From assembly GCA_002723275.1 (NCBI GenBank), contig PBNZ01000002.1, positions 369,745 through 433,744 of the forward strand: 64,000 nucleotides of DNA, written 5' to 3'. The DNA comes from Planctomycetaceae bacterium (GTDB taxonomy: Bacteria > Planctomycetota > Planctomycetia > Pirellulales > Pirellulaceae). Positions 1 through 64,000 of this stretch are shown piece by piece; positions within the stretch are counted from its first letter, which is position 1, and every line of letters begins with the position of its first letter. The notes below the pieces were generated by a model. It was not told where the DNA came from. It saw only the letters and a list, made by a program, of their open reading frames with translations, and ran no database searches. Made by a program: the position numbers and the translations under genes.

Positions 1-2363
1 ACTTCGGGACCGGAGCGGGGATCGCTGCCGTCGGTCGTGAAATAGACCGTGGCACCCTCCGATCCAGCGATGCGGATCAGATCGCTATCGCCAACCTCGC
101 CACCGTGTTGTTCGATTCCATTGACTTCAAACACCGGAGCGTCGATGTGAGGATAAAGCCCGTGACTTCTCATCTGGTCAAGCACAATGTCAGTGCGAAA
201 CGGAAAGTAATTTTCCAACATGTTATCGATCGCGGGTTGCCAATGCTCGCTCGGTGTAAACTGCGGGCCCAGCCAATCGCCCCAGCGGGCTGATTCAGCG
301 ACAACGGCGCCTTTGATCTGGTTGGCGAGTGATAACCAAAGCTCGGTTGCCGCCTGGGGAGTGTAGATGCCATCGTGGAACAGATGGCGTTGCACGCGGT
401 CGGCAAAGCGCAAACGGTATTCCGCGTTTTGACGCAACGCCATATCAATGACACCAGGCGACTCGCTCCACCAAAATTCGCCGAAACCAACATCGGCCGT
501 TGATTTGTCCTTGTCGATACCTGACTTCGGAAATGCTATGTCATTGTCCCAAGTGAAAAACTTGAAGCCTTCACTTTCAGCACTCCGGTCGCGTACTGCA
601 TAGTAGTTGCCGGGCCAATCTAACGAAGCGTGGTATTGGCCGTTGATGACGTAGTCAATAAAGTTGTCGACGTCAATTAAGACTGCATAATCTTCGTTGC
701 GAGTGCCGTCGGGATTGTTGCCTTGTACGAATTGATAGGCCGCATCGCTAGCCAGTCCGTTGCTGGAGAGTTCCAGCAACTGATTCCATATTCTCTTGTC
801 CCCGTCGACGGATCGACTGGTACAACAGAACTTGATGGTGTCGTAATCCGAGGCTTCGCCTCCAATGCGGTCGGCCAAGAACTTCGCGTCCGGACGCTCG
901 GTCGGGTTGTACAGTCCCCAATAAAGTCCGTTTAAATAGAGATGAACAAAGTTGCCCGACGCGGCAGGTTGTCCCATGGCCGCCTGTGCCGCCTTGGCCC
1001 ACTGATCGCGTATGTAGGTAGAGTTGGGACCCTCGGCATAGGTCGGGTCGTTGACAGGCCAGCCGTCACGCGTGTTTGCACGTAAGGTAATCGTGTTGAA
1101 GGATTCGACCTCGGCGTCGGCGAAGAACGGATAATCCAGCCGGCCAGGGCCATATTGCCTTTTGAACAATAAACGCATTGAGTGCTTCGGCGTGGCTCTC
1201 GGATCTCGCGATGTGTTGCCCATGATCTGAAGACCTGCGTCGACTTGGAATCCATTCGTTCCGTCGGTCAAGATGTACTCCACCGACGCCGGGCGTTCCC
1301 AGTCGGGTCCACGCGATTGGCTGTTGGAATAAATCCCACGGGTTCCAAACAAATCTTCGGTATCCATCACGATCGACATCGTCGGTAGCGAGAGCAGCGA
1401 GTCGGTGATTACCGCGTTGTACTGTTCCGCCGTCAGGCTCGGGTCGCCTGCGATAAGCGCCAGATCGGCCGGATTCTGTTCCATTCCATAGTCGGGAGTC
1501 CTGCGCCGCCAAATTTTCGGAAAGCCGATTGGATCGCTTGGCTGTGCTAATGTCGAATCGAGGAAAACGTACGTGTGAGTTTCAATATTCGAGGGGCGCA
1601 AGTCTGTGTGAAACGCTGCGGCTCGCAAGGTCGTCGTCTGATTGATCGAAACAATCGCAAGTGGAGCGGTGTCGTTTGTTCCCGCTACCGAATGGCCGTT
1701 GGTGAGTGACGGTGCTGAGCCATCGGTGGTATAAACAAGGGTGGCTCCTGACGTGTCAGACCAGATTTCTAAGTCAAATGCGTCAGTCGTCGAGTTCGAG
1801 AAAATGCCACGGGGCACGCTGAATTCCGTGTCGGCCACCATGGGGTCGCGGTTCGGTTGGCCGGGGCTCGGCGTTGCAAAGTTGTGTAGACGGTCTTGAA
1901 AAACACCGTAGGAACGGTCATCGCGTTGAGCTGGAAACTGCGGCGCGTATTCGCTGGCAATGGTTGAGCCGTCAGGTTGTACCAAGGCGAGATATTCCCC
2001 GTCGGCGTTAAGAGCAAAATTCGTATGGAATTCAGCCGATGGGACCGATCGGTTCTTGCCGGAAGCGAAGACAACGAAATACTCACCTGGTTGGAGCAAC
2101 CGATCAGGGAACCGCCATTTTTGCAAGTCGGCTGCGTCATCAGTCAGCGCCCAACCCTGCAGCTGAATAGGCGTTTCTCCTTGGTTGTGAATTTCAATCC
2201 AGTCTTCGTAATGACCATCTTCGTCGGCTAACGTGCTGTTGTTATCAGGCATCAGCTCACTAATCAAAAGATCGCTGACAAGTAAGACTCGCGATTCGAG
2301 TCTCTCGTGAGCCAGTCGAGTAAAACGCTTCCAGCGCGGTTCGCGTCTAATCCGTCCAGTCAT
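1..2363 (-). CDS. Exported lamin-tail / CotH kinase-like protein (3' end outside window)
   Basis: Open from an ATG at 2363 to the left edge, so about 787 N-terminal residues are visible. The N-terminus carries RLESRVLLVSD, which resembles the planctomycete LEPR-XLL export motif. A lamin-tail domain follows at about residues 28-150 (ISELMPDNN, DWIEIHNQGE, GWALTDD). A chitobiase/HexA C-terminal-like module ends near residue 265 (TTLRAAAF). The CotH domain spans about residues 350-650 and includes YLNGLYWGLYNPTERPDA. A second chitobiase-C module (GATVYFTTDGSDPRSGPE) is cut by the window edge. CotH proteins are atypical protein kinases in spore coats; in planctomycetes this architecture is common in large exported proteins of unknown role, so I claim no activity. 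It appears to be monocistronic. Confidence 0.85.
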   Translation of the reverse strand, partial: MTGRIRREPRWKRFTRLAHERLESRVLLVSDLLISELMPDNNSTLADEDGHYEDWIEIHNQGETPIQLQGWALTDDAADLQKWRFPDRLLQPGEYFVVFASGKNRSVPSAEFHTNFALNADGEYLALVQPDGSTIASEYAPQFPAQRDDRSYGVFQDRLHNFATPSPGQPNRDPMVADTEFSVPRGIFSNSTTDAFDLEIWSDTSGATLVYTTDGSAPSLTNGHSVAGTNDTAPLAIVSINQTTTLRAAAFHTDLRPSNIETHTYVFLDSTLAQPSDPIGFPKIWRRRTPDYGMEQNPADLALIAGDPSLTAEQYNAVITDSLLSLPTMSIVMDTEDLFGTRGIYSNSQSRGPDWERPASVEYILTDGTNGFQVDAGLQIMGNTSRDPRATPKHSMRLLFKRQYGPGRLDYPFFADAEVESFNTITLRANTRDGWPVNDPTYAEGPNSTYIRDQWAKAAQAAMGQPAASGNFVHLYLNGLYWGLYNPTERPDAKFLADRIGGEASDYDTIKFCCTSRSVDGDKRIWNQLLELSSNGLASDAAYQFVQGNNPDGTRNEDYAVLIDVDNFIDYVINGQYHASLDWPGNYYAVRDRSAESEGFKFFTWDNDIAFPKSGIDKDKSTADVGFGEFWWSESPGVIDMALRQNAEYRLRFADRVQRHLFHDGIYTPQAATELWLSLANQIKGAVVAESARWGDWLGPQFTPSEHWQPAIDNMLENYFPFRTDIVLDQMRSHGLYPHIDAPVFEVNGIEQHGGEVGDSDLIRIAGSEGATVYFTTDGSDPRSGPE

Positions 2364-3172
2364 CGCGTTTTACCTTTTCCAGCCGGAGCTTTGGTATCAA
2401 TTCAGCCTGAAGTTGACGCCATCTTTCTCCCCTCGCAAACAGCTTGAAAGCGTTCCTAATCTAGCCGAATTCCAGCAAACATTCCAAAATTTGATGCGAT
2501 AAGTTCGATGAATTGAGCGCCGAGGATCGTCTTTTTTGAACGTGTGCAAAGTCGATTAAGATACGCAACACATTGCTCAAAAAAGGGCCTGAAGACGTGT
2601 GGGTGCATTTGATGATTGGTATTTCCCAATTAGTTAATTGGATCGTGATTTGACTCCACTGGACGAATAAGGCGACCGCAACGATTGGCGAGTTCAGGCC
2701 TAACGTTTTCGATACCGAACGCAATCCGCGGTTCATTAACAAACTGAAATTCCATTAACTTCATTCAGTTGACTGATGGCCAAGTTCGCATTGGGGGATC
2801 CTGTCATCTGCGCGAATGATCAACGGAATTCTTTAGATTTTTTGAGTTACCGACTTTACCCGAATGAATTATGGAGCGTGAAATTCGATCAGGCGTTGTA
2901 AGTCGAATCGGTCACTTGTCTTCGTCCCTATTTCGACAGATCAATGACTTTGCGGTTCTCTCTCGAGATCGGCATATGACCACCAATGGGTGCATTTTGA
3001 GTGTGAGAGATAGTTTTCGTTTCAAACAGCCGTTGTGCTGAAGAAATCCTCCTACGGTAGTCTTGATGATCCTCGGCGAAGCAATCAGGTTTGACTGCAA
3101 TTGACCTTGTTTGCCTCTAAAATCAGCAAAGCTGAGAGGTGTTGACTGACAAATTCTGAAAAGCAATACTGA
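2364..3172. other. Intergenic spacer
   Basis: This is an AT-richer spacer between the divergent CotH gene and the thiC riboswitch. The short open frames here lack ribosome-binding sites and recognisable domains. It presumably holds both promoters, but I could not fix a -10/-35 pair with confidence. Confidence 0.5.
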
Positions 3173-3280
3173 ATGGCCGCGGGGGTGTCCTATGCGGGCT
3201 GAGAGTTTTGGGCAGTATGTTTCGAAACAACCCTTCGAACCTGATACGGGTCATACCGACGAAGGGAGCGAGACGGCATT
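3173..3280 (+). ncRNA. TPP riboswitch (THI element)
   Basis: The conserved THI-box blocks occur in order: GGGGGTGTCC, then GGGCTGAGAG, then ACCCTTCGAACCTGAT, then GGTCATACCGACGAAGGGAG. The final GACGGCAT can pair imperfectly with ATGGCCG at the 5' edge to form P1. The element sits 70 bases before thiC, the classic TPP-controlled gene. No terminator hairpin is obvious between aptamer and start codon. The expression platform may therefore act on translation, by masking the AAAGGGAAG ribosome-binding site; that is an inference. Confidence 0.95.
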
Positions 3281-3341
3281 GCAGATTTCTAAAGGACCTA
3301 GCCGTTCTCTCTTTTCTGAGTCTTCCACTGTTGCAATCTAA

Positions 3342-5447
<2,106 letters not shown>

Positions 5448-5896
5448 ATCGCCGTGCGAACTGCTGTTTTATTTCAGGCGATTCAAGGCTTGGTCGCTCG
5501 GCTGACTACCATTACCAACTGCTTCAAGACCTGCTGCCTCGAAGCTCTGGAACGGCTCGTATTGCAAGGCAATCGCGAGCCTCGGTGCTTCGCTTTGACG
5601 CGCTCTACCCACCAACGGTTCCAGAAAAAAATCAAATTCATAGGAAGGACCCGCGATTGGTAGAACCACAACTCATGCTTGATGCATCGGTAATGGATCT
5701 TGGTTTTAGCACGGCATCCTGTCTCGTCGAGTTTCGCTGGTTGTGAGATTGTTTGGGCCAATTCTGGCTTTAAAACACCAGGCTCGTTTTGAGTTCTTGT
5801 TTTGAGTCTTTGCGGCCGCTTCCACTGCCGTTATCAACGGGGACTGGTAGGTGGATGCGGTCACCCATGCCGACACTTGTCCTATTTGGACAGTAT
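5448..5896. other. Intergenic spacer
   Basis: This lies between the convergent thiC and PrcB-like genes. Several overlapping short frames are present on both strands, none with a start signal or domain. I see no strong terminator hairpin. Confidence 0.5.
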
Positions 5897-6346
5897 TCAT
5901 TTTGTCTTCCGGCGGGTCACAAACTTTACTGGCTTGGTTGGCTTCTTGATGACCCGTAAGTCGTACGGTTGTGTCAACGCCTGTGTGGTGAAACTATCGG
6001 CTGGGGGACTCGTTGCTCGCACAGAAACTACGAGCGCTTGATCGGTTTCCTTGATACTCGTGATTTTAATCTCGTAGCCACCGGTGCTTTTTTCTCCCAT
6101 GAACACAGCCAAGACCACTTGCTTCTCGAAATCCACCGGCGGCAGCTGTGGCTTTGGAGTTACCGTCTTATGCACTACTTTCCAGACCTTTTGCCATGCG
6201 TCAAGATTATCGATGACCTTTTCTCCGGACTTGGTAACTCCCGAATAGTATCCACGGAATCTCGTCTGCTCATCTGCGTTGCACGTGACTGCTGCAACGA
6301 CGAAACAGATCGCTACGGCCGGATAAAGTAGACGAGCTTTTTTCAT
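5897..6346 (-). CDS. Secreted PrcB_C-like domain protein
   Basis: The start is ATG 6346 because GGAGG lies five bases ahead of it; a longer frame to 6418 has no such site. The 149-residue product begins with a lysine pair and a hydrophobic segment (LLYPAVAICFVVAAVTCNA), a signal peptide or lipoprotein-type leader. The body contains VVLAVFMGEKSTGGYEI, which matches the core of the PrcB C-terminal domain, named for a spirochaete protease-complex partner. The family is widespread in exported bacterial proteins and its role here is unknown. It lies 135 bases upstream of nothing co-directional except the pectate-lyase-like gene's stop, so it is probably transcribed alone. Confidence 0.75.
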   Translation of the reverse strand: MKKARLLYPAVAICFVVAAVTCNADEQTRFRGYYSGVTKSGEKVIDNLDAWQKVWKVVHKTVTPKPQLPPVDFEKQVVLAVFMGEKSTGGYEIKITSIKETDQALVVSVRATSPPADSFTTQALTQPYDLRVIKKPTKPVKFVTRRKTK

Positions 6347-6481
6347 CTCAGCCTCCGAAGAGATTTTTGTGAAGGGCAAGAAGCTTGGATGCAACGTGGT
6401 CCGCATCAGTTCCCTCATTTTTGTCCACTTATGTCGCCCTGGTGGTCGACCAACATCCGTGGTCTTTGCTCGTTATTCCGC

Positions 6482-9187
6482 CTAATTCTTCCGATACGTG
6501 GCCTTTACCTTTGTGACGTAATCTAGATCAGTGACGAATGTCGTGGCGGAATGGATATCCTCGATATACTCGGTGCTTCGTTTCCATTGATCGATGCCCT
6601 CGAAGTATTGGGGCTCGGCGCTGCCCACCCAGCGGTCAAATACCATCCCTTCGGCGGGCGGATCGGCTTGGACCAAAACCGGGTTTCTGAAATCAGGGTA
6701 GGTGCCACTGCCGCTCCCGTTAATCACTTCCAGTCGCCTTCTCCCCGCGAGCTTCACCGGTTCGATTTCTAGGAAATAAATCTCGGTTTGATTGGCGCTG
6801 CTGAGCGTCAGTCGCGCATCGGCAAGACCACTGCCGCCGTCTTTCATTTCGAAGGCTTCAAATTCGTAGATCTGATAGTGATCGCTTTGAATCGGGTCGT
6901 TGATTGACAGCGGAGTACGATCGGCGGACAGCTGTCCCACGTTCAGCTTGATCGCTCCTTGTGACTTTCTGGCACCTAGCCCCATCTTTAACCGATAGAT
7001 TCCTTTTGGCAGGCTGATGCCCCAGGAGTAGCTGCCATTCTCGTTTTCAAAAAGGTTATGGGTCGCCCGAATCAAATTAGACTCGGACGAATCCTGGGAT
7101 CCCGACAGGTTGTATCCGTTGAGCCAGCCGTAGGTGTAGCCGCTGAACTTCTTCGAATACGGTCCGCCACCGTCGGCCTGGTAGCCCGACGGCGCATAAA
7201 ATCCTTCCAGCGGTCCGAAGGTGAGCTTGATCGGCTTGCGGTAAAGATCCAGTGGATCTTCTGTGGCCACGAAGACAGGTTTCAAGGTGATGTCATGATC
7301 TGTCCGCACAGTCAGCCGTTGTTGGTTGCTTTTGAGATCTTTGGTCCAACTGTGAAAGCGATATCCCTCATCCGGGATAGCCTCAATCGCGACGTCGATC
7401 TTTTCCGCATAGATCCCTCCTGCTGGCTGAAGTTTCACGCGTCCGTTTTTCGCACTTTCGTCAATCGTGACTCTCACCTTCCTCGTCCCCACAGAGATCG
7501 TCGTGATATCGGTGCTGACGTTTCCTGATTGATCTGTCGCCCTCACTTCGATCTGGTGCACGCCAGGGGAAACATCCTGCAGCGCGGCCACCATGTGGCT
7601 TACGCGGGCTTCGTCCTTGATGAGCTGCCCATCGAGATACAGTGTCATCGTCGCAATGGAACCGGAGTTGTAATCGTTGGCAAAGGCTTCGACCTCTAGC
7701 TCAACAGGTGCTGATGCGATGATCACCTGATTCTTTTCTGGACGAACCGTGTTGACAATCGGTTTCGTGTCGTAGTAGGAATGCGCGCGACTATTCAAGT
7801 AGTCTTCAAGATTGAGGTATCCATCCTGGTTTCGGTCTGAATTACCATCGGCAGGATCCGCGGGGTCTAATTTTTGAGCGACTTCCCACACGTCAGGCAT
7901 TCCGTCGCCGTCCGTATCTGTCGGAGCGGCCGTCGACTTTAGTTGCGGCCAGCCGCCCACAGCATCTTGGGTATCGATCAGTCCATCGTGACTGCCATTA
8001 CCGCCGTCCTGACAGCTTGCCGTTCCGGTCTTAACGTCGTGGACGATTCTGCGATCAACAGCGTCTCGCTTCAGGCTGGCTCCGGCGAACTGGAGTACGC
8101 GCCGGTAGGCCTCTTCCGCGGTGTCGGTCGTTACCGTGCCAGTTTCCAAGGGACGTTCAAGACGCATTCGTTGTTTTTCTGTATCGCTGACTTGGCTCCA
8201 CTTTGAGTCAAACTGAACTCCGTATTTCCAGTTGTCGAGCGTCGCCCTCTTGGAGCCGTTCAGGACATTGCCGTGGATGTAGAATTTTCCCCAGACGTTG
8301 TACAAGGGATCCCATGTCTCAATGCGATTCCAGATCGCGACGATTCGCTCCTGGTTTTTGATCGTCGCGGGTCCCGGCTTGTAGTAATTGTTCACGATGT
8401 TTACGTTCATTCCCTCGCCGCCGTAACAGCTGTTGCCCTGCCAGTTGTAAATCACGTTGTTTCGGAGATCGACTCGGTCGGAGAGTGCGTAGCGGGAAAC
8501 GAACTCACCCAGCCTTGGGTTGCGGCTGTCGTGGTGGGCCAGCAGGTTGTGGTGAAAGGAAGCGTTCTGTCCGCCCCAGACGCCGCCGTTTCCGTGTTTG
8601 CCGCTCGCATGGACAGAATTGCGTAGACTTTCGCCTATCAGACACCACTGCATGGTGAAGTTTGAATTAGCGTAGAAGGAGGCGCATTCGTCCGTGGACC
8701 AACTCATCGAGCAATGATCGATAATCACGTTACGGTTTTTCTGGCCGCCCAACGCATCGGCTTGCTGCCGAGCTTCGTCACCCATGCGGAAACGCAGGTA
8801 GCGGAGAATCACTTCGTCACAGGCATCCAGGTAGACCTCGTGATTCTTGATGCAGATGCCATCGCCAGGAGCCGTTTGCCCCGCGATCGTAAGTTGGCCG
8901 TTGCGAATGGGGAGCCTACTCTCGAGTGCGATGGTACCGGATACATCAAACACGACAACCCGAACTCCCTTGGCTTCGACGGCAGCACGTAGGCTACCTT
9001 CTCCGCGATCATTTAGATTGGTAACCTTGATTACTCTACCGCCCCGCCCTCCAACGGTGTAGCGACCATGGCCCTCCGCACCCGGAAAAGCCGGGATCTC
9101 TCGTGCGCTTACCGCCGATGCAAAACAGAAAATGGCCAAGATGGTTCCCAGCCAACGTAAGATGGCCTCTTCGTTGAATATTTGCAT
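6482..9187 (-). CDS. Secreted pectate-lyase-like beta-helix protein with repeat domains
   Basis: The 901-residue product starts with a signal peptide ending near SAVSA. The first 400 residues follow the PL1-like parallel beta-helix pattern: AFPGAEGHGRYTVGGRGG, GEGSLRAAV, VIIDHCSMSWSTDE and VDLRNNVIYNW. A calcium-binding thrombospondin-3-like stretch (DTDGDGMPDVWE, NSDRNQDGYLNLEDY) sits at about 425-470. An Ig-like module follows, then an InlB-type divergent repeat (about 575-645), a carbohydrate-binding-like beta domain (about 655-820) and a second InlB-type repeat at the end. The expected role is binding and possibly cleaving polyuronate or algal polysaccharide at the cell surface. Catalytic residues could not be assigned with certainty. 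Confidence 0.85.
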   Translation of the reverse strand: MQIFNEEAILRWLGTILAIFCFASAVSAREIPAFPGAEGHGRYTVGGRGGRVIKVTNLNDRGEGSLRAAVEAKGVRVVVFDVSGTIALESRLPIRNGQLTIAGQTAPGDGICIKNHEVYLDACDEVILRYLRFRMGDEARQQADALGGQKNRNVIIDHCSMSWSTDECASFYANSNFTMQWCLIGESLRNSVHASGKHGNGGVWGGQNASFHHNLLAHHDSRNPRLGEFVSRYALSDRVDLRNNVIYNWQGNSCYGGEGMNVNIVNNYYKPGPATIKNQERIVAIWNRIETWDPLYNVWGKFYIHGNVLNGSKRATLDNWKYGVQFDSKWSQVSDTEKQRMRLERPLETGTVTTDTAEEAYRRVLQFAGASLKRDAVDRRIVHDVKTGTASCQDGGNGSHDGLIDTQDAVGGWPQLKSTAAPTDTDGDGMPDVWEVAQKLDPADPADGNSDRNQDGYLNLEDYLNSRAHSYYDTKPIVNTVRPEKNQVIIASAPVELEVEAFANDYNSGSIATMTLYLDGQLIKDEARVSHMVAALQDVSPGVHQIEVRATDQSGNVSTDITTISVGTRKVRVTIDESAKNGRVKLQPAGGIYAEKIDVAIEAIPDEGYRFHSWTKDLKSNQQRLTVRTDHDITLKPVFVATEDPLDLYRKPIKLTFGPLEGFYAPSGYQADGGGPYSKKFSGYTYGWLNGYNLSGSQDSSESNLIRATHNLFENENGSYSWGISLPKGIYRLKMGLGARKSQGAIKLNVGQLSADRTPLSINDPIQSDHYQIYEFEAFEMKDGGSGLADARLTLSSANQTEIYFLEIEPVKLAGRRRLEVINGSGSGTYPDFRNPVLVQADPPAEGMVFDRWVGSAEPQYFEGIDQWKRSTEYIEDIHSATTFVTDLDYVTKVKATYRKN

Positions 9188-10235
9188 GGTTTTGTTTTGC
9201 GTCGATCTTGCAATTCTTGTGGAACGGGTACGTGTTAACTCTTCAAATCGAGTTAGAACTGGATTGCTGGATGTGATCGAACAAATTAATCACTACATCT
9301 AAAGTGCTTTGATGCACAAACGAACGATCCCGAAGCAGTTCCACAAACAACGTTGTCAGGGGTTAGGTCTTTAAGGGATTGCCGCACCATTATGATTCGT
9401 TTGAAAGTGACTGTCCAATCGTTGACTGAGTGTTCTTGGCGAGTGTTTGAATCTTCTATTGAGGTATCTGGATGTTGAGCAATTCCGTCGGGATTAGTGG
9501 GAAAGTTGGATAGATACTGATCGTCTTTGGGAATTAATCGAGATGTTCTCCTTGCAACTTGGGGAGGCGCACGGAGGTCTTACAAGTGTAACGCAATGGC
9601 TTGAAGAACTTGAAAAGAAGTTCGGCGATATTACCTTTTGTTAGGGAAAGCAAATTGATATTCGTTATCAAGTGATCTGATTGTTTGAGACCCGCCGCTC
9701 GCCGAGTCCATGAGACTCTTATCGAAGAATTCGAACCGTCACACCGGGGAACGATTTCCCGCGAATAACTTACCTCCGTGTTTGTATTCATCCAGTATGA
9801 AAAGGATGGTTTTCACTGCTCTCTAACGCGATTGCCATATCATCAGAGCGATCTTTTGAAGCGGTAAGGCTGTTCACATTAGCCCTGTTCGAGATTAGAA
9901 GAATTGCTGAAATGTCGTTGAATATTCGAGGTGATTTCCAACTGAGTAAATCTGAATGTCATGCAGCAAGTATCAAACCGCATTCCCTACGCAAATGCCT
10001 ACCGAGAGATCTATCTGCAACGTCTCATGGAGAACGACTCGGAGGCTCTTAGCGAATCTGTTTTGCAGGCAGCAGCGATCGCAATAAAGCTGTCGGAATT
10101 CATAGACGTGTGGTCAAAGATTGGTGCCGAGTGCGGAGATTCCACGGTATCTGAAGAACTGCGAAACAATGATCCGCACTCGTCGGATGGGCGAGAATCG
10201 CGAGGACCATTTGTCGCTCTTCTTAAATTTGTGAT
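9188..10235. other. Long spacer with no supported gene
   Basis: About 1 kb lies between the start of the beta-helix gene and the ilvD remnant. A 113-codon plus-strand frame (9961-10302) overlaps the remnant. It has no ribosome-binding site and no domain I recognise, and might include decayed sequence of the same lost gene. The rest looks non-coding. Confidence 0.45.
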
Positions 10236-11691
<1,456 letters not shown>

Positions 11692-11705
11692 CCTTGTCGT
11701 TCATA

Positions 11706-11722
11706 CGCCCAAATTGTGGGCG
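11706..11722. other. Hairpin after hemB
   Basis: The arms CGCCCA and TGGGCG are separated by five bases, 15 bases after the hemB stop. No run of T follows on either strand, so this is at best a weak terminator or an mRNA-end structure. Confidence 0.4.
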
Positions 11723-11807
11723 GGTCTCTGAAGCCCCTCCAATCTGGATCTAAAGGGCAGGTGACGCAGTCGACTGAGCACAACGAGAAGATAAAAGGTA
11801 CATTGCG

Positions 11808-12236
11808 TTGGAAGACTTAACGATCGAAGAATTGTACGAGGAATTTGAGGACTTGCCCGACTGGGACGAGCGGTGCGATTACTTGATCGACCTGGGCTTT
11901 AACCTGCCTAAGTTGCCTGATGAAGCCAAAATTGAGGACAACAGAGTTCATGGCTGCCAGAGCAATGTTTGGTTAGTCGCCAATGTTAAGGACTCCGATC
12001 CGCCGGTCGTCGAATTCCTTGCTAACAGCGATGCCGTTATCGTGAACGGACTGATTGCGGTTGTCATCGCTTTGTATTCACGCAAGACTCCGCAAGAGAT
12101 CATTTCGGTCGATGCCAAAGAGGCCTTTGGAAAGCTTGGACTGGAACGCTACCTCAGCTCCCAACGTCGTAACGGGTTGTACGGCATGGTGGACCGTGTG
12201 CGGCAATTGGCCATCCAGGCAGAAGCGGGATCTTGA
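11808..12236 (+). CDS. sufE: SufE-family sulfur acceptor
   Basis: The 142-residue product matches SufE. An N-terminal helix (LTIEELYEEF) is followed by the hallmark RVHGCQSNVWL, whose cysteine accepts persulfide sulfur from a SufS-type desulfurase, and then the C-terminal helical region (KLGLERYLSSQRRNGL). It acts in the cytosol in iron-sulfur cluster assembly. Translation most likely starts at TTG 11808, since no ATG lies near and AAAAGGT sits upstream. The gene follows hemB by 116 bases and could be co-transcribed. No other suf gene is present, so its desulfurase is encoded elsewhere. Confidence 0.93.
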   Translation: MEDLTIEELYEEFEDLPDWDERCDYLIDLGFNLPKLPDEAKIEDNRVHGCQSNVWLVANVKDSDPPVVEFLANSDAVIVNGLIAVVIALYSRKTPQEIISVDAKEAFGKLGLERYLSSQRRNGLYGMVDRVRQLAIQAEAGS

Positions 12237-12737
12237 TTGACATCGGGGCCGTTCACCGAGACGAGCCGATTCTACAGAAGCCCACGCCCGAAGATTTCTC
12301 CGCTCCAATTGATCTGCTGCTCATTCTTTCTTCAGCTCGCCATGATCCTTCTCGATCAGATTTGATTGATTCGTAATGGATTTGGCATACAAAGCACAAC
12401 AAAATCGGGACTTTCTGAACCTGACTGTATTCTTGTGAGAAAGCGAGTCTCAGCTTTTGTATAATCTTTTCTCTTACAAAATCGTTTTGTGTCCTTGTTC
12501 ACCTCCTCGGCTGAGATCAGATTCTGAGTCAGAGCTAACTCAAACACTGGTCGCGACCAAAAGAGGCACGTCAGCAGCGCACTCGAAAGAGTTGCGAACA
12601 CGGATGCAGGGAATGGGGCCTTAGCGTACAGAGGGCATTACCGTAATTCCAGGTAACACCAGCCTAACTCAGGCTGAGTTGTGTGGAGTTCTCGTGTCGA
12701 TCGATTGGACCCTACTATTTGGCTTGTGGAGAAAACA
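12237..12737. other. Intergenic spacer
   Basis: Non-coding on both strands as far as I can see. It presumably contains the promoter of the secreted protein gene that starts at 12738. Confidence 0.5.
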
Positions 12738-13304
12738 ATGCGTCGTACCAGCAAAACAACATCCCGCAAAACATTATTTGCAATTGGCCGCGTGCGAAAT
12801 CTGTTAATCACAGGTTTGCTACTTGCCATGGTCTTCTGCGTTTCTACGACGAATTTACGCGCAGGTGAAGCCGAGGATTTCTACGATTTCTACACCTTCT
12901 ATCAGGGCAAGTGGGCCATTGAGGAGGAGACCGAAGGAAAGAAGGAGACTTACACAGGAAACTGCTTTGGGAGTGAAGGCGGTTGTAATGTTTATGTCGG
13001 CAAAGGTGAGACCTCGGTGTGGGGTTATGATCCTAAAACCAAGCAGTGGACAGGTGTGGGACAATTGGACGATGGGGGGCGTTTCGTCATGGCGATCTCA
13101 CGTCCGCCGGGACCGAAGTTCAAGCCAGGAATGACGTTTACCTTCACGGGCACCATTTGGCATGCTGACGGTTCAATACACTATGTTACGAACGTTTCGA
13201 CGTGTGTTGATGAAAACACCACACGAGGTGTCATTACCGGCACCGACCAAGATGGAAAACCGATTCCAAAAGTAACTAAGACCTTTAAGAGAATGGAATC
13301 TTAG
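12738..13304 (+). CDS. Secreted small protein, function unknown
   Basis: ATG 12738 is chosen because GTGGAG precedes it and it gives a basic n-region. The frame extends 19 codons further without a better signal. The 188-residue product has an Arg/Lys-rich start, then a hydrophobic core (NLLITGLLLAMVFCVSTTN) and a probable cleavage near LRAGEA. The mature part (FYQGKWAIEEETEG, NVYVGKGETSVWGYD, TFTFTGTIWHADGS) looks like an all-beta lipocalin-like or DUF1579-like fold. I have no function for it. A good terminator follows at 13411. Confidence 0.7.
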   Translation: MRRTSKTTSRKTLFAIGRVRNLLITGLLLAMVFCVSTTNLRAGEAEDFYDFYTFYQGKWAIEEETEGKKETYTGNCFGSEGGCNVYVGKGETSVWGYDPKTKQWTGVGQLDDGGRFVMAISRPPGPKFKPGMTFTFTGTIWHADGSIHYVTNVSTCVDENTTRGVITGTDQDGKPIPKVTKTFKRMES

Positions 13305-13410
13305 TGCGAGCAATAAGGATGGCGTAAATTTCAGAGCGCAGCCAAAGACGATGTAGGGCCTTATCGATGTCCACTCCGTCGGCTTGCAAAATCTATTTGA
13401 TCAACACAGG

Positions 13411-13446
13411 GCCCTTCAGTGAACACTGTTGGGCTTTGTTGTTTTG
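13411..13446 (+). terminator. Rho-independent terminator
   Basis: The hairpin is GCCC-TT-CAGTG with CACTG-TT-GGGC (a two-base internal bulge, AA loop), followed by TTTGTTGTTTT. It lies 107 bases after the stop of the gene at 12738 and points in its direction. Confidence 0.75.
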
Positions 13447-13506
13447 GTACACCTATCGATGGAGTTGCGACGGCGTTCAGGGATTGGGTGAGCACCAATT
13501 TGAACC

Positions 13507-14604
13507 CTAATACTGCACATGGTATCCTCGCGCTTTCAGCGGGATGCGATAGAGACTGGTGTCGACCGTGATATAGAGCGTTTGTAGTTCGTCACCGATG
13601 CCAAACTCAACGTTGCTAGGCAAGCCAACGGGTGGATTCTCGGGGTCTTCCGTAGACTGGTCCGTTGGTCCCGTGGGAATAAAGGCGACTTCATCGCCTG
13701 CGGGATTGATAACCATGACGCCGGGGCGACCCGGATCGCGGATTGTCAGATAGATATTGCCGTTGGCGTCGACGCACATTCCATCACAGCCCTTCTTGTC
13801 TTTGAAATCGATCAGGACTCGGTGGTTACGAGCTTGGCCTCGGTTATTGAGGGTGAAGGCGTGAATTTTCATCGGACCCAGCTTGGGTGGCGGTTGGGTG
13901 GGATCGATGTCGTCCGTGCCAAGGTCGTGGTCGGCAACGTACAAAGTGCGGCCATCGGGGCTCAACGCAATCCCATTCGGTTTGGATACGACTCGTGTTA
14001 CTTCGACAACCCGACCGGTCCGTTCGTTGATCCGATATACCGCTCGGTGCTCCAGTTCGAGTGGTTCCTCACCCACATACCGTGGGTCTGTAAAGTAGAT
14101 TCGTCCCCGTCGATCAACACACAGATCGTTGGGGGCATTGAATTGTTTACCAGCAAACCGGTCGGCCACCACAGTCCGCTTACCCGTCTCGACGTTCCAG
14201 CGGGTTACCGCGCGGCCTCCTTCATCCGCACCTTCACAGGCAAGCAATTGGCCGGCGCGGTCAAAGAGCAAGCCGTTCGACTTATAGCTGTTCTCGGCAA
14301 AGACCATTGTCTTCTTGGTCGCAGGATCAAAACGCAGAATCATGCCCTGATCGGAACCGAAGGGGATGTCGGAAAAATAGATGCTGCCATCGGGTGCGAC
14401 GGCGGGTCCCTCTGTCAATCCTCCCTTAATCTCGGCCGTGCGGGTGAACAGCAGTTCAAGTTTGGCGTCGGCCGAGACGATCGAGCTTTCCACAGGGGAG
14501 GGAATCTTGGCGGCCTCCTGGGTGGCATCGTCCGCGAAGGTTCTATCTGCAAAGCCAATGGCGACGAAGAGTAAGCAGAATCCAACCGTCAAAGTAGTGC
14601 GCAT
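13507..14604 (-). CDS. Secreted SMP-30/gluconolactonase-like beta-propeller
   Basis: The 365-residue product has a signal peptide (LTVGFCLLFVAIGFADRTFA). The six-bladed propeller pattern of SMP-30/gluconolactonase follows: GGLTEGPAVAPDGSIYFSDI, NAPNDLCVDRRGRIYFTDPR, SKPNGIALSPDGRTLYVAD and KKGCDGMCVDANGNIYLT. The conserved Glu, Asn and Asp metal ligands appear in TEGP, APND and the late GCDGM blocks. Such proteins hydrolyse sugar lactones or related esters using a divalent cation. The exact substrate cannot be read from sequence. It is exported and probably a single gene. Confidence 0.88.
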   Translation of the reverse strand: MRTTLTVGFCLLFVAIGFADRTFADDATQEAAKIPSPVESSIVSADAKLELLFTRTAEIKGGLTEGPAVAPDGSIYFSDIPFGSDQGMILRFDPATKKTMVFAENSYKSNGLLFDRAGQLLACEGADEGGRAVTRWNVETGKRTVVADRFAGKQFNAPNDLCVDRRGRIYFTDPRYVGEEPLELEHRAVYRINERTGRVVEVTRVVSKPNGIALSPDGRTLYVADHDLGTDDIDPTQPPPKLGPMKIHAFTLNNRGQARNHRVLIDFKDKKGCDGMCVDANGNIYLTIRDPGRPGVMVINPAGDEVAFIPTGPTDQSTEDPENPPVGLPSNVEFGIGDELQTLYITVDTSLYRIPLKARGYHVQY

Positions 14605-14923
14605 CGTATGACTCCCCGAAAGACCTGAATAGATGGAAGCTAAATCGATCGTGCTTCGGCAGGGATTTTAAGTCACGGTTGCCGTCATAGCAAGCAACAG
14701 ACACTCTGGGTTCGTCCCTGTGAGATACCAAACTCCGCGTTGCACCGATGGCTCGGAATAGATCACCAAGCAAAATTTGCGAGGTGGTTTCGATGGAAGG
14801 CGAGGACCACGAGTGTTCGAGCGTGCGAGAGCACACCCTAAACTTAAGAGTTATCGCTGGTCATTTTATTCAAGAGAAGAAACGGCTTGCATTCCTGATT
14901 TTTTAGCCAAGATCGCGTGCGTT
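14605..14923. other. Spacer upstream of the SMP-30 gene
   Basis: This is 319 bases between the SMP-30 start and the stop of the next minus-strand gene. No coding or RNA signal is seen; it presumably holds the SMP-30 promoter. Confidence 0.5.
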
Positions 14924-15442
14924 TCAATTGTGGTGGTAATGATGCGTGTGATCGTTGTTGTGCATCATCGATCCGGTGATGGTTTTACCCGCGTCCGAAA
15001 ACGAAAATTTCAGCTCGAATTGATTGGATGCGAGTAACTGTTGTGGGAGTTTATCCAGGCTGACCGCAAAGCGAGATGAAGTGTTTTGAGGGTCCTTGGA
15101 TCGGGGGTCGGCTGCGAAGGTTACGTTGCTATTTTTCCCGTCCGCAATGAACTCTGCATTCAATGTTTTGACGTCAAGAGAATGCGGTTGTTGAGTTCCC
15201 TTGTCGTAGACATAGATCACCAATCGCCGGCGTTTCTCGTCCAACGTGAATTCCATTTGATAATTCGCGTCCTCGGACATCGCGAACGTATGTCCACCGT
15301 GGTGTCCATGCTGATGACTGGACACCGGTCGGCTCTCTTCAGAACTTTGGTTGCAGCCAATGGCTGCGACGATGAGCAAGCAGGCAAGAAACGCTGGACG
15401 TCCCAAAATCCGTTTAGAAGTCACCAATTTTCTCCCGATCAT
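14924..15442 (-). CDS. Histidine-rich lipoprotein
   Basis: The start is ATG 15442, which overlaps the end of the pseudopilin gene by 29 bases and gives a lipoprotein leader with lipobox VAAIGC. Longer frames only shadow the upstream gene. The 172-residue product has a His-rich segment just after the anchor (HQHGHHGGH) and another at the C-terminus ([12 protein letters not shown]), with a beta-rich middle ([20 protein letters not shown]). The layout suggests a membrane-anchored binder of transition metals such as zinc, copper or nickel. That is an inference from composition. The overlap argues for co-transcription with the DUF1559 gene. Confidence 0.75.
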
Positions 15443-16508
15443 TTCGCTGTGCCAGATTTTGAAAAATGCCAAGCTCGAGTTCTTGAGGCAGAAAACGCAC
15501 CGACCCGTCCGCAAACAGGAAGGTGGCACCGCCGTAATGATTGCTGCTGAAGTTGGCTGACCCGCGCCCATCGCAATCGATATTTTGATTAATGGGCGCG
15601 TCGTTGATCGGATAAAACGCGGTTCCAACGACCATCTGATTGTCTGCAAACCCGCATCCCTTCCATGAATTGCTGCCGGCCCACGCGGCCGCATAGTTTC
15701 GCATGCAACGTTCTCCCACCGCGAGTGTCTTGCTTGTGCCGTCAATAATCTTGGAGACGGTCACCGCAGAATTTCTGCCGAACAGGCCGTTCCCCTCGAA
15801 ATCTTTGTTGTCCCAATCCTGTCGTTGAGACTTCCATTCGCTTCCAAACGAGCCAACATAATTCGACTTTGCAATCCGAGCGGGTACGGGCACTGGTTGA
15901 GCAGTAATAATTTGATTTTTTGGTAAACGTTGTGGGGGTTTGTACCGTGGGCGCCGCGGCGGGATAAAGACATGAGCCATTACCGTTTCGGTCGCGTCTA
16001 GTTCACGCGGCGACCTTTGAACCAACGAATTCTCCGCTCTCATTTCACTCTGAAGAATGATCGAGCGAAACCGATGCGATTCCCCACCTCCGGTGTCTGA
16101 TGGGCACAGATAGAGATCCACGTTCGATCGGAGAAAAGGTGCTTGCTCGATGTCCGCTGCAACGGCGTCGAACGATTGCCACGAAGTATTGAGCTGATCC
16201 GCCAGCACACGCTGTTCTACAAACGGTAGCAACAGTGCTCCCCAGCCCCAACCTTTGCCGTCGCGATCACTTTCTGAATTCCCCGCCACGTACCCAGGTG
16301 GGAATGTGCCGAGAGCATCGTGGTACGCGTTCAGCCCGATTCCAATCTGCCGTAATTGACTCGTGCACTGCACTCTACGAGCAGACTCGCGGGTCGCCGA
16401 GATTGCAGGTAGAAGCAGCGCGATCAAGATGCCAATGATGGCAATGGTCACTAGCAACTCGATGAGACTCAGGCCATGTCGAGAAGCTGCTGCTTGATTG
16501 TGTCTCAT
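15414..16508 (-). CDS. DUF1559 pseudopilin-like protein
   Basis: The 364-residue product carries a type IV pilin-like leader ([20 protein letters not shown]) with the expected Gly-Leu prepilin cleavage context and N-terminal methylation signal. The planctomycete DUF1559 body follows: [27 protein letters not shown] and the late [15 protein letters not shown] block. These proteins are expanded by the dozen in planctomycete genomes and are thought to form or attach to type II secretion-like fibres. Prepilin peptidase processing is expected. The gene leads a two-gene unit with the His-rich lipoprotein, which overlaps it. Confidence 0.95.
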
Positions 16509-17401
16509 CTTCTTTGCGCTTTCAGACTTGATTGCCGACGCGAGTTTGGATGCGATAAGGATTGGAATTTAGTTGCACGCTTATTTAGATCGTATGCTGC
16601 TTTCAATTCTCACCCTCGAGGGGATTACGCCCAGGATATGGGTAAAGCGGCGTATGCTCCTATCTTAGTTTGAAAATGCAGGAAAAGTAATCTTCTGGCA
16701 ACGGCAATTCAGTTGCAGAAAGTGACACAGCGAAGGTGTGCTGGCACGATATTCAGGTTTCTTAGCGTTCTGACGCAAACCAAAGAGTTGATCTCTTTCG
16801 AATGGATTTTTCGCCAGCGGCAATGTTATATGTCCGGTCCTCGCGTTTTCGTCAATCTTAGACCTCAACTTTTTGGTGTTTCCTGAGTGATTGGTGCCTT
16901 CATTCCAAACCCGTGCACGTCAGGGAAGGTGTCGTGAATCGCAGCCGCACTGTGGCCGGCTCGTTTGTTCTTCCTGGTAAGCGACCTAGCTCGAGACAGT
17001 GCCATTGACGCAATGGACCGGCGTACCACATCAGAGTTGTCGTTCCCAATTCTTTTCGCGATAATCAGAGGGTAGTCGACCTGATGTGCATTTGAATGTT
17101 TTCAGTCATGCACGAGAGAGTTGATCCAGGTGAGGTTTCTTCATTCAAGTGGAATTTGGGGATCCCATCGAATCCATCTCCGGAGATGTTTCTAATTTGA
17201 AGTCGGTCGCAAGGGCTCCGTCAGGCGCAGACCCAATGATTCAACCACATGCGTAAAAGCTTTCATTGAGAAATCGGAGACACGGTGATGGCCCCATCCA
17301 AATGGGCGAGAAACGCTAAAGCGATTTTCTTGAGTGGTTGGAACCGAATCATCCAATTCCTCGATTCACAAATTGCCAACTAATTTTGATGAGATAATTT
17401 G
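16509..17401. other. Long spacer with no supported gene
   Basis: About 890 bases hold only short frames without start signals. The control regions of the divergent pseudopilin and FmdB-like genes must be here. I found no tRNA, clear hairpin or repeat. Confidence 0.5.
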
Positions 17402-17608
17402 ATGCCTACCTACGAGTACGAGACAATTCCTCAAAGTGATTCTGAGAAACCAACGAAATTTGAGGTTTGGCAACAGATGTCTGACGACGCGCTCACTCAA
17501 CACCCTGAAACGGGTCAACCTGTTCGCCGACTCATTTCAGGGGGATTGACCCTCATGTCTAAAAAAGGCGGGGGTGATTGTTGTAAATCAAGTTGTGGTT
17601 GCGGATGA
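17402..17608 (+). CDS. FmdB-like small protein lacking the zinc ribbon
   Basis: The 68-residue product starts MPTYEYE and ends its core with GQPVRRLISGG, the two edges of the FmdB putative regulatory domain. The usual CxxC pairs (normally CxxCG after the start and CPxCG before VRRL) are missing; TGQPVRRL stands where CGGPVRRL is expected. A separate Cys cluster (CCKSSCGCG) closes the protein. Start ATG 17402 is preferred to an upstream TTG because family members begin MPTYEY. The function is unknown. Loss of the ribbon argues against the usual zinc fold, unless the tail cysteines replace it. Confidence 0.75.
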   Translation: MPTYEYETIPQSDSEKPTKFEVWQQMSDDALTQHPETGQPVRRLISGGLTLMSKKGGGDCCKSSCGCG

Positions 17609-17930
17609 ACCATGGGTTTAACGGTGACGTTGACCGTTGGGAGCATACGATTCACCGATTATTCTGTAGGCCTTTGGCGTCTGTTGTTGGCTTTGTTGGC
17701 GTAGTTGCGAACGATCGTCTCTTGTGAAGCTGTCCCTGCCGTCTTTGATCGCTTTTCGCAATCTAATGGAATTGGATCTGCTGCTGAATTAGGTTTATCC
17801 TTCGGCGGCGAGGGGCGTATCTCGACGATGCTCGGCACTTCATGTCAAACGGCCAACCTCGAAAGTCCGTAAAGTCCGTTTCGGCACTGGATCCAACTGA
17901 ATTTCGCATGCTTCACCAAGAGGTTTTCAG
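17609..17930. other. Intergenic spacer
   Basis: Nothing recognisable was seen here other than the AGAGG ribosome-binding site just before the next gene. Confidence 0.5.
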
Positions 17931-18866
17931 ATGAATTGTCGATCGATGTTTACCGAAGCGCTGATCTTGGCCACCGTCTTTTGGGTAATCGCTCCGGCAA
18001 CGGGAAATGCGGAAGAACCGTTTCCGCAGGAACTCGTTGACGTCGTACCGATGCAAGGTGATGCCCTGTTTGCAGGAACCGGCGAGGGAACCTGGGACCA
18101 CAAGATTCGTGAACGCGGCTATATACTGCGGGACGGAGACAAATGGCATCTGTGGTATACCGGCTACGACGGCGAACGGACGGCGATTAAGAAGCTGGGT
18201 TATGCGACATCGTCCGACGGCTTCACTTGGAAACGCCACCCCAACAATCCTGTCTTTGACAAGTCATGGACCGAGGACGTTCACGTCGTACGTCAAGGTG
18301 ACTTGTTCTATATGGTTGCCGAAGGTGATGGCGACATTCCACACATGCTGACTTCCCCGGACGGAGTCAATTGGACGGACCTCGGTCGAATCGATGTTCG
18401 CGACCGTGATGGTTCACCACTTTCGCCAGGCCCTTACGGGACGCCAACGTTGTGGGTCGAAAAAGATACGTGGTACTTGTTTTACGAGCGTGGCGACCGT
18501 GGTGTGTGGCTGGCGAAGTCAACCGATCGAAAGACGTGGAGGAATGTTCAGGACGAGCCAGTTATTGCCCGAGGACCGGATGAATACGATCGCTACGCCG
18601 TCGCGCTTAATCAAGTCATTCGCTATCGCGACCGTTACTACGCCGTCTATCATGCGAACGGAGACCCAAAATGGAAAGGTCCCTGGACAACCTGTCTCGC
18701 AGTTTCGGATGACCTCATTCATTGGAAGAAATACCCAGGCAACCCGATCGTCCGTACGAATGACTCAAGTGGCCAATTCGTCCACGATGGAAAACAATAT
18801 CGCCTTTACACGACGCACCCGGATGTTCGAGTTTACTTCCCACGTGACGCCGAATCAGAAAAGTAG
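17931..18866 (+). CDS. Secreted GH43/GH32-like five-bladed beta-propeller
   Basis: The 311-residue product has a signal peptide (TEALILATVFWVIAPATGNA). Repeated glycosidase-propeller motifs follow: KWHLWYTGYDG, YATSSDGFTWKRHPNNPVF, LFYMVAEGDGDI, TWYLFYERGDRG and DDLIHWKKYPGNPI. This is the pattern of the GH43/GH32/DUF377-type superfamily, which acts on plant or algal glycans. Acidic candidates lie in EDVHVV and EYDRYA, but a catalytic trio cannot be assigned. AGAGG precedes the ATG. It is probably monocistronic. Confidence 0.8.
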   Translation: MNCRSMFTEALILATVFWVIAPATGNAEEPFPQELVDVVPMQGDALFAGTGEGTWDHKIRERGYILRDGDKWHLWYTGYDGERTAIKKLGYATSSDGFTWKRHPNNPVFDKSWTEDVHVVRQGDLFYMVAEGDGDIPHMLTSPDGVNWTDLGRIDVRDRDGSPLSPGPYGTPTLWVEKDTWYLFYERGDRGVWLAKSTDRKTWRNVQDEPVIARGPDEYDRYAVALNQVIRYRDRYYAVYHANGDPKWKGPWTTCLAVSDDLIHWKKYPGNPIVRTNDSSGQFVHDGKQYRLYTTHPDVRVYFPRDAESEK

Positions 18867-19071
18867 TCGCCATTGACCTGCTTTACATGGCAATCACTTG
18901 GAACTCATAAATTAGACCATCGACGAACTCAACCATCGAAATGATTCGCGCGTTATGGTATCAAATTGGTGGTATGCTTGCGGGCAATTTCTCAGCGACT
19001 GTCGACTGACGTCGTGAATAAATTGACTGAGACAACAGGCAGCGACTCCCGCCTGCAAAGTCTAACGATTC

Positions 19072-19125
19072 AAAAACCGAGATTGGGTACGGGGCTCCGA
19101 TCGGTTTTAAACCAACCCCGTACCC
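19072..19125 (-). terminator. Terminator of the gene at 19143
   Basis: Perfect 10-base arms GGGTACGGGG (19085-19094) and CCCCGTACCC (19116-19125) enclose a 21-base loop. On the minus strand a GGTTTTTG run follows eight bases later. It sits 17 bases after the stop codon. Confidence 0.7.
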
Positions 19126-19142
19126 GTCATCGCAAGGGGCTA

Positions 19143-19982
19143 CTACTTGGTAGCGTTATCGTCGTACCAACTACTAACAGCAACCTCTCGTACAACCCGT
19201 CGGAGATAATCGCTGTAGGTGTTTTGTGCTTTCGCCGTCTTTTCTGGACCTCCCATGGCCTCCACCCAATCTGCATCCTGGCTGTCCGCAGAAATGTTGT
19301 TGAGGTTTGAAGGATCAACGTGAACGAAAACGATGTGATCGTAAGGGCCCGCAACAGAGAAAAGCGGTACAACCATTCGGCCCGTTTTTAGTCGTGCTGG
19401 CCTGAACTGTTCCATGATTACCTTCGTTGCGGCCGGCTGCTTACCTTCCTTGTAATTGGCGAACACGACACGGAAGAAGTTTTTCTTGGACTTAAACGAG
19501 TAGGCGGTTTCAATGGCCTCGACGTCAGCGGCGGGTATCTTGAACACACCGGAAGTGGATTCATCGATCATCGCGTCAAAGTGCGCTTGTGATTTTGCCG
19601 CTGCTTCCGGACTTCCCTCTTGTTTTTCGAATTGTTTGAGCCACTTTTGTACCTGCGCGGTATTTGCAAATTCAGCATCAGCGATCCCGTTCTCGAGACG
19701 GAAAAAGACGATGTGATGCCAGGGTCCGGTTACAAAATCAAAGGCGATAGGCTTCCGTCCAATCACCTTGTCAACGGTCCAAAAGTGATCGTAGATGAAC
19801 TCTCTCGCCTCTTGCTCTTTTCCCGGCTTAAACCGATTGAACGCGCCATAGTAGTAGACATAGTCGTCTGAACTAGCCTCGGAGTTCGCGTCTTCTGCTG
19901 CGGTAGCAATGCTGGATCCATTGAAAAACCAACTGCTTAAGGCAGCGACGATAATCAGCGTGCATTTGAGTGATTGATTCAT
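19143..19982 (-). CDS. Secreted protein with two ferredoxin-like alpha/beta repeats
   Basis: ATG 19982 is chosen because GAGGGAG lies ten bases upstream; a TTG three codons earlier would sit almost on that site. The 279-residue product has a signal peptide (CTLIIVAALSSWFFNGSSIA). It then has two similar halves, each with a tract of the type DFVTGPWHHIVFFRLEN and FSVAGPYDHIVFVHVDP. This fits a tandem dimeric alpha/beta-barrel (NIPSNAP or ABM-like) domain. Such folds are often oxygenase or binding modules, but no active residues can be assigned. A strong terminator follows. Confidence 0.7.
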   Translation of the reverse strand: MNQSLKCTLIIVAALSSWFFNGSSIATAAEDANSEASSDDYVYYYGAFNRFKPGKEQEAREFIYDHFWTVDKVIGRKPIAFDFVTGPWHHIVFFRLENGIADAEFANTAQVQKWLKQFEKQEGSPEAAAKSQAHFDAMIDESTSGVFKIPAADVEAIETAYSFKSKKNFFRVVFANYKEGKQPAATKVIMEQFRPARLKTGRMVVPLFSVAGPYDHIVFVHVDPSNLNNISADSQDADWVEAMGGPEKTAKAQNTYSDYLRRVVREVAVSSWYDDNATK

Positions 19983-20354
19983 TTTTCGCAAACTCCCTCA
20001 GAATCCTGATATTATTTTAGCTCAAGATATGTCCGGAAATGATCGCCGTAGTTTACGTTGTCCAACGAGCAAAAAAAGAGACGGTCATCCTTTGCGTCCG
20101 CTCATGAGGATTTTATTCGGCTGATCGATCTTCAGAAAGCTCAGATTGCTTTCGTCGAGTGCAAGAATTGCAATGTTCAATGAATCAAAGTGAAAGTCTG
20201 CGGCCAAGTTATTTGATGCGACGGCGAACAAAAGCAGTTTAAATCGCCTGCCTCAACCGAAAAGATCCAGCCTTCAACCGCCCACTGTTGGCGTAGAAAT
20301 ATATCTGCTCACCGCCGCAAGATGTTCAGCGACTTAAAACAGGGAAGCAAATCG
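19983..20354. other. Spacer between two minus-strand genes
   Basis: 372 bases with no supported gene. It holds the GAGGGAG ribosome-binding site and presumably the promoter of the 19143-19982 gene. Confidence 0.5.
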
Positions 20355-22073
20355 TTATCCTGGACCTTGGTCTGGGATGCGGATTGGTTTTTGAATCGCA
20401 TGCACTCCAGCGTTTTTCATTTTTCTGCGATAAATCTTGCCGTCGCTGATGGCGTATAAAACATTCATGTCTTTTCCACCAAAGCAGACGCTACTAGCGC
20501 TGCTTACCGGTTGAGGCATGGTCAAGATCGCCCGCGATCTTCCGTTATGGTCAAAAATTTGAATGCCCATAAAGCTGGCTAAATAAGCATAGCCGCTGCG
20601 GTCGTAACACAGTTGAGATGCGCCGCTTCCTTGAGCCCAGTCTGGTGCGTGCGCCCAAAAGAAACGCTGTTTGTATTCAGTGGTACCGTCTTTTTTTAGT
20701 CGGTAGGTGTAACCCCAATGGCTTTCTTTTTCCAGGACATTTAACCAGGATCCATCGGGGGAGATTGCGAGTGCAGCTGGGGAATCTAATTCGTTATCGA
20801 GCACGGTATGCGTTCCGTCTGGCTCAATGAGCCAGAGGCTCCCCGTGTCTTCCTCAAGTGCATAGATCCGATCTGCATGGGTCATCGTGAGGCAATTTGC
20901 ATTTAGTTTTTCGGATTGGATAATTTCTCCATGTTTGCCAAAACAGAAAACCTTTTCGAAAAGTGGAATCTGGTTTGTCGTGATCGTGTTATCGAGTCCG
21001 ATTTTTATGACGGTCTTTTTGATCTTATCTTTGAAAAATACCTCGCCGTTATGTTTGCCGACTAGTTGATCGCACGCGTTGCCGGTTCCTGGAACGCGCT
21101 CCCAAGACGAGGATAGGTCTAGGCATCTTTTTAAGGTGACATTTTGGCTCTTAGAGATTTGTGCTTCTAGTGGTTTTGGCCAATCTTTCCAGATGAATCT
21201 CATTGCCTCAGGAAAAACCGCTGTGGGGTGCTCTAGATCATGAGCTCCCTTACCCCATTCGTGGTTGTGGTCGTAGCCAGCAAAATCCAGCGATCGTTGT
21301 AACGTAACGTTGCTCATCCACCAATCACCAACTTCAGGGCCACCCATCCACTGATCATTTTCACCGTCTTGGAGAAAAATTCGAATTGGCTTTGGTTCGG
21401 TTTTCCGTACCAAGACGGGATAACGGTCACCGCCGCGCATCCCAACGAACGTACCAATCGCGGAATAGACTCTACGGAATTGATCGGGCCGTTCCCACGC
21501 AAGTGTAAAGGCGCAAATACCGCCAGTACTCGCTCCCGCTGCACAACGGTCGTTTGGATCTTTTGAAAGAAGAATTGATAATCCTTGGGGTGTTTTACGT
21601 TGCTCTACAGCCGGAAAGATCTCTGTGATCAAGAATCTGGCAAAGCTATCGTTAAGCCCATCGAATTCGTGACTTCGGTTGTACCGCGGTTTTTCAGTCG
21701 GTTGCGACGATGCGACAGTACCTGGTGAGACACCGATTGCAATCGTGACCGGCATTTCCCCATTGTGGATTAACTTGTCGAAAACTTTCGGCGCTTCGAA
21801 CAGCAACGCGTCCAAGCCGACATAGACACACGCCGGTTTCTTGCCTTCGTATTGTGCTGGGATATAGACAGTAATCGTTCGAGTTGTTCCGGGGTAGATT
21901 GCGAGACTCTGATGCTCGAAAGAAAAGACCGTGCCACGAGCGATGTGAGTACTGTCTGTGGGGTTTTTTCCAGCGATCAGCTGTTCCGTACTTTTCGCTG
22001 ATTGACTGTCGACGACAGCAATCACGAACATAAGCAAAGTGATGTGAGCCGTTAAATTAGCCATTGGTTTCAT
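20355..22073 (-). CDS. Secreted esterase fused to an SMP-30-like beta-propeller
   Basis: The 572-residue product has a signal peptide (HITLLMFVIAVVDSQSA). Residues about 50-300 resemble enterochelin-esterase-type alpha/beta hydrolases: VYIPAQYEGKKPACVYVGLD, the nucleophile elbow GASTGG, an acid candidate in FLQDGENDQW and a late histidine in EWGKGAHDLEH. Residues about 310-560 form propeller blades (DSPAALAISPDGSWLNVLE, ASQLCYDRSGYAYLASF, SASSVCFGGKDMNVLYAI) like SMP-30/NHL proteins. Both parts are hydrolase-type modules, so it may act on esterified sugars outside the cytoplasm. The substrate is unknown. MANLT at residue 4 is an alternative start. Confidence 0.82.
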   Translation of the reverse strand: MKPMANLTAHITLLMFVIAVVDSQSAKSTEQLIAGKNPTDSTHIARGTVFSFEHQSLAIYPGTTRTITVYIPAQYEGKKPACVYVGLDALLFEAPKVFDKLIHNGEMPVTIAIGVSPGTVASSQPTEKPRYNRSHEFDGLNDSFARFLITEIFPAVEQRKTPQGLSILLSKDPNDRCAAGASTGGICAFTLAWERPDQFRRVYSAIGTFVGMRGGDRYPVLVRKTEPKPIRIFLQDGENDQWMGGPEVGDWWMSNVTLQRSLDFAGYDHNHEWGKGAHDLEHPTAVFPEAMRFIWKDWPKPLEAQISKSQNVTLKRCLDLSSSWERVPGTGNACDQLVGKHNGEVFFKDKIKKTVIKIGLDNTITTNQIPLFEKVFCFGKHGEIIQSEKLNANCLTMTHADRIYALEEDTGSLWLIEPDGTHTVLDNELDSPAALAISPDGSWLNVLEKESHWGYTYRLKKDGTTEYKQRFFWAHAPDWAQGSGASQLCYDRSGYAYLASFMGIQIFDHNGRSRAILTMPQPVSSASSVCFGGKDMNVLYAISDGKIYRRKMKNAGVHAIQKPIRIPDQGPG

Positions 22074-22399
22074 AGGGTTGATCCGTTCATCAAACTCATC
22101 CTCCGATTGACTTCTATTCGAGCATCATTGGATTTGGTTGAACACTTTGTTCGATACGGTTTCATGTTTTCAAAACGCTGCGCTTGCCATAAAGGGTCAG
22201 GACTATTTGATACTGGGGCAGTTGTTTCGTAAATGTCAAAAGTAATTTACGACGGTTGGCGTCACTTCCCGCCGCCACAGCGAGTGACACGTTTGGTTAA
22301 TTGCATTTGCATAAAGGCTGCGATAAATTTATTCTTCCGATGTTGTGCGCTACGCCGCTAATGGCAATATGGAACTTAGTCTGTTCCTTAAAGGATTGC
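22074..22399. other. Divergent promoter region
   Basis: This lies between the esterase gene and the PEP-CTERM gene. It contains TTAATTGCATTTGCAT at about 22297-22311, two same-strand half-sites of the kind listed for the 36-46 kb region. The two are not a palindrome. Confidence 0.4.
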
Positions 22400-23161
22400 A
22401 TGATGAGTTGTCTGAAAGTGAGGTTTGGACTATTGGTGTGCTTTGGCGTACTTGCTGCATCCCCAGCGTCGGCAAGCCTCATTGGTAGCTACAGGTTTAC
22501 TGAACATTCTTTATCCCCTACAGACGCTGACGACGGGGACGGAATCACGTTCAGCAACTTCGTCATTGGAGCCGGGTACGGCGCTCTGGATGACAACGGC
22601 GCCCTGGCCAATGCATTGCGCCTGTCGGGCGATGACACAGAGAATATGTCTGGTGATGCGTTTGCAAGTGACGCCGTACTGAGCTTCATGATCACAGTTG
22701 CGGCTGGATGGCAACTTGAACTTACATCGATTGAGATCGATAATCAGGCGACGAGTACGTATCAATACTCTTCTGCGCGCGTCTTTAGTGATGTGCTGGG
22801 CTTCGAAGACATTGTGGGTGATACGATTGGAAGAGTCGGCAGAGATTCGTCTGGCTCTGACGGTGCGATTCAGACCGATCTGATTGACCTGAACGACCCA
22901 GCCAACAACGTCGCTAACGGTCTTAATGCCATGAGCAGTTCCGCTTTCGATTTGACCGGCGACACCACCATTACCTTCTACTTACCTTGGATAGACAAAT
23001 CAGGTGTCGAAGGCCGTTTCACCGATCTGCATGAGATTCGCATCAACGGTACGGCTACCGTGCCCGAGCCGTCTTCGCTGGTTTTGATGGGTGGCCTATT
23101 CGCTCTGGTAATGGTCTGTCGGAGAGTGGTCAGCTGGCGGCAGCGGTGGTTTTTGGCGTAG
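22400..23161 (+). CDS. PEP-CTERM sorted exported protein
   Basis: ATG 22400 is preferred: AAAGGA lies four to five bases upstream and a signal peptide (LLVCFGVLAASPASA) follows at once. The longer open frame starts from TTG. The body is a beta-rich surface domain (GSYRFTEHSLSPTDADDGDG, WQLELTSIEIDNQAT). It ends with VPEPSSLVLMGGLFALVMVC and an arginine cluster, the PEP-CTERM signal read by an exosortase for cleavage and surface attachment. The role is unknown. A terminator follows immediately. Confidence 0.9.
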   Translation: MMSCLKVRFGLLVCFGVLAASPASASLIGSYRFTEHSLSPTDADDGDGITFSNFVIGAGYGALDDNGALANALRLSGDDTENMSGDAFASDAVLSFMITVAAGWQLELTSIEIDNQATSTYQYSSARVFSDVLGFEDIVGDTIGRVGRDSSGSDGAIQTDLIDLNDPANNVANGLNAMSSSAFDLTGDTTITFYLPWIDKSGVEGRFTDLHEIRINGTATVPEPSSLVLMGGLFALVMVCRRVVSWRQRWFLA

Positions 23162-23169
23162 GACGATAG

Positions 23170-23190
23170 GGCGCCTCCGGCGCTTTTATT
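23170..23190 (+). terminator. Rho-independent terminator
   Basis: The compact hairpin GCGCC-TCC-GGCGC is followed by TTTTATT, nine bases after the stop of the PEP-CTERM gene. It separates this gene from the convergent broken cytochrome gene. Confidence 0.85.
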
Positions 23191-23242
23191 AGGCCCGGTC
23201 TTTCGTGATCCGTTGCGAACTCTACAAGATAACTCGCGAAAC

Positions 23243-24825
23243 TCACTGTTGCACGCCGAGTGACGCCAAGTACACGACCAGGTCACGGAACTCAATGTCT
23301 GACAAGTTTGCCGTTAATCCTGATGGCATCCTTGAGATTCCGCTCTTGTCGCGTGAGTCGATGCTCGACTTAAGTACGCGATTCTCTTGTCCGGCGGCAT
23401 TGCGGATCAGCACCATTCGTTCGTCTTCACGAACGACTGTCCCGGAATAGACGTCGCCGTCTTCCGTGATGATCACTGACATGCGATAGCCCTCTTTGAT
23501 CTTCTCGCTCGGCGCCAGCAGAGACTCGATCAAATAATCGACGGGTGCCGCCGCACCGATACTCGAAAGGTCCGAACCAATGTTGCTGCCTTCGCCGTTG
23601 ACGGCGTGACACTTCACGCAGGTTAGCTCTTTTCGCTGAAAGATCGCATGTCCCTTGGCAGCATCCCCTTGTGCAGACGATGCCACGAGTGAGGCTCGTT
23701 GTCCATGGTTCTTGGTTTCGACTGCGAAGCCAACTTTTTAAGTGCCGACAATAGTTCCGCGTGTTGGATACTCGATGTCTCGACGAGTCGACGGACTTGC
23801 GTCGCATTTTCCACAGGAATTGACGTCGACTCCAGGGCCTTCGTAAACGGGGCTAGGGCATCTTGTTTCGTAAGCACTGCGTTCAAGAGATCCTCAATCT
23901 CCAATTCACTTCGCTCTTCACGCAAAAGGTCAACGGCCGACTGGATGCCACCGGTCGTGGTGGTTCGGACAAGTGCACTTGCTGCTGCGATTCGAGCCGA
24001 GTCGCTGAACCTCTCGGGCGCTCTGTTGGGTTCGGTCAGAAAGGGATGCTGAAGTTCGGACAATGCAAACGCAGCTGCTTGGTGAACCGATGGTGGAACA
24101 TTGTCGCGCTGCAGGAATTGGATCGCGTGAGTATCGAGCTGCTCTTGTTGCCAAAGTCCAATCAACCGACAACAGGCTGCCATGAGCTCAGGATGGTTGG
24201 ACTCAACCAAACTGGTGCAAGCCGACAGTCGCTGGCTCTCACCGTTGGGACGAAGCTGCCGCACCGATGCGGCCACGACGATCCCCAACGCTGCACTTTT
24301 GATCAAGGGATGATTCTTCTGATTCACAATCTCGAGCAAATATGACAACTGTTCGGCGGACCCAAGTTTACCAGCGATTCGGGCGATGGCGGGGTCGTAA
24401 GGCGGCGACCGAAGCGTCTCGAGCAACGGTTCAAGCGTGTTTGGCTTTTCGATCGCTTTGAGTGCAAAGACGAGGCGATCCGCATTGTTGCCCAACTTCA
24501 ATTTGCCTTGCTGAAAATCAGGGAGCCACTGCGATTTGAGCTGGCGACATGTACGCCAGAGAGCGAAGTCCAAAAATCGGTCTATGGGATGATCAAGAAC
24601 CAGCACCGCTGTGCTAATTGCATTCGGCGAATCCATCTGTCCCAAGGTAGAAACATCCTCGCGACGAACGCGAGGATGCGGATCATCGGAAGCTTCTGCT
24701 AGATCTTTCGGCGTGGCCGCCTCATCCCAGTGGTAGAACAACCGGGTCGCCGCTGCGCGTACGCGATGGTCCGGAGACTTGAGCAATTCACGAGCGGGAT
24801 CGAGTGATCGCTTCGTCGAAATTGT
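23243..24825 (-). pseudogene. Truncated, frameshifted HEAT-repeat / heme-binding cytochrome c gene
   Basis: Two frames together spell the C-terminal half of a planctomycete membrane-bound dehydrogenase-type protein. The upstream frame (24825 to 23623) encodes HEAT repeats beginning DPARELLKSPDHRVRAAATR. It has no start codon signal and no N-terminal propeller domain. The second frame (to 23243) encodes the cytochrome: GDAAKGHAIFQRKELTCVKC then HAVNGEG, with heme motif CVKCH and the family tail YRMSVIITEDGDVYSG. The switch must lie near 23700-23740: the HEAT frame runs on for 28 codons of nonsense, while the cytochrome frame is open upstream as RASLVASSAQGD. A 5' truncation plus a one-base shift fits a dead gene. 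A sequencing error could explain only the shift. Confidence 0.75.
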
Positions 24826-25144
24826 CTAGTAATTCCAAAGAGCTTCGAGTCGATGATGTTCTTAGTCAGGGTCTTCTTGGTCTAATGCCGCCAGCCAAGT
24901 CGACAGTGCAGATTCAACCTGCTCTTCATCACGACTCTTCAACTCCTGTTTTGCCTCGAGGATCGAGATACAGATCGAAGATCGTGCTCGTGTCAACAAT
25001 CTCTTGCGGTCTGCCCCTGCGATCGGAATTCCCATGGATCATTAGTATTGCGACGGTGATTCTGGTAGCCTGAATCGAGTTGTTGCATTCTTGCACGCTA
25101 AAACCGTCGAATTCGCTGTGTGTAAATTGAAGGAAAAAAATCTG
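24826..25144. other. Spacer next to the broken gene
   Basis: A TAG closes the HEAT frame at 24826-24828. Beyond it the minus strand has broken stretches that could be a decayed C-terminus of another enzyme. The plus strand holds the AAGGA site of the next gene. Confidence 0.4.
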
Positions 25145-26284
25145 ATGTCGTATGTCCGAAGCGTGTTCGTTTTGTTGGGCCTGACACTCACCTTCGCAAA
25201 CCCTTCGTTGACGCACGCGAATGATGATCGAGTGAAGGTTTTTATTCTTGCTGGTCAGTCCAACATGGAAGGCTATGGGATGCTTCCCAGCCTTGAACAT
25301 TTGGGACAAGACCCAGCCTTTGGCCATCTACTGCAGGAACTGAAACAAAAAGATGGCGCGTGGGCGGTCCGCGATGATGTGACGGTGTATTGGAAAAAAG
25401 ATCAGGGCCAACCTGCGCATGGACCGTTAAGTGTTGAATGGGGAGCGATGCCTGGGAAGTCGATCGGACCCGAGCTCATGTTCGGGACACTGATGGGGCA
25501 GCGTTATCAACAACCGGTTTTATTGATAAAGACGGCTTGGGGAGGCAAGAGTGTTTGGTGTGATTTTCGTTCGCCCAGTGCGGGCAAGATGACATGGGAC
25601 GAACGTCGAATTTTGAAGCGCGATGATTGGCTTCAGCCGGGCAAATTTTATCAACAGATGGTGAGTGATATCCGAGAGTGTCTGGGCGACTTGAAAGAGG
25701 TGGTCTCGGGATATCAGGGGCAGGGATACGATCTTGTCGGGCTCGTTTGGTTGCAGGGTTGGAACGACTATTCTGAATGGCACCTGCAATTGGATGAGCG
25801 ACGTGTGGGCATGGGTTTAATCGAACGTTATCCACACAATTTGACGGCGATGTTTCGTGACCTGCGAAAGGATTTAGCGGCTCCTAAACTGCCCATTGTG
25901 ATCGGGGAGCTTGGGGTGGGCGGTCTGGAAATGAATGACCGAGCAAAGAATCCGGAGGATGAAGAGGCGGTTGCGATGGTCCGATTTCGTGAAGCCCAGC
26001 GCGCGGTCGCAAAGGATCCGACGCTCAAGCATGTAAGCTTTGTGCCGACCGTTCGCTTTTGGGATGCTCGATTGCAAGAGTTGCGTTTGCAGGCAGATGC
26101 TCACTGGGATGAAAAACAGCGATTAGGAATTGAGGATACGGACGAGAATGTCTTGCCGACGAAATCGCTCAACGACGAATACTGGTCACGGGGCGGGCAT
26201 TGGTCTTGCCACTACAACGGTTCGGCCGCCACTTATTCCTTAATCGGACAGGCATTGGCCAATGCATTTCAGGATGTCGATTGA
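25145..26284 (+). CDS. Secreted SASA-family sialate O-acetylesterase-like protein
   Basis: ATG 25145 follows AAGGA and gives a signal peptide (FVLLGLTLTFANPSLTHA); the frame itself is open from an earlier TTG. The 379-residue product matches the SGNH-type DUF303/SASA family. The nucleophile block is FILAGQSNMEGYG, an oxyanion block is LLIKTAWGGKS, and a later VWLQGWND segment is seen. Members remove acetyl groups from sialic acids or from plant xylan and algal glycans. The real substrate here cannot be told. It appears to be a single gene. Confidence 0.9.
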   Translation: MSYVRSVFVLLGLTLTFANPSLTHANDDRVKVFILAGQSNMEGYGMLPSLEHLGQDPAFGHLLQELKQKDGAWAVRDDVTVYWKKDQGQPAHGPLSVEWGAMPGKSIGPELMFGTLMGQRYQQPVLLIKTAWGGKSVWCDFRSPSAGKMTWDERRILKRDDWLQPGKFYQQMVSDIRECLGDLKEVVSGYQGQGYDLVGLVWLQGWNDYSEWHLQLDERRVGMGLIERYPHNLTAMFRDLRKDLAAPKLPIVIGELGVGGLEMNDRAKNPEDEEAVAMVRFREAQRAVAKDPTLKHVSFVPTVRFWDARLQELRLQADAHWDEKQRLGIEDTDENVLPTKSLNDEYWSRGGHWSCHYNGSAATYSLIGQALANAFQDVD

Positions 26285-26539
26285 GGAGTGGGAGAAACAT
26301 ACGCGAGTCTTTGTCGCTGTTCTTTCCTTCTGGTCGTGTTTTTTAAGACGCACAACAAACGGATCGAATAAGAATTTGATTTCGATCAGCCTGGTATGAG
26401 TCTTCACAGTGAGGAAAAAGAATGAGACCGGAATTCTGGGCGGTTCTGACAGCGTTGTGTTGGGCGACGTGCCGCACGTTGAATGCGTGGGAAATCCAGA
26501 AGAGAAATTTTCGAGTTACGATCTTAATGCGAGGTGGCA

Positions 26540-27433
26540 ATGGCTGGTCGTAAGTTACTGACAATCGTAAATCCTCGAGGTGGTCTTCAGCAAGGAGCAT
26601 CTGTTCTCGATACCGTTCGGCCCATCCTGGAAGCTGCGGAGATCGCGCTTGAGGTTCACAAAACTGAAAGAGCGGGGCACGCAACCGATATCGTCAAGGA
26701 AGCGCAACTCGCAGATTTCGACGGTCTCTGTGTCATCGGCGGTGACGGCACTTCGCACGAGGCGGTCCGCGGTCTGATGCTACAAGATTCGGAAAGCCGG
26801 ATTCCCATCGGCTTGATTCCAGCTGGCACCGGCAATACGCTCCATCACGAACTTGGCTGCGAAACTCCAACGGCAGCGGCGGAGCACATTGTTGCCGGAA
26901 AGACGCGGCCGATCGATGTCGCCTGCGTCACAACCGATCAGGAAGAATACTATTGCATCAACATCGTTGGCTGGGGCGCTGTCGTCGATATCAACGTTAC
27001 GGCGGAACGGCTACGCAAGCTCGGTCGATCACGGTACGCGTTGGCAGCGTTATGGAACGTGTTGTGGCCTCGTCCGCGTCGAGCCACGCTGACGCTTGAC
27101 GGTCATCAAATCGAAGACGAGTTCTTGTTCATCATTGGTTGCAACACGAGGTCGACCGGTTCCAAGATGCTTCTTGCTCCGCAAGCGAAAATTGGTGACG
27201 GACTGATTGATCTCGTCGTGCTCCGCAACACTTCGCGAAGACAGATGCTGAACGTCTTTCGGAAGGCGTTCGATGGTAGTCATCTTTCGTTGCCGTGCAT
27301 TGAATGCCACCAGGTGCGATCGTTTTCGCTAACCTCGGATCGTCCTGAACTGCTTAACCTCGATGGTGAATTGGAGGGCAAATCGCCGCTTTCCGTCGAT
27401 GTTCGTTCAGACGCCATCTGCGTTTTCGGTTAA
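26540..27433 (+). CDS. Diacylglycerol/sphingosine kinase-family lipid kinase
   Basis: The 297-residue product shows the DAGK catalytic fold. The nucleotide loop is TIVNPRGG, the family block is CVIGGDGTSHEAVRGL, and the phosphate-binding block is IGLIPAGTGNTLHHELG. The C-terminal beta-sandwich includes MLLAPQAKIGDGLIDLVVL. These enzymes phosphorylate diacylglycerol, sphingoid bases or undecaprenol with ATP at the membrane face. The substrate is not predictable. ATG 26540 is used because GAGGT lies four bases ahead; a GTG two codons earlier overlaps that site. It is convergent with the PTPS-like gene. Confidence 0.92.
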   Translation: MAGRKLLTIVNPRGGLQQGASVLDTVRPILEAAEIALEVHKTERAGHATDIVKEAQLADFDGLCVIGGDGTSHEAVRGLMLQDSESRIPIGLIPAGTGNTLHHELGCETPTAAAEHIVAGKTRPIDVACVTTDQEEYYCINIVGWGAVVDINVTAERLRKLGRSRYALAALWNVLWPRPRRATLTLDGHQIEDEFLFIIGCNTRSTGSKMLLAPQAKIGDGLIDLVVLRNTSRRQMLNVFRKAFDGSHLSLPCIECHQVRSFSLTSDRPELLNLDGELEGKSPLSVDVRSDAICVFG

Positions 27434-27492
27434 CTTTTACACGAAATGCATGGCGACGCCGAAGCAACAATAGGCTGGAGCCGATTTTGTCA

Positions 27493-27972
27493 TCACTCGA
27501 TACCGGCCATGCCTGACTCAGCGACAGTCGCTGCAGAGCTTGGTGGTAGCAACTTCGCCTCACCAAAGGCCTCTTCAGTCTCCCAGATGACGACTCTCGT
27601 TGCCTGCACATTCGTATCGCTCAAGACCTCAGGGCAAACGACTTCCAGCAAGTAGCGAGCCATGTTTTCCGCGGTCGGATTGTAGGGCAATACGTAGTAT
27701 TTGCTGGGCACAACCAACTTAATGGCCTCAAGGCCATTTTGATCGTCTTGATTGAGGATGAAACCATGATCCCAATGATCGTCCAACCAGCCTTTGAATC
27801 GCGACTTGAGTTCGGCAAAGTCGATGATTCGGCCGACGGAATCGACATTGTCGCTGGTGACGTAGAAGTCGGCGATGTAATTGTGACCGTGAAAAAACTC
27901 ACACTTACCACCGTGCTGGTGAAGACGATGTCCCGCACAAAATTTGATGCGACGCATAATCTCGAGGTTCAT
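27493..27972 (-). CDS. 6-pyruvoyl-tetrahydropterin synthase / QueD-like enzyme
   Basis: The 159-residue product has all hallmarks of the PTPS/QueD fold. Zinc ligands are His15 (CAGHRL), His28 and His30 (FFHGHNY). The catalytic Cys24 sits in GGKCEFFHGH. DHWDHGFIL and PTAENMARYLLEVV follow, and a pterin-anchoring Glu lies in VVIWETEEAF. Substrates could be 7,8-dihydroneopterin triphosphate, in queuosine or pterin synthesis, or a methanopterin intermediate. The gene sits 156 bases downstream of fhcA on the same strand, which makes a pterin-cofactor role worth testing. Family assignment is firm and pathway is not. Confidence 0.9.
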   Translation of the reverse strand: MNLEIMRRIKFCAGHRLHQHGGKCEFFHGHNYIADFYVTSDNVDSVGRIIDFAELKSRFKGWLDDHWDHGFILNQDDQNGLEAIKLVVPSKYYVLPYNPTAENMARYLLEVVCPEVLSDTNVQATRVVIWETEEAFGEAKLLPPSSAATVAESGMAGIE

Positions 27973-28128
27973 GATTGCCTCTCTGAAAGTACTTTCGAAA
28001 CCGCAAACTGACTTGCTGCTCCAACCTGCATTGACCTCATCTCAAGAGATGGAGATGGGTTCACGAAGCAGGTGGCTGGGAAACATTCCGTTGGTTAAAA
28101 ATTGTTTTGGGTGTGAGCGTTTAGCCAT

Positions 28129-29793
28129 CTAGGATCGCTCACATATGACTTGTTCCTCTCCATGTAAGTAGTCAGCGGATACAGGATAATTGCGAAAACG
28201 GATTGAGTAATATTGCTCGAACCATTCGCGAATGTCGTTTTCTGCACCTCGGTCGAATTCGGGGGCAATATGAAACGTTTTGCCAAAGTGGTTATGCCGG
28301 ATGTCGCCTTGTTCAACGATGATGTTCCCCGATTTAATGACAAAGCGGGGCAGTTCGAACATCGTTTGCTTATTCTCATGAGGCGTGTAGATCGTTATAT
28401 CCGCATCGGCACCGACCCCCAGGTGGCCCTTGTTCTTTAACCCCAAAAGTTTTGCGGGACTCGCACGAGTAATGATGGCGATTTCGTTCAATGTGTATTC
28501 ACGGTCCAGGTCGGCCAATACAGAACCCGCGCGGACCTTGGGGTGAATGGTTTTCATGAAGTCTTTGCGATAGGTGCGATCCATGAGCAGCCGAATCACG
28601 AGTGGATAGGAAAGGAAGGTGCCCCCGTTAGGGTGATCCGTGCTCATTGCAATTCGCCACGGATCTTCCATCAGCAGGTACCATTCCAAACCGACTGCCC
28701 ATTGCCAGGCGTGAACCATACTCATGTTGCGATACTTAATAGGTGCAATGCCACAGCCAGCTTCCATCTCCGTATCGGAACTAAACCACTTTGTGCCGAA
28801 AACATTGTGCAGGAAGTATCCCAGCGGACCGTCACCCGTCATGCTCGTGGTATCGCCGAAGACGATGTGTCCAACGTCGACGGTGATATTTTCATGCGAG
28901 TTGACGTAGTCGACCAATGGTTGAACGCGCGAGCAGAATGTATCTTCATCGCCATCACCACCGCCGTAGCTGTGAAACTGAATGTGCGTGATGTGCCCGC
29001 GATGGCCTTCCAGCGCTTCCATCGTCCGCATTGTGGTTTCCCAGTTACCGGGAATCCCAAGATTGTTTGCGTGGATGTGGATGGGGTGAGGCATGTGCAA
29101 TTCGTCAACGGCTTGGGCGAGACCGCGGATGATGTCTCGCGGTGTGACGCCAAAGTGGTCGACCACTTCATCGACCGTGTGTACGTTGCCAGAAGCGCGA
29201 TGCTTCCAAACTTCCACTCCACCTGGGTTCACTAACTTGATCGCATACGCTTTTGCGGCGCCCGTTAGCCATCCGACAAACGCTCTGAGTTTTTCAGGTT
29301 CCTGGTCTGCAATCGACTTCATCACATAGTGATTGTTGCCCAATAAGGTGAAAAACCCTTTGTCGATACAGGGCGTGTCGGCGAGTTCCTCATGAGCATG
29401 TCTTGCCGAGAGCGGTGGAACAGCAGCGTCGAAGGCGGTGGTATAACCAAGGCCCGCATATTTGTAGCCTGTCGCAAACGTACTTGGCACGCTGCCCATC
29501 GTGCCACTATGCGTTTTTGAGGTTCGAAGAACTTTCTCGGCATTTCTCTTATCCTCGGGGCGCATCTTCCGAGCTGCATTTACCTTTGGCCCGGCGAAGT
29601 GGCTGTGCATGTCGATTCCGCCCGGCATCACGACTAAGCCGCTGGCGTTCAACGTCCGGGTTGGACGCACCGAAGGATCACTCGGTGGCGAAATGATTTT
29701 CCCATCCCGAATCCAAATGTCATGCACTTGCCCGTCAATAGTGTTTAGCGGGTCAAAAACATAACCACCTTCTATTTTGAAAAACTCAGACAT
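28129..29793 (-). CDS. fhcA: Formylmethanofuran dehydrogenase / formyltransferase-hydrolase subunit A
   Basis: The 554-residue product matches FwdA/FhcA, the amidohydrolase subunit of the complex that handles formyl-methanofuran in tetrahydromethanopterin-linked C1 oxidation. Metal and catalytic blocks are GGIDMHSHFAGP, AIKLVNPGG (candidate carboxylated lysine), PIHIHANNLGIPGN, HIQFHSYGGGDGDE and MSTDHPNGG. ATG 29793 begins MSEFFKIEGG, the usual family start; the longer frame is an artefact. The ribosome-binding site is weak. Its usual partners fhcB, fhcC and fhcD are not in this window. A palindrome lies 117 bases upstream. Confidence 0.95.
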   Translation of the reverse strand: MSEFFKIEGGYVFDPLNTIDGQVHDIWIRDGKIISPPSDPSVRPTRTLNASGLVVMPGGIDMHSHFAGPKVNAARKMRPEDKRNAEKVLRTSKTHSGTMGSVPSTFATGYKYAGLGYTTAFDAAVPPLSARHAHEELADTPCIDKGFFTLLGNNHYVMKSIADQEPEKLRAFVGWLTGAAKAYAIKLVNPGGVEVWKHRASGNVHTVDEVVDHFGVTPRDIIRGLAQAVDELHMPHPIHIHANNLGIPGNWETTMRTMEALEGHRGHITHIQFHSYGGGDGDEDTFCSRVQPLVDYVNSHENITVDVGHIVFGDTTSMTGDGPLGYFLHNVFGTKWFSSDTEMEAGCGIAPIKYRNMSMVHAWQWAVGLEWYLLMEDPWRIAMSTDHPNGGTFLSYPLVIRLLMDRTYRKDFMKTIHPKVRAGSVLADLDREYTLNEIAIITRASPAKLLGLKNKGHLGVGADADITIYTPHENKQTMFELPRFVIKSGNIIVEQGDIRHNHFGKTFHIAPEFDRGAENDIREWFEQYYSIRFRNYPVSADYLHGEEQVICERS

Positions 29794-29909
29794 CGATGCA
29801 GTGAGAAACCTTAAATCCAACAGCTGGAAAACAAGCAGAGAATGCGATTCATTGGGGCAGCAACGCGCACCACTACGACGCGTGTATGCATAGTGTAATC
29901 GACACGCAC

Positions 29910-29926
29910 CTGCAATGCGATTGCAG
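29910..29926. promoter_or_regulatory. 17-base palindrome upstream of fhcA
   Basis: CTGCAAT-GCG-ATTGCAG has perfect seven-base arms around GCG and lies 117 bases before the fhcA start. Its half-site TGCAAT is the one seen near the Fur-type gene at 46.6 kb. Operator function is inferred. Confidence 0.45.
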
Positions 29927-30047
29927 AATTGTGCTCGTCGTGCAGAATTTTTTTGAGGCTTCGCTTGTCTTGCTGTCTTGTCCGGCATGTGGCAGAACCG
30001 GCACCTGCATTCGTTGTCTCTCGAAGAGTCCGCGCAGACAGCGTTTG

Positions 30048-31391
30048 CTACACAGAACGCCGATCGTCAATTGGCTTTGAAAATCCTTGAATCGAATTAT
30101 TTGCCAGTTCAATGCGACTTGCATTGGCTCCGATGCGAATTCCAATACGATTCATCGGTTTCTGAATTTCCTTCAATTGATTTCCGAGAATCTGCAAATC
30201 CTTGGTTTGACCTTGAATGTCGATCGCGATGCCGTCGTTGGCCCCAATGTTGTGGATGCGATTGTTCTCGATACGATTACGGTTGGCCCAGAAGTCTTTC
30301 CCTCGAGAAGCATCTCGGAACAGGATGCCTACTTTGCCGCTGTCGATAACATCGTTATCCACCATCACATTATCGGTGTCGTTGTGTCCGATCGAGATAC
30401 CATAGTTGCGGTTCCCAACGAGACGATTCTTTTCCGCGTGACCGTATTTGACGCCCCAACACCAGAAGATACCGATGCCGTTTCTTTCAAGCCGATTGTT
30501 AACGATCAAGGGTCGTTGCGAACCTGAACCGGGATGCACGCCCAAATCTGCGTTGTCGTGGCTATAGCAGTTATCGACAATCACATCGTGACAGATTTGA
30601 AAACTGAAACCATCGCCATTGTAGTTTCGCGATTCAACCTTCCGAAACGTGTATCGATTGCAGTCTTGCAAGAAGATGCCGCCACCATAGTTTCCGTTCA
30701 AGTTTGCATTGTTTTGGGCATTTCCATCCAAGGTGATGTTTTCAATCACAACGTCGTTGGTATACTCGCTGGTTAAGAGAGGGAATAGTGACGAACATGT
30801 TGGTTCGCCGCTCAACCAGAAGTTCTTTCTCAGGCCATCGTTCAACTTAAAACGATTGCCTTGGCGAGCGACGAGCGTTCGCTTGAGCACGTCGGTCGCA
30901 CCGTTGTGTGGGTTTTGGGTTTTTAGGACAACGCCGTCACCAACTCGGAAGCCAGCCGATTTCGATAGCGTGATTTCTTGATCGTACCAATCCGACTCTT
31001 CTGATAGTTTGACTGACTCCGATGGGATCTTAGTCAGAATGCTATCCGCTCCACTCCCCAGCAGCCTGATATTGGATGGCAAAAACACGGAGTTCCGCAG
31101 CGTGTAGATACCAGGCAACACATTCACGGTTCCTCCGCCGAGTCGAGCAACATAATCGACGGCGGCCTGGAGCACTCGATCGCTGTTCCCGACGAGGTCG
31201 CCATTTTTTGTTCCGACCGTGAGCGTAAATCGTTCATCCCAGTTCGGCTCATGGCGATTGTCACCGTCGGTCGCACGCGGATGTCGAACGGGGGGTCGCG
31301 GATCAGCGAACAAGTTATTCGCGGCGAGAGCCGCTGCGATTCCACTGCACGAAGTGTTCAAAAATGCGCGTCTGTTGATGTGCCTTGCCAT
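30048..31391 (-). CDS. Tat-exported right-handed beta-helix (pectate-lyase-like) protein
   Basis: The 447-residue product begins with a twin-arginine-style leader (INRRAFLNTSCSGIAAAL). The N-terminal pectate-lyase-superfamily block is RVLQAAVDYVARLGGGTVNV with LPGIYTLRNSVFLPSNIRLL. Successive coils are rich in Asn, Gly and Asp (VIENITLDGNAQNN, VIVDNCYSHDNADLGVHPGS, RLVGNRNYGISIGHND). This is the beta-helix fold used by polysaccharide lyases, epimerases and glycoside hydrolases. The substrate and the catalytic residues are not assignable. The ATG is at 31391. Confidence 0.85.
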   Translation of the reverse strand: MARHINRRAFLNTSCSGIAAALAANNLFADPRPPVRHPRATDGDNRHEPNWDERFTLTVGTKNGDLVGNSDRVLQAAVDYVARLGGGTVNVLPGIYTLRNSVFLPSNIRLLGSGADSILTKIPSESVKLSEESDWYDQEITLSKSAGFRVGDGVVLKTQNPHNGATDVLKRTLVARQGNRFKLNDGLRKNFWLSGEPTCSSLFPLLTSEYTNDVVIENITLDGNAQNNANLNGNYGGGIFLQDCNRYTFRKVESRNYNGDGFSFQICHDVIVDNCYSHDNADLGVHPGSGSQRPLIVNNRLERNGIGIFWCWGVKYGHAEKNRLVGNRNYGISIGHNDTDNVMVDNDVIDSGKVGILFRDASRGKDFWANRNRIENNRIHNIGANDGIAIDIQGQTKDLQILGNQLKEIQKPMNRIGIRIGANASRIELANNSIQGFSKPIDDRRSV

Positions 31392-31608
31392 AAACGTGCC
31401 CTCGTGAGAACGGCGGTGGATTCAAAGGCGAGCAGGTAGTCAAGAACTTTGAAAAAGTTAACTAAGCCTTCTCAACAACGCTCTCGAATGCCAATCGCAT
31501 ACAAATTCTACAGCGTATAATGACCTGTCACCATCTTTGCAACAATAAGCGAGCTGCTGGACATCAGCTATGGTAAAGGCAGGTGACGCTTTCGTATTGA
31601 GGCGGAAT

Positions 31609-31649
31609 CCAGAAAGAAAAACGGCGGCCTCACTAAGTGAGACCGCCGT
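31609..31649 (-). terminator. Rho-independent terminator of the gene at 31715
   Basis: On the minus strand the arms ACGGCGGTCTCAC and GTGAGGCCGCCGT (one mismatch, TTA-type loop) are followed by TTTTCTTTCT. The hairpin occupies 31621-31649, about 65 bases after the PEP-CTERM gene's stop. Confidence 0.88.
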
Positions 31650-31714
31650 CAAATTTGGTAACAATCTATTTTAATAGAGCCAGTCGAGCTTCCGTAGAAT
31701 ACTCGCCGCCACGC

Positions 31715-32449
31715 TTACTTCTTTCGTCGAATGCAGCTCAACAGCGGAAGCGAGAGCAGTGCCAATAGAGCGGAACTGGGCTCGGGTACGAGAGTCATGT
31801 CGATAGTGAAACCCTTGGCGTCACCCATGAGTGAACCATTTTGCAGTTCGGTACCGTACGAGAGACCGTGTTGAAAATACATTTCGGGGGTACCACTCAG
31901 ACTATGGAACGTTGCCAAGCCGGCATAGGAGTCGGTGACGTCCTGAGCGAAATTTTTACTGACATCTTCGAAACGCCAGTAGATGACCGCGGATTCAACC
32001 TGATTGTAGACACCTGTGTCGATACCATCGTAGCCAGTCCACTCGCCACCTCCATTGTTGCCCCAGTCAATAACGATTCCCCCGACGTCGAAAACGGAGC
32101 CGTCCCAGGTCGCGGCAGTTTGTTCTGACGGAAGCATGTGGCCAGAAAAAGATTCACCATTTAAGGTAGATAAGCTCAGAGATACGGATAGGTCTTCGGC
32201 GTTTTCTGAGACGTCTGCAGAATGTGATTGGCGTGCAAGGCCATTGCCGTCGTAGGTGATTCCTGCGGCCGAGAAGTCACTTGCTTTGCTGTTTACATTT
32301 GCTCCAGTTCCATCCCAGTATCCAATGGTTACATGGTAGTCGGTGATCGGCGCAGCCATTGCCGCTGCGGAACTGAACAGAGAAGCAGACAGAGCTACAG
32401 CTCCAATTACGGCCTGCTTGAAAGAGGGAAGAAATTTTGTCGTACTCAC
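31715..32449 (-). CDS. PEP-CTERM sorted exported protein
   Basis: GTG 32449 is the likely start: TTGGAG lies six bases ahead, whereas the upstream TTG is part of that ribosome-binding site. The 244-residue product has a long signal peptide (FKQAVIGAVALSASLFSSAA) cleaved near AMAAP. The beta-rich body follows (YHVTIGYWDGTGANVNSKAS, SAVIYWRFEDVSKNFAQD). The C-terminal sorting signal is VPEPSSALLALLSLPLLSCI with RRKK. It is an exosortase substrate of unknown role. A strong terminator follows. Confidence 0.92.
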   Translation of the reverse strand: MSTTKFLPSFKQAVIGAVALSASLFSSAAAMAAPITDYHVTIGYWDGTGANVNSKASDFSAAGITYDGNGLARQSHSADVSENAEDLSVSLSLSTLNGESFSGHMLPSEQTAATWDGSVFDVGGIVIDWGNNGGGEWTGYDGIDTGVYNQVESAVIYWRFEDVSKNFAQDVTDSYAGLATFHSLSGTPEMYFQHGLSYGTELQNGSLMGDAKGFTIDMTLVPEPSSALLALLSLPLLSCIRRKK

Positions 32450-33016
32450 TAGCGTCTCCAATTCAATCTTATCAGGGTCAAATCATTGTTGATCATTAAA
32501 CAAATACAAAAACCGCTTCACATCTTCTGCCTTGCCTACATTCTATTCGAAAGTGGATAGCCCTTAAAGAATGTTAAAAAAAGTCTGAATCAATTACTGT
32601 GAAAATTTCGAAAAAACGCGTTCAGCGAAATTAACAAATAATATCGGTCAATCACTGACTCTGGTAACCGGTCGTCATTTGGATCGTCACGGTTGATCGA
32701 AAGATTTCTCGAGCGGTCAAAAGATTTTCATCTATCTTTGCTGATCTTTAGATGCGACAAGCCTTGGCCATCTCTAGAAAAAACGACTCTTCTCTAAACT
32801 GAAAGGTCGAATGACGACCGTATGCGATCTTGGTCACTGAAAATTGCGGATCGCGTTTCAGCGGCCAGTCAACGAAATGGTTGGATAGCATCTGATCAAA
32901 ATGATGCTGCAGCGACAACGCTTCGAAAATAAAACACAGTCCATTAGAAATTAGGATGTGAGGTTCATCGACTCATTGATAGAACTTTGCCGTCACTGAC
33001 AATGAGCCGAAAAATT
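32450..33016. other. Spacer upstream of the PEP-CTERM gene
   Basis: About 570 AT-rich bases without a supported gene. The part nearest 32449 should carry that gene's promoter; no clear -10/-35 pair was assigned. Confidence 0.5.
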
Positions 33017-34279
33017 TTACGACTGACTAACGCGTCTCCGCAAAATGGCAGTGAGCAAGATCATTCCCAAAACTGTCGTGCTCAAACTCATCGGCTCAGG
33101 AACCAAATTCGCCTGCGACGAAGGGCGTGGTCCGTTCTCATAACCGCCGTCTTGAAATGCCATGATCAGATCGCTACTACCGAACTGCCCATCCGCATCC
33201 CAATCTCCCTGACGCCAAGTCGCTTCGCCTAGAGATTCGTATCGTCCAGCCTGGAACACCGATACCATATCGGTGCTCGAGAATTCTCCGTCCAGATCAA
33301 CGTCGCCGATCCATGTGTTGGCAATCTGAGAAACCCAGTGTTCCAGGTCTGAAGTGTTGACCACGTTATCTCCGTCGAGATCCAAGCTGAGATCGGACGA
33401 ATTTGTTCGAATGGCGGCGATGAGTGCTTCGGCGTCGTCAGCATTAAGCTGTCCGTTACCGTCTAAGTCACCAGGTAGGGTAGGCTCCGTAAACGACGCG
33501 TCGAAAAAGGCGACAGCGTTTTCGAAGTCTTCGCTATCGGCACCATAATGCCAAATGAAATAGAATGGATCTGAATTTGCGATTCCAGCACGGTCCGTCG
33601 ATATGTTGAGCTTCATGGCGTAAGTTCCTAGAGGGGGTACAGCCTCATCGTCGGTGGACTCGAGGAACCACTGAAGGTCAGCATGAAAGTTGCCTGACGA
33701 GGACGATCGGCCAACCCGATTGGTGGGCGGATCAAAGGTTCCCGGTTGGTCACTCGATTGGCCCGACACGATTGTGTCCGGAACAGATGCCGGTCGATTA
33801 CGTGTTCGAATTTGAATGTTGTTGATTTGTTCTGGTCGTAACGCCCCGCCGGACCAGAATTTCAGTTCGGACATGACGTTGTAGATGATTTCGTCGTTGG
33901 GCAAGATTCCTTGATCCGCATCCGTCTCGGAAGCAAAACCCGGCAACGTTTGAAACCGTTTGGCAATGCCACGGGTCGGAAAAAAGCTAGTGAATGTCCG
34001 GGCGTCAATTTCGATCTTTTCGGGACCATATTCAAACAACACGTCGGTGTGTCCAAACTCTTGTGCCACAGAGAATTGAGACATGGCCTGTGAGAGTAAA
34101 ATACCTAAGCAGTATTTGCAGAAAAATTTGGTCCAATTACGTCGATCTGCCTGATCGCTGCATCTCTCACACGATTCGCAGGCGCCATCCGGATCGGCTG
34201 TTCCAAGGACCGAAAATTGGTTTTCTTCCTGTTCCCAATGATTGTTTGCTCGCTCCGTCAGATTCAATGCTGCCATCAT
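33017..34279 (-). CDS. Exported dockerin-like PEP-CTERM protein
   Basis: The 420-residue product begins ATG-ATG with about 50 polar residues before a hydrophobic segment (FFCKYCLGILLSQAMSQFSV), so the true start may lie later. A beta domain (residues about 85-260) precedes four calcium-loop units from about residue 268. Examples are GDLDGNGQLNADDAEALI, GDVDLDGEFSSTDMVSVFQ and GDWDADGQFGSSDLIMAFQ. They resemble type I dockerin loops and match units in the genes at 51263 and 60177. The end is VPEPMSLSTTVLGMILLTAI plus arginines, a PEP-CTERM signal. The role is unknown; surface anchoring is likely. Confidence 0.85.
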   Translation of the reverse strand: MMAALNLTERANNHWEQEENQFSVLGTADPDGACESCERCSDQADRRNWTKFFCKYCLGILLSQAMSQFSVAQEFGHTDVLFEYGPEKIEIDARTFTSFFPTRGIAKRFQTLPGFASETDADQGILPNDEIIYNVMSELKFWSGGALRPEQINNIQIRTRNRPASVPDTIVSGQSSDQPGTFDPPTNRVGRSSSSGNFHADLQWFLESTDDEAVPPLGTYAMKLNISTDRAGIANSDPFYFIWHYGADSEDFENAVAFFDASFTEPTLPGDLDGNGQLNADDAEALIAAIRTNSSDLSLDLDGDNVVNTSDLEHWVSQIANTWIGDVDLDGEFSSTDMVSVFQAGRYESLGEATWRQGDWDADGQFGSSDLIMAFQDGGYENGPRPSSQANLVPEPMSLSTTVLGMILLTAILRRRVSQS

Positions 34280-34436
34280 TTCTATTCCTATGTACCAGAG
34301 TCTGAGCGATTTTTCAGAACGGTCTGACCGTTCAAAATCTTCACGATCTGCAACTTGAGGTGGATGTGCTACCGGCCATGCAATAAGACGAGACGACGGA
34401 CTGTAGAGTCGCCTGGGTCATCCGTGAGATCAGAGC

Positions 34437-34643
34437 TTAATCTATATGCAAAACGTTTGCAAGTACTGATCGGTTGCTTTGGGAATGCCCAATAAGCAAG
34501 AATTTGTGTCCTTGCACGTGCAATAGGTTTCTGAGAATTTCGAAGTTGAGGGCAGACACATTGAGGAGGATTTTCGAGATCGAGGCAGCCTGTTGTTGAG
34601 AGGGGAGGCGCTGTTGAGGCCCCCGATAGAAGGGGATTTCCAT
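34437..34643 (-). CDS. Possible small protein encoded just after the COG0523 gene
   Basis: The 68-residue frame starts at ATG 34643, sixteen bases after the GTPase gene's stop, with an unusually good ribosome-binding site (GGAGAAGG, spacing five). The predicted product begins MEIPFYRGPQQRL and has a hydrophobic middle (LNFEILRNLLHVQGHKFLLI). I recognise no family. Two palindromes lie inside it. It may instead be a non-coding operator stretch belonging to the next gene. Confidence 0.35.
   Translation of the reverse strand: MEIPFYRGPQQRLPSQQQAASISKILLNVSALNFEILRNLLHVQGHKFLLIGHSQSNRSVLANVLHID
34447..34523. promoter_or_regulatory. Cluster of TGCAA/TTGCA palindromes
   Basis: TGCAAAACGTTTGCA (34447-34461, perfect six-base arms) and TTGCACGTGCAA (34512-34523, perfect 12-base palindrome) lie 51 bases apart. 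They sit 170-240 bases upstream of the gene starting at 34279 and just after the GTPase gene. The half-site matches boxes at 36.5, 36.8 and 46.5 kb. Confidence 0.5.
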
Positions 34644-34659
34644 CGCATCCTTCTCCATC

Positions 34660-35745
34660 CTATGGGACCAAGCACTCAAGAAGCTTGGTTTCAAAGTCTT
34701 CCCAGCCTGATGTCTTGCGGTCGAGAATTATTTCGAGGCGACTATCACGTCGATAGGCGGAAGGTGCGTAGGAGGTTCCGTCTTTAGCCCGATTGATCAG
34801 CCACCAATCGTCTTCGCATTGGAATACGCCTTTCAACCGAACAATGGGATGGACGTAACCGAGCAGGTCAAGCAGCTTGTCTCGATCGAAGATGTCATCG
34901 ACGTGAAAGATCCAACCGCATGCGTCATAGTCAGAGTCTTTATTCTGAAAGCGGAGAGGCTGGCGTGGAGTCGGCTTTCGCTGATTAAGATCGACCTCTG
35001 CTTCTGTATCATGTGCATGTTCCGAGTGATCGTGATTGCTTTCGGGGACCAGTTCGAGGACTGTAAGCTCAGGGCTCTCAGATTTTGCGGACGGGTGTGC
35101 ATCAGCAAAAAGAGGAAAACGCACTAACTCAAATTCCATGTCAAGCAATTTGGGGTCAATCACACCAAAGCTGGTTTCTACGACCAATTGTTTTGGCGGT
35201 GTGAACGTCTCGATCCATTCACGACAGCGGTCGATTAACTCGCGATCACGTTTATCCGTCCAATTCAAAACAACGATATCTGCCAATTGTACCTGATCTT
35301 GAAAGACCTCGGTATCACGCCAGCGAGGATCTTTGAAATCCTTGGGATCAATGATGCAAATGATGTTGCGAAGGTCGATTGCGCGGGAAAAGTTTGGGCC
35401 GCGGAGAATGTCGACGAGATTCGCTGGGTGGCTTACTCCCGAAGGCTCCAAGATTAAGCGATCGGGTTTCGTGCGACGGATGAATTGTGCGAGCAATGGT
35501 TCAAAGGCGAGCGCCAAAGTGCAACAAACACAGCCCCCACCTAATTCCTCGACGGCAACGCCCTCTTGGCCGGATTCAACTAAAGCATGGTCAATGGATA
35601 CGATCCCGTATTCATTCACCAAAATGGACCACAGTTCATCCGTTGGACGTTGATCGATTAGCTTTGTGATCGCCGTGGTTTTTCCTGAACCGAGAAATCC
35701 GACGATCACATTGGTCGGAATTCGCTCTCCCTTTTTCCAAGTCAT
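34660..35745 (-). CDS. COG0523 (CobW/ZigA-type) metal-chaperone GTPase
   Basis: The 361-residue product has the G3E GTPase layout. The P-loop is GFLGSGKTT, followed by VNEYGIVSID, the metal-binding GGGCVCC (CxCC) motif and LEPSGVSHP. A later NWTDKRD segment fits the NKxD-type base-recognition motif. A His/Asp-rich linker (ESNHDHSEHAHDTEAE) precedes the CobW C-terminal domain. Such proteins deliver or allocate metals, often zinc during starvation under Zur control. ATG 35745 (MTWKKGER) is chosen over an upstream TTG that has no ribosome-binding site. It follows the 35843 gene by 97 bases and probably shares its palindrome-bearing promoter. Confidence 0.9.
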   Translation of the reverse strand: MTWKKGERIPTNVIVGFLGSGKTTAITKLIDQRPTDELWSILVNEYGIVSIDHALVESGQEGVAVEELGGGCVCCTLALAFEPLLAQFIRRTKPDRLILEPSGVSHPANLVDILRGPNFSRAIDLRNIICIIDPKDFKDPRWRDTEVFQDQVQLADIVVLNWTDKRDRELIDRCREWIETFTPPKQLVVETSFGVIDPKLLDMEFELVRFPLFADAHPSAKSESPELTVLELVPESNHDHSEHAHDTEAEVDLNQRKPTPRQPLRFQNKDSDYDACGWIFHVDDIFDRDKLLDLLGYVHPIVRLKGVFQCEDDWWLINRAKDGTSYAPSAYRRDSRLEIILDRKTSGWEDFETKLLECLVP

Positions 35746-35842
35746 TTTCTCGTCAACATCCCCCGTAGTTGCTCGGTTCAAAAGAGCCCCGCTCCGTAAG
35801 AGCTCCAAGGGTTGAATGTAAGCTTACACAAGCCGGATGACT

Positions 35843-36487
35843 CTAGGGAATGAAGTACTCAGGATGATCTGACACCGCGGCGCCTAACATTTGCCAGGCG
35901 TCCGCCATCTGTTCCGGTGGCACTGAGTCGTTTTTTTCACTCCAAGGAAGCAGTGTCTCGGCTCGATAATCAAGTCCGGCCTGTTCCGCAATCCAGCTTT
36001 CGTACTGATGAATCCAATCAATCAATTCCAACAACAAGTGCTGGCAGTCCCGAACTCGATCCTCTCGTGGCGAAACAAGTGGCGGCAAGTCTTCCACTGA
36101 CCACGGGGGTCGAGAGCAATCCGACGATGGCGTGAGTTGCGGTTTGAAAACGAAACGACGCAGGAACACACCACCCCAGCGATTGTCACCAAAGAAGACA
36201 CCGAACCCTCGTAAGATGACGCGCGACTCCGGTGACAATTCCAACCGATAGAGACTGGCGAAGTTGCTGCCTGCTGGTTTTTCGGTGCGCAGAAACCCAT
36301 GCTGTACTAACAGGTCTCCCTTGGAACTCAGGATGTCTTGTCCCCAACACCAGATTTGCTGATTGAGTAAACTAGCCGCTTGTTGTTCCGCATCCTCCAG
36401 TCGAATGACAGTCTCGATAGATCCTCGCTTCACGGCAGCTGCTCCTCGATGATTCATTTCAACAACTACTGGGCTTTTCCAATGCAT
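35843..36487 (-). CDS. Hypothetical cytosolic protein paired with the COG0523 GTPase
   Basis: The 214-residue product has no signal peptide, membrane segment or family I recognise. Notable tracts are IWCWGQDILSSKGDLLVQHG, FGVFFGDNRWGGVFLRRFVF and a C-terminal helical part with WIHQYESWIAEQAGLDYRAE. ATG 36487 is taken, although a TTG two codons upstream is possible; neither has a strong ribosome-binding site. The palindrome TGCAATTGCA lies 40-50 bases before the start. It is the first gene of the unit that includes the metal-chaperone GTPase, so a metal-limitation role is inferred from context only. Confidence 0.65.
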   Translation of the reverse strand: MHWKSPVVVEMNHRGAAAVKRGSIETVIRLEDAEQQAASLLNQQIWCWGQDILSSKGDLLVQHGFLRTEKPAGSNFASLYRLELSPESRVILRGFGVFFGDNRWGGVFLRRFVFKPQLTPSSDCSRPPWSVEDLPPLVSPREDRVRDCQHLLLELIDWIHQYESWIAEQAGLDYRAETLLPWSEKNDSVPPEQMADAWQMLGAAVSDHPEYFIP

Positions 36488-36526
36488 GCCCAATAAATGC
36501 TGGTGCGATCAAGCTGTTTTCGCAGG

Positions 36527-36536
36527 TGCAATTGCA
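36527..36536. promoter_or_regulatory. TGCAATTGCA operator-like palindrome
   Basis: This perfect 10-base palindrome lies 40 bases upstream of the 35843-36487 gene, a normal place for a repressor site. The identical decamer occurs at 46575-46584 before the Fur-family gene. Confidence 0.6.
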
Positions 36537-36680
36537 GGTACACAATTGGTGTCATTCGTGGGAGATTTGGCGATGTCCGAATCTTATCGATCGAATCGCT
36601 GCGGTATCTCGTTCCTGACTTTTTATCGTTCGACTAATCTAAGCTCGAGCATGAACTCATCACTCGCAATGTATCGCAAA

Positions 36681-36834
36681 TGCAACAAATATGCAAAAGC
36701 AGGTTGTTTGCAAAAGCGGAGTCGGTTCATCCGTTCCCATCAAGAATTTTGGAGCAGCTTGCATTGAGCTCGGTGAATAACCTAGAATGCAATAATCTAG
36801 ATGCAAATAAATTGCATGTGTATCGTATTTGCAA
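36681..36834. promoter_or_regulatory. Dense TGCAA/TTGCA operator-like region
   Basis: This region holds half-sites at 36681, 36692 and 36707, another TGCAA at 36788, and the palindrome ATGCAA-ATAAA-TTGCAT at 36801-36817. It also has a wider inverted repeat with arms TGCAAATA (36802-36809) and TATTTGCA (36826-36833). The last site is 93 bases before the ATG of the ZnuA-like gene. Overlapping palindromes of one half-site suggest cooperative binding by a Fur-family dimer. Confidence 0.6.
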
Positions 36835-36926
36835 TATAGGGTGTTGTTTCAGATGATTCGAAAGGCTCGGTGTCAATCTGTGCTGCTGGCTGCTTTCGAG
36901 CTGTGTGGCCGGGCCCCAGGAATTCA

Positions 36927-37478
36927 ATGCGAGAAGTTTCCATGTTGAAATTAAAAAGTGTGTTGACGCTTGCTTGCATCGCAGTTGCTTTGGGGATGCA
37001 CTGGTTTCTATCTCCCCAAAAAACGATGGCACAAGCTACCAATACTCTTGTGATTGTTACCAACGCCTTTGATCACGAACTTGTCGGTCGAGTTGGGGAC
37101 AAGGTGGTTCAGGTCGAAGTTCTCTTTGCACCAGAGGCCGATCTGGACGGTGTCACCTATGAATTTTGCAATAATCGAGTCCAGGAGCTACAAGGCTTTC
37201 GACTGCTTTTTTTCCAGGAAAACATCGATTGTCCCGTCGAAAGATTCTGGCGGAATCGCTTGTCGGTGGCTAATCCCCAAGCCGAACTGCACCGTTTACC
37301 ACAATCGCGCCATCGAACCGAACTGGAAGGCAGAATTCAACGATTGAAAGAAATCCATGCTGCACTCGTGTCGATGTTACCGGAGCAGCGTGAGCAACTG
37401 GATGTGAACTTGCAGTTCGAGTTGCATCGACTTCGCGGGCCGCAAAATTCGCGACTTCAACTCGCGCTGCACGAGTAG
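36927..37478 (+). CDS. Short ZnuA-like metal-binding exported protein
   Basis: ATG 36927 follows CCAGGA with five bases of spacing; ATG 36942 is an alternative with a cleaner signal peptide. The 183-residue product has a leader (VLTLACIAVALGMHWFL) and then resembles the first lobe of cluster A-I metal-binding proteins. TLVIVTNAFDHELVGRVGD, VQVEVLFAPEADLDGVTYEF and RVQELQGFRLLFF parallel the family's opening strand, GGDRVEV, GxDPHxYE and 'I..L..ADLVV' blocks. The second lobe and the usual His ligands are missing. It is either a reduced binding protein or a divergent relative. Operator-like sites lie directly upstream. Confidence 0.55.
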   Translation: MREVSMLKLKSVLTLACIAVALGMHWFLSPQKTMAQATNTLVIVTNAFDHELVGRVGDKVVQVEVLFAPEADLDGVTYEFCNNRVQELQGFRLLFFQENIDCPVERFWRNRLSVANPQAELHRLPQSRHRTELEGRIQRLKEIHAALVSMLPEQREQLDVNLQFELHRLRGPQNSRLQLALHE

Positions 37479-37580
37479 GGTCGTTGTTCAGGTCAGCGAG
37501 CAGATGGGTGTAAAATGCGAACGGCGTCATGCCGATCAATCCAACTATCCTGTCTTGCAATCGGCTGGAAAGTTTTTATC

Positions 37581-38273
37581 TCAGGCAGCGTCGCGATTTT
37601 GATCCGGCGTTGTTTCTGTCGTATGACCTTCAGTGATATGAAAGATGCGTTGAGCAGACGATGAAACGGTCTCGTCGTGGGTGACGAGAATGATCGTTCG
37701 GCCTTCGTTACAGAGCTCATGCATGGTCCGAAGCACCAGGTCACGCGACTCGGGATCCAGGTTCCCCGTGGGTTCGTCAGCGAGAATCAGATTCGGTCCC
37801 ATCGCAAGCGTTCGCGCCATCGCAACGCGTTGTTGTTGTCCAGCGCTCAACTCCGCAGGCTTGTGTTCCAGACGCTCACCCAGGCCAAACCGCTCCAGCA
37901 GATGACGAGCCTCTTTCGCCTGCTTGACGCGGTCGCCTCCATACAGCGCCATCGGCAACTGCACATTCTCAACGGCGCTCAGATAGGGCACGAGATTGAA
38001 GCTCTGGAATAGAAATCCGATTTGTTCGTTACGGAGTCGCGACCGTTGTTTCACGTTGATTTCATAGAGCGATTTACCGTCCAGGATCACCCGGCCGGAC
38101 GTTGGCGACAGCATTCCGCCAATCATCGACAGCAACGTCGACTTGCCGCTTCCGCTGGGCCCGACAATGGCGATAAATTCACCTTGACCGACTTCGATGG
38201 AGGTCGGATGCAATGCGTGGATAACGCTGCGTCCACGTGTGTAGTCTCGGCAAATCGATTCAATCTGAAGCAT
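37581..38273 (-). CDS. LolD/MacB-type ABC transporter ATPase
   Basis: The 230-residue product has Walker A GPSGSGKST, a Q-loop in FLFQSFNLVPYLSAVENV, signature LSAGQQQRVAMAR, Walker B LILADEPTGNLD and switch histidine in ILVTHDE. This is the LolD/MacB/FtsE subgroup, whose members drive FtsX-type permeases by mechanotransmission rather than classic transport. The partner permease gene lies 100 bases upstream on the same strand. It is placed next to the ZnuA-like gene (convergent) and within the operator-bearing region, so a metal or metallophore role is an inference. Confidence 0.95.
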   Translation of the reverse strand: MLQIESICRDYTRGRSVIHALHPTSIEVGQGEFIAIVGPSGSGKSTLLSMIGGMLSPTSGRVILDGKSLYEINVKQRSRLRNEQIGFLFQSFNLVPYLSAVENVQLPMALYGGDRVKQAKEARHLLERFGLGERLEHKPAELSAGQQQRVAMARTLAMGPNLILADEPTGNLDPESRDLVLRTMHELCNEGRTIILVTHDETVSSSAQRIFHITEGHTTETTPDQNRDAA

Positions 38274-38373
38274 GACACGTGACTCGCTAATATTAATATT
38301 GAGGAGCAGAGATTACGAACATCAGAAAGGTGTCGGATGGTCAATCGACCGAAATAGGCAACTGCGGTTGTGA

Positions 38374-39624
38374 CTAGGAATCCTGAAAACAGAGGCAAGG
38401 ATCTAAGTGCGCCGCTTTTCTTGCCGGTGGGTAGCTTGCCGCGAGAGCGACGATCAAGGCGACAATCATGCCGATGATCACGGCATTCATGGAAACGCTC
38501 GTTGCCACACCGAGAAACTGCGGTCCTGCGAGAAAAGCAGCGATCAAACCAAGAGCCAGACCGCAAACTCCGCCAAACAGTCCGACGGCGGATGCCTTGA
38601 GCAGGATCATGCGACTTACCATGCCTGGCGTGGCACCCAATGCCATGAGCGTTCCGAGTTCCCGTTTCCGCTCGGCAACATTCGCGAACATCACGCTCGC
38701 GATGCTGGCTCCGCCAATCATCATCAGAATGGCGAAAATGACATAGGACAGCCGATTCATCAGCCGGTTAACCGTGACTTGCGTTTGCACGATCTGTGAG
38801 ATGGTGACGGCGCGAGCGTCGGGCAGCAGTTCATTCAGTTCCCCGACAAGAGTGGTGGCTACTTCCTCACAACATCCCATGACCTCGATCACATTCACAA
38901 TCGGGCCACTCTCCGCTACTTCTTGCACGCGGTGCAGATGGGCAAGGACTCGGCTATCGTCACTGGTCCCGGTCGCCGGCAGAATGCCCGCTACCTGAAA
39001 CTCTTCGCCGAGGATGCGAATGGATTGTCCTTCTTCGATTCTCTGTGATTTGGCAAGGTCGGCACCAACCAGGGCTGAATCCATTTCGAGCGCGTGCACA
39101 ATCCGGGTTGATGCGTAGGAACTAATGTCGGTCTTGTCAGCGGTAACAATCTGACAGGATCGACCACCGCACCCTTCGTGTTTCTTGCCAACAGCGCTTT
39201 CGCTCAAGCCTGAGGTTAGCAAGTCGACACTTTGCCAGGCGGACTTCTTGTAGAATTCCGTTCGTGGCAGAATGCCCGTTACCACAATCGAATCGCCTCC
39301 CAGTTCAGCGGGTACAGAAAGCTTGGGAGCGAGTTCTTCGACGCCAACCTTTTGCGCCAACGCGATTCGTGTAACGTATTCCTCCGGCAATGATTTGCCA
39401 TGAGCATCGGCGGCATAATAGTCCTGGAGTGTCACGCCGTCGGGAAGAATCAGGATGTTCGCACCAAGCTGCTGCATTTGCGACGCAACCTTCTGTTCCG
39501 ACGAACCGACGACGCTTTCCACCGCGACCAATGCCGCGACTCCCAAGGCAACGATCAGCAGTCCCGTCAGGGTGTGTCCTGGCCGGCGTAGCATTTCTTT
39601 CCAGACCATTGAATGAAAGTTCAT
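38374..39624 (-). CDS. FtsX/MacB-type ABC permease
   Basis: ATG 39624 follows GGGAGAG with seven bases of spacing. The 416-residue product has the MacB/LolC topology: one N-terminal membrane helix (LTGLLIVALGVAALVAVESV), a large extracytoplasmic domain (residues about 45-280), then three helices. These carry the conserved RKRELGTLMALGATPGMVSR and LFGGVCGLALGLIAAFLAG. The periplasmic part contains paired cysteines (EGCGGRSC, EVMGCCEE). It pairs with the ATPase gene downstream. The substrate is unknown. Confidence 0.92.
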   Translation of the reverse strand: MNFHSMVWKEMLRRPGHTLTGLLIVALGVAALVAVESVVGSSEQKVASQMQQLGANILILPDGVTLQDYYAADAHGKSLPEEYVTRIALAQKVGVEELAPKLSVPAELGGDSIVVTGILPRTEFYKKSAWQSVDLLTSGLSESAVGKKHEGCGGRSCQIVTADKTDISSYASTRIVHALEMDSALVGADLAKSQRIEEGQSIRILGEEFQVAGILPATGTSDDSRVLAHLHRVQEVAESGPIVNVIEVMGCCEEVATTLVGELNELLPDARAVTISQIVQTQVTVNRLMNRLSYVIFAILMMIGGASIASVMFANVAERKRELGTLMALGATPGMVSRMILLKASAVGLFGGVCGLALGLIAAFLAGPQFLGVATSVSMNAVIIGMIVALIVALAASYPPARKAAHLDPCLCFQDS

Positions 39625-39663
39625 GGACAATCTCTCCCTCGAATGCTGTTTCCAGGCTGTTGA

Positions 39664-39694
39664 TACCTCAAACGTCAAAATGCGATTTGAGGTA
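39664..39694. promoter_or_regulatory. Inverted repeat upstream of the permease gene
   Basis: Perfect nine-base arms TACCTCAAA (39664-39672) and TTTGAGGTA (39686-39694) are separated by 13 bases, 40-70 bases before the permease ATG. No T-run follows on the minus strand, so an operator or attenuator is more likely than a terminator. Confidence 0.45.
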
Positions 39695-39769
39695 ACTCTT
39701 ACCCGATGTAAAGCTGGTCTGACTGGGTTCGTGGAAATACGTTGTCAAAGGTCTCGCATAGACAGAATG

Positions 39770-40495
39770 CTATTTCTTCTTCTTTTGGCATTTGGTGCAA
39801 TTGCACTTGCCCGACTTATGAAGTTCCTGAGCAAGCTCCTGACCCTTGACCGATGCGTTAAAGGTTCCGAGATGCGTGCCGGGAGGTGCAAACATCATGA
39901 CGACGGGGGTCGTTAGATTTCGATCGACTTGCATGCGATTGAAGAAGTCGGCCTCGGAACTGTCGGTCGCATACACGTTGACCTGGTGCAGCTTGCCTTT
40001 GAAATCAGCATCTCGGTGGAGTTGTGCAACACCGGTCGGAATGGGCATGGCTGTTGCCGGCATCAGGCAGACAACTGCAATCTTTTGGCTCTGAAGTGCC
40101 TTGACCATGTCAGAGTACATCGGCGTCAGCATTGAATTGGTGAGCTGTTCCTGGCTGACTCTTTGTCGATAAACACCGGTGACAGCACCGTTGGGAGCGA
40201 CACTGAAGACGGCCGGGAGTGGAATTCTTGTCGCGTCAAATCGTTTCACGAGCCGAGACTCAGCGCGATCCTGGATGTTGACCACAGCCCAGGTGGTTTT
40301 TTCGCGAGTTTCAGCGACATGTGACCGAATCGTGTTTGCCATCTGTTCCGTTGCAGCGTTGTCGGCACGATAGAACATGACATAGGTGTACTTCCCGTTC
40401 TTGGCAGCGGCTTCAACGCGCTCCGTCATCTTGGCGGCAAAGCCGTTCACGGGAAGGAAGGCAAGAATGACAATTAGGCCCAGTAGACTACGCAT
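39770..40495 (-). CDS. Secreted thioredoxin-fold-like protein with C-terminal Cys cluster
   Basis: The 241-residue product has a signal peptide (LLGLIVILAFLPVNGFA). It has two alpha/beta halves that look thioredoxin-like: YTYVMFYRADNAATEQMANT, AVVNIQDRAESRLVKRFDAT then RIPLPAVFSVAPNGAVTG, and later TTPVVMMFAPPGTHLG. The usual CxxC active site is absent from both halves. The protein ends KCNCTKCQKKKK, a compact Cys/Lys tail that could bind a metal. It lies upstream of the permease and ATPase genes on the same strand and may belong with them. The function is unknown. Confidence 0.65.
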   Translation of the reverse strand: MRSLLGLIVILAFLPVNGFAAKMTERVEAAAKNGKYTYVMFYRADNAATEQMANTIRSHVAETREKTTWAVVNIQDRAESRLVKRFDATRIPLPAVFSVAPNGAVTGVYRQRVSQEQLTNSMLTPMYSDMVKALQSQKIAVVCLMPATAMPIPTGVAQLHRDADFKGKLHQVNVYATDSSEADFFNRMQVDRNLTTPVVMMFAPPGTHLGTFNASVKGQELAQELHKSGKCNCTKCQKKKK

Positions 40496-40686
40496 GGATC
40501 ACTCCTTCTGGCGACATCCGTAAATCGACCTCGTTGGGTCGCATAATACTCCCAGCCCTACAAATCGTCTTTAAACTCATATCGAGTCAAGCCAATGTGT
40601 CGTAAACATCAGACTGACGCCAATTACTCCAGATTCGCAGCTAGAAGATAGCCAGCTGATCCCCAAACCTTGTGAAGCGTAAGGGA

Positions 40687-40735
40687 GCTGGCAGCTTAGG
40701 TGATGGCAGCCATCAGCTATTGCCAGCACCTTTTT
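40687..40735. other. Nested hairpin after the transglutaminase-like gene
   Basis: The outer arms are GCTGGCA (40687-40693) and TGCCAGC (40721-40727), with inner arms GATGGC and GCCATC. TTTTT follows on the plus strand. No plus-strand gene ends nearby, so it may serve as an RNA-end structure for the minus-strand operon. Confidence 0.45.
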
Positions 40736-40778
40736 GTCAGCTGGCGTTGCTTGATCGCGGTGAAGATGGTTGCGACCT

Positions 40779-43151
40779 TCAACCTTGCGTTTGCCGACTG
40801 ATATGGCGCGAGGTCCAGAGTCGACCGATGCAGTGGCACCGTTGGACGATTTCCCGATCGGTGCAAGGCCATTGTTTTTCGGACGGGTGCATGGGCCGAT
40901 AGAGGGCCCAATCGGCCAGGGTCATGAGTGAGCGCAGTGACTCGGCTGCTTCCGGAGCTGCATTGCCGGCCATGGGCTCGTACCACTGACGCAATGTTCG
41001 AGCCTGTGGCCTGCTGTGACCGGCCATCCAACTACGCCATTCGAGCATCCGAATGGTCCAGAGGATTCGGCGGCGTGATGAGCCAAAGCTGACCGCCATC
41101 CAGAACGCATACGAGGCAAAGTCAAATACCGCCCGTCGGAAGACGATTAAGCCAATCCCGAAACCCAGCAGCGCGGTGGAAAGAAGAAGATTGGCTTGCA
41201 CCCATTTGAACATCGCACCTGTGGTTTTTGCGAGTTTTTGATTCCAGCTGAGTACAGTCAGAGGTGGCTCGTAGCCCGGTGTGGGTTCGATTGGAACCCA
41301 GGTGCGATCGTCGACACATACCTCTGCCCAGACGTGGGCGTCCTCGTCTTCGACGATTGTTTGTCGGCTCTGTCGATCGTAATCCTGCGGATCCGCATAG
41401 AACCCTGAGACGACACGGGTGGGGTATCCGAGCATTCGCAGCATCACGGCCGCGGTTGAGGCGAACATATAGTCGGGACCACGACGAGCTGCGAGAAAAT
41501 GACTTACCGTATCTTCGCAGTCTTCGGGAGCGGTCGCCTGAGGATCATGCTCAAAATCCGTTCGCAGGTGTTCGACGACGGCTTCGACCTGCCGCCAGCC
41601 GGCGGGAACATCCATCGTCCAACGATGTGCGATTTCGGAAATGTGATCCTGCTCCACTGGGTCCGGCAGAGCAAGATACGAGGACATTTCCTCTCCGGCA
41701 GAAAATTTTATTGGTTGTCTGTCGCGCAGCGGTGTCAGGTTCATGCGATGCGAGTTTAAATTGACAACCGTTAGTTGCGGCACGAATTCACGGCCGCGCA
41801 TCTCCAGGATTCCATCGTCAGTCCAACCAAAGAAGTCGGGCCGATCGACACGATCGATGTGCCACGCATTCAACTGGGCAGGCGACGGAATGCGTATCGT
41901 CCGAAGATTGATGATCTTCACGGCGTGTTGGTCGGTGCCAGAGAAGATTGGGTAGCTGCAGCTCCGGGGCGCCACAATCCATGGCTCGCCGTCAACGTTT
42001 TTCATGCTCATCTTGGGACCGATTGTATCTTCCTGGTGGGAAGACCATTCGGTGCCATCAAAATGATCGTAGGTTGCCAAGGCGAGATGCAGTGGTGTCT
42101 TGCCGACAACATAGAACATAGCAGTCGCGTCACGATCTTTGAGTGATTCACGCCACCGCCGAGCTTTTCTCCGCACGGTCGAGAACTCGCGCCCCGATTG
42201 TTTCGATAGGGCTGGATCTTTTTCGAATTCAGTGGAGTCTTCAGGCCGGAGGGAAATTGCCTTCTGGCTCTTGCGCACCTTTTTAGGATCCCCGTACATG
42301 TCGTTGAAGACGTCATACAGACTGGGCAGCTCCGATTCCAAAAACAGCTCCGACTCCACCGCTCCAAAGGTCATCGCCTGATCCTTCGCGGCCACCAGCA
42401 TATCGCCGTCACCCACGCCTGCGCGAGCGTAAGGATCGGACCCGCGATTACCGCCGGAGCTTGGCATGAATCCAGGCAGCACGAACGTATCCGAGCTGAC
42501 CGTCAAACTGGCGAGCGCCACGCCACCCGTCAACACGAAAAGCGTGGCCAAAACCGCGCCGGCGCGAACCGGGACTTGGCGCGTCGTTTCGGCGGCGAAG
42601 CGACCCTGGAGCCGATCCCAATAGGCATTCATCAGCCACCACATTCCCGCGATTCCGAACAGGGCGGCAAGAACATAGGCCACGCGACTTGCCGTGATGA
42701 TGATGATAAATAACACGAGAAATCCGCTGAGCAGGAACGAGATTTCTCCGGCACGTCGCCATTGCGCCAGTACCGCCGCACCAAGGGCAGCATTCTGCAT
42801 GCACAGCAGCATGATAATCTCAGCAGTATCCCCTGCTCCGAACAACGGCCGCGATACAAATTGCACGAGAATCGGAAGGACGATTAGCAATGCCAACAGT
42901 GCCTGCAAGGATCCTGGCATATTCATGTTTCCGCCAGGAAAACGCCGACTCATCCTGAAGAGTAGCGTCACGCAGAGGATGACCAATCCAAGCTCAGCAA
43001 AAACGAGACCTAAGTGTGATTGCGTCTCGAACCGAAAGCACTGCGTGATCCCGGCGGCCAGAATTGCGAGCACGACACTTGTCACACGTTGGTTGCGTGA
43101 AGTGGCATCGCAATCGATGGGTTTGTATTCAGACGGTGCGCCAGACGTCAT
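40779..43151 (-). CDS. Membrane transglutaminase-like (TgpA-type) protein with altered catalytic site
   Basis: ATG 43151 follows AAAGGA and overlaps the DUF58 gene by 23 bases. The 790-residue product has an N-terminal bundle of membrane helices (about 20-215), an extracytoplasmic transglutaminase-like core (about 510-630), another helix near 655-680 and a cytosolic tail. The core keeps the family's shape (FASTAAVMLRMLGYPTRVVS, HVWAEVCVDD). The triad is not canonical. Where active members read GDCEHFA this one reads GPDYMFA (Asp for Cys, residue about 558). The final DPT is EPT (about 622), while the His in DAHVWAEV is kept (about 604). It may bind rather than cleave or cross-link. Confidence 0.88.
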   Translation of the reverse strand: MTSGAPSEYKPIDCDATSRNQRVTSVVLAILAAGITQCFRFETQSHLGLVFAELGLVILCVTLLFRMSRRFPGGNMNMPGSLQALLALLIVLPILVQFVSRPLFGAGDTAEIIMLLCMQNAALGAAVLAQWRRAGEISFLLSGFLVLFIIIITASRVAYVLAALFGIAGMWWLMNAYWDRLQGRFAAETTRQVPVRAGAVLATLFVLTGGVALASLTVSSDTFVLPGFMPSSGGNRGSDPYARAGVGDGDMLVAAKDQAMTFGAVESELFLESELPSLYDVFNDMYGDPKKVRKSQKAISLRPEDSTEFEKDPALSKQSGREFSTVRRKARRWRESLKDRDATAMFYVVGKTPLHLALATYDHFDGTEWSSHQEDTIGPKMSMKNVDGEPWIVAPRSCSYPIFSGTDQHAVKIINLRTIRIPSPAQLNAWHIDRVDRPDFFGWTDDGILEMRGREFVPQLTVVNLNSHRMNLTPLRDRQPIKFSAGEEMSSYLALPDPVEQDHISEIAHRWTMDVPAGWRQVEAVVEHLRTDFEHDPQATAPEDCEDTVSHFLAARRGPDYMFASTAAVMLRMLGYPTRVVSGFYADPQDYDRQSRQTIVEDEDAHVWAEVCVDDRTWVPIEPTPGYEPPLTVLSWNQKLAKTTGAMFKWVQANLLLSTALLGFGIGLIVFRRAVFDFASYAFWMAVSFGSSRRRILWTIRMLEWRSWMAGHSRPQARTLRQWYEPMAGNAAPEAAESLRSLMTLADWALYRPMHPSEKQWPCTDREIVQRCHCIGRLWTSRHISRQTQG

Positions 43152-44454
43152 GGCATATCCTTTCCCACTGACTACGTAACGCGCCGGCTGCTTGATGCGG
43201 ACCGGGAATCTCGATCCAGGACGGTTGCGAGGAAGTGGTGATGGGAGATGGGAAAGGTTGTTCTCGATCAGCTGCTTCAAAACCATCCGTGTGCAGAATG
43301 ACCAATCGCGTCGAGTTGGCAGATCCGTTTTGGTGGAGCGAATCGACGCCTCGATCGGTTGTTACAAGAATCGAGAGTAGATTTGCATTTGACGCAGTGA
43401 GCCGTAGTGGCGCCTTGCCGTCGGACGGTTCTGGCTCAAGACGCGCAAGACAATCGAGGAGACGTTGGATCCCCGCCGGCCCGGCTTCAGCGACGAGACA
43501 TCGTGTTCCGAACATGCACTCCACGCGTGAGTTGTGAGCATGAAACTGTCTGCACAAAGTTGCGCCGATACGGATGGCCCATTCCAATGAACCTCGCGTG
43601 ATGCTCCCGCGATGGAATGTCGTTCGAGTGTCGATCGTCACTCGCACTGTTCGTCGAGCCGTGGCCTGACCCTCGCAGACGATTAACTGGTCGTGGCGCG
43701 CTGTCAGCGGCCAGTGAACTTTTCGCAAAGAATCGCCACGTCGATACGGGCGAACGCCCAGCACGTCGCCTTCATTTCCCGTATTGTTACTAAGCATGCC
43801 GGCCACCGTAAAATCTTGGCCATAAACCGGTGGAACCGAATCGAGATCGATCATTTTTGGCCACACGATCAGTTCACTGACCACTTCGATCGGGCGCCGA
43901 GCGTGCCAAATGCCAAATGGGAATCCCATGGCCAAGACCGGCCGATCCGCAGGATAAACTCCTCGACGCGGTGGCTCAAATGTCCAGTAGTATGAGTTCT
44001 TGGACCAGCCGGGAATTCGTGCGAGGGCCACAGCCGTCGGGTTGCCGCTCCCGTCGGCTTCTGCGAAGAAGCCGCGTTCAATGGCCAGTCCTCGCACGGG
44101 CCATGGCCAACGGTTCACGACATCGAGCCGAACGGAAACGGACTGGCCTTCCTGGATTCGCGATTTGACGAAGCGAAGCCGGCAGGCCAGTCCCTGAATC
44201 TCGATCCACGGCCAGAGTACACCCACCAGCATGAATGCCATAATTGCCGCAAACATGATCATCGCCTGTGGCTCGAGAGTCAGGCCAATCAACAGACACG
44301 CACCTGCGGCGATGACGAACCAGCCAATCGGTTGTTTGAGCCAATACACATAGCGGTTGGCCCATGGGCAAAAATCATGATTCAACGTGGCACTTATTCC
44401 GCGCAGTCCCTTTGACCACACGGTAGCTCCGTCTCTCCTGCGATTGCCGCTCAT
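43129..44454 (-). CDS. DUF58 protein
   Basis: ATG 44454 follows AAGGAG with seven bases of spacing and overlaps the upstream stop as ATGA, a sign of translational coupling. The 441-residue product has two N-terminal membrane helices (GWFVIAAGACLLIGL and AIMAFMLVGVLWPWI). The DUF58 signature is GVRPYRRGDSLRKVHWPLTA, and a von Willebrand-A-like C-terminal domain includes VTIDTRTTF. DUF58 proteins usually sit with MoxR-type ATPases and TgpA-type transglutaminases in envelope-maturation operons. Here the transglutaminase-like partner is present and no MoxR gene is seen. Confidence 0.92.
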   Translation of the reverse strand: MSGNRRRDGATVWSKGLRGISATLNHDFCPWANRYVYWLKQPIGWFVIAAGACLLIGLTLEPQAMIMFAAIMAFMLVGVLWPWIEIQGLACRLRFVKSRIQEGQSVSVRLDVVNRWPWPVRGLAIERGFFAEADGSGNPTAVALARIPGWSKNSYYWTFEPPRRGVYPADRPVLAMGFPFGIWHARRPIEVVSELIVWPKMIDLDSVPPVYGQDFTVAGMLSNNTGNEGDVLGVRPYRRGDSLRKVHWPLTARHDQLIVCEGQATARRTVRVTIDTRTTFHRGSITRGSLEWAIRIGATLCRQFHAHNSRVECMFGTRCLVAEAGPAGIQRLLDCLARLEPEPSDGKAPLRLTASNANLLSILVTTDRGVDSLHQNGSANSTRLVILHTDGFEAADREQPFPSPITTSSQPSWIEIPGPHQAAGALRSQWERICHDVWRTV

Positions 44455-45785
44455 GATGGAACTCCTTCTCCAAGTTCCAAATTGATGAGGTTGGCCACTC
44501 GGGATTTGCGGGACAACAGGCGAGCCAAGGTGCAGGTAGCAACAACCCCAACACATGACATCGAAATCGAGACAACGCTTGAGTGCGGTCCCGGCCAAAG
44601 TGGCCAGTCAGTGAGCGAGCTCCAAAGGCAGATGTGAAGGATCGTCGCCAACAATATCCATCCGCTCGCCGGCATGTTGGTGATTTGCGGCCAACGTCTT
44701 GCAATCACGACCGCACAGATGAGAAACAAAGCGGTGAACACGGCTATGGATAGCGCCGCCTGCCACCCTAAATAGACGCCCACCAGAATCATGCTTGCCG
44801 TTTCAGGGGCATACCGGCGCTGGCTTTTCGCGGTTTGAGTGTTCGAGAACATCGCAGTCTTGAGAACAGTCCCGAGACATGCTCCTACGACCAGACCTGC
44901 CAGGGTTGTGTCGATGCGTTCCAGCCAGGACCAGTGTGCGAGCCAATCCGGATAGTGTTTCAGCCAGGCCACGGGTTGGAGAGTCGGCGAGATAGCGGCA
45001 ACCAAAGCACCCAAGCCAAGGCCCGTGAGAACCAGCCGCCTCGGGATACGAGCTCGCTCCCATTGGATCAGGCTCATCACGAGCAAAAAGCAGAGCAGCG
45101 TCATGTGGTAGGCATACGTGCCTACGACGTCCCACTTGGGGTAGAAGATAATCCACACAAACCCGTCGTGGAAATAATGTCTTTTGAAGGGGACGTTGGC
45201 GCAACCTGAAAGGAGTTCCACAAAGAGAAGGAGCAGAAAGATACCGGCCGTCAAAGCTTCCACGAATGGGTATCGAGGAGAGATCTCTACGTGGCATGTT
45301 CGACAACGACCACCCAGGGTAAACCACGCCAGGATCGGAATGAGGTCCCACCGTCTAATTCGTGCGTTGCAGGAAGAGCAACGCGATGATCCACTGATGG
45401 ATGTTCCCTGGTTCATCCGACCGGCGACGACGTTTAGAAAGCTGCCGAGGCTTGCGCCCACGGCAAAAATCCAGAAGACGACGAAGAACTCGGAAGAACG
45501 GAGACGTATGCTCTCGCCCAGGGTCAATTCTTCCAAGACGGGACCTTGATCAACAGGTTGCCAGGCGTCGATCGCGCTCCTCGCAATCGGAAAGATGAAC
45601 ATGTAGGTTACCGAGGCGCCGAGCAGAATACTCCAGATCGCGACAATCCTCCAACGGTACCGAGTTCGAGGAACCGCGTCGTGTGAATGCGATTCTGAGC
45701 TTGAAGTACCCGTCGTATCGACGACATCGTCCTTCGATTCTCTCACGATGGATTCACTTTCTAGATCGTGATTCCTGGAATTCAC
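44451..45785 (-). CDS. Prepilin-peptidase-like membrane protein with altered catalytic aspartates
   Basis: Starts at GTG 45785 inside the previous stop (GTGA overlap). The 444-residue product has the A24-family plan. A membrane helix comes first, then GASLGSFLNVVAGRMNQG and a zinc-type cytosolic loop with two CxxC pairs (CSSC and CRTC around IRRWDLIPILAW). About eight further helices follow. Active members need an Asp in 'LIDxxxxxIP' and another in 'GGGDVK'. Here these read LIQWERARIP (Gln, residue about 239) and YAPETAS (Glu, about 326), although the LGWQAAL tail of the second motif is intact. It may be a non-proteolytic relative. Confidence 0.85.
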   Translation of the reverse strand: MNSRNHDLESESIVRESKDDVVDTTGTSSSESHSHDAVPRTRYRWRIVAIWSILLGASVTYMFIFPIARSAIDAWQPVDQGPVLEELTLGESIRLRSSEFFVVFWIFAVGASLGSFLNVVAGRMNQGTSISGSSRCSSCNARIRRWDLIPILAWFTLGGRCRTCHVEISPRYPFVEALTAGIFLLLLFVELLSGCANVPFKRHYFHDGFVWIIFYPKWDVVGTYAYHMTLLCFLLVMSLIQWERARIPRRLVLTGLGLGALVAAISPTLQPVAWLKHYPDWLAHWSWLERIDTTLAGLVVGACLGTVLKTAMFSNTQTAKSQRRYAPETASMILVGVYLGWQAALSIAVFTALFLICAVVIARRWPQITNMPASGWILLATILHICLWSSLTDWPLWPGPHSSVVSISMSCVGVVATCTLARLLSRKSRVANLINLELGEGVPS

Positions 45786-46312
45786 CGGTGCACCTTTCCG
45801 CTCGCCGGCAGATCCCGTGAGAGACGTGTTGGATTTAATTGCCTGCGCCCGGAAAAAGTTAGGTCAAGAACGTCTGCCAGAATTAGCGTAATGAGCATGC
45901 CAATATGAATCTGTAAAGCATATCGGCACGTCTCCGCCAACACGTGTTGTGGCGGTGGGGAGAGCAGATTTTGCGTTGCGAAAAGTATCGCCAGAAGTCC
46001 GATTGAGATACAGATGGAAAGCACATGGGACCGCAGGCCTCCAAGCACTCGTACGACAATCCAACCGGATGACACGATGAGGATCCAACCGACCGCTATT
46101 TGAATGAGCGGCAGCCAATAGATTGCACTGACAACAACCGTCGCTAGACACAAGAGTCGAATCAGTTCCGATGGGATTGTTCCAGTCGCCGGGACTGCTG
46201 TTGATTCTTGTGCCGTTGTCTCATGTGCTGTCTGCGACACTCTCGTCGTCGCAGGTGGCATTCGAACCTGGGCCGAACAAATCGCTTCGCGTTTTACGTT
46301 CTTGGTATCCAT
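45782..46312 (-). CDS. Small polytopic membrane protein, first gene of the operon
   Basis: The 176-residue product has a polar, Thr-rich cytosolic start of about 45 residues. About four hydrophobic segments follow (LLCLATVVVSAIYWLPLI, IAVGWILIVSSGWIVV, SICISIGLLAILFA, HIGMLITLILADVLDL), and the tail is basic. I recognise no family. Its last codon overlaps the start of the prepilin-peptidase-like gene by four bases (GTGA), so the two are translationally coupled. That makes it the leader of the four-gene operon 46312-40779. Confidence 0.75.
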   Translation of the reverse strand: MDTKNVKREAICSAQVRMPPATTRVSQTAHETTAQESTAVPATGTIPSELIRLLCLATVVVSAIYWLPLIQIAVGWILIVSSGWIVVRVLGGLRSHVLSICISIGLLAILFATQNLLSPPPQHVLAETCRYALQIHIGMLITLILADVLDLTFSGRRQLNPTRLSRDLPASGKVHR

Positions 46313-46497
46313 AGTACGAATTCGGCAGCGCGGGCAGGGTCGACGAAACCAGTCTGAAGAAAATACCCGGGAGCATGTCCCGACAAAACGACCCGCAAGA
46401 ACTCAGCGCCATCCGGTCGATTGCGTTTTCAGTTTTTCAAAAGTGGAGGGGAAGCGTATGAGAACAGTTGAGTCAAATATACACCTGCACTTTCCTG

Positions 46498-46586
46498 TGC
46501 AAAATATTATAATTGCAACCGGATTGCAAGTAACTGCCATATGTGTCACCATTGAGAGATGTTCGTACATGCAATGCAATTGCAAA
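46498..46586. promoter_or_regulatory. TGCAA/TTGCA operator-like cluster before the Fur-family gene
   Basis: TGCAA-(10)-TTGCA spans 46498-46517, TTGCAA is at 46524-46529, and TGCAATTGCA at 46575-46584 is nested in overlapping copies of TGCAAT (46570, 46575). The decamer is identical to the one at 36527. The cluster lies 65-150 bases before the regulator gene, as expected for autoregulation, and also 185 bases before the divergent membrane operon. Confidence 0.65.
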
Positions 46587-46650
46587 TGTGTGTTTTGCTG
46601 ACTATATTAAATATCTGACAGTTAACCTGTAGAGTGGAGTCGCCTGGAGC

Positions 46651-47088
46651 ATGAATGGCACTGAAACAGACACCGCTTGGGCAAAGCAGGCGCTTCGAGA
46701 TGTGACCCTGCGTGCTACCGCTGCGCGGGTAGCCGTCCTGAAGCTACTCGCGTCCAAAGGGGTTCCGATGAGCCATTCGGAGGTTGTTGAATCGCTCGCC
46801 GAGTTTGGGTTTGATCAATCGACGTTGTTTCGCTGTCTGAACGAAATGGCTCATGCTGGCCTGCTGTCCCGACTTGACCTTGGTGATCACACGAGACGTT
46901 TTGAACTGAAAAAATCGAGTGACGAAGCTGAGTTCACCCACGCTCATTTCATGTGTGTCGATTGCGGCGAACTTCAGTGTATGGATGATTACTCGTTGCA
47001 GATTACTCCATCGCGAGGCCCCCGGCGGAACAACCTGGGTACGATCACCGAAATTATGATTCGCGGCCACTGCGGTCAATGTAATTGA
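46651..47088 (+). CDS. Fur-family metalloregulator, Zur-like
   Basis: The 145-residue product has the Fur winged helix: LRATAARVAVLKLLASKG, the recognition region SHSEVVESLAEFGFDQSTLF and RCLNEMAHAGLLSRL. The dimerisation domain follows, with the metal block EFTHAHFMCVDCGELQC. Structural zinc would be held by Cys102/Cys105 and by Cys141/Cys144 in GHCGQC at the very C-terminus. The two CxxC pairs and the COG0523, ZIP and ZnuA-like neighbours favour a zinc regulator over Fur, PerR or Mur. That choice is an inference. Palindromic sites upstream suggest it controls itself. Confidence 0.88.
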   Translation: MNGTETDTAWAKQALRDVTLRATAARVAVLKLLASKGVPMSHSEVVESLAEFGFDQSTLFRCLNEMAHAGLLSRLDLGDHTRRFELKKSSDEAEFTHAHFMCVDCGELQCMDDYSLQITPSRGPRRNNLGTITEIMIRGHCGQCN

Positions 47089-47240
47089 AATTCGCCTCGT
47101 CTGCGAAGATTTGCGGAGTATCCCCCGGTGGCTGACTGCGTGGTGAAACGATTCTAAAACGCGCCAAGCGCTACGTCGCGCGTTACAATTGCCGTCAAAT
47201 GCATTGACGACCACTACCGCACTCACAGGGAGTCGCTGCT

Positions 47241-48788
47241 ATGCTCCGCCCATGTTTTCCGTGCAAACGACGTTGTCACCTGTTTTGGGGTTCGTTGGTT
47301 CTGTTCTGGATGGTCGCTGTAATGGTTTCCGCAGAACCGGCGGTTGCCGAGATGCAGGCGGGCGCGGCCAAAGTTGATATTACGTTTCCTGGCGAGCCAT
47401 TTAATGATCGGCTGCATGCGCGCGCTTTGGTGCTCAAAAACGAGTCGACCGCGATCGTCGTCATTTCGCTTGATGTCGTTTCACTCGGCGAGATCGGTTA
47501 CATCAGCAACGATTTCGCGCCCAGCGTTCGAGCTCAAATTGAAAAGGAACTGGGTGTACCTGTTGCCAATATCATCATCAACACGAGCCACTGCCACGGC
47601 AAACCGGCCCAAGATACCGATCAGCGCACGTTGCGGGCGGTTCGGCAAGCCGCCAAGAAACTCCAGCCCGTAAAGATTGGGATTGGTACAGGGCATGAGA
47701 ATCGAATTCAACAGAATCGGCGTCTGATTCTCAGGAGCGGCAAGGAGATTGACGAGCGCCGCGCCTATTCGCTCCCAGCCGACGAAGAAGTTGCCGACGT
47801 TGGCCCCATCGATTCCGAGATTGGAGTCGTTCGTATCGACGACCGTAACGGCGTTCCCGTGGCAGTGCTCTACAACTTCGCCATGCACCCGATTATGGGA
47901 ACCCCGAACGGCTTAAACACGGCCGACGTCACGGGCTTTTCTTCTGCGGTGATCGAAGACAATCTGGGGAATGGGGCGATTGCGCTTTTCTTGCAAGGTT
48001 GTGGCGGCGATATTAACCCGGCCGATTACAAGGATATTGATTCACCGCGCCATGCCGAGCCCGCGGGCAATATCCTTGGTTTGAGTACGCTCAAGGCGAT
48101 ACGGCAAATCCAAACTCACTTCGACGACCGACTGGTCGTACTTAACAAGACAATCGAGTTGCCCCGCGCGGATCTCGCTCAACGGATCGAACAGATGGAG
48201 TCTGAGCGACAACGGTTGCTCAATTCGATCGGTGGCACGACGCTCAATCTCCGCTCATTTCTTGACCTGACGATTCGACACAAGCTTTCGCCCGATTATC
48301 CGTCGAACTTCAAATATCGTTACTTGCACGACGAAAGGATCGAGGACAAGGATCAGGCATTGCACGATTCTTCAAATCGCCGACTGCTCCAGCAGTACGT
48401 GCGAAATATTTACACCATGGAGCAACTCTCGCGAATCAACACCAATTTGCAACTACTCAAGCAGCATCAGCAACGCAACCTCGCAGCGACAAAACGGATG
48501 ATCGATGCCGAGGTGACGGCGATTCGATTGGCCGACATGGCGATGATCACCTTTCCCGGCGAAGCGACGGTCCGCATCGGATTGAGCATTAAACAAAAAT
48601 CACCTTACCAACGAACTTTCATTTCGGCCTACACCAACGGCTATCTCTATTACGCCCCGACCGATGAACAGTTGCGCAACAATGTTGGCAACGCGCAGGA
48701 GGATAGTGATTGTCTGCTGGCCCCCGGTTGGCAAAAAATCTACGAGGCCAAGGCGCTGCAGATGCTCAAGCAACTGGGCGATCAATAG
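47241..48788 (+). CDS. Secreted neutral/alkaline ceramidase N-domain-like protein
   Basis: The 515-residue product follows AGGGAG and has a basic n-region and hydrophobic leader (FWGSLVLFWMVAVMVSAEPA). The body matches the neutral ceramidase amidase fold: MQAGAAKVDITFPGEPFND, a metal-site segment INTSHCHGKPAQD, a second LYNFAMHPIMG and GCGGDINPAD. In ceramidases these hold zinc and cleave the N-acyl bond. Planctomycete relatives are numerous and their substrates are unknown. The INTSHCHG block keeps both histidines. It is a single gene. Confidence 0.85.
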   Translation: MLRPCFPCKRRCHLFWGSLVLFWMVAVMVSAEPAVAEMQAGAAKVDITFPGEPFNDRLHARALVLKNESTAIVVISLDVVSLGEIGYISNDFAPSVRAQIEKELGVPVANIIINTSHCHGKPAQDTDQRTLRAVRQAAKKLQPVKIGIGTGHENRIQQNRRLILRSGKEIDERRAYSLPADEEVADVGPIDSEIGVVRIDDRNGVPVAVLYNFAMHPIMGTPNGLNTADVTGFSSAVIEDNLGNGAIALFLQGCGGDINPADYKDIDSPRHAEPAGNILGLSTLKAIRQIQTHFDDRLVVLNKTIELPRADLAQRIEQMESERQRLLNSIGGTTLNLRSFLDLTIRHKLSPDYPSNFKYRYLHDERIEDKDQALHDSSNRRLLQQYVRNIYTMEQLSRINTNLQLLKQHQQRNLAATKRMIDAEVTAIRLADMAMITFPGEATVRIGLSIKQKSPYQRTFISAYTNGYLYYAPTDEQLRNNVGNAQEDSDCLLAPGWQKIYEAKALQMLKQLGDQ

Positions 48789-49144
48789 GCGAGATAAGAA
48801 ACGGGGTAGCTCTGGAGCAAGCGAATCCATGAACGGTTTGACTTGACCAACCGCTCTATCAGCATGGAGTCGCTGGAAGTGTTGCTTCCAAGGATTATCT
48901 TTGCCAGTTATCAGCGGCACCTGATGGGGAATAAGTTTGGATGAGGCGAATAAACTGTTTTGCTCTGTTACAGACAGTGGTACAACTAGCAGAGCCAAGT
49001 AAAGTCAGCGATCAAAACTGAAGATGGCCCAGACTTTGAATTTGTAATTTCAAGCAATTCGTTAACGCATTGCTGAACTGACAACTCCAGGCGGCTCAGG
49101 TAAAATTTCCTTCATCGGAAACGCCAAGAATACAAAGGGAAGAC
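48789..49144. other. Intergenic spacer
   Basis: 356 bases with no supported gene or structure. It presumably holds the promoter of the Tat-exported isomerase-like gene, whose ATG follows AGGGAAGAC. Confidence 0.5.
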
Positions 49145-50047
49145 ATGATGAACGTCACGCGTCGACACTTCATTTCTCATACCAGTCAATTGGCTCTCGC
49201 CGGCGTCGCACTACCCGGCCTGGTACGCGCCAATAACATCGTGGACAGTTCCAAGTATGAAGTTGGTTTGAGTCAGTATTCATTGCGAAGCATGTTCGGC
49301 GATGGCACTCTCGATCCACTCGATTATCCTCAATACGCCGTCGATACCTTCGGCATCAAAGCGATTGATTTTTGGGAAGGTGGACTCCCCGCCGATCAAC
49401 TCAACAACAAAAACTACCTGACCAAACTCCGTCAACGTAGTGAAGATGCCGGGACAAAAACCTTTTTGCTGATGGCTGGAGCACTTGATGCCAACCCGGA
49501 GAAAGCAGAAGCAAGTCGACAGAATCTCCTGCCCTCCATTGATCGGACAGCAACCCTTGGCGCTCAATACATGCGTGTCTTTCTGCGAGCTCCAGGAGAA
49601 GACCAGGCAAGTGGGATCAAGGCAAGTGTCGAAGCGTTGAAGCCATTGGCTGATGCAGCAGCTAAAAAGGATGTCATGATCGTGATTGAACCTGGCGCTT
49701 CTAAATTAAGTCAGCGTGGAGCTTTTCTCGCCGAAGTCTGTAAACAACTGGATCACCCCGCCCTCAGACTGATGCCTGACTTTGGGAAACAGGTCAATAA
49801 TGTGTATGACGGTACAGAAGCCATGATGCCCTATACCGTCACCATTAGTTGCAAAATGCACAGCTTCGATGACAACGGCAAACAGCCTCACTTCGATTAC
49901 AACCGATTACTGAAGATCATTGATCGGGCAGGCTATCGCGGATTGCTGACAATCGAGTGGGAAGGCAGCAAGCTTGAGCCGGTACCAGGTATACTGGCTT
50001 CGAAAAAACTAATTCAAGAAGCGATTGCGAATTTGTCCAAAAGCTGA
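49145..50047 (+). CDS. Tat-exported sugar phosphate isomerase/epimerase-like TIM barrel
   Basis: The 300-residue product has a twin-arginine leader (NVTRRHFISHTSQLALAGVA). The AP-endonuclease/xylose-isomerase-type barrel follows: EVGLSQYSLRSMF, IKAIDFWEGG, QYMRVFLRAPG. The likely metal set is Glu in VMIVIEPG, Asp in LMPDFGK, His in CKMHSFDDNG and Glu in GLLTIEWEG. Family members isomerise or epimerise sugars and often occur as exported copies in planctomycetes, where they accompany glycan breakdown. The substrate is unknown. The tandem ATG-ATG allows a start one codon later. Confidence 0.9.
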   Translation: MMNVTRRHFISHTSQLALAGVALPGLVRANNIVDSSKYEVGLSQYSLRSMFGDGTLDPLDYPQYAVDTFGIKAIDFWEGGLPADQLNNKNYLTKLRQRSEDAGTKTFLLMAGALDANPEKAEASRQNLLPSIDRTATLGAQYMRVFLRAPGEDQASGIKASVEALKPLADAAAKKDVMIVIEPGASKLSQRGAFLAEVCKQLDHPALRLMPDFGKQVNNVYDGTEAMMPYTVTISCKMHSFDDNGKQPHFDYNRLLKIIDRAGYRGLLTIEWEGSKLEPVPGILASKKLIQEAIANLSKS

Positions 50048-50139
50048 GTAGATTCGTAATCAGACCTTGTTGTTAGTATTCCCACTTGGCTTTGTTGATC
50101 TGCTTCCATTTTGTCGGAAGCGATCATGTGCTTCGATGG

Positions 50140-50925
50140 TCACATCCAGATCGCTACCAATGCCATCAGGCCTGCGCCGAGCAATGTCCAGATAAGGCGT
50201 TTGCTGCGGTTGCTGCCGCCGGGAAAGAACTCCTCACGTACGACATCGAGCGTTGCGATGTAGAGGAAGGTGCCTGAGGCAACGGCCTTGAACCATGCTT
50301 CGGCGACGCCGCTTCCTAAGCCAAACAGATCAATTGCAAGGCCGCCCAGGATGACGCCTAAGGGCGTGCTGCCGACGAAAAATAGTAGCGCTGGAATCCG
50401 TGTGCGAATTGGTACGGCAGCTTTTTGGAAGGTGGAGCCAAGGGCGAAGCCAGCAGCCCCTTTGTGTGCCAGGATGGCCACTAACAGTACTGCCGCGCCT
50501 GAGGAAGACGAGATACCAAGCGTGACCCCAGCGATGAAGCTGTGGATCGAGAGGGTGATCAAGAGGAGATAGGGTGTGATTCCATTCTGGTCCTTGGAGT
50601 TCAGCAGGGCATCAGATTCAGGATCTGTGACCGTGTTTCCGGCTCCCATCGCGATGGGAATCACCCGCTCGAGGCCGAGCACCAGAATGAAGGCCAGAGT
50701 TGCGATGCCGTAAGCCGCTGGGTATTCGACATTCGGATAAGCGGCAGCGAAGCCATTATTCGCATCGGCGAGGAGGTGGATGAGTCCTGCGGCAAGCAGT
50801 ACGCCGCCGGCAAAACTGTTGCCGTAGGCGATCACACGTCCGTTGCCGCCGCGGTCCACAAGCCAGGGGGCAAAGACGCCAGCGATGCCGACAGCCGCAA
50901 TCAACGCCGCCGAAAGCAGAATCAT
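50140..50925 (-). CDS. ZIP-family divalent metal transporter
   Basis: The 261-residue product has eight predicted membrane segments and the ZIP metal-path motifs. These are HLLADANN in helix 2-3, HSFIAGVTLGIS in helix IV and HKGAAGFALGSTF in helix V, which supply the binuclear-site histidines. The family imports zinc, iron or manganese down-gradient. It lies 3 kb from the Fur/Zur-like gene, but no TGCAA palindrome was found in the 337 bases upstream. A small inverted repeat (GTCGAG/CTCGAC, 50957-50975) is there instead. Start ATG 50925. Confidence 0.92.
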   Translation of the reverse strand: MILLSAALIAAVGIAGVFAPWLVDRGGNGRVIAYGNSFAGGVLLAAGLIHLLADANNGFAAAYPNVEYPAAYGIATLAFILVLGLERVIPIAMGAGNTVTDPESDALLNSKDQNGITPYLLLITLSIHSFIAGVTLGISSSSGAAVLLVAILAHKGAAGFALGSTFQKAAVPIRTRIPALLFFVGSTPLGVILGGLAIDLFGLGSGVAEAWFKAVASGTFLYIATLDVVREEFFPGGSNRSKRLIWTLLGAGLMALVAIWM

Positions 50926-51262
50926 AAGGTGTCCGGTCGATTTAGATGAAGTGATTGTCGAGAACTTTACTCGACCATCTTATCGTTTGGGATCGAATTA
51001 CGAAAAGGGGATGCGCCAGCTGATTGTGGGACGACTATGAATCATGGTGAATTCTTACTCGATTCGGCAAGTTGCTGAAACATATGCATGCGGCACACCT
51101 AATTGATCAATCCTGCGCGATGGAACAAATCACTTAACGCTTAGCTGCCTTGTGAGTTCCACCTCCGAGTATTCGGGTCAGAATTTCTTGATATCCGTCG
51201 ATGCCCAGGATTACAATCTCGGATTGTTGTCCATCTCGATTTATAGACCGTGAAGGTAGACG
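50926..51262. other. Divergent control region between ZIP and dockerin-like genes
   Basis: Contains the inverted repeat GTCGAG-AACTTTA-CTCGAC at 50957-50975, 32 bases before the ZIP start. GAAGGT precedes the plus-strand ATG. Nothing else is recognised. Confidence 0.5.
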
Positions 51263-52552
51263 ATGAAAAAACAGCGAACGTTTCGAAGTCCGTTTTGGTT
51301 AGTTGCTCTTGTTGCCTGCGTGCGGCTGGTTTGCCTCGGTACTGTTGAGGTAGACGCAGATGTCATCGTGCAACAACTGGATGAACATATGGTTGTTGAA
51401 GCGGAACTGTTTGAGTACGACGATCTGAATGATGAGTTTTACGGTTGGATCGTCATCGACACCAATGAGCCAGTGGAAGTTGAATTACACCATTCCAATC
51501 CTGGATACATTGAAGTACCACCCCCTAGTTCAAATGCTTCTGAAGGTCTTGCGATCCTTGATCAGGCCGGCGGAGGCGGTTTTACTGACCAACTGGGATA
51601 TGCGTTGCAATTCGAAACGCCGGGAACCTACTATCTTTACCTGAGAATGTCGGCGTTTGATTTGAGGCAAATCCTTGATGACAACTACGGCAATGAAGAT
51701 TCGATCTATCTGCCAGTTGAATCCATCGATGAGGATCCGACGTCCGAACATTTGCGAGCTAGTCGAGATGGTTTCATCGACTTTGATCAAATGGGCGTTT
51801 TGCCGTCAGCAGGTTGTCGGGACTTCGAAGAACCTTGGGTTATTCCGGACGATGAATGTGATGTGGATGGGTTGCGCGGCCCAATTCAAATGGAGGGTCA
51901 ATATCATTGGCAACCGGCCAATTGGAACAACGGTCTCGGGCACGTGAACTATGAGATCGAAGACACGGGCGTAACGCTGGATTTCAATTTGGCGAGTCGG
52001 GAACGAGGAGCCGCCTTGGATGTTTTTGTCTTTTCTCAGCGCGATGATCTTACGCCCAGGGATTTGGATGCGATTCTCGCCGAATTGAAGGACCCAGGCG
52101 ATCCCTATGATTTTGATGGCGATGGGATGTTGGGTGGCGGCGACGTCGACATCCTGCATGCCGCAATCGTTGGAGGCGATAGGAGTATTCAGTTTGACGT
52201 AAATTCAGACGGATCGGTCAACGCCGGCGACCTCAAATTCTTCGTCGAGGATGGCGACACCATCAACAGCTACTTGGGGGACGGAAATCTGGACGGACAA
52301 TTCAATACATCCGATCTGGTTGGTTTCTTCCAAGGTGGAAAATTTGAAGCCGGAACTCCCGCATCTTTCGCGCAAGGTGACCAAAACGCAGATGGTGTGT
52401 TTAACACATCCGACTTGGTTTCGATGTTCCAAAGTGGTGGTTTTGAAAAAGGACCAAAGCCAGTGGTGGCGACCGTTCCAGAACCAGGTAGCCTGGGTCT
52501 CGTGATACTAGGAGCTGCGAGTTTATTGGCCAGCGGCCGACGTCGGAAATAA
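51263..52552 (+). CDS. Exported dockerin-like PEP-CTERM protein
   Basis: The 429-residue product has a signal peptide (FWLVALVACVRLVCLGTVEV). A beta-rich N-domain, probably carbohydrate-binding-like (LGYALQFETPGTYYLYLRMS), spans residues about 40-260. Four calcium-loop units follow from about residue 280: YDFDGDGMLGGGDVDILHA, FDVNSDGSVNAGDLKFF, GDGNLDGQFNTSDLVGFFQ and GDQNADGVFNTSDLVSMFQ. The end is VPEPGSLGLVILGAASLLAS with RRRK. It shares the repeat module with the 33017 gene and the dead fragment at 60177. A terminator follows. Role unknown; surface sorting is expected. Confidence 0.9.
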   Translation: MKKQRTFRSPFWLVALVACVRLVCLGTVEVDADVIVQQLDEHMVVEAELFEYDDLNDEFYGWIVIDTNEPVEVELHHSNPGYIEVPPPSSNASEGLAILDQAGGGGFTDQLGYALQFETPGTYYLYLRMSAFDLRQILDDNYGNEDSIYLPVESIDEDPTSEHLRASRDGFIDFDQMGVLPSAGCRDFEEPWVIPDDECDVDGLRGPIQMEGQYHWQPANWNNGLGHVNYEIEDTGVTLDFNLASRERGAALDVFVFSQRDDLTPRDLDAILAELKDPGDPYDFDGDGMLGGGDVDILHAAIVGGDRSIQFDVNSDGSVNAGDLKFFVEDGDTINSYLGDGNLDGQFNTSDLVGFFQGGKFEAGTPASFAQGDQNADGVFNTSDLVSMFQSGGFEKGPKPVVATVPEPGSLGLVILGAASLLASGRRRK

Positions 52553-52580
52553 TCGTCACGTTTCCATTGTTCAAAAGAGT

Positions 52581-52610
52581 AGACCTCTCCAATGAATAAG
52601 AGGTCTTTTG
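52581..52610 (+). terminator. Rho-independent terminator
   Basis: Perfect eight-base arms AGACCTCT (52581-52588) and AGAGGTCT (52599-52606) are followed by TTTTGG. It lies 28 bases after the dockerin-like gene. Confidence 0.8.
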
Positions 52611-52863
52611 GGGTGCCGATTCCCGGTTCGTTTCTGCCACCCACCCTCAGGCTGTTTAACGGTCTTGTCGGGCTCGCTGCGGAAATGGTTCTTGCGCGAT
52701 TTTCTCTTGGTCTGAATTGCCAGAAAAAATCTTAAACAACATGGAACTCGCGGAGAGGATCTGGCGTCGAACCGCTATTGAAGAGGTTAGCGTTCGCCAA
52801 CAGCTTCCAAAAAATTGTGAGATTCCACAGACCAACTCTCTCGTCACCAGCGGAAACCGGATC

Positions 52864-53283
52864 ATGATCCATCGACATCTTCTCGCGTTACTCGTCTGCA
52901 CGTTACTTCCGTCAGTGGTTGCATCAGCAACGCTCGTGCCTCAGATCGAGCCGATCCAAAACATCACAGGCATCAAACCGAAGGAAGCAGTCTTTCTGAA
53001 GGCAGGTCGGGACATGCCTCTTGTCCTTCGGGAAAAACAAGATCTTGCCAAGTATTTCACGAAAGAAGATCTCGCAAAGATTGTTGCGAAGGTCGATCTC
53101 AAGAAGCAAAACGTTCTCGTTTTTGCCTGGGGTGGTTCAGGTGGCGATCGCCTCAAATACGATGTTCTGGAGTCATTCCCTGAACAAATTGTTTTTAGGA
53201 TAAAGCCGGGTCGTACGAAGGATCTTCGCCAACACGTGCATATTTATGCCGTACGATCCAACGTCAAATGGGGCATGAAGTAG
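52864..53283 (+). CDS. Small secreted protein, function unknown
   Basis: ATG 52864 gives an immediate signal peptide (HLLALLVCTLLPSVVASA); the frame is open for 49 codons upstream without a leader. The 139-residue product has a beta-rich body with DLKKQNVLVFAWGGSGGDRL and a VFRIKPGRTKDLRQHVHIYA end. The 'VLVFAWGGSGGD' strand-turn recalls the PrcB-like gene at 5897 ('VVLAVFMGEKSTGG'), but I would not merge the two on this alone. It is convergent with the PQQ-propeller gene, with only 53 bases between. Confidence 0.65.
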   Translation: MIHRHLLALLVCTLLPSVVASATLVPQIEPIQNITGIKPKEAVFLKAGRDMPLVLREKQDLAKYFTKEDLAKIVAKVDLKKQNVLVFAWGGSGGDRLKYDVLESFPEQIVFRIKPGRTKDLRQHVHIYAVRSNVKWGMK

Positions 53284-53336
53284 TTGGGCCGATTCCCACC
53301 GTCTCGTCCTCAACGTTTTTTTCTTCCGCGGTCGTA

Positions 53337-54656
53337 CTATTGCTGTTGGATGCAATACAGAAACTTGCGTCCACGCAGAAATAATGTGTCCTCCGCTAAT
53401 GCTGGTGAGGCGTCGATCGTATCGTCGAGTTTATTCGTCGCCAGAACCTCCAATTCATTGGACCGCTTTAGCACGAGCGTTGTTCCGTTGCGGTCTGTGA
53501 TGTAGATTCGCCCCGCCGCACCGACCGGTGATGCGTAAACGTTAGAGAGGCCTGGCAATCGAGTTCTTTCGAGTAGGGTATCGCCAGTCTTCGAGTCCAG
53601 GCAGGATAAGATCGCATTGTTGGACTGAGTGTAGTACAGCATTCCATCGTACAGCAGTGGCGATGGGACATAGGGTGTTCCGCGATCGCGTGACCAGATA
53701 ATCTTGTCGGACTGCGAAATGTCACCGCTTTCCGTAAGAGGCAAGGCAAGCAAGGAATAGCCCTGGTATCCGCTCATGCAGTAGACGACATCGCCCTCGA
53801 CCACTGGACAGGGAGTCACATTGCCTGTTAGTCCGCTGCATTGCCAGATGACGTCCCCACTCTCGAGGTCATAACTGCGAACAAAATTCGTCGCGCTGGT
53901 GATGACCTGAGTCCGCCCACTATGTTCGAGCACCAGTGGAGTCGCCCACGCGTTATTTTCGTCTCGCTCTTTACGCCACACGGATTTTCCCGATGCTGCT
54001 TCAAGAACCTCAATCGAACCTTTGTGATTGTAGTCGCGGACGATGACCAGCTTGTCACCATATAGCACAGGTGAACTGCCCTCCCCTAGGCTCGACCCAA
54101 CCTTCACTTCTCCCAAATTTCGCTCCCACAGTTTGTTGCCGTTCAGATCGTAACAAAATAACCCGGCCGAACCGAACCAGCAAAACAGACGTTTCCCATC
54201 AGTCGTTGGTGATGCCGATGCAAAGTCATTGTCGTTGTGAGCTCCTTCGTGAGGAATCTTTTTCGTCGCGATGTCGCGCCAGATTTCCTTGCCCGTTTTT
54301 TTGTTCAGGCAAATCACCACGAATTCATGAACAGCATTCGGACGTTTGATGTCGAAGAAATTTGTTTTCGGCTGATCCTTTGGATCAGGAATGGAGGAAT
54401 CTTTTTCTTCTGTCTTGATTGCGGTCAGAAGGAAAACTTTATCGCCCCAAATGATTGGCGTTGAAGTGCCGTTTCCATCAATGGCAGCCTTCCATTTGAT
54501 GTTTTCCGTTTCACTCCAGGTCACAGGCGGTTCTGCAGATTTAGACACTCCGCTGTTCAAGGGTCCGCGCCATTGCGACCAGTCGTCGTCCGCCCAGCAA
54601 GATCCCGGAGATATTGCCACGAGGAGCATGCTGCAAAGAGAGGCCAAGAGTTTCAT
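53337..54656 (-). CDS. Secreted PQQ-like beta-propeller protein
   Basis: ATG 54656 follows AAGGAC and gives a signal peptide (LLASLCSMLLVAISPGSCWA); the longer frame has no leader. The 439-residue product starts its mature part with DDWSQWRGPLNSG, the hallmark of planctomycete outer-membrane PQQ-like proteins. It repeats 'LYGDKLVIV', 'ASGKSVWR', 'ESGDVIWQCSGL' and 'KTGDTLLE' blade motifs. These are BamB/quinoprotein-like propellers. No PQQ or haem ligand set is evident, so it is probably structural or binding rather than a dehydrogenase. Confidence 0.9.
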   Translation of the reverse strand: MKLLASLCSMLLVAISPGSCWADDDWSQWRGPLNSGVSKSAEPPVTWSETENIKWKAAIDGNGTSTPIIWGDKVFLLTAIKTEEKDSSIPDPKDQPKTNFFDIKRPNAVHEFVVICLNKKTGKEIWRDIATKKIPHEGAHNDNDFASASPTTDGKRLFCWFGSAGLFCYDLNGNKLWERNLGEVKVGSSLGEGSSPVLYGDKLVIVRDYNHKGSIEVLEAASGKSVWRKERDENNAWATPLVLEHSGRTQVITSATNFVRSYDLESGDVIWQCSGLTGNVTPCPVVEGDVVYCMSGYQGYSLLALPLTESGDISQSDKIIWSRDRGTPYVPSPLLYDGMLYYTQSNNAILSCLDSKTGDTLLERTRLPGLSNVYASPVGAAGRIYITDRNGTTLVLKRSNELEVLATNKLDDTIDASPALAEDTLFLRGRKFLYCIQQQ

Positions 54657-54984
54657 GAGGATGTCCTTCAAAACCTTGAAGTGCTGTTTGATATAATGGG
54701 GCGCAGTGAACGCGAGTCCGTCCTCGTGTTGCTTCCGGGAGTCGAAATTATGGCTCCCAAAATTCCCAATGTACATAAACCTGATGGTGAAACGGTTTTA
54801 CTAAGCTCATTTTGACGTCGGGTTTCTTTTCGACGAAGATCGAAGACTTGTAGACGTAAGCATTTGCAGTACCATGCGGTAGAGGTCAATTGGGTTTTTT
54901 GACCACGTGATGCATCACCATACCGAAAGCTGAGTCATTCGCACGATTGCAAATTTATCAAGGATGTGCTGAGCAGAAAAAACT
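54657..54984. other. Divergent promoter region
   Basis: 328 bases between the PQQ-propeller gene and the triheme dehydrogenase gene. Nothing beyond ribosome-binding sites is recognised. Confidence 0.5.
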
Positions 54985-57732
54985 ATGTCTTTTCGCGACA
55001 GGTCAGCCATTGCAGTGAATCGATCAACTTCGCCAAAACATCTTGCTGTTGCTGGCGTTGTTTGCGCATTACTGCTCAGTCTGTTGGGGGTCGCTGTTAG
55101 CCAGGAAGATGTTGCTGATGAAGAGCAACAAGAGCGTCCGTACGGGCTGACCGCGCGGACACCGTGGACCAGTTCTCGGTTGCTGGGGTCGCCTGATCCG
55201 CCACGGCCTTACATTGCAACAAAGATGTTTGCCGACATCCAATGGGATCGCCCCATCTACGTGAAAGCGGAACCGGATGGCCAGCATCTGTTCGTGATTG
55301 AACAGGGGGGTGAGGAGAATCGACCGACAAAACTGTTTCGTATTGTCGACCGTGCCGACGCAACCAAGAAAACACTTCTCCTGACTGTACCTCGCCGATT
55401 GGTCTATGGAATGGAGTTTCACCCGAACTATGAAGAAAATGGGTTTATCTATCTGTTCGGTAATGGACCGACGGGGAACCCAGAACGACTCAATCATGTG
55501 ACTCGGTATACCGTGCAACGAGACGGCGAGCAGGTGACCTGCGATCCGGGTTCTGCCGTCGACATTATTCAGTGGCGGTCGATGGGGCATGATGGTGGTG
55601 ACCTGGTCTTTGGGAACGATGGGTTTCTCTACATTACGTCCGGAGATGGAACCTCTGATTCTGATCAATGGCTCTCCGCTCAGGATGTTTCGAATCTGTT
55701 GGGAGGCGTTTTGCGAATCGACGTCGACCAGACGTCGGATGACAAGCCATATTCGGTGCCAGCCGATAATCCTTTCCTCGAGATACCTGGTGCGCGCGGC
55801 GAGCTGTGGGCGATCGGCTTGCGAAATCCCTGGCGGATGTCGATCGATAGGAAGACCGGACAGATCTGGGTCGGTAACAACGGACAGGATCTCTGGGAAA
55901 CGGCTCACTTACTTCGCAAAGGTGAAAACTATGGTTGGAGCGTTTATGAAGGGAGTCATCCGTTTTACGCGAATCGAGAACTCGGACCGGGCACTTTGGT
56001 CGCTCCCACATTCGAACACCATCATACGGAAGCTCGTTCCCTTACCGGTGGCGTCACCTACGACGGCGACCGGTTGAAGGATCTGGTCGGAGCTTATCTC
56101 TATGGCGACTATTCCACCGGAAAGATTTGGGCGGGTCGACATGACGGTCAACAAGTGACCTACCATCAGGAGGTTGCTGACACGTCGCTAAGTATTGTTG
56201 GCTTCTCAAATTCTCATCGTGGTGACCTGATCGTTGTCGATTCGGTCCGGGGACTGCATCGACTGGAACGCAATCCGGATCTTGATCGTCTCGATGCGCT
56301 TCCATCTTTTCCGAAAAAATTGTCTGAGACCGGACTGTTCGATTCGACCGTCGATCACAAAGTCGCAGCTGGTGTCATTCCGTATGATGTTGTTTCACCC
56401 GGCTGGGCAGATGGTGCTCAGGCGGATCGATTCATCGCGGTACCCGATGATCTGCAGATCGCTTACACGCGCGATCGCGGCTGGAATTTCCCAGATCGAT
56501 CCGTCCTGGTTCAAACACTCACGATTGACGAGACACGTGACGGTGAAGTTCAGCAACGCCGTTTGGAAACGCGAGTCCTTCTTAAGTTACAAAAGGAGTG
56601 GCAGGGTTATTCCTATGGGTGGAATGAAGATCAAACCGATGCAGAACTCGTTGCGAGTGAAGGGAGAGATATTTCGCTGGCCAATGGTCAAGTCTGGCGA
56701 GTACCGTCCAGGGCTGAGTGTATGTCATGTCACGCTCGTGCCGTGAATTATGTGTTGGGGCTCACTGACCTGCAGATGAACCGTGACTTCGATTATTCGG
56801 GCACGGTCGATAATCAACTGCGAACCTTGAACCATATTGGCTTGCTTGCCGACTACGATCCGAAGCCGGAGGACGAACGATTCAAACTGGTAAGCCCTCA
56901 GGACACTTCAGCTTCGTTGACGGATCGAGCCCGATCGTATCTCCATACAAACTGCGCATGTTGTCATGTTGCTGCTGGCGGTGGAAACGCCCGGATGGAA
57001 TTGGAGTTTGCGACGGAGAATGAATCGGCACGGATCCTTGACGAGTACCCACAGCACGCAACGTTTGGGTTCGCACAACCGCGCATTGTTGCCCCAGGTG
57101 ATCCGAGCCAGTCGGTTTTGTTGGCCCGTGTGTCCCGTCGGGGACGCGGCCAGATGCCGCCGTTGGTCTCGAACCAAGTTGACGATTCGGCAGTCCAGTT
57201 GCTTCGTGATTGGATTGCGTCCCTTGAGGTTCCCCAACGCGAATTTGTCCGCGATTGGTCAGTCGAGGAATTGACCGACGATTTGTCAACTCTTCAAGAA
57301 GGTCGGTCGTTGACCCGTGGGAAATCACTGTTTCGATCATCGGGTTGTGGACAGTGTCATCGAATTGAAGAAGAGCTTGCTGGTATTGGACCCAATCTGA
57401 GCGATGTCGCGAAACGTCGTAAGCCGATCGAGATTTTAGAGTCCGTCATCACGCCGTCGGCAAAGATCGAGCCAGAGTATGCTTCGACAATTTTGGAGAC
57501 TGCCGACGGTGAAGTTTTGCAAGGACGCATTCAATCGGAAACGAATGAAGACATTGTTTTGCTGGGTCGGGAGTCCTTTGCAAAACCGCAGCGGGTGCTC
57601 AAAGCCGAAATTGAAGAGCGAACGCTCTCACGACTGTCGATGATGCCAGAGGGAACGATCGATCATCTTCAGCGTGACGAAATCCTCGATCTACTGGCTT
57701 ATATCCTTGCCGGGTCGGCCTCCGAGGAATGA
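54985..57732 (+). CDS. PQQ-dependent sugar dehydrogenase fused to three c-type haem sites
   Basis: The 915-residue product has an N-terminal leader (AVAGVVCALLLSLLGVAVSQ). Residues about 75-430 form a soluble-aldose-dehydrogenase-type propeller: GMEFHPNYEENGFIYLFG, GHDGGDLVFGNDGFLYITSG and IGLRNPWRMSIDRKTGQIWV. The second half carries CMSCH (residue about 581), CACCH (about 657) and CGQCH (about 787). The last belongs to the 'putative heme-binding' domain (CGQCHRIEEELAGIGPNLSD, YASTILETADGEVLQG). It probably oxidises sugars in the periplasm and passes electrons along its own haems. The ATG is at 54985; no partner gene adjoins. Confidence 0.92.
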   Translation: MSFRDRSAIAVNRSTSPKHLAVAGVVCALLLSLLGVAVSQEDVADEEQQERPYGLTARTPWTSSRLLGSPDPPRPYIATKMFADIQWDRPIYVKAEPDGQHLFVIEQGGEENRPTKLFRIVDRADATKKTLLLTVPRRLVYGMEFHPNYEENGFIYLFGNGPTGNPERLNHVTRYTVQRDGEQVTCDPGSAVDIIQWRSMGHDGGDLVFGNDGFLYITSGDGTSDSDQWLSAQDVSNLLGGVLRIDVDQTSDDKPYSVPADNPFLEIPGARGELWAIGLRNPWRMSIDRKTGQIWVGNNGQDLWETAHLLRKGENYGWSVYEGSHPFYANRELGPGTLVAPTFEHHHTEARSLTGGVTYDGDRLKDLVGAYLYGDYSTGKIWAGRHDGQQVTYHQEVADTSLSIVGFSNSHRGDLIVVDSVRGLHRLERNPDLDRLDALPSFPKKLSETGLFDSTVDHKVAAGVIPYDVVSPGWADGAQADRFIAVPDDLQIAYTRDRGWNFPDRSVLVQTLTIDETRDGEVQQRRLETRVLLKLQKEWQGYSYGWNEDQTDAELVASEGRDISLANGQVWRVPSRAECMSCHARAVNYVLGLTDLQMNRDFDYSGTVDNQLRTLNHIGLLADYDPKPEDERFKLVSPQDTSASLTDRARSYLHTNCACCHVAAGGGNARMELEFATENESARILDEYPQHATFGFAQPRIVAPGDPSQSVLLARVSRRGRGQMPPLVSNQVDDSAVQLLRDWIASLEVPQREFVRDWSVEELTDDLSTLQEGRSLTRGKSLFRSSGCGQCHRIEEELAGIGPNLSDVAKRRKPIEILESVITPSAKIEPEYASTILETADGEVLQGRIQSETNEDIVLLGRESFAKPQRVLKAEIEERTLSRLSMMPEGTIDHLQRDEILDLLAYILAGSASEE

Positions 57733-58032
57733 CACCGTCAGAAGATGACGGCAGTCGTCACGTCACAACGGTATCAGGTCTTCATGGCATCGGCTTAAGC
57801 GTCAGGTTGATCCGTACGTCAGACTTCCCTGCCCTTGACGCTCGTCATGTGAACGCTGTTTAAGCCTTCCCGCATCGATTAAGTCGGGTTTTCTCCTTTC
57901 GCGGAGAGAGCCCTCGCTTGTTGAATGTCTTCAAAATGCAGGGGTGGGCAGTCATGGCTAAAATGTATAGACTGTGCGAGCCAAGTTCTACATTCAATTT
58001 CCGGTAACGTATTGATAAGGACGGCTTGGGCA

Positions 58033-58788
58033 ATGAGATTTTTTAGCTTAAGTGTTTTCGTTGTTATCACGTTAGTTGCAGCTGATTTCACAGATGCGTC
58101 GATAGTCATTGGTGACTTTGAAGTCTCTGGCAATCAAACGGTATCTTTTGCCGGTCGCACCCAATCTCAACTCGATTTAATTGCCTCTGGTTCCGTCCCT
58201 GAACCTGACGGGATTCAAAAGGTAATACAAGACATCGCCAATTTTGGCAAAACGTCGCCGGATGCGATTTCGATCACTGGTTTTGATACTCTATCGATCA
58301 CAGCCACTGGAACTTGGGCCAACACAGCGAATCTGTCGTCTAACGGAATGGGTCCTTCCGGCAATTCCGGCGATAATAAAACGACGAAGGCGGGCTATCG
58401 TATATTTGGCATCAGTGGCATGTCAGCTCGACTCAATACGTTGATCGGTGTCTTTCTTTCCGATGATATACCGGACCCTAATGGCTTGCCGGAGATGCTG
58501 AGCGTTAATGACGGAGACGACATGACAACTCCTTTGCTCAATCAAACATTTGCGATTGGGGCTGACCTATCTAATATCATTGTGCCAGAGAATGCGACGC
58601 GACTTTTTCTCGGGCATCATGACGGTCAACAATTCAAGAACAACTCTGGATTGGTAACGGCTACAATTACTGGCACGAGTGTGAATACACTCAACGCCGT
58701 CCCGGAGCCTTCTACAATTCTGATCTGGTTGGTGTTAGGCATGGTTGGCTACACGAGCATGAGATTCCGGTCGTTCTTCTCTGTTTGA
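58033..58788 (+). CDS. PEP-CTERM sorted exported protein
   Basis: ATG 58033 gives a direct signal peptide (FFSLSVFVVITLVAADFTDA), and AAGGA lies 11 bases upstream; the frame is open 36 codons earlier. The 251-residue product has a beta-rich body (SIVIGDFEVSGNQTVSFAGR, RLFLGHHDGQQFKNNSGLV). It ends VPEPSTILIWLVLGMVGYTS with a short basic tail. The RLFLGHHDG block is typical of planctomycete PEP-CTERM proteins that resemble lectin-type sandwiches. No role is known. Confidence 0.9.
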   Translation: MRFFSLSVFVVITLVAADFTDASIVIGDFEVSGNQTVSFAGRTQSQLDLIASGSVPEPDGIQKVIQDIANFGKTSPDAISITGFDTLSITATGTWANTANLSSNGMGPSGNSGDNKTTKAGYRIFGISGMSARLNTLIGVFLSDDIPDPNGLPEMLSVNDGDDMTTPLLNQTFAIGADLSNIIVPENATRLFLGHHDGQQFKNNSGLVTATITGTSVNTLNAVPEPSTILIWLVLGMVGYTSMRFRSFFSV

Positions 58789-59075
58789 CGATTGCGACTG
58801 GCGGTGGCCAGTGCGAATGCCTGTGGCACGTGGTTGTCGCGGCTAAAATCTGGCATCACTTGTTTGTTTCAGCATTTACAGATCTATCGCATGGATCGAT
58901 CGACGAGTGTTCTGCAATCCAGATTTGCAGAGAGATTGTTTCCAGGCGATCGGCTTCTTCCAATCAGCGATCCGACTCAGAGCACGAAGCGTAGCCGAGA
59001 CGGAGCTCTACAATGAGACGCTCGATCACTCAATGATAGTGCGGCAGCTTTGTCCTTGAATTCAAAACGCGCTGG

Positions 59076-59756
59076 TTAGGGTTGAGGCAGTTCATGGCGA
59101 CTCTCTTCGTCGTCTGGCCGTGGTTTTTTGTCGGTCGACGGCGTCACTTTCTCAATGCGTTCTTGAACGGACATTTTTCCAGCACGAGCCCAGCGTCCCC
59201 AGACGCGTAAGTATTCCGGAACAACGATTTCTCCATCGCGATTTGTATCGAGCGCAGCGAAGACGTCCCTCGCAAGCGTTTCGCTATTCAGCTTCGGAAT
59301 CGCGTGCTCGATAAATTCACCGGCCTGGATTTTTCCATCATTGTCGTCATCCATATCTTGAATGATGGACTTCGCTTCATCGGTAATGATTCGATTCAGA
59401 ATATATTCGGCCTGAGTGACAAAGCCATCTTTATCCGCGTCCGAGGCATTAAAGATTCCGAGACGCGATTGTGGTGTCAGGTAACGACCGTTCTTGATGT
59501 ACTCTTCCTTGGAGTGTCGTAAGTCGCCGTCACGGTCGAATCGACGAAACACTTTCGTGTAATTCAGTTGCTGTTCCAGAGTGAGACCCGTTTCCATTTT
59601 CGCGCCGAGTCTCTGCAGAATTACGGCTACTTCTGTGTCACGAATTTTCAACTCTTTGGAGGATCCGATTTCCTGGGCGCTGGCATTCGTTTCCCCCAGC
59701 AACAAGTTACCCATGGCACATTGCAGAACGAAAGATATGGCCAATCCGAGTCGCAT
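59076..59756 (-). CDS. Secreted EF-hand calcium-binding protein
   Basis: The 226-residue product has a signal peptide (LAISFVLQCAMGNLLLGETN). Four EF-hand loops are clear: FDRDGDLRHSKEEY, SDADKDGFVTQAEY, MDDDNDGKIQAGEF and LDTNRDGEIVVPEY. Each has Asp at loop positions 1 and 3, Asp at 5 and Glu at 12. It is expected to bind calcium outside the cytoplasm. A proline- and charge-rich tail closes it. It is a single gene. Confidence 0.88.
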   Translation of the reverse strand: MRLGLAISFVLQCAMGNLLLGETNASAQEIGSSKELKIRDTEVAVILQRLGAKMETGLTLEQQLNYTKVFRRFDRDGDLRHSKEEYIKNGRYLTPQSRLGIFNASDADKDGFVTQAEYILNRIITDEAKSIIQDMDDDNDGKIQAGEFIEHAIPKLNSETLARDVFAALDTNRDGEIVVPEYLRVWGRWARAGKMSVQERIEKVTPSTDKKPRPDDEESRHELPQP

Positions 59757-60176
59757 GTTGAAATCCTCTCTCGTTGAGATTTGCTGCGTGTCGCTGCAAC
59801 TTGTTTTTCAAACGAGTTGGTTATGCAAAAAGCTGGAAACCAAATAACTGATAATCGTTTAATTGGCATTGCTAATTTTGAACGCATACAGCTTCAAAAA
59901 ATATTTCACGCATGAACAGCATATCTCTGAACGACGGGGCCCCGGGGTTGTTGAATATCGTACGACGATTTATCAACGGATCAATCCAGATTTCGAATTC
60001 CTTTTTCTGTCGTTTGGATTTTGTTTGTGATGCCAGGAGGGTTTGCGTAGAGTCATGGACCGAAATTAGAAGGTATGCCTTATCTCTTGAAGAGCTTTGG
60101 CGGAATCGATTCGTAACAGGTTGTCACGTCAAGACTGATTGCAGTCTAAGGGGAACGAGACTGAGGCGAACTTTTA
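59757..60176. other. Spacer upstream of the EF-hand gene
   Basis: 420 bases between the EF-hand gene start and the dockerin fragment, presumably holding the EF-hand gene's promoter. No other gene is supported. Confidence 0.45.
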
Positions 60177-60473
60177 TTGACGGATTCTAGTATTACAAAC
60201 GAGATTAAAGGCGGTTCACATGAGGGATTCATCTTTGCTCGTGTCGTTGACCTCGACGATCTCAAGATTCTCGTCGAAGATTATTTGCAATCAAAGATCG
60301 CTGATGCTGATCTGAATGGCGCGTTTAACTCGTCGGACTTCGTCTGTGTTTTCCGCGCAGGGAAATATGAAGATACCGTTGACGATAATCTTGATTGATC
60401 GGAAGGTGACTGGAATTGCGATGGCGATTTTACGACACGCGATATTGTTTTTGCATTTCAATTAGGATCTTAA
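60177..60473 (+). pseudogene. Remnant of a dockerin-like PEP-CTERM family gene
   Basis: The frame reads DLDDLKILVEDYLQSKIAD then DADLNGAFNSSDFVCVFRAG, matching DLKFFVED and GDGNLDGQFNTSDLVGFFQGG in the gene at 51263. A TGA interrupts it at 60396-60398. The same frame then continues GDWNCDGDFTTRDIVFAFQL to a TAA at 60471, exactly where the second loop unit of the family belongs. The N-terminal domain and the PEP-CTERM tail are missing. It is a truncated, stop-interrupted copy. The neighbouring spacers may hold further decayed sequence. Confidence 0.8.
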
Positions 60474-60969
60474 ACCGCAGCGTTCAAGGCTTCAGAAACG
60501 GGGGTCGCAGCCAGTTTGATGCGTCTTCGCAAGCTGATGAGTTTGTCGAAAACGAGTAGATCGACCTGCTCAAGGCTGGCCAGCATCCGTCGAACGATTC
60601 GGAAACGGCGATCGAAACCTTATTTTCCCCGCCGAATCATGAGATATTTGAATTTGATGAATTCAGCGAAATCTGGAATAAATCCAATCGTTTGAAGAAA
60701 ACGGTTTCCAGCGAAAGTTTTTCGAAAGACTTTGGCCGATTAAGACACATCATTTAAATGAAGATTTGATGTCTTGATTGTTCGGGACCAAGCGATACGC
60801 CTTCGAAGCTTCAGCGGACGAATCGACTGTTTTTTGCTAATATGAAACGGGCGACGATGACGGGCAGTTGAACGAATTGAGTGCAGCCGCGTCCCCGGAA
60901 TTATCTGCATCAGATTTTCTTTGCCGCATGAATAGGCGATTGCACTCAGACGCTGTGATCAACCCGTAA
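60474..60969. other. Spacer before the DUF1592 operon
   Basis: About 500 bases; one frame has stretches that look protein-like (about 60480-60750) but is broken by stops. It may be more of the decayed dockerin gene. The operon promoter should be near its right end. Confidence 0.4.
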
Positions 60970-63729
60970 ATGCACTCCCGTCGGGACGATGGAATACCAC
61001 GATCAATGACAACCACTTATCTCAAACTCGTCAAAGCACTGCTGATTGCGTTCTTGATCCCGTTTTGGGTTGTTGGCATCACGCTTGATTCTTCGATGTC
61101 CGTCCGAGCCGCCGTTCAAGAAGAGGATGACGATCGGGATCGCGAAGAGTTCGAGGAAGAAGAAGAGGAGTTCGACGAGGAAGAAGGCGAACATCTCGGT
61201 GAGCTTTTCGAAATCCGAGAGGAACTTGAGCGCGAACTCGAGGAAGTTGAATCATCGGCGGCAAGATTGAAGGAACGCATCTCGATGATTGATGAGTTCA
61301 TTGAGAAGGTTAAAAGACGGTTTGTACTTGAAGAACAAGTTGAGCAAGCGGAAGAAGACGGCGACGATGCGCGTGCAGAAAAACTTGTGCGCGAAGTAGA
61401 ACGGCTGGATGCCGAAATTGAAACTCGCGAGCGTATTTTGGAAATCGAGTATGAGCTTTTCGAAGTTGAAGAAGGGCTGCGGGAAGCACGCGAAGAAGAC
61501 GATGAAGAAAGCATTGAACTGCATGAGGGATTGATCGAAGGCTTGCGTGAAGTTCAGGAGATTACCAAGAAACTAATCCCCGTCTATTTGAATGGCCCCG
61601 AGTCGGCTGAGGTGCGTTTGGAACAAGAACGCGTCAGGATTACCACCAGGTTGGAAAAGATTTTTCATTCGCTTCGTGTTTTGGAAGAATTGCGCGAGGC
61701 TGAAGAAGAAGATGATGAGGAGCGGATTGAGGAACTCGAAGAGAAGCTGCGGGAATTGCGACGCGGTATCGACCAGCGAAACAGCGATTCAGCTCAGGAA
61801 GAGGATGACGAAGGAAACGCATCCGTCGAAATCCCTCAGCCCATTGTGGTCAACGAGCAAACGCTGTCGCCTTATGCCAACATGGATATCCAGCGCGATG
61901 TGGCTCCACTGCTCCGTAAGTACTGCGTTGATTGTCACGGGAACGATTCATCTTCAGGCGAATTGAATCTGGAAGAATTGCTCATCGAATCGCCAATCGT
62001 CAGGAGCCGAAAACAATGGATCAACGTGATCGAACAGACGAAGAATCACGTGATGCCAACGGAAGATGGCCTACAACCTGATCGTGAAGATCGCAAGACG
62101 ATCGTGTTGGCACTTCATCATGCCATTCACAATTTTGATTACAGCGATATTCGCGATCCGGGATTTGAAGCAACGCGAAGATTGACGCACCGAGAGTACA
62201 GTAACACGGTTCGCGATCTTTTCGGAATTGAAATCGATGTGGTTGACCGTTTTCCTGACGACCTGACAGCGACCAGTGGCTTTGACAACAGCGCAAACTC
62301 GCTGTTCATACAACCGTTGCTTATGGAGCGGTATATTGGCATTGCGGAATACGTTGTGATGTCGGCTTTACCGTTGCAGCCCCAGGGTGCTGCGGAAGAG
62401 GCGGCTCGCAAACATTTTTTCAAGGATCGCCCAAGTTCGCCCGAAGAAGTCAAGCAAGCCGCAACCAGACTGCTTGAAAAATTTCTCTTGCGTGCTTTTC
62501 GGCGTCCATTCAAGCCGGGTGAAGTGCAACGCTACGTACGGCCCGTCGTAGCCGCCGTGCAAAGTGGAACTGACTATGAATCGGCTATCCGATCGTCGTT
62601 GCAAACGATTTTGATATCGCCGAGTTTTTTGTTGCTGACCGAATCGATACGTGGCACTGGGTCGGAACCTTACCGCGCAAGCGATTGGGAACTCGCAAGT
62701 CGCCTTTCGTACTTTTTATGGGCCTCGATGCCCGATGATGAATTGTTCGAACTGGCAGCGGCGGGACGACTTCGTGATAACAACGTGTTAAGGCAGCAGG
62801 TCGATCGCATGATTAACGATCCCAAGGCCGATACGTTGGGTACAGTCTTCGCCTCACAATGGTTGGGGTCGCAACACTTGGGCGTTCGCATGAGATTAGA
62901 TCCGATCGACAATCCGTGGTGCACGGAGTCGTTGATGACAGCGATGCGCGATGAAACGTCGATGTTCTTCAATCACCTGGTGCGTCAAAATCGACCGATC
63001 ACCGAGCTGATTAACGCTGACTATACCTTTCTCAATCAGGAACTCGCGAAGCTCTACAACATTCAGGGCGTTCAAGGCGCCAAAATGAGATTGGTAAAGC
63101 TCGAAGATACGAAACGTCGAGGCGGGATCTTCGGTCAAGGAAGCTTGCTGGCTGTGACGTCGGCACCCTATCGTACGAGTCCCGTAAGTCGTGGGCATTG
63201 GATTTTAGACAATGTGCTTGGTACGCCTCCGCCTCCACCACCCCCGAATGTGAGTGAACTCCCTGAGGAAATTGAAGAAAATCGACGCCTTTCATTCCGG
63301 GAAAAACTTGAGCTGCATCGCAGTAAGCCAAACTGTTACGCTTGCCACAGCCAAATGGATCCGCTCGGATTTAGCTTAGAGCAGTACGATTGGTTCGGCC
63401 GATATCGGACACGACGCGGACGACAAACCATTGATCCGAAGGGGCAGCTTCCAAATGGTACAGAATTCACCGGCTTGGCGGGATTGAAGCAGGTGATTGT
63501 GGAGCAAAGACGGGACGACCTCGTGCGCCAGATGTCGCAAAAAATGTTGTCCTATGCTCTTGGTCGACAACTAGAATACTACGATGAACCTGCGATTCGA
63601 CAGATTGTCTCCAAGGTGATGGCTGAAAACGACCAAATGCAGACGCTGCTGCAGGAGGTTGTTCTCAGTTTCCCATTTCAATACAAGATGAATCGGCCAA
63701 GTCAGGTGGCCACAACGGAGAAACCATGA
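60970..63729 (+). CDS. DUF1587/1595/1592/1588/1585 planctomycete cytochrome with acidic coiled-coil insert
   Basis: The 919-residue product has a membrane leader (LVKALLIAFLIPFWVVGITL); ATG 61006 is an alternative start. A very acidic coiled coil (residues about 50-280, runs of Glu/Asp broken by leucine heptads) is followed by planctomycete cytochrome CVDCH (about 318). Then come DUF1587 (TRRLTHREYSNTVRDLFGIE), DUF1595 (FLLRAFRRPFKPGEVQRYV), DUF1592 (ISPSFLLLTE, ASRLSYFLWASMPDDELFEL), DUF1588 (RGGIFGQGSLLAVTSAPYRT) with CYACH (about 791), and DUF1585 (MLSYALGRQLEYYDEPAI). Such genes always pair with DUF1552, as here. The substrate is unknown; surface polysaccharide degradation has been suggested for the family. 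Confidence 0.95.
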   Translation: MHSRRDDGIPRSMTTTYLKLVKALLIAFLIPFWVVGITLDSSMSVRAAVQEEDDDRDREEFEEEEEEFDEEEGEHLGELFEIREELERELEEVESSAARLKERISMIDEFIEKVKRRFVLEEQVEQAEEDGDDARAEKLVREVERLDAEIETRERILEIEYELFEVEEGLREAREEDDEESIELHEGLIEGLREVQEITKKLIPVYLNGPESAEVRLEQERVRITTRLEKIFHSLRVLEELREAEEEDDEERIEELEEKLRELRRGIDQRNSDSAQEEDDEGNASVEIPQPIVVNEQTLSPYANMDIQRDVAPLLRKYCVDCHGNDSSSGELNLEELLIESPIVRSRKQWINVIEQTKNHVMPTEDGLQPDREDRKTIVLALHHAIHNFDYSDIRDPGFEATRRLTHREYSNTVRDLFGIEIDVVDRFPDDLTATSGFDNSANSLFIQPLLMERYIGIAEYVVMSALPLQPQGAAEEAARKHFFKDRPSSPEEVKQAATRLLEKFLLRAFRRPFKPGEVQRYVRPVVAAVQSGTDYESAIRSSLQTILISPSFLLLTESIRGTGSEPYRASDWELASRLSYFLWASMPDDELFELAAAGRLRDNNVLRQQVDRMINDPKADTLGTVFASQWLGSQHLGVRMRLDPIDNPWCTESLMTAMRDETSMFFNHLVRQNRPITELINADYTFLNQELAKLYNIQGVQGAKMRLVKLEDTKRRGGIFGQGSLLAVTSAPYRTSPVSRGHWILDNVLGTPPPPPPPNVSELPEEIEENRRLSFREKLELHRSKPNCYACHSQMDPLGFSLEQYDWFGRYRTRRGRQTIDPKGQLPNGTEFTGLAGLKQVIVEQRRDDLVRQMSQKMLSYALGRQLEYYDEPAIRQIVSKVMAENDQMQTLLQEVVLSFPFQYKMNRPSQVATTEKP

Positions 63730-64000
63730 GTTTTCACAGACCGATTTCTCGGCGTACGATGCTTCGCGGTGCTGGCGCTGCGGTTTGCTTGCCGTTGCTT
63801 GATGTCATGGGATCGCAATCAGCGATCGGTGCGGCAAAAGCGGAAATGCCGGTCAGGTTGTGTTACCTCTATTTTCCCAATGGTGTTGCGGAAGGTGCTT
63901 GGAAGCCCGAAAAGGTCCAATCAGATAGTACGCTGTCGAGCTTGAATCGATGGATGAAACCGCTGGAGCCATTCAAATCCGACATCGTGATTCCACGGAA
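63726..64000 (+). CDS. DUF1552 protein (3' end outside window)
   Basis: The ATG overlaps the previous stop as ATGA, so translation is coupled to the DUF1592-type gene. The visible 91 residues begin with a Tat-like leader (ISRRTMLRGAGAAVCLPLLD). The DUF1552 start follows (VRLCYLYFPNGVAEGAWKPE, SSLNRWMKPLEPFKSDIVI). These proteins are the regular partner of DUF1592 cytochromes in planctomycetes and are exported. The reading frame leaves the window at its right edge, so its full length is not visible. Confidence 0.93.
   Translation, partial: MSFHRPISRRTMLRGAGAAVCLPLLDVMGSQSAIGAAKAEMPVRLCYLYFPNGVAEGAWKPEKVQSDSTLSSLNRWMKPLEPFKSDIVIPR

Follow-up and report, generated by a model that had tools for sequence, protein, structure and literature searches.

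MoxR-DUF58-transglutaminase modules are poorly understood. In P. aeruginosa, the transglutaminase TgpA (PA2873) is encoded downstream of PA2874 and PA2875, which we take to be DUF58 and MoxR, respectively. TgpA is nearest in structure to P0001, the pseudo-transglutaminase described here, and the two share the fold of the periplasmic domain (PDB 6g49 and 6g4h). In the parts of PMC3507681 on which we draw, TgpA is co-transcribed with both upstream genes, similar to the planctomycete system, and is reported as essential, while PA2875 is non-essential; these parts mention no metal link. They also describe TgpA as active, with an intact Cys-His-Asp triad and an activity unaffected by EDTA, whereas none of the 81 aligned planctomycete relatives has the Cys. 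Unlike the TgpA operon, the planctomycete operons have an added ArsP_1 permease and, in many cases, a His-rich lipoprotein. The PFNA cluster of bifidobacteria, which is actinobacterial, is the subject of papers in which the words MoxR, DUF58 and transglutaminase occur.

The A24-like protein P0003 resembles PilD, the bifunctional prepilin peptidase/N-methyltransferase, in its N-terminal A24_N domain with CxxC-CxxC. The available part of PMC3584216 states that the zinc of PilD is required for methylation but not for cleavage, and calls the role of pilin methylation unknown. P0003 differs from PilD in that the catalytic Asp pair and the GxGD segment are absent, and members of its class stand beside, or in one case are fused to, a pseudo-transglutaminase.

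On the metal side, Zur regulons with COG0523/ZigA GTPases, as far as described in the portion of PMC2770081 used here, likewise combine Fur-family genes, CobW/ZigA-type genes and a shared dyad, and a ZIP gene lies in the window (the whole 64,000-nucleotide stretch analysed). The window differs in that its Fur-family regulator may be of the Fur, Zur or PerR type, and in that its dyad, TGCAAN5TTGCA, is a definition of the present analysis; the main text of PMC2770081 contains neither planctomycet- nor Rhodopirellula. Literature on COG0701 together with Zur was not found, and that on DUF318 gave nothing useful. The permease encoded on contig C37 of the same genome is, like the SO_0444-type Cu/Zn efflux permeases, a PF03773 (ArsP_1) protein. 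NF033936, the model of that type, is its nearest in NCBIfam (2.3e-15), but at 56.6 bits it stays far below the cut-off of 300 and, unlike that type, is encoded with MoxR and a His-rich lipoprotein.

Altered active sites in the four-gene operon

Four genes on the minus strand (40779-46312) overlap by 4, 4 and 23 bases, as the first-pass annotation had described and the reading frames confirm (Table 1). The P0001 frame has a further ATG upstream at 43286.

Table 1. Features of the window, with positions counted from its first letter
Feature	Position	Strand	Remarks
Small membrane protein (SMP, P0004)	45782..46312	-	176 aa
A24-like protein P0003	44451..45785	-	444 aa, GTG start; zinc domain PilD-type, intact; peptidase half dead
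DUF58 protein P0002	43129..44454	-	441 aa; PF01882 31.9 bits, cut-off 23.4
Pseudo-transglutaminase P0001	40779..43151	-	790 aa from ATG 43151; TgpA-like fold without Cys
Divergent Fur-family regulator	46651..47088	+	PF01475 46.6 bits, cut-off 23.1
Operator-like site 1	46513..46529	.	TTGCAACCGGATTGCAA
Operator-like site 2	46570..46584	.	TGCAATGCAATTGCA
Further operator-like site	36802..36816	.	between CobW gene pair (-) and gene at 36870 (+)
CobW/COG0523-type GTPase of CobW gene pair	34660..35808	-	PF02492 133.8 bits

P0001 matches PF01841 with 71.4 bits (cut-off 23), and its fold is that of TgpA (Foldseek 2.5e-12; Z 22.4 over 260 residues to 6g49). The triad is replaced by D560-H606-E622. Asp and Glu had been named at the Cys and final Asp positions in the first-pass annotation, and both the profile alignment to TgpA 6g49 and the family alignment place them there. 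Among the relatives, the His is retained in 80 of 80 readable rows of the 81-member alignment and Glu replaces Asp in 77 of the 80. The lost Cys position is occupied by D in 59 rows, S in 11, A in 6, E in 2, and P, G and N in one each. A sensible reading of these sequences is that the transglutaminase fold has a role other than Cys catalysis. A metal site formed by D560-H606-E622 was considered and dropped, because position 560 is too variable in the 81-row alignment to suggest a conserved metal site. P0001 gave one match in its own genome.

For the peptidase-like protein, Gln and Glu had been proposed in place of the two catalytic Asp residues. Gln at the first position stands, as does the lack of any catalytic Asp; the Glu depends on the alignment, appearing in a by-eye alignment and giving way to a gap in the larger one, as in 67 of 69 class members, the window protein included. 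With the GxGD segment missing and PF01478 at 17.0 bits (cut-off 26.5), P0003 falls outside the A24 peptidases, whereas 90.5 bits with PF06750 (cut-off 23) and four Cys place it with the domain of zinc and methylation. The four zinc Cys of PilD are present in 69/69 members of the class and both catalytic Asp in 0/69, and G-K/R precedes the third Cys in 59/69. This class takes in L086 (135-aa frame) and L091 (215-aa frame), whose peptidase half is wholly or partly absent; the residue checks did not extend to G038, G052, G053, G055 and G059, five genomes that also show A24_N. The long active A24 paralogues have the reverse pattern, both Asp and none of the four zinc Cys (21/21; of the relatives whose A24 frame is long, 20 were fetched, a part of the total). 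G041, the sole genome of 54 examined without a P0003-type protein, retains both residue sets in one protein, and G005 has no PF01478 match.

Because the zinc half retains its four Cys and mostly the G-K/R-C, P0003 may still be an enzyme (methyltransferase), with only its peptidase half dead. The predicted structure of P0003 (mean pLDDT 58) matched no fold at or below E 0.001, and a sequence search for a solved homologue returned one match, at E 0.6; no conclusion is drawn from the model. Clustering of the genes around the A24-like class found UbiD-, SDR- and beta-CASP-type genes at some loci and no common theme.

The MoxR operon and its split in this genome

In 23 other genomes of the 60 searched, the DUF58-transglutaminase pair forms an operon with MoxR and an ArsP_1-type permease, usually with a His-rich lipoprotein. 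The same operon is present at most of 80 named loci, which overlap with the 60-genome set. Culturable carriers include strains of Tautonia sociabilis, Rhodopirellula rubra and Stieleria sedimenti. MoxR was found at 20/20 fetched pair loci plus 3/3. Of the named loci, 72 extend downstream by 1.1 kb or more, and 69 of these have MoxR, in 64 cases within 300 nt. The permease was found at 18/20 and 3/3 of the fetched loci and at 54 of the 58 named ones whose downstream stretch is 3.5 kb or longer, and the lipoprotein at 43 of these 58. The locus sets (L127-L151, unnamed, and the 80 named, L213-L292) share members, and the named set includes near copies, so these numbers count loci, not independent lineages.

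The DUF58 protein P0002 is presumed to be the MoxR adaptor. MoxR had been called missing, which holds at the window locus, where no MoxR gene adjoins the DUF58 gene, but not for the genome: contig C37 carries a small His-rich gene, MoxR, His-rich lipoprotein and permease in this order, without the DUF58-transglutaminase pair. The operon is split over the two contigs, and the pair follows the peptidase-like gene instead of the usual small His-rich gene.

Whether orthologous operons keep the substitutions and the gene order, a question raised by the first-pass annotation, has a divided answer. The substitutions are kept in the homologues, but conservation of the same four genes was rejected: iterated profiles found DUF58/transglutaminase relatives at 0/60 loci around P0003 relatives, and an A24-like gene was found at 0/20 of the first pair loci. 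Proteins of the A24-like class became partners of the transglutaminase system several times over, in one case through gene fusion. Nine A24-like genes in 4 lineages were found in the 80 named loci vs 0.17 expected by chance, none being seen at the other 71, and the A24-like partner shows five changes on the transglutaminase tree. At the A24 locus L043 (G011), the MoxR, lipoprotein and permease genes of the G011 operon are about 3.3 kb away, outside the matching pair locus. Repeated joining together with a fusion makes an incidental placement look unlikely.

The Fur gene and a shared operator-like dyad

The metal and Fur-type regulatory surroundings (Fur gene, CobW/ZigA GTPases and dyad) were missed by the first-pass annotation. 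The window Fur and a second Fur, encoded beside tandem sites on contig C24, share 75.7% identity over 144 residues; the window protein reaches no NCBIfam cut-off and scores closer to Fur than to Zur models. Two copies of the dyad lie between the operon and the divergent Fur gene. The dyad came from inspection of this intergenic sequence. Before that, a blind search for exact dyads in 22 upstream regions had failed: its best dyad occurred in 3 regions, a value that 1/100 shuffles also reached (their maxima ran from 1 to 3). The window counts (5 sites vs 0.14 expected; 0/100 shuffles with as many) are therefore partly post hoc. Less exposed to this choice are the genome-wide, relative-locus and permuted-half-site tests. 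Genome-wide, there are 19 sites vs 9 for the reversed control, 12 of the 19 without a clear position before metal genes. The 104 operon loci, some counted twice, contain 19 vs 2 for the control, and 0/35 permuted dyads reached 19 (largest 9). A longer pattern with one mismatch gave 38 sites in the own genome vs 24 for the control.

In the own genome the dyad precedes two GTPase genes, one a ZigA match at 596 bits and the other ZigA-like at 211.6 bits (cut-off 600 for both), and also lies between Fur and MerC. An operator-like dyad shared before putative zinc-chaperone GTPase genes is what a Zur regulon would present. At the operon loci, several copies immediately precede DUF58 or separate a Fur gene from the MerC gene adjoining the operon. 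No exact copy is near the C37 half, so any co-regulation of the two halves is conjectural. The CobW/COG0523-type GTPase of the window is perhaps in the same regulon; nothing ties it to the complex proposed below. A ZIP transporter gene is also present within the window.

A candidate metal-handling complex and other readings

We propose, at a probability of about 55%, that the operon encodes the membrane-bound half of a metal-handling, apparently metal-regulated, MoxR-driven envelope complex of planctomycetes with non-catalytic parts. Fur/Zur-type control would switch the complex with metal supply. MoxR from the C37 locus would use DUF58 to act on the pseudo-transglutaminase anchored in the membrane. 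The periplasmic domain of the latter would not cross-link proteins but bind a partner, either the His-rich lipoprotein or metal via H606/E622, and this binding would assemble or gate the permease. The A24-like protein would dock at the cytoplasmic side as a zinc-dependent sensor, scaffold or methyltransferase. An earlier suggestion that both enzyme folds became binding or scaffolding parts is in keeping with the family-wide losses and a non-catalytic transglutaminase, but goes too far for an A24-like protein whose zinc half may remain an enzyme. The Cys-less branch, with its permease, His-rich lipoprotein and Fur-type operator-like sites, would give MoxR-DUF58-transglutaminase modules a concrete, testable job.

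The co-transcribed, essential, EDTA-insensitive TgpA of P. aeruginosa with its intact triad (PMC3507681, in the parts used), and the fold match of P0001 to it, would also fit a module in which MoxR, DUF58 and the TgpA-like protein help to maintain the cell envelope, with metal genes next to them by chance. We think this rather unlikely given how regularly the His-rich lipoprotein and the ArsP_1 permease accompany the pair, the MerC, Fur and dyad sites at some MoxR-operon loci, and a C37 permease nearest to the Cu/Zn efflux model, though far under its cut-off. A working prepilin N-methyltransferase, separated from the peptidase and acting on pilin-like proteins, is a possible but doubtful identity for P0003. 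The conserved Cys and G-K/R, the methylation role of zinc in PilD (PMC3584216, in the part used), the paralogues with both Asp and no zinc Cys, and the single protein of G041 speak for it; the operon position would then be incidental, against which stands the repeated association with the pseudo-transglutaminase, fused in one instance, and G005 lacks any PF01478 match. Highly improbable is a decaying, non-functional fragment, despite the split operon and the two of four members without active-site residues: the frames are long, intact and overlapping, and the same losses run through 81 and 69 homologues, in which other residues do not vary. Loss common to such large families is not local decay.

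Under the metal-handling reading, a bolder and rather unlikely extension is that PilD has been split in planctomycetes. One protein, for which the C29 peptidase would stand in this genome, would cleave prepilins without zinc, and a second would retain only the zinc-methyltransferase half. The latter would have been recruited several times, once by gene fusion, to a Fur/Zur-controlled MoxR complex around a dead transglutaminase, as a zinc-dependent methyltransferase or zinc sensor reporting metal status to a metal permease. The reciprocal loss of zinc Cys and catalytic Asp in the two PilD-like paralogues provides a natural means of separating pilin cleavage from methylation.

The small membrane protein P0004 has a sub-threshold Pfam match only (TgpA_N, E 0.71). 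By blastp it shows weak likeness to the membrane extension that longer A24-like proteins have at the N-terminus (5e-6 with the L220 A24-like N-terminus in a set of 5, composition correction being off; 6e-4 with L038 in a set of 61).

The transglutaminase-like protein and its operon

The cluster consists of four minus-strand genes which overlap by 4, 4 and 23 bases, as re-reading of the coordinates confirmed. The first-pass annotation had proposed that Asp and Glu replace the transglutaminase Cys and final Asp in the last of them, P0001. The AlphaFold2 model, built from P0001 and 44 homologues, has a mean pLDDT of 80.5; between about residues 501 and 640 the ten-residue means are 84-97. Among solved structures it comes closest to 6g49, the TgpA periplasmic domain (Foldseek 2.5e-12; VIA-align Z 22.4, rmsd 3.5, 260 residues). 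TgpA was also matched by sequence profile (4.2e-9), and its Cys/His/Asp align to D560, H606 and E622 of P0001, as had been proposed. An alignment of 81 sequences, P0001 plus a single representative of every one of the 80 named loci, shows Cys at position 560 in none (D59, S11, A6, E2, P1, G1, N1). All 80 readable rows have His at position 606; of the 80 readable at position 622, 77 have Glu and the remaining 3 have Asp. Neither profile nor alignment places an intact Cys or Asp at the site in P0001, so the observation named beforehand as refuting the proposal was not made for this protein. Because Cys is absent from these sequences and also from a set of 20 unnamed relatives (which overlaps the named loci), the active-site loss is, as judged from the alignments, a property of the family. 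The C-terminal helical part of P0001, residues 669-786, matched a HEPN-like bundle weakly (Z 7.8), within the chance range for helical bundles.

P0001 has full-length relatives in 23 further genomes (60 searched, own included), each with DUF58 immediately upstream. The first 20 loci contain MoxR (PF07726) in 20, a permease (PF03773) in 18 and, by profile, a His-rich lipoprotein in 13; all three are present at 3/3 further loci. Scanning named genomes turned up 124 relatives, from which 80 loci were kept, including Rhodopirellula, Neorhodopirellula, Stieleria, Aquisphaera, Paludisphaera and Tautonia. Where a named locus extended 1.1 kb or more downstream, MoxR was present in 69 of 72 (in 64 of them no farther than 300 nt from the transglutaminase frame); where it extended 3.5 kb or more, the permease was present in 54 and the lipoprotein in 43 of 58. 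A small His/Cys-rich protein or MerC often lies upstream; a small His-rich gene or MerC was found in 29 of the 63 named loci with at least 3 kb upstream. The operon's lipoprotein and small His-rich protein matched no Pfam family. Flp-pilin-like and TadV-like frames were seen by eye near the operon at one locus (L143, 9635-10622).

MoxR had been described as missing. None is present at the window locus, but the same genome has one on another contig, C37. The PF03773 search matched this genome at C37 only, where the gene order starts with the small His-rich protein and continues with MoxR, the His-rich lipoprotein and the permease. About 300 bases separate the small His-rich gene from MoxR, the position normally taken by DUF58 and transglutaminase. 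P0001 matches its own genome once, and the DUF58-transglutaminase pair is in the window. Since C37 has the order without the pair and the window has the pair, the missing MoxR is best read as lying on the other half of one broken operon. The assembly has 47 contigs (96.6% complete), and the window and C37 loci are both interior to their contigs (493,560 and 142,819 bases). The operon is still whole in G001, a genome of the same genus (locus L145). Four loci have no MoxR on site (the window, L220, L268 and L272), three of them with an A24-like gene. Two other contigs of the own genome, C16 and C18 (L310, L311), share a near-identical stretch of about 3 kb, a duplication or an assembly effect.

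We propose that the complex would be driven by MoxR and responsive to metal, with the pseudo-transglutaminase as its receptor or gate and not an enzyme. The nearest named model to the C37 permease is a Cu/Zn efflux transporter, at a score far below cut-off. Passages of PMC3507681 report that in P. aeruginosa the MoxR-position gene PA2875 is non-essential and tgpA essential, a warning that MoxR may be dispensable for some functions of such MoxR-DUF58-TgpA-type modules.

The A24-like class

The prepilin-peptidase-like protein P0003 had been noted for lacking its two catalytic Asp. This held, and the class as a whole lacks the Asp pair. Relatives matched in 59 of 60 genomes, the only miss being G034 (72% complete). 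A24 regions were fetched from 54 genomes, own included, and the class comprises 69 members, of which 59 come from the fetched regions and 9 lie beside transglutaminase genes; the window protein completes it. All 69 have the four zinc cysteines, 7 have the first Asp and none has both. Twenty-one genomes examined each contribute one long A24 protein to a reverse class (20 relatives, plus the gene on the own contig C29, which adjoins two aroE-/aroK-looking genes). Both aspartates are present in 21/21, and all four zinc positions are devoid of cysteine. One bifunctional-looking protein, L087, carries cysteines and both aspartates and is the only A24_N match of its genome, G041. A quick IQ-TREE tree, with SH-aLRT support only, gathered the reverse class in a single clade (99), to which L087 is joined (100), with the 69 members on the opposite side of that branch. 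Against a simple pairing of the classes, G005 has no PF01478 match. A check for a separate active-type peptidase was positive: the own genome has both-motif A24 proteins on C29 and on C23 (short, without zinc domain), and a second zinc-only A24-like protein on C2. A 135-aa frame at L086 (6406-6810) has the A24 zinc domain alone, apparently without the peptidase half.

According to PMC3584216, P. aeruginosa PilD requires zinc for methylation and does not need it for cleavage; two residues next to the third cysteine, one glycine and one basic, contribute to methylation. In the class these positions are G-K/R in 59/69, A-K/R in 7/69 and neither in 3/69. Literature searches (MoxR-DUF58-transglutaminase, planctomycete MoxR/permease/transglutaminase, TgpA; planctomycete or dead prepilin peptidases, PilD zinc) returned no title or abstract opening describing the operon or a PilD split, with subscription papers mostly outside their scope.

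Class members are present at 9 of the 80 named loci. The A24-like gene follows the permease at six related loci (Mariniblastus, other MAGs) and the transglutaminase directly at L220, where MoxR, lipoprotein and permease come about 6.6 kb after it. It shares one frame with the transglutaminase at L268 (Tautonia sociabilis, draft genome; a complete operon lies elsewhere in Tautonia), and is nearby on the opposite strand at L213. In G011 (L043) it lies about 3.3 kb past the permease. With the window, the named loci need five changes (gains or losses) on the FastTree transglutaminase tree, all forced by well supported branches. By chance, the 80 loci, 1.04 Mb in all, would contain about 0.17 A24-like genes; for four lineages, independent by our own reckoning with L213 the weakest, the Poisson probability is 3e-5. 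The class has joined the transglutaminase system repeatedly.

The small membrane protein resembles N-terminal extensions of the A24-like proteins of L220 (5e-6, without composition correction) and L038 (6e-4), both in a tiny set. This resemblance hints that the window might carry one A24-like protein as two genes. A window protein without Pfam family (35843-36493) looks by eye like a protein encoded close to A24-like genes at both L038 and L040. Same-strand genes downstream of the cluster (37581-40495) encode an ABC ATPase, a permease of FtsX/MacB type and a thioredoxin-like protein whose tail is rich in Cys.

The Fur-family gene and a shared dyad

The 338-base gap between operon and Fur gene contains TGCAACCGGATTGCA and TGCAATGCAATTGCA. 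The window contains five copies of TGCAAN5TTGCA versus 0.14 expected (as many in 0/100 shuffles), and the genome 19 versus 9 for the reversed control. Seven of these 19 sites have a clear metal context; of the other 12, those examined lie inside genes or before other genes. Across 104 operon loci, of which 103 come from relatives and one is the own C37 (counting L127/L224 and L139/L245 twice although each pair is one place), there were 19 sites versus 2 for the control, and the highest count among 35 permuted dyads was 9. The exact genome-wide search found no site at the C37 half. An association of predicted Zur sites with COG0523 genes is described in PMC2770081.

Window genes and dyad sites
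Feature	Position	Strand	Remarks
Small membrane protein (P0004)	45782-46312	minus	only sub-threshold Pfam match, TgpA_N E 0.71
A24-like protein (P0003)	44451-45785	minus	A24_N over cut-off; Peptidase_A24 17.0 bits, cut-off 26.5
DUF58 protein (P0002)	43129-44454	minus	DUF58 over cut-off
Transglutaminase-like (P0001)	40779-43151	minus	Transglut_core over cut-off
Fur-family gene	46651-47088		divergent from operon
Dyads, metal context			two between window operon and Fur gene
Dyad, metal context			between window CobW gene pair and divergent gene
Dyad, metal context			before ZigA match (596 bits, cut-off 600)
Dyad, metal context			before second ZigA-like GTPase gene
Dyads, metal context			tandem pair between MerC and second Fur gene, 75.7% identical to window Fur
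Dyad, L139/L245, L253			directly upstream of DUF58
Dyad, L257, L262			upstream of MerC or of operon
Dyad, L127/L224, L218			between Fur gene and MerC, adjoining permease end
Dyad, L132, L145, L149, L151, L215			elsewhere: inside/far from operon, beyond permease, or at Fur/MerC gene

The first of two more window sites (29911-29925) is close to the 5' end of a frame that, by eye, looks amidohydrolase-like and adjoins a gene that looks QueD/PTPS-like; the second is at 34447-34461. A ZIP-family metal transporter gene (50140-50925; PF02535, 115.8 bits) is a further sign of a metal-related neighbourhood. Another dyad, TGGTC-N-GACCA, was found in three upstream regions, two of them L141 and L142 (1/100 shuffles equalled that count), and perhaps belongs to another regulator.
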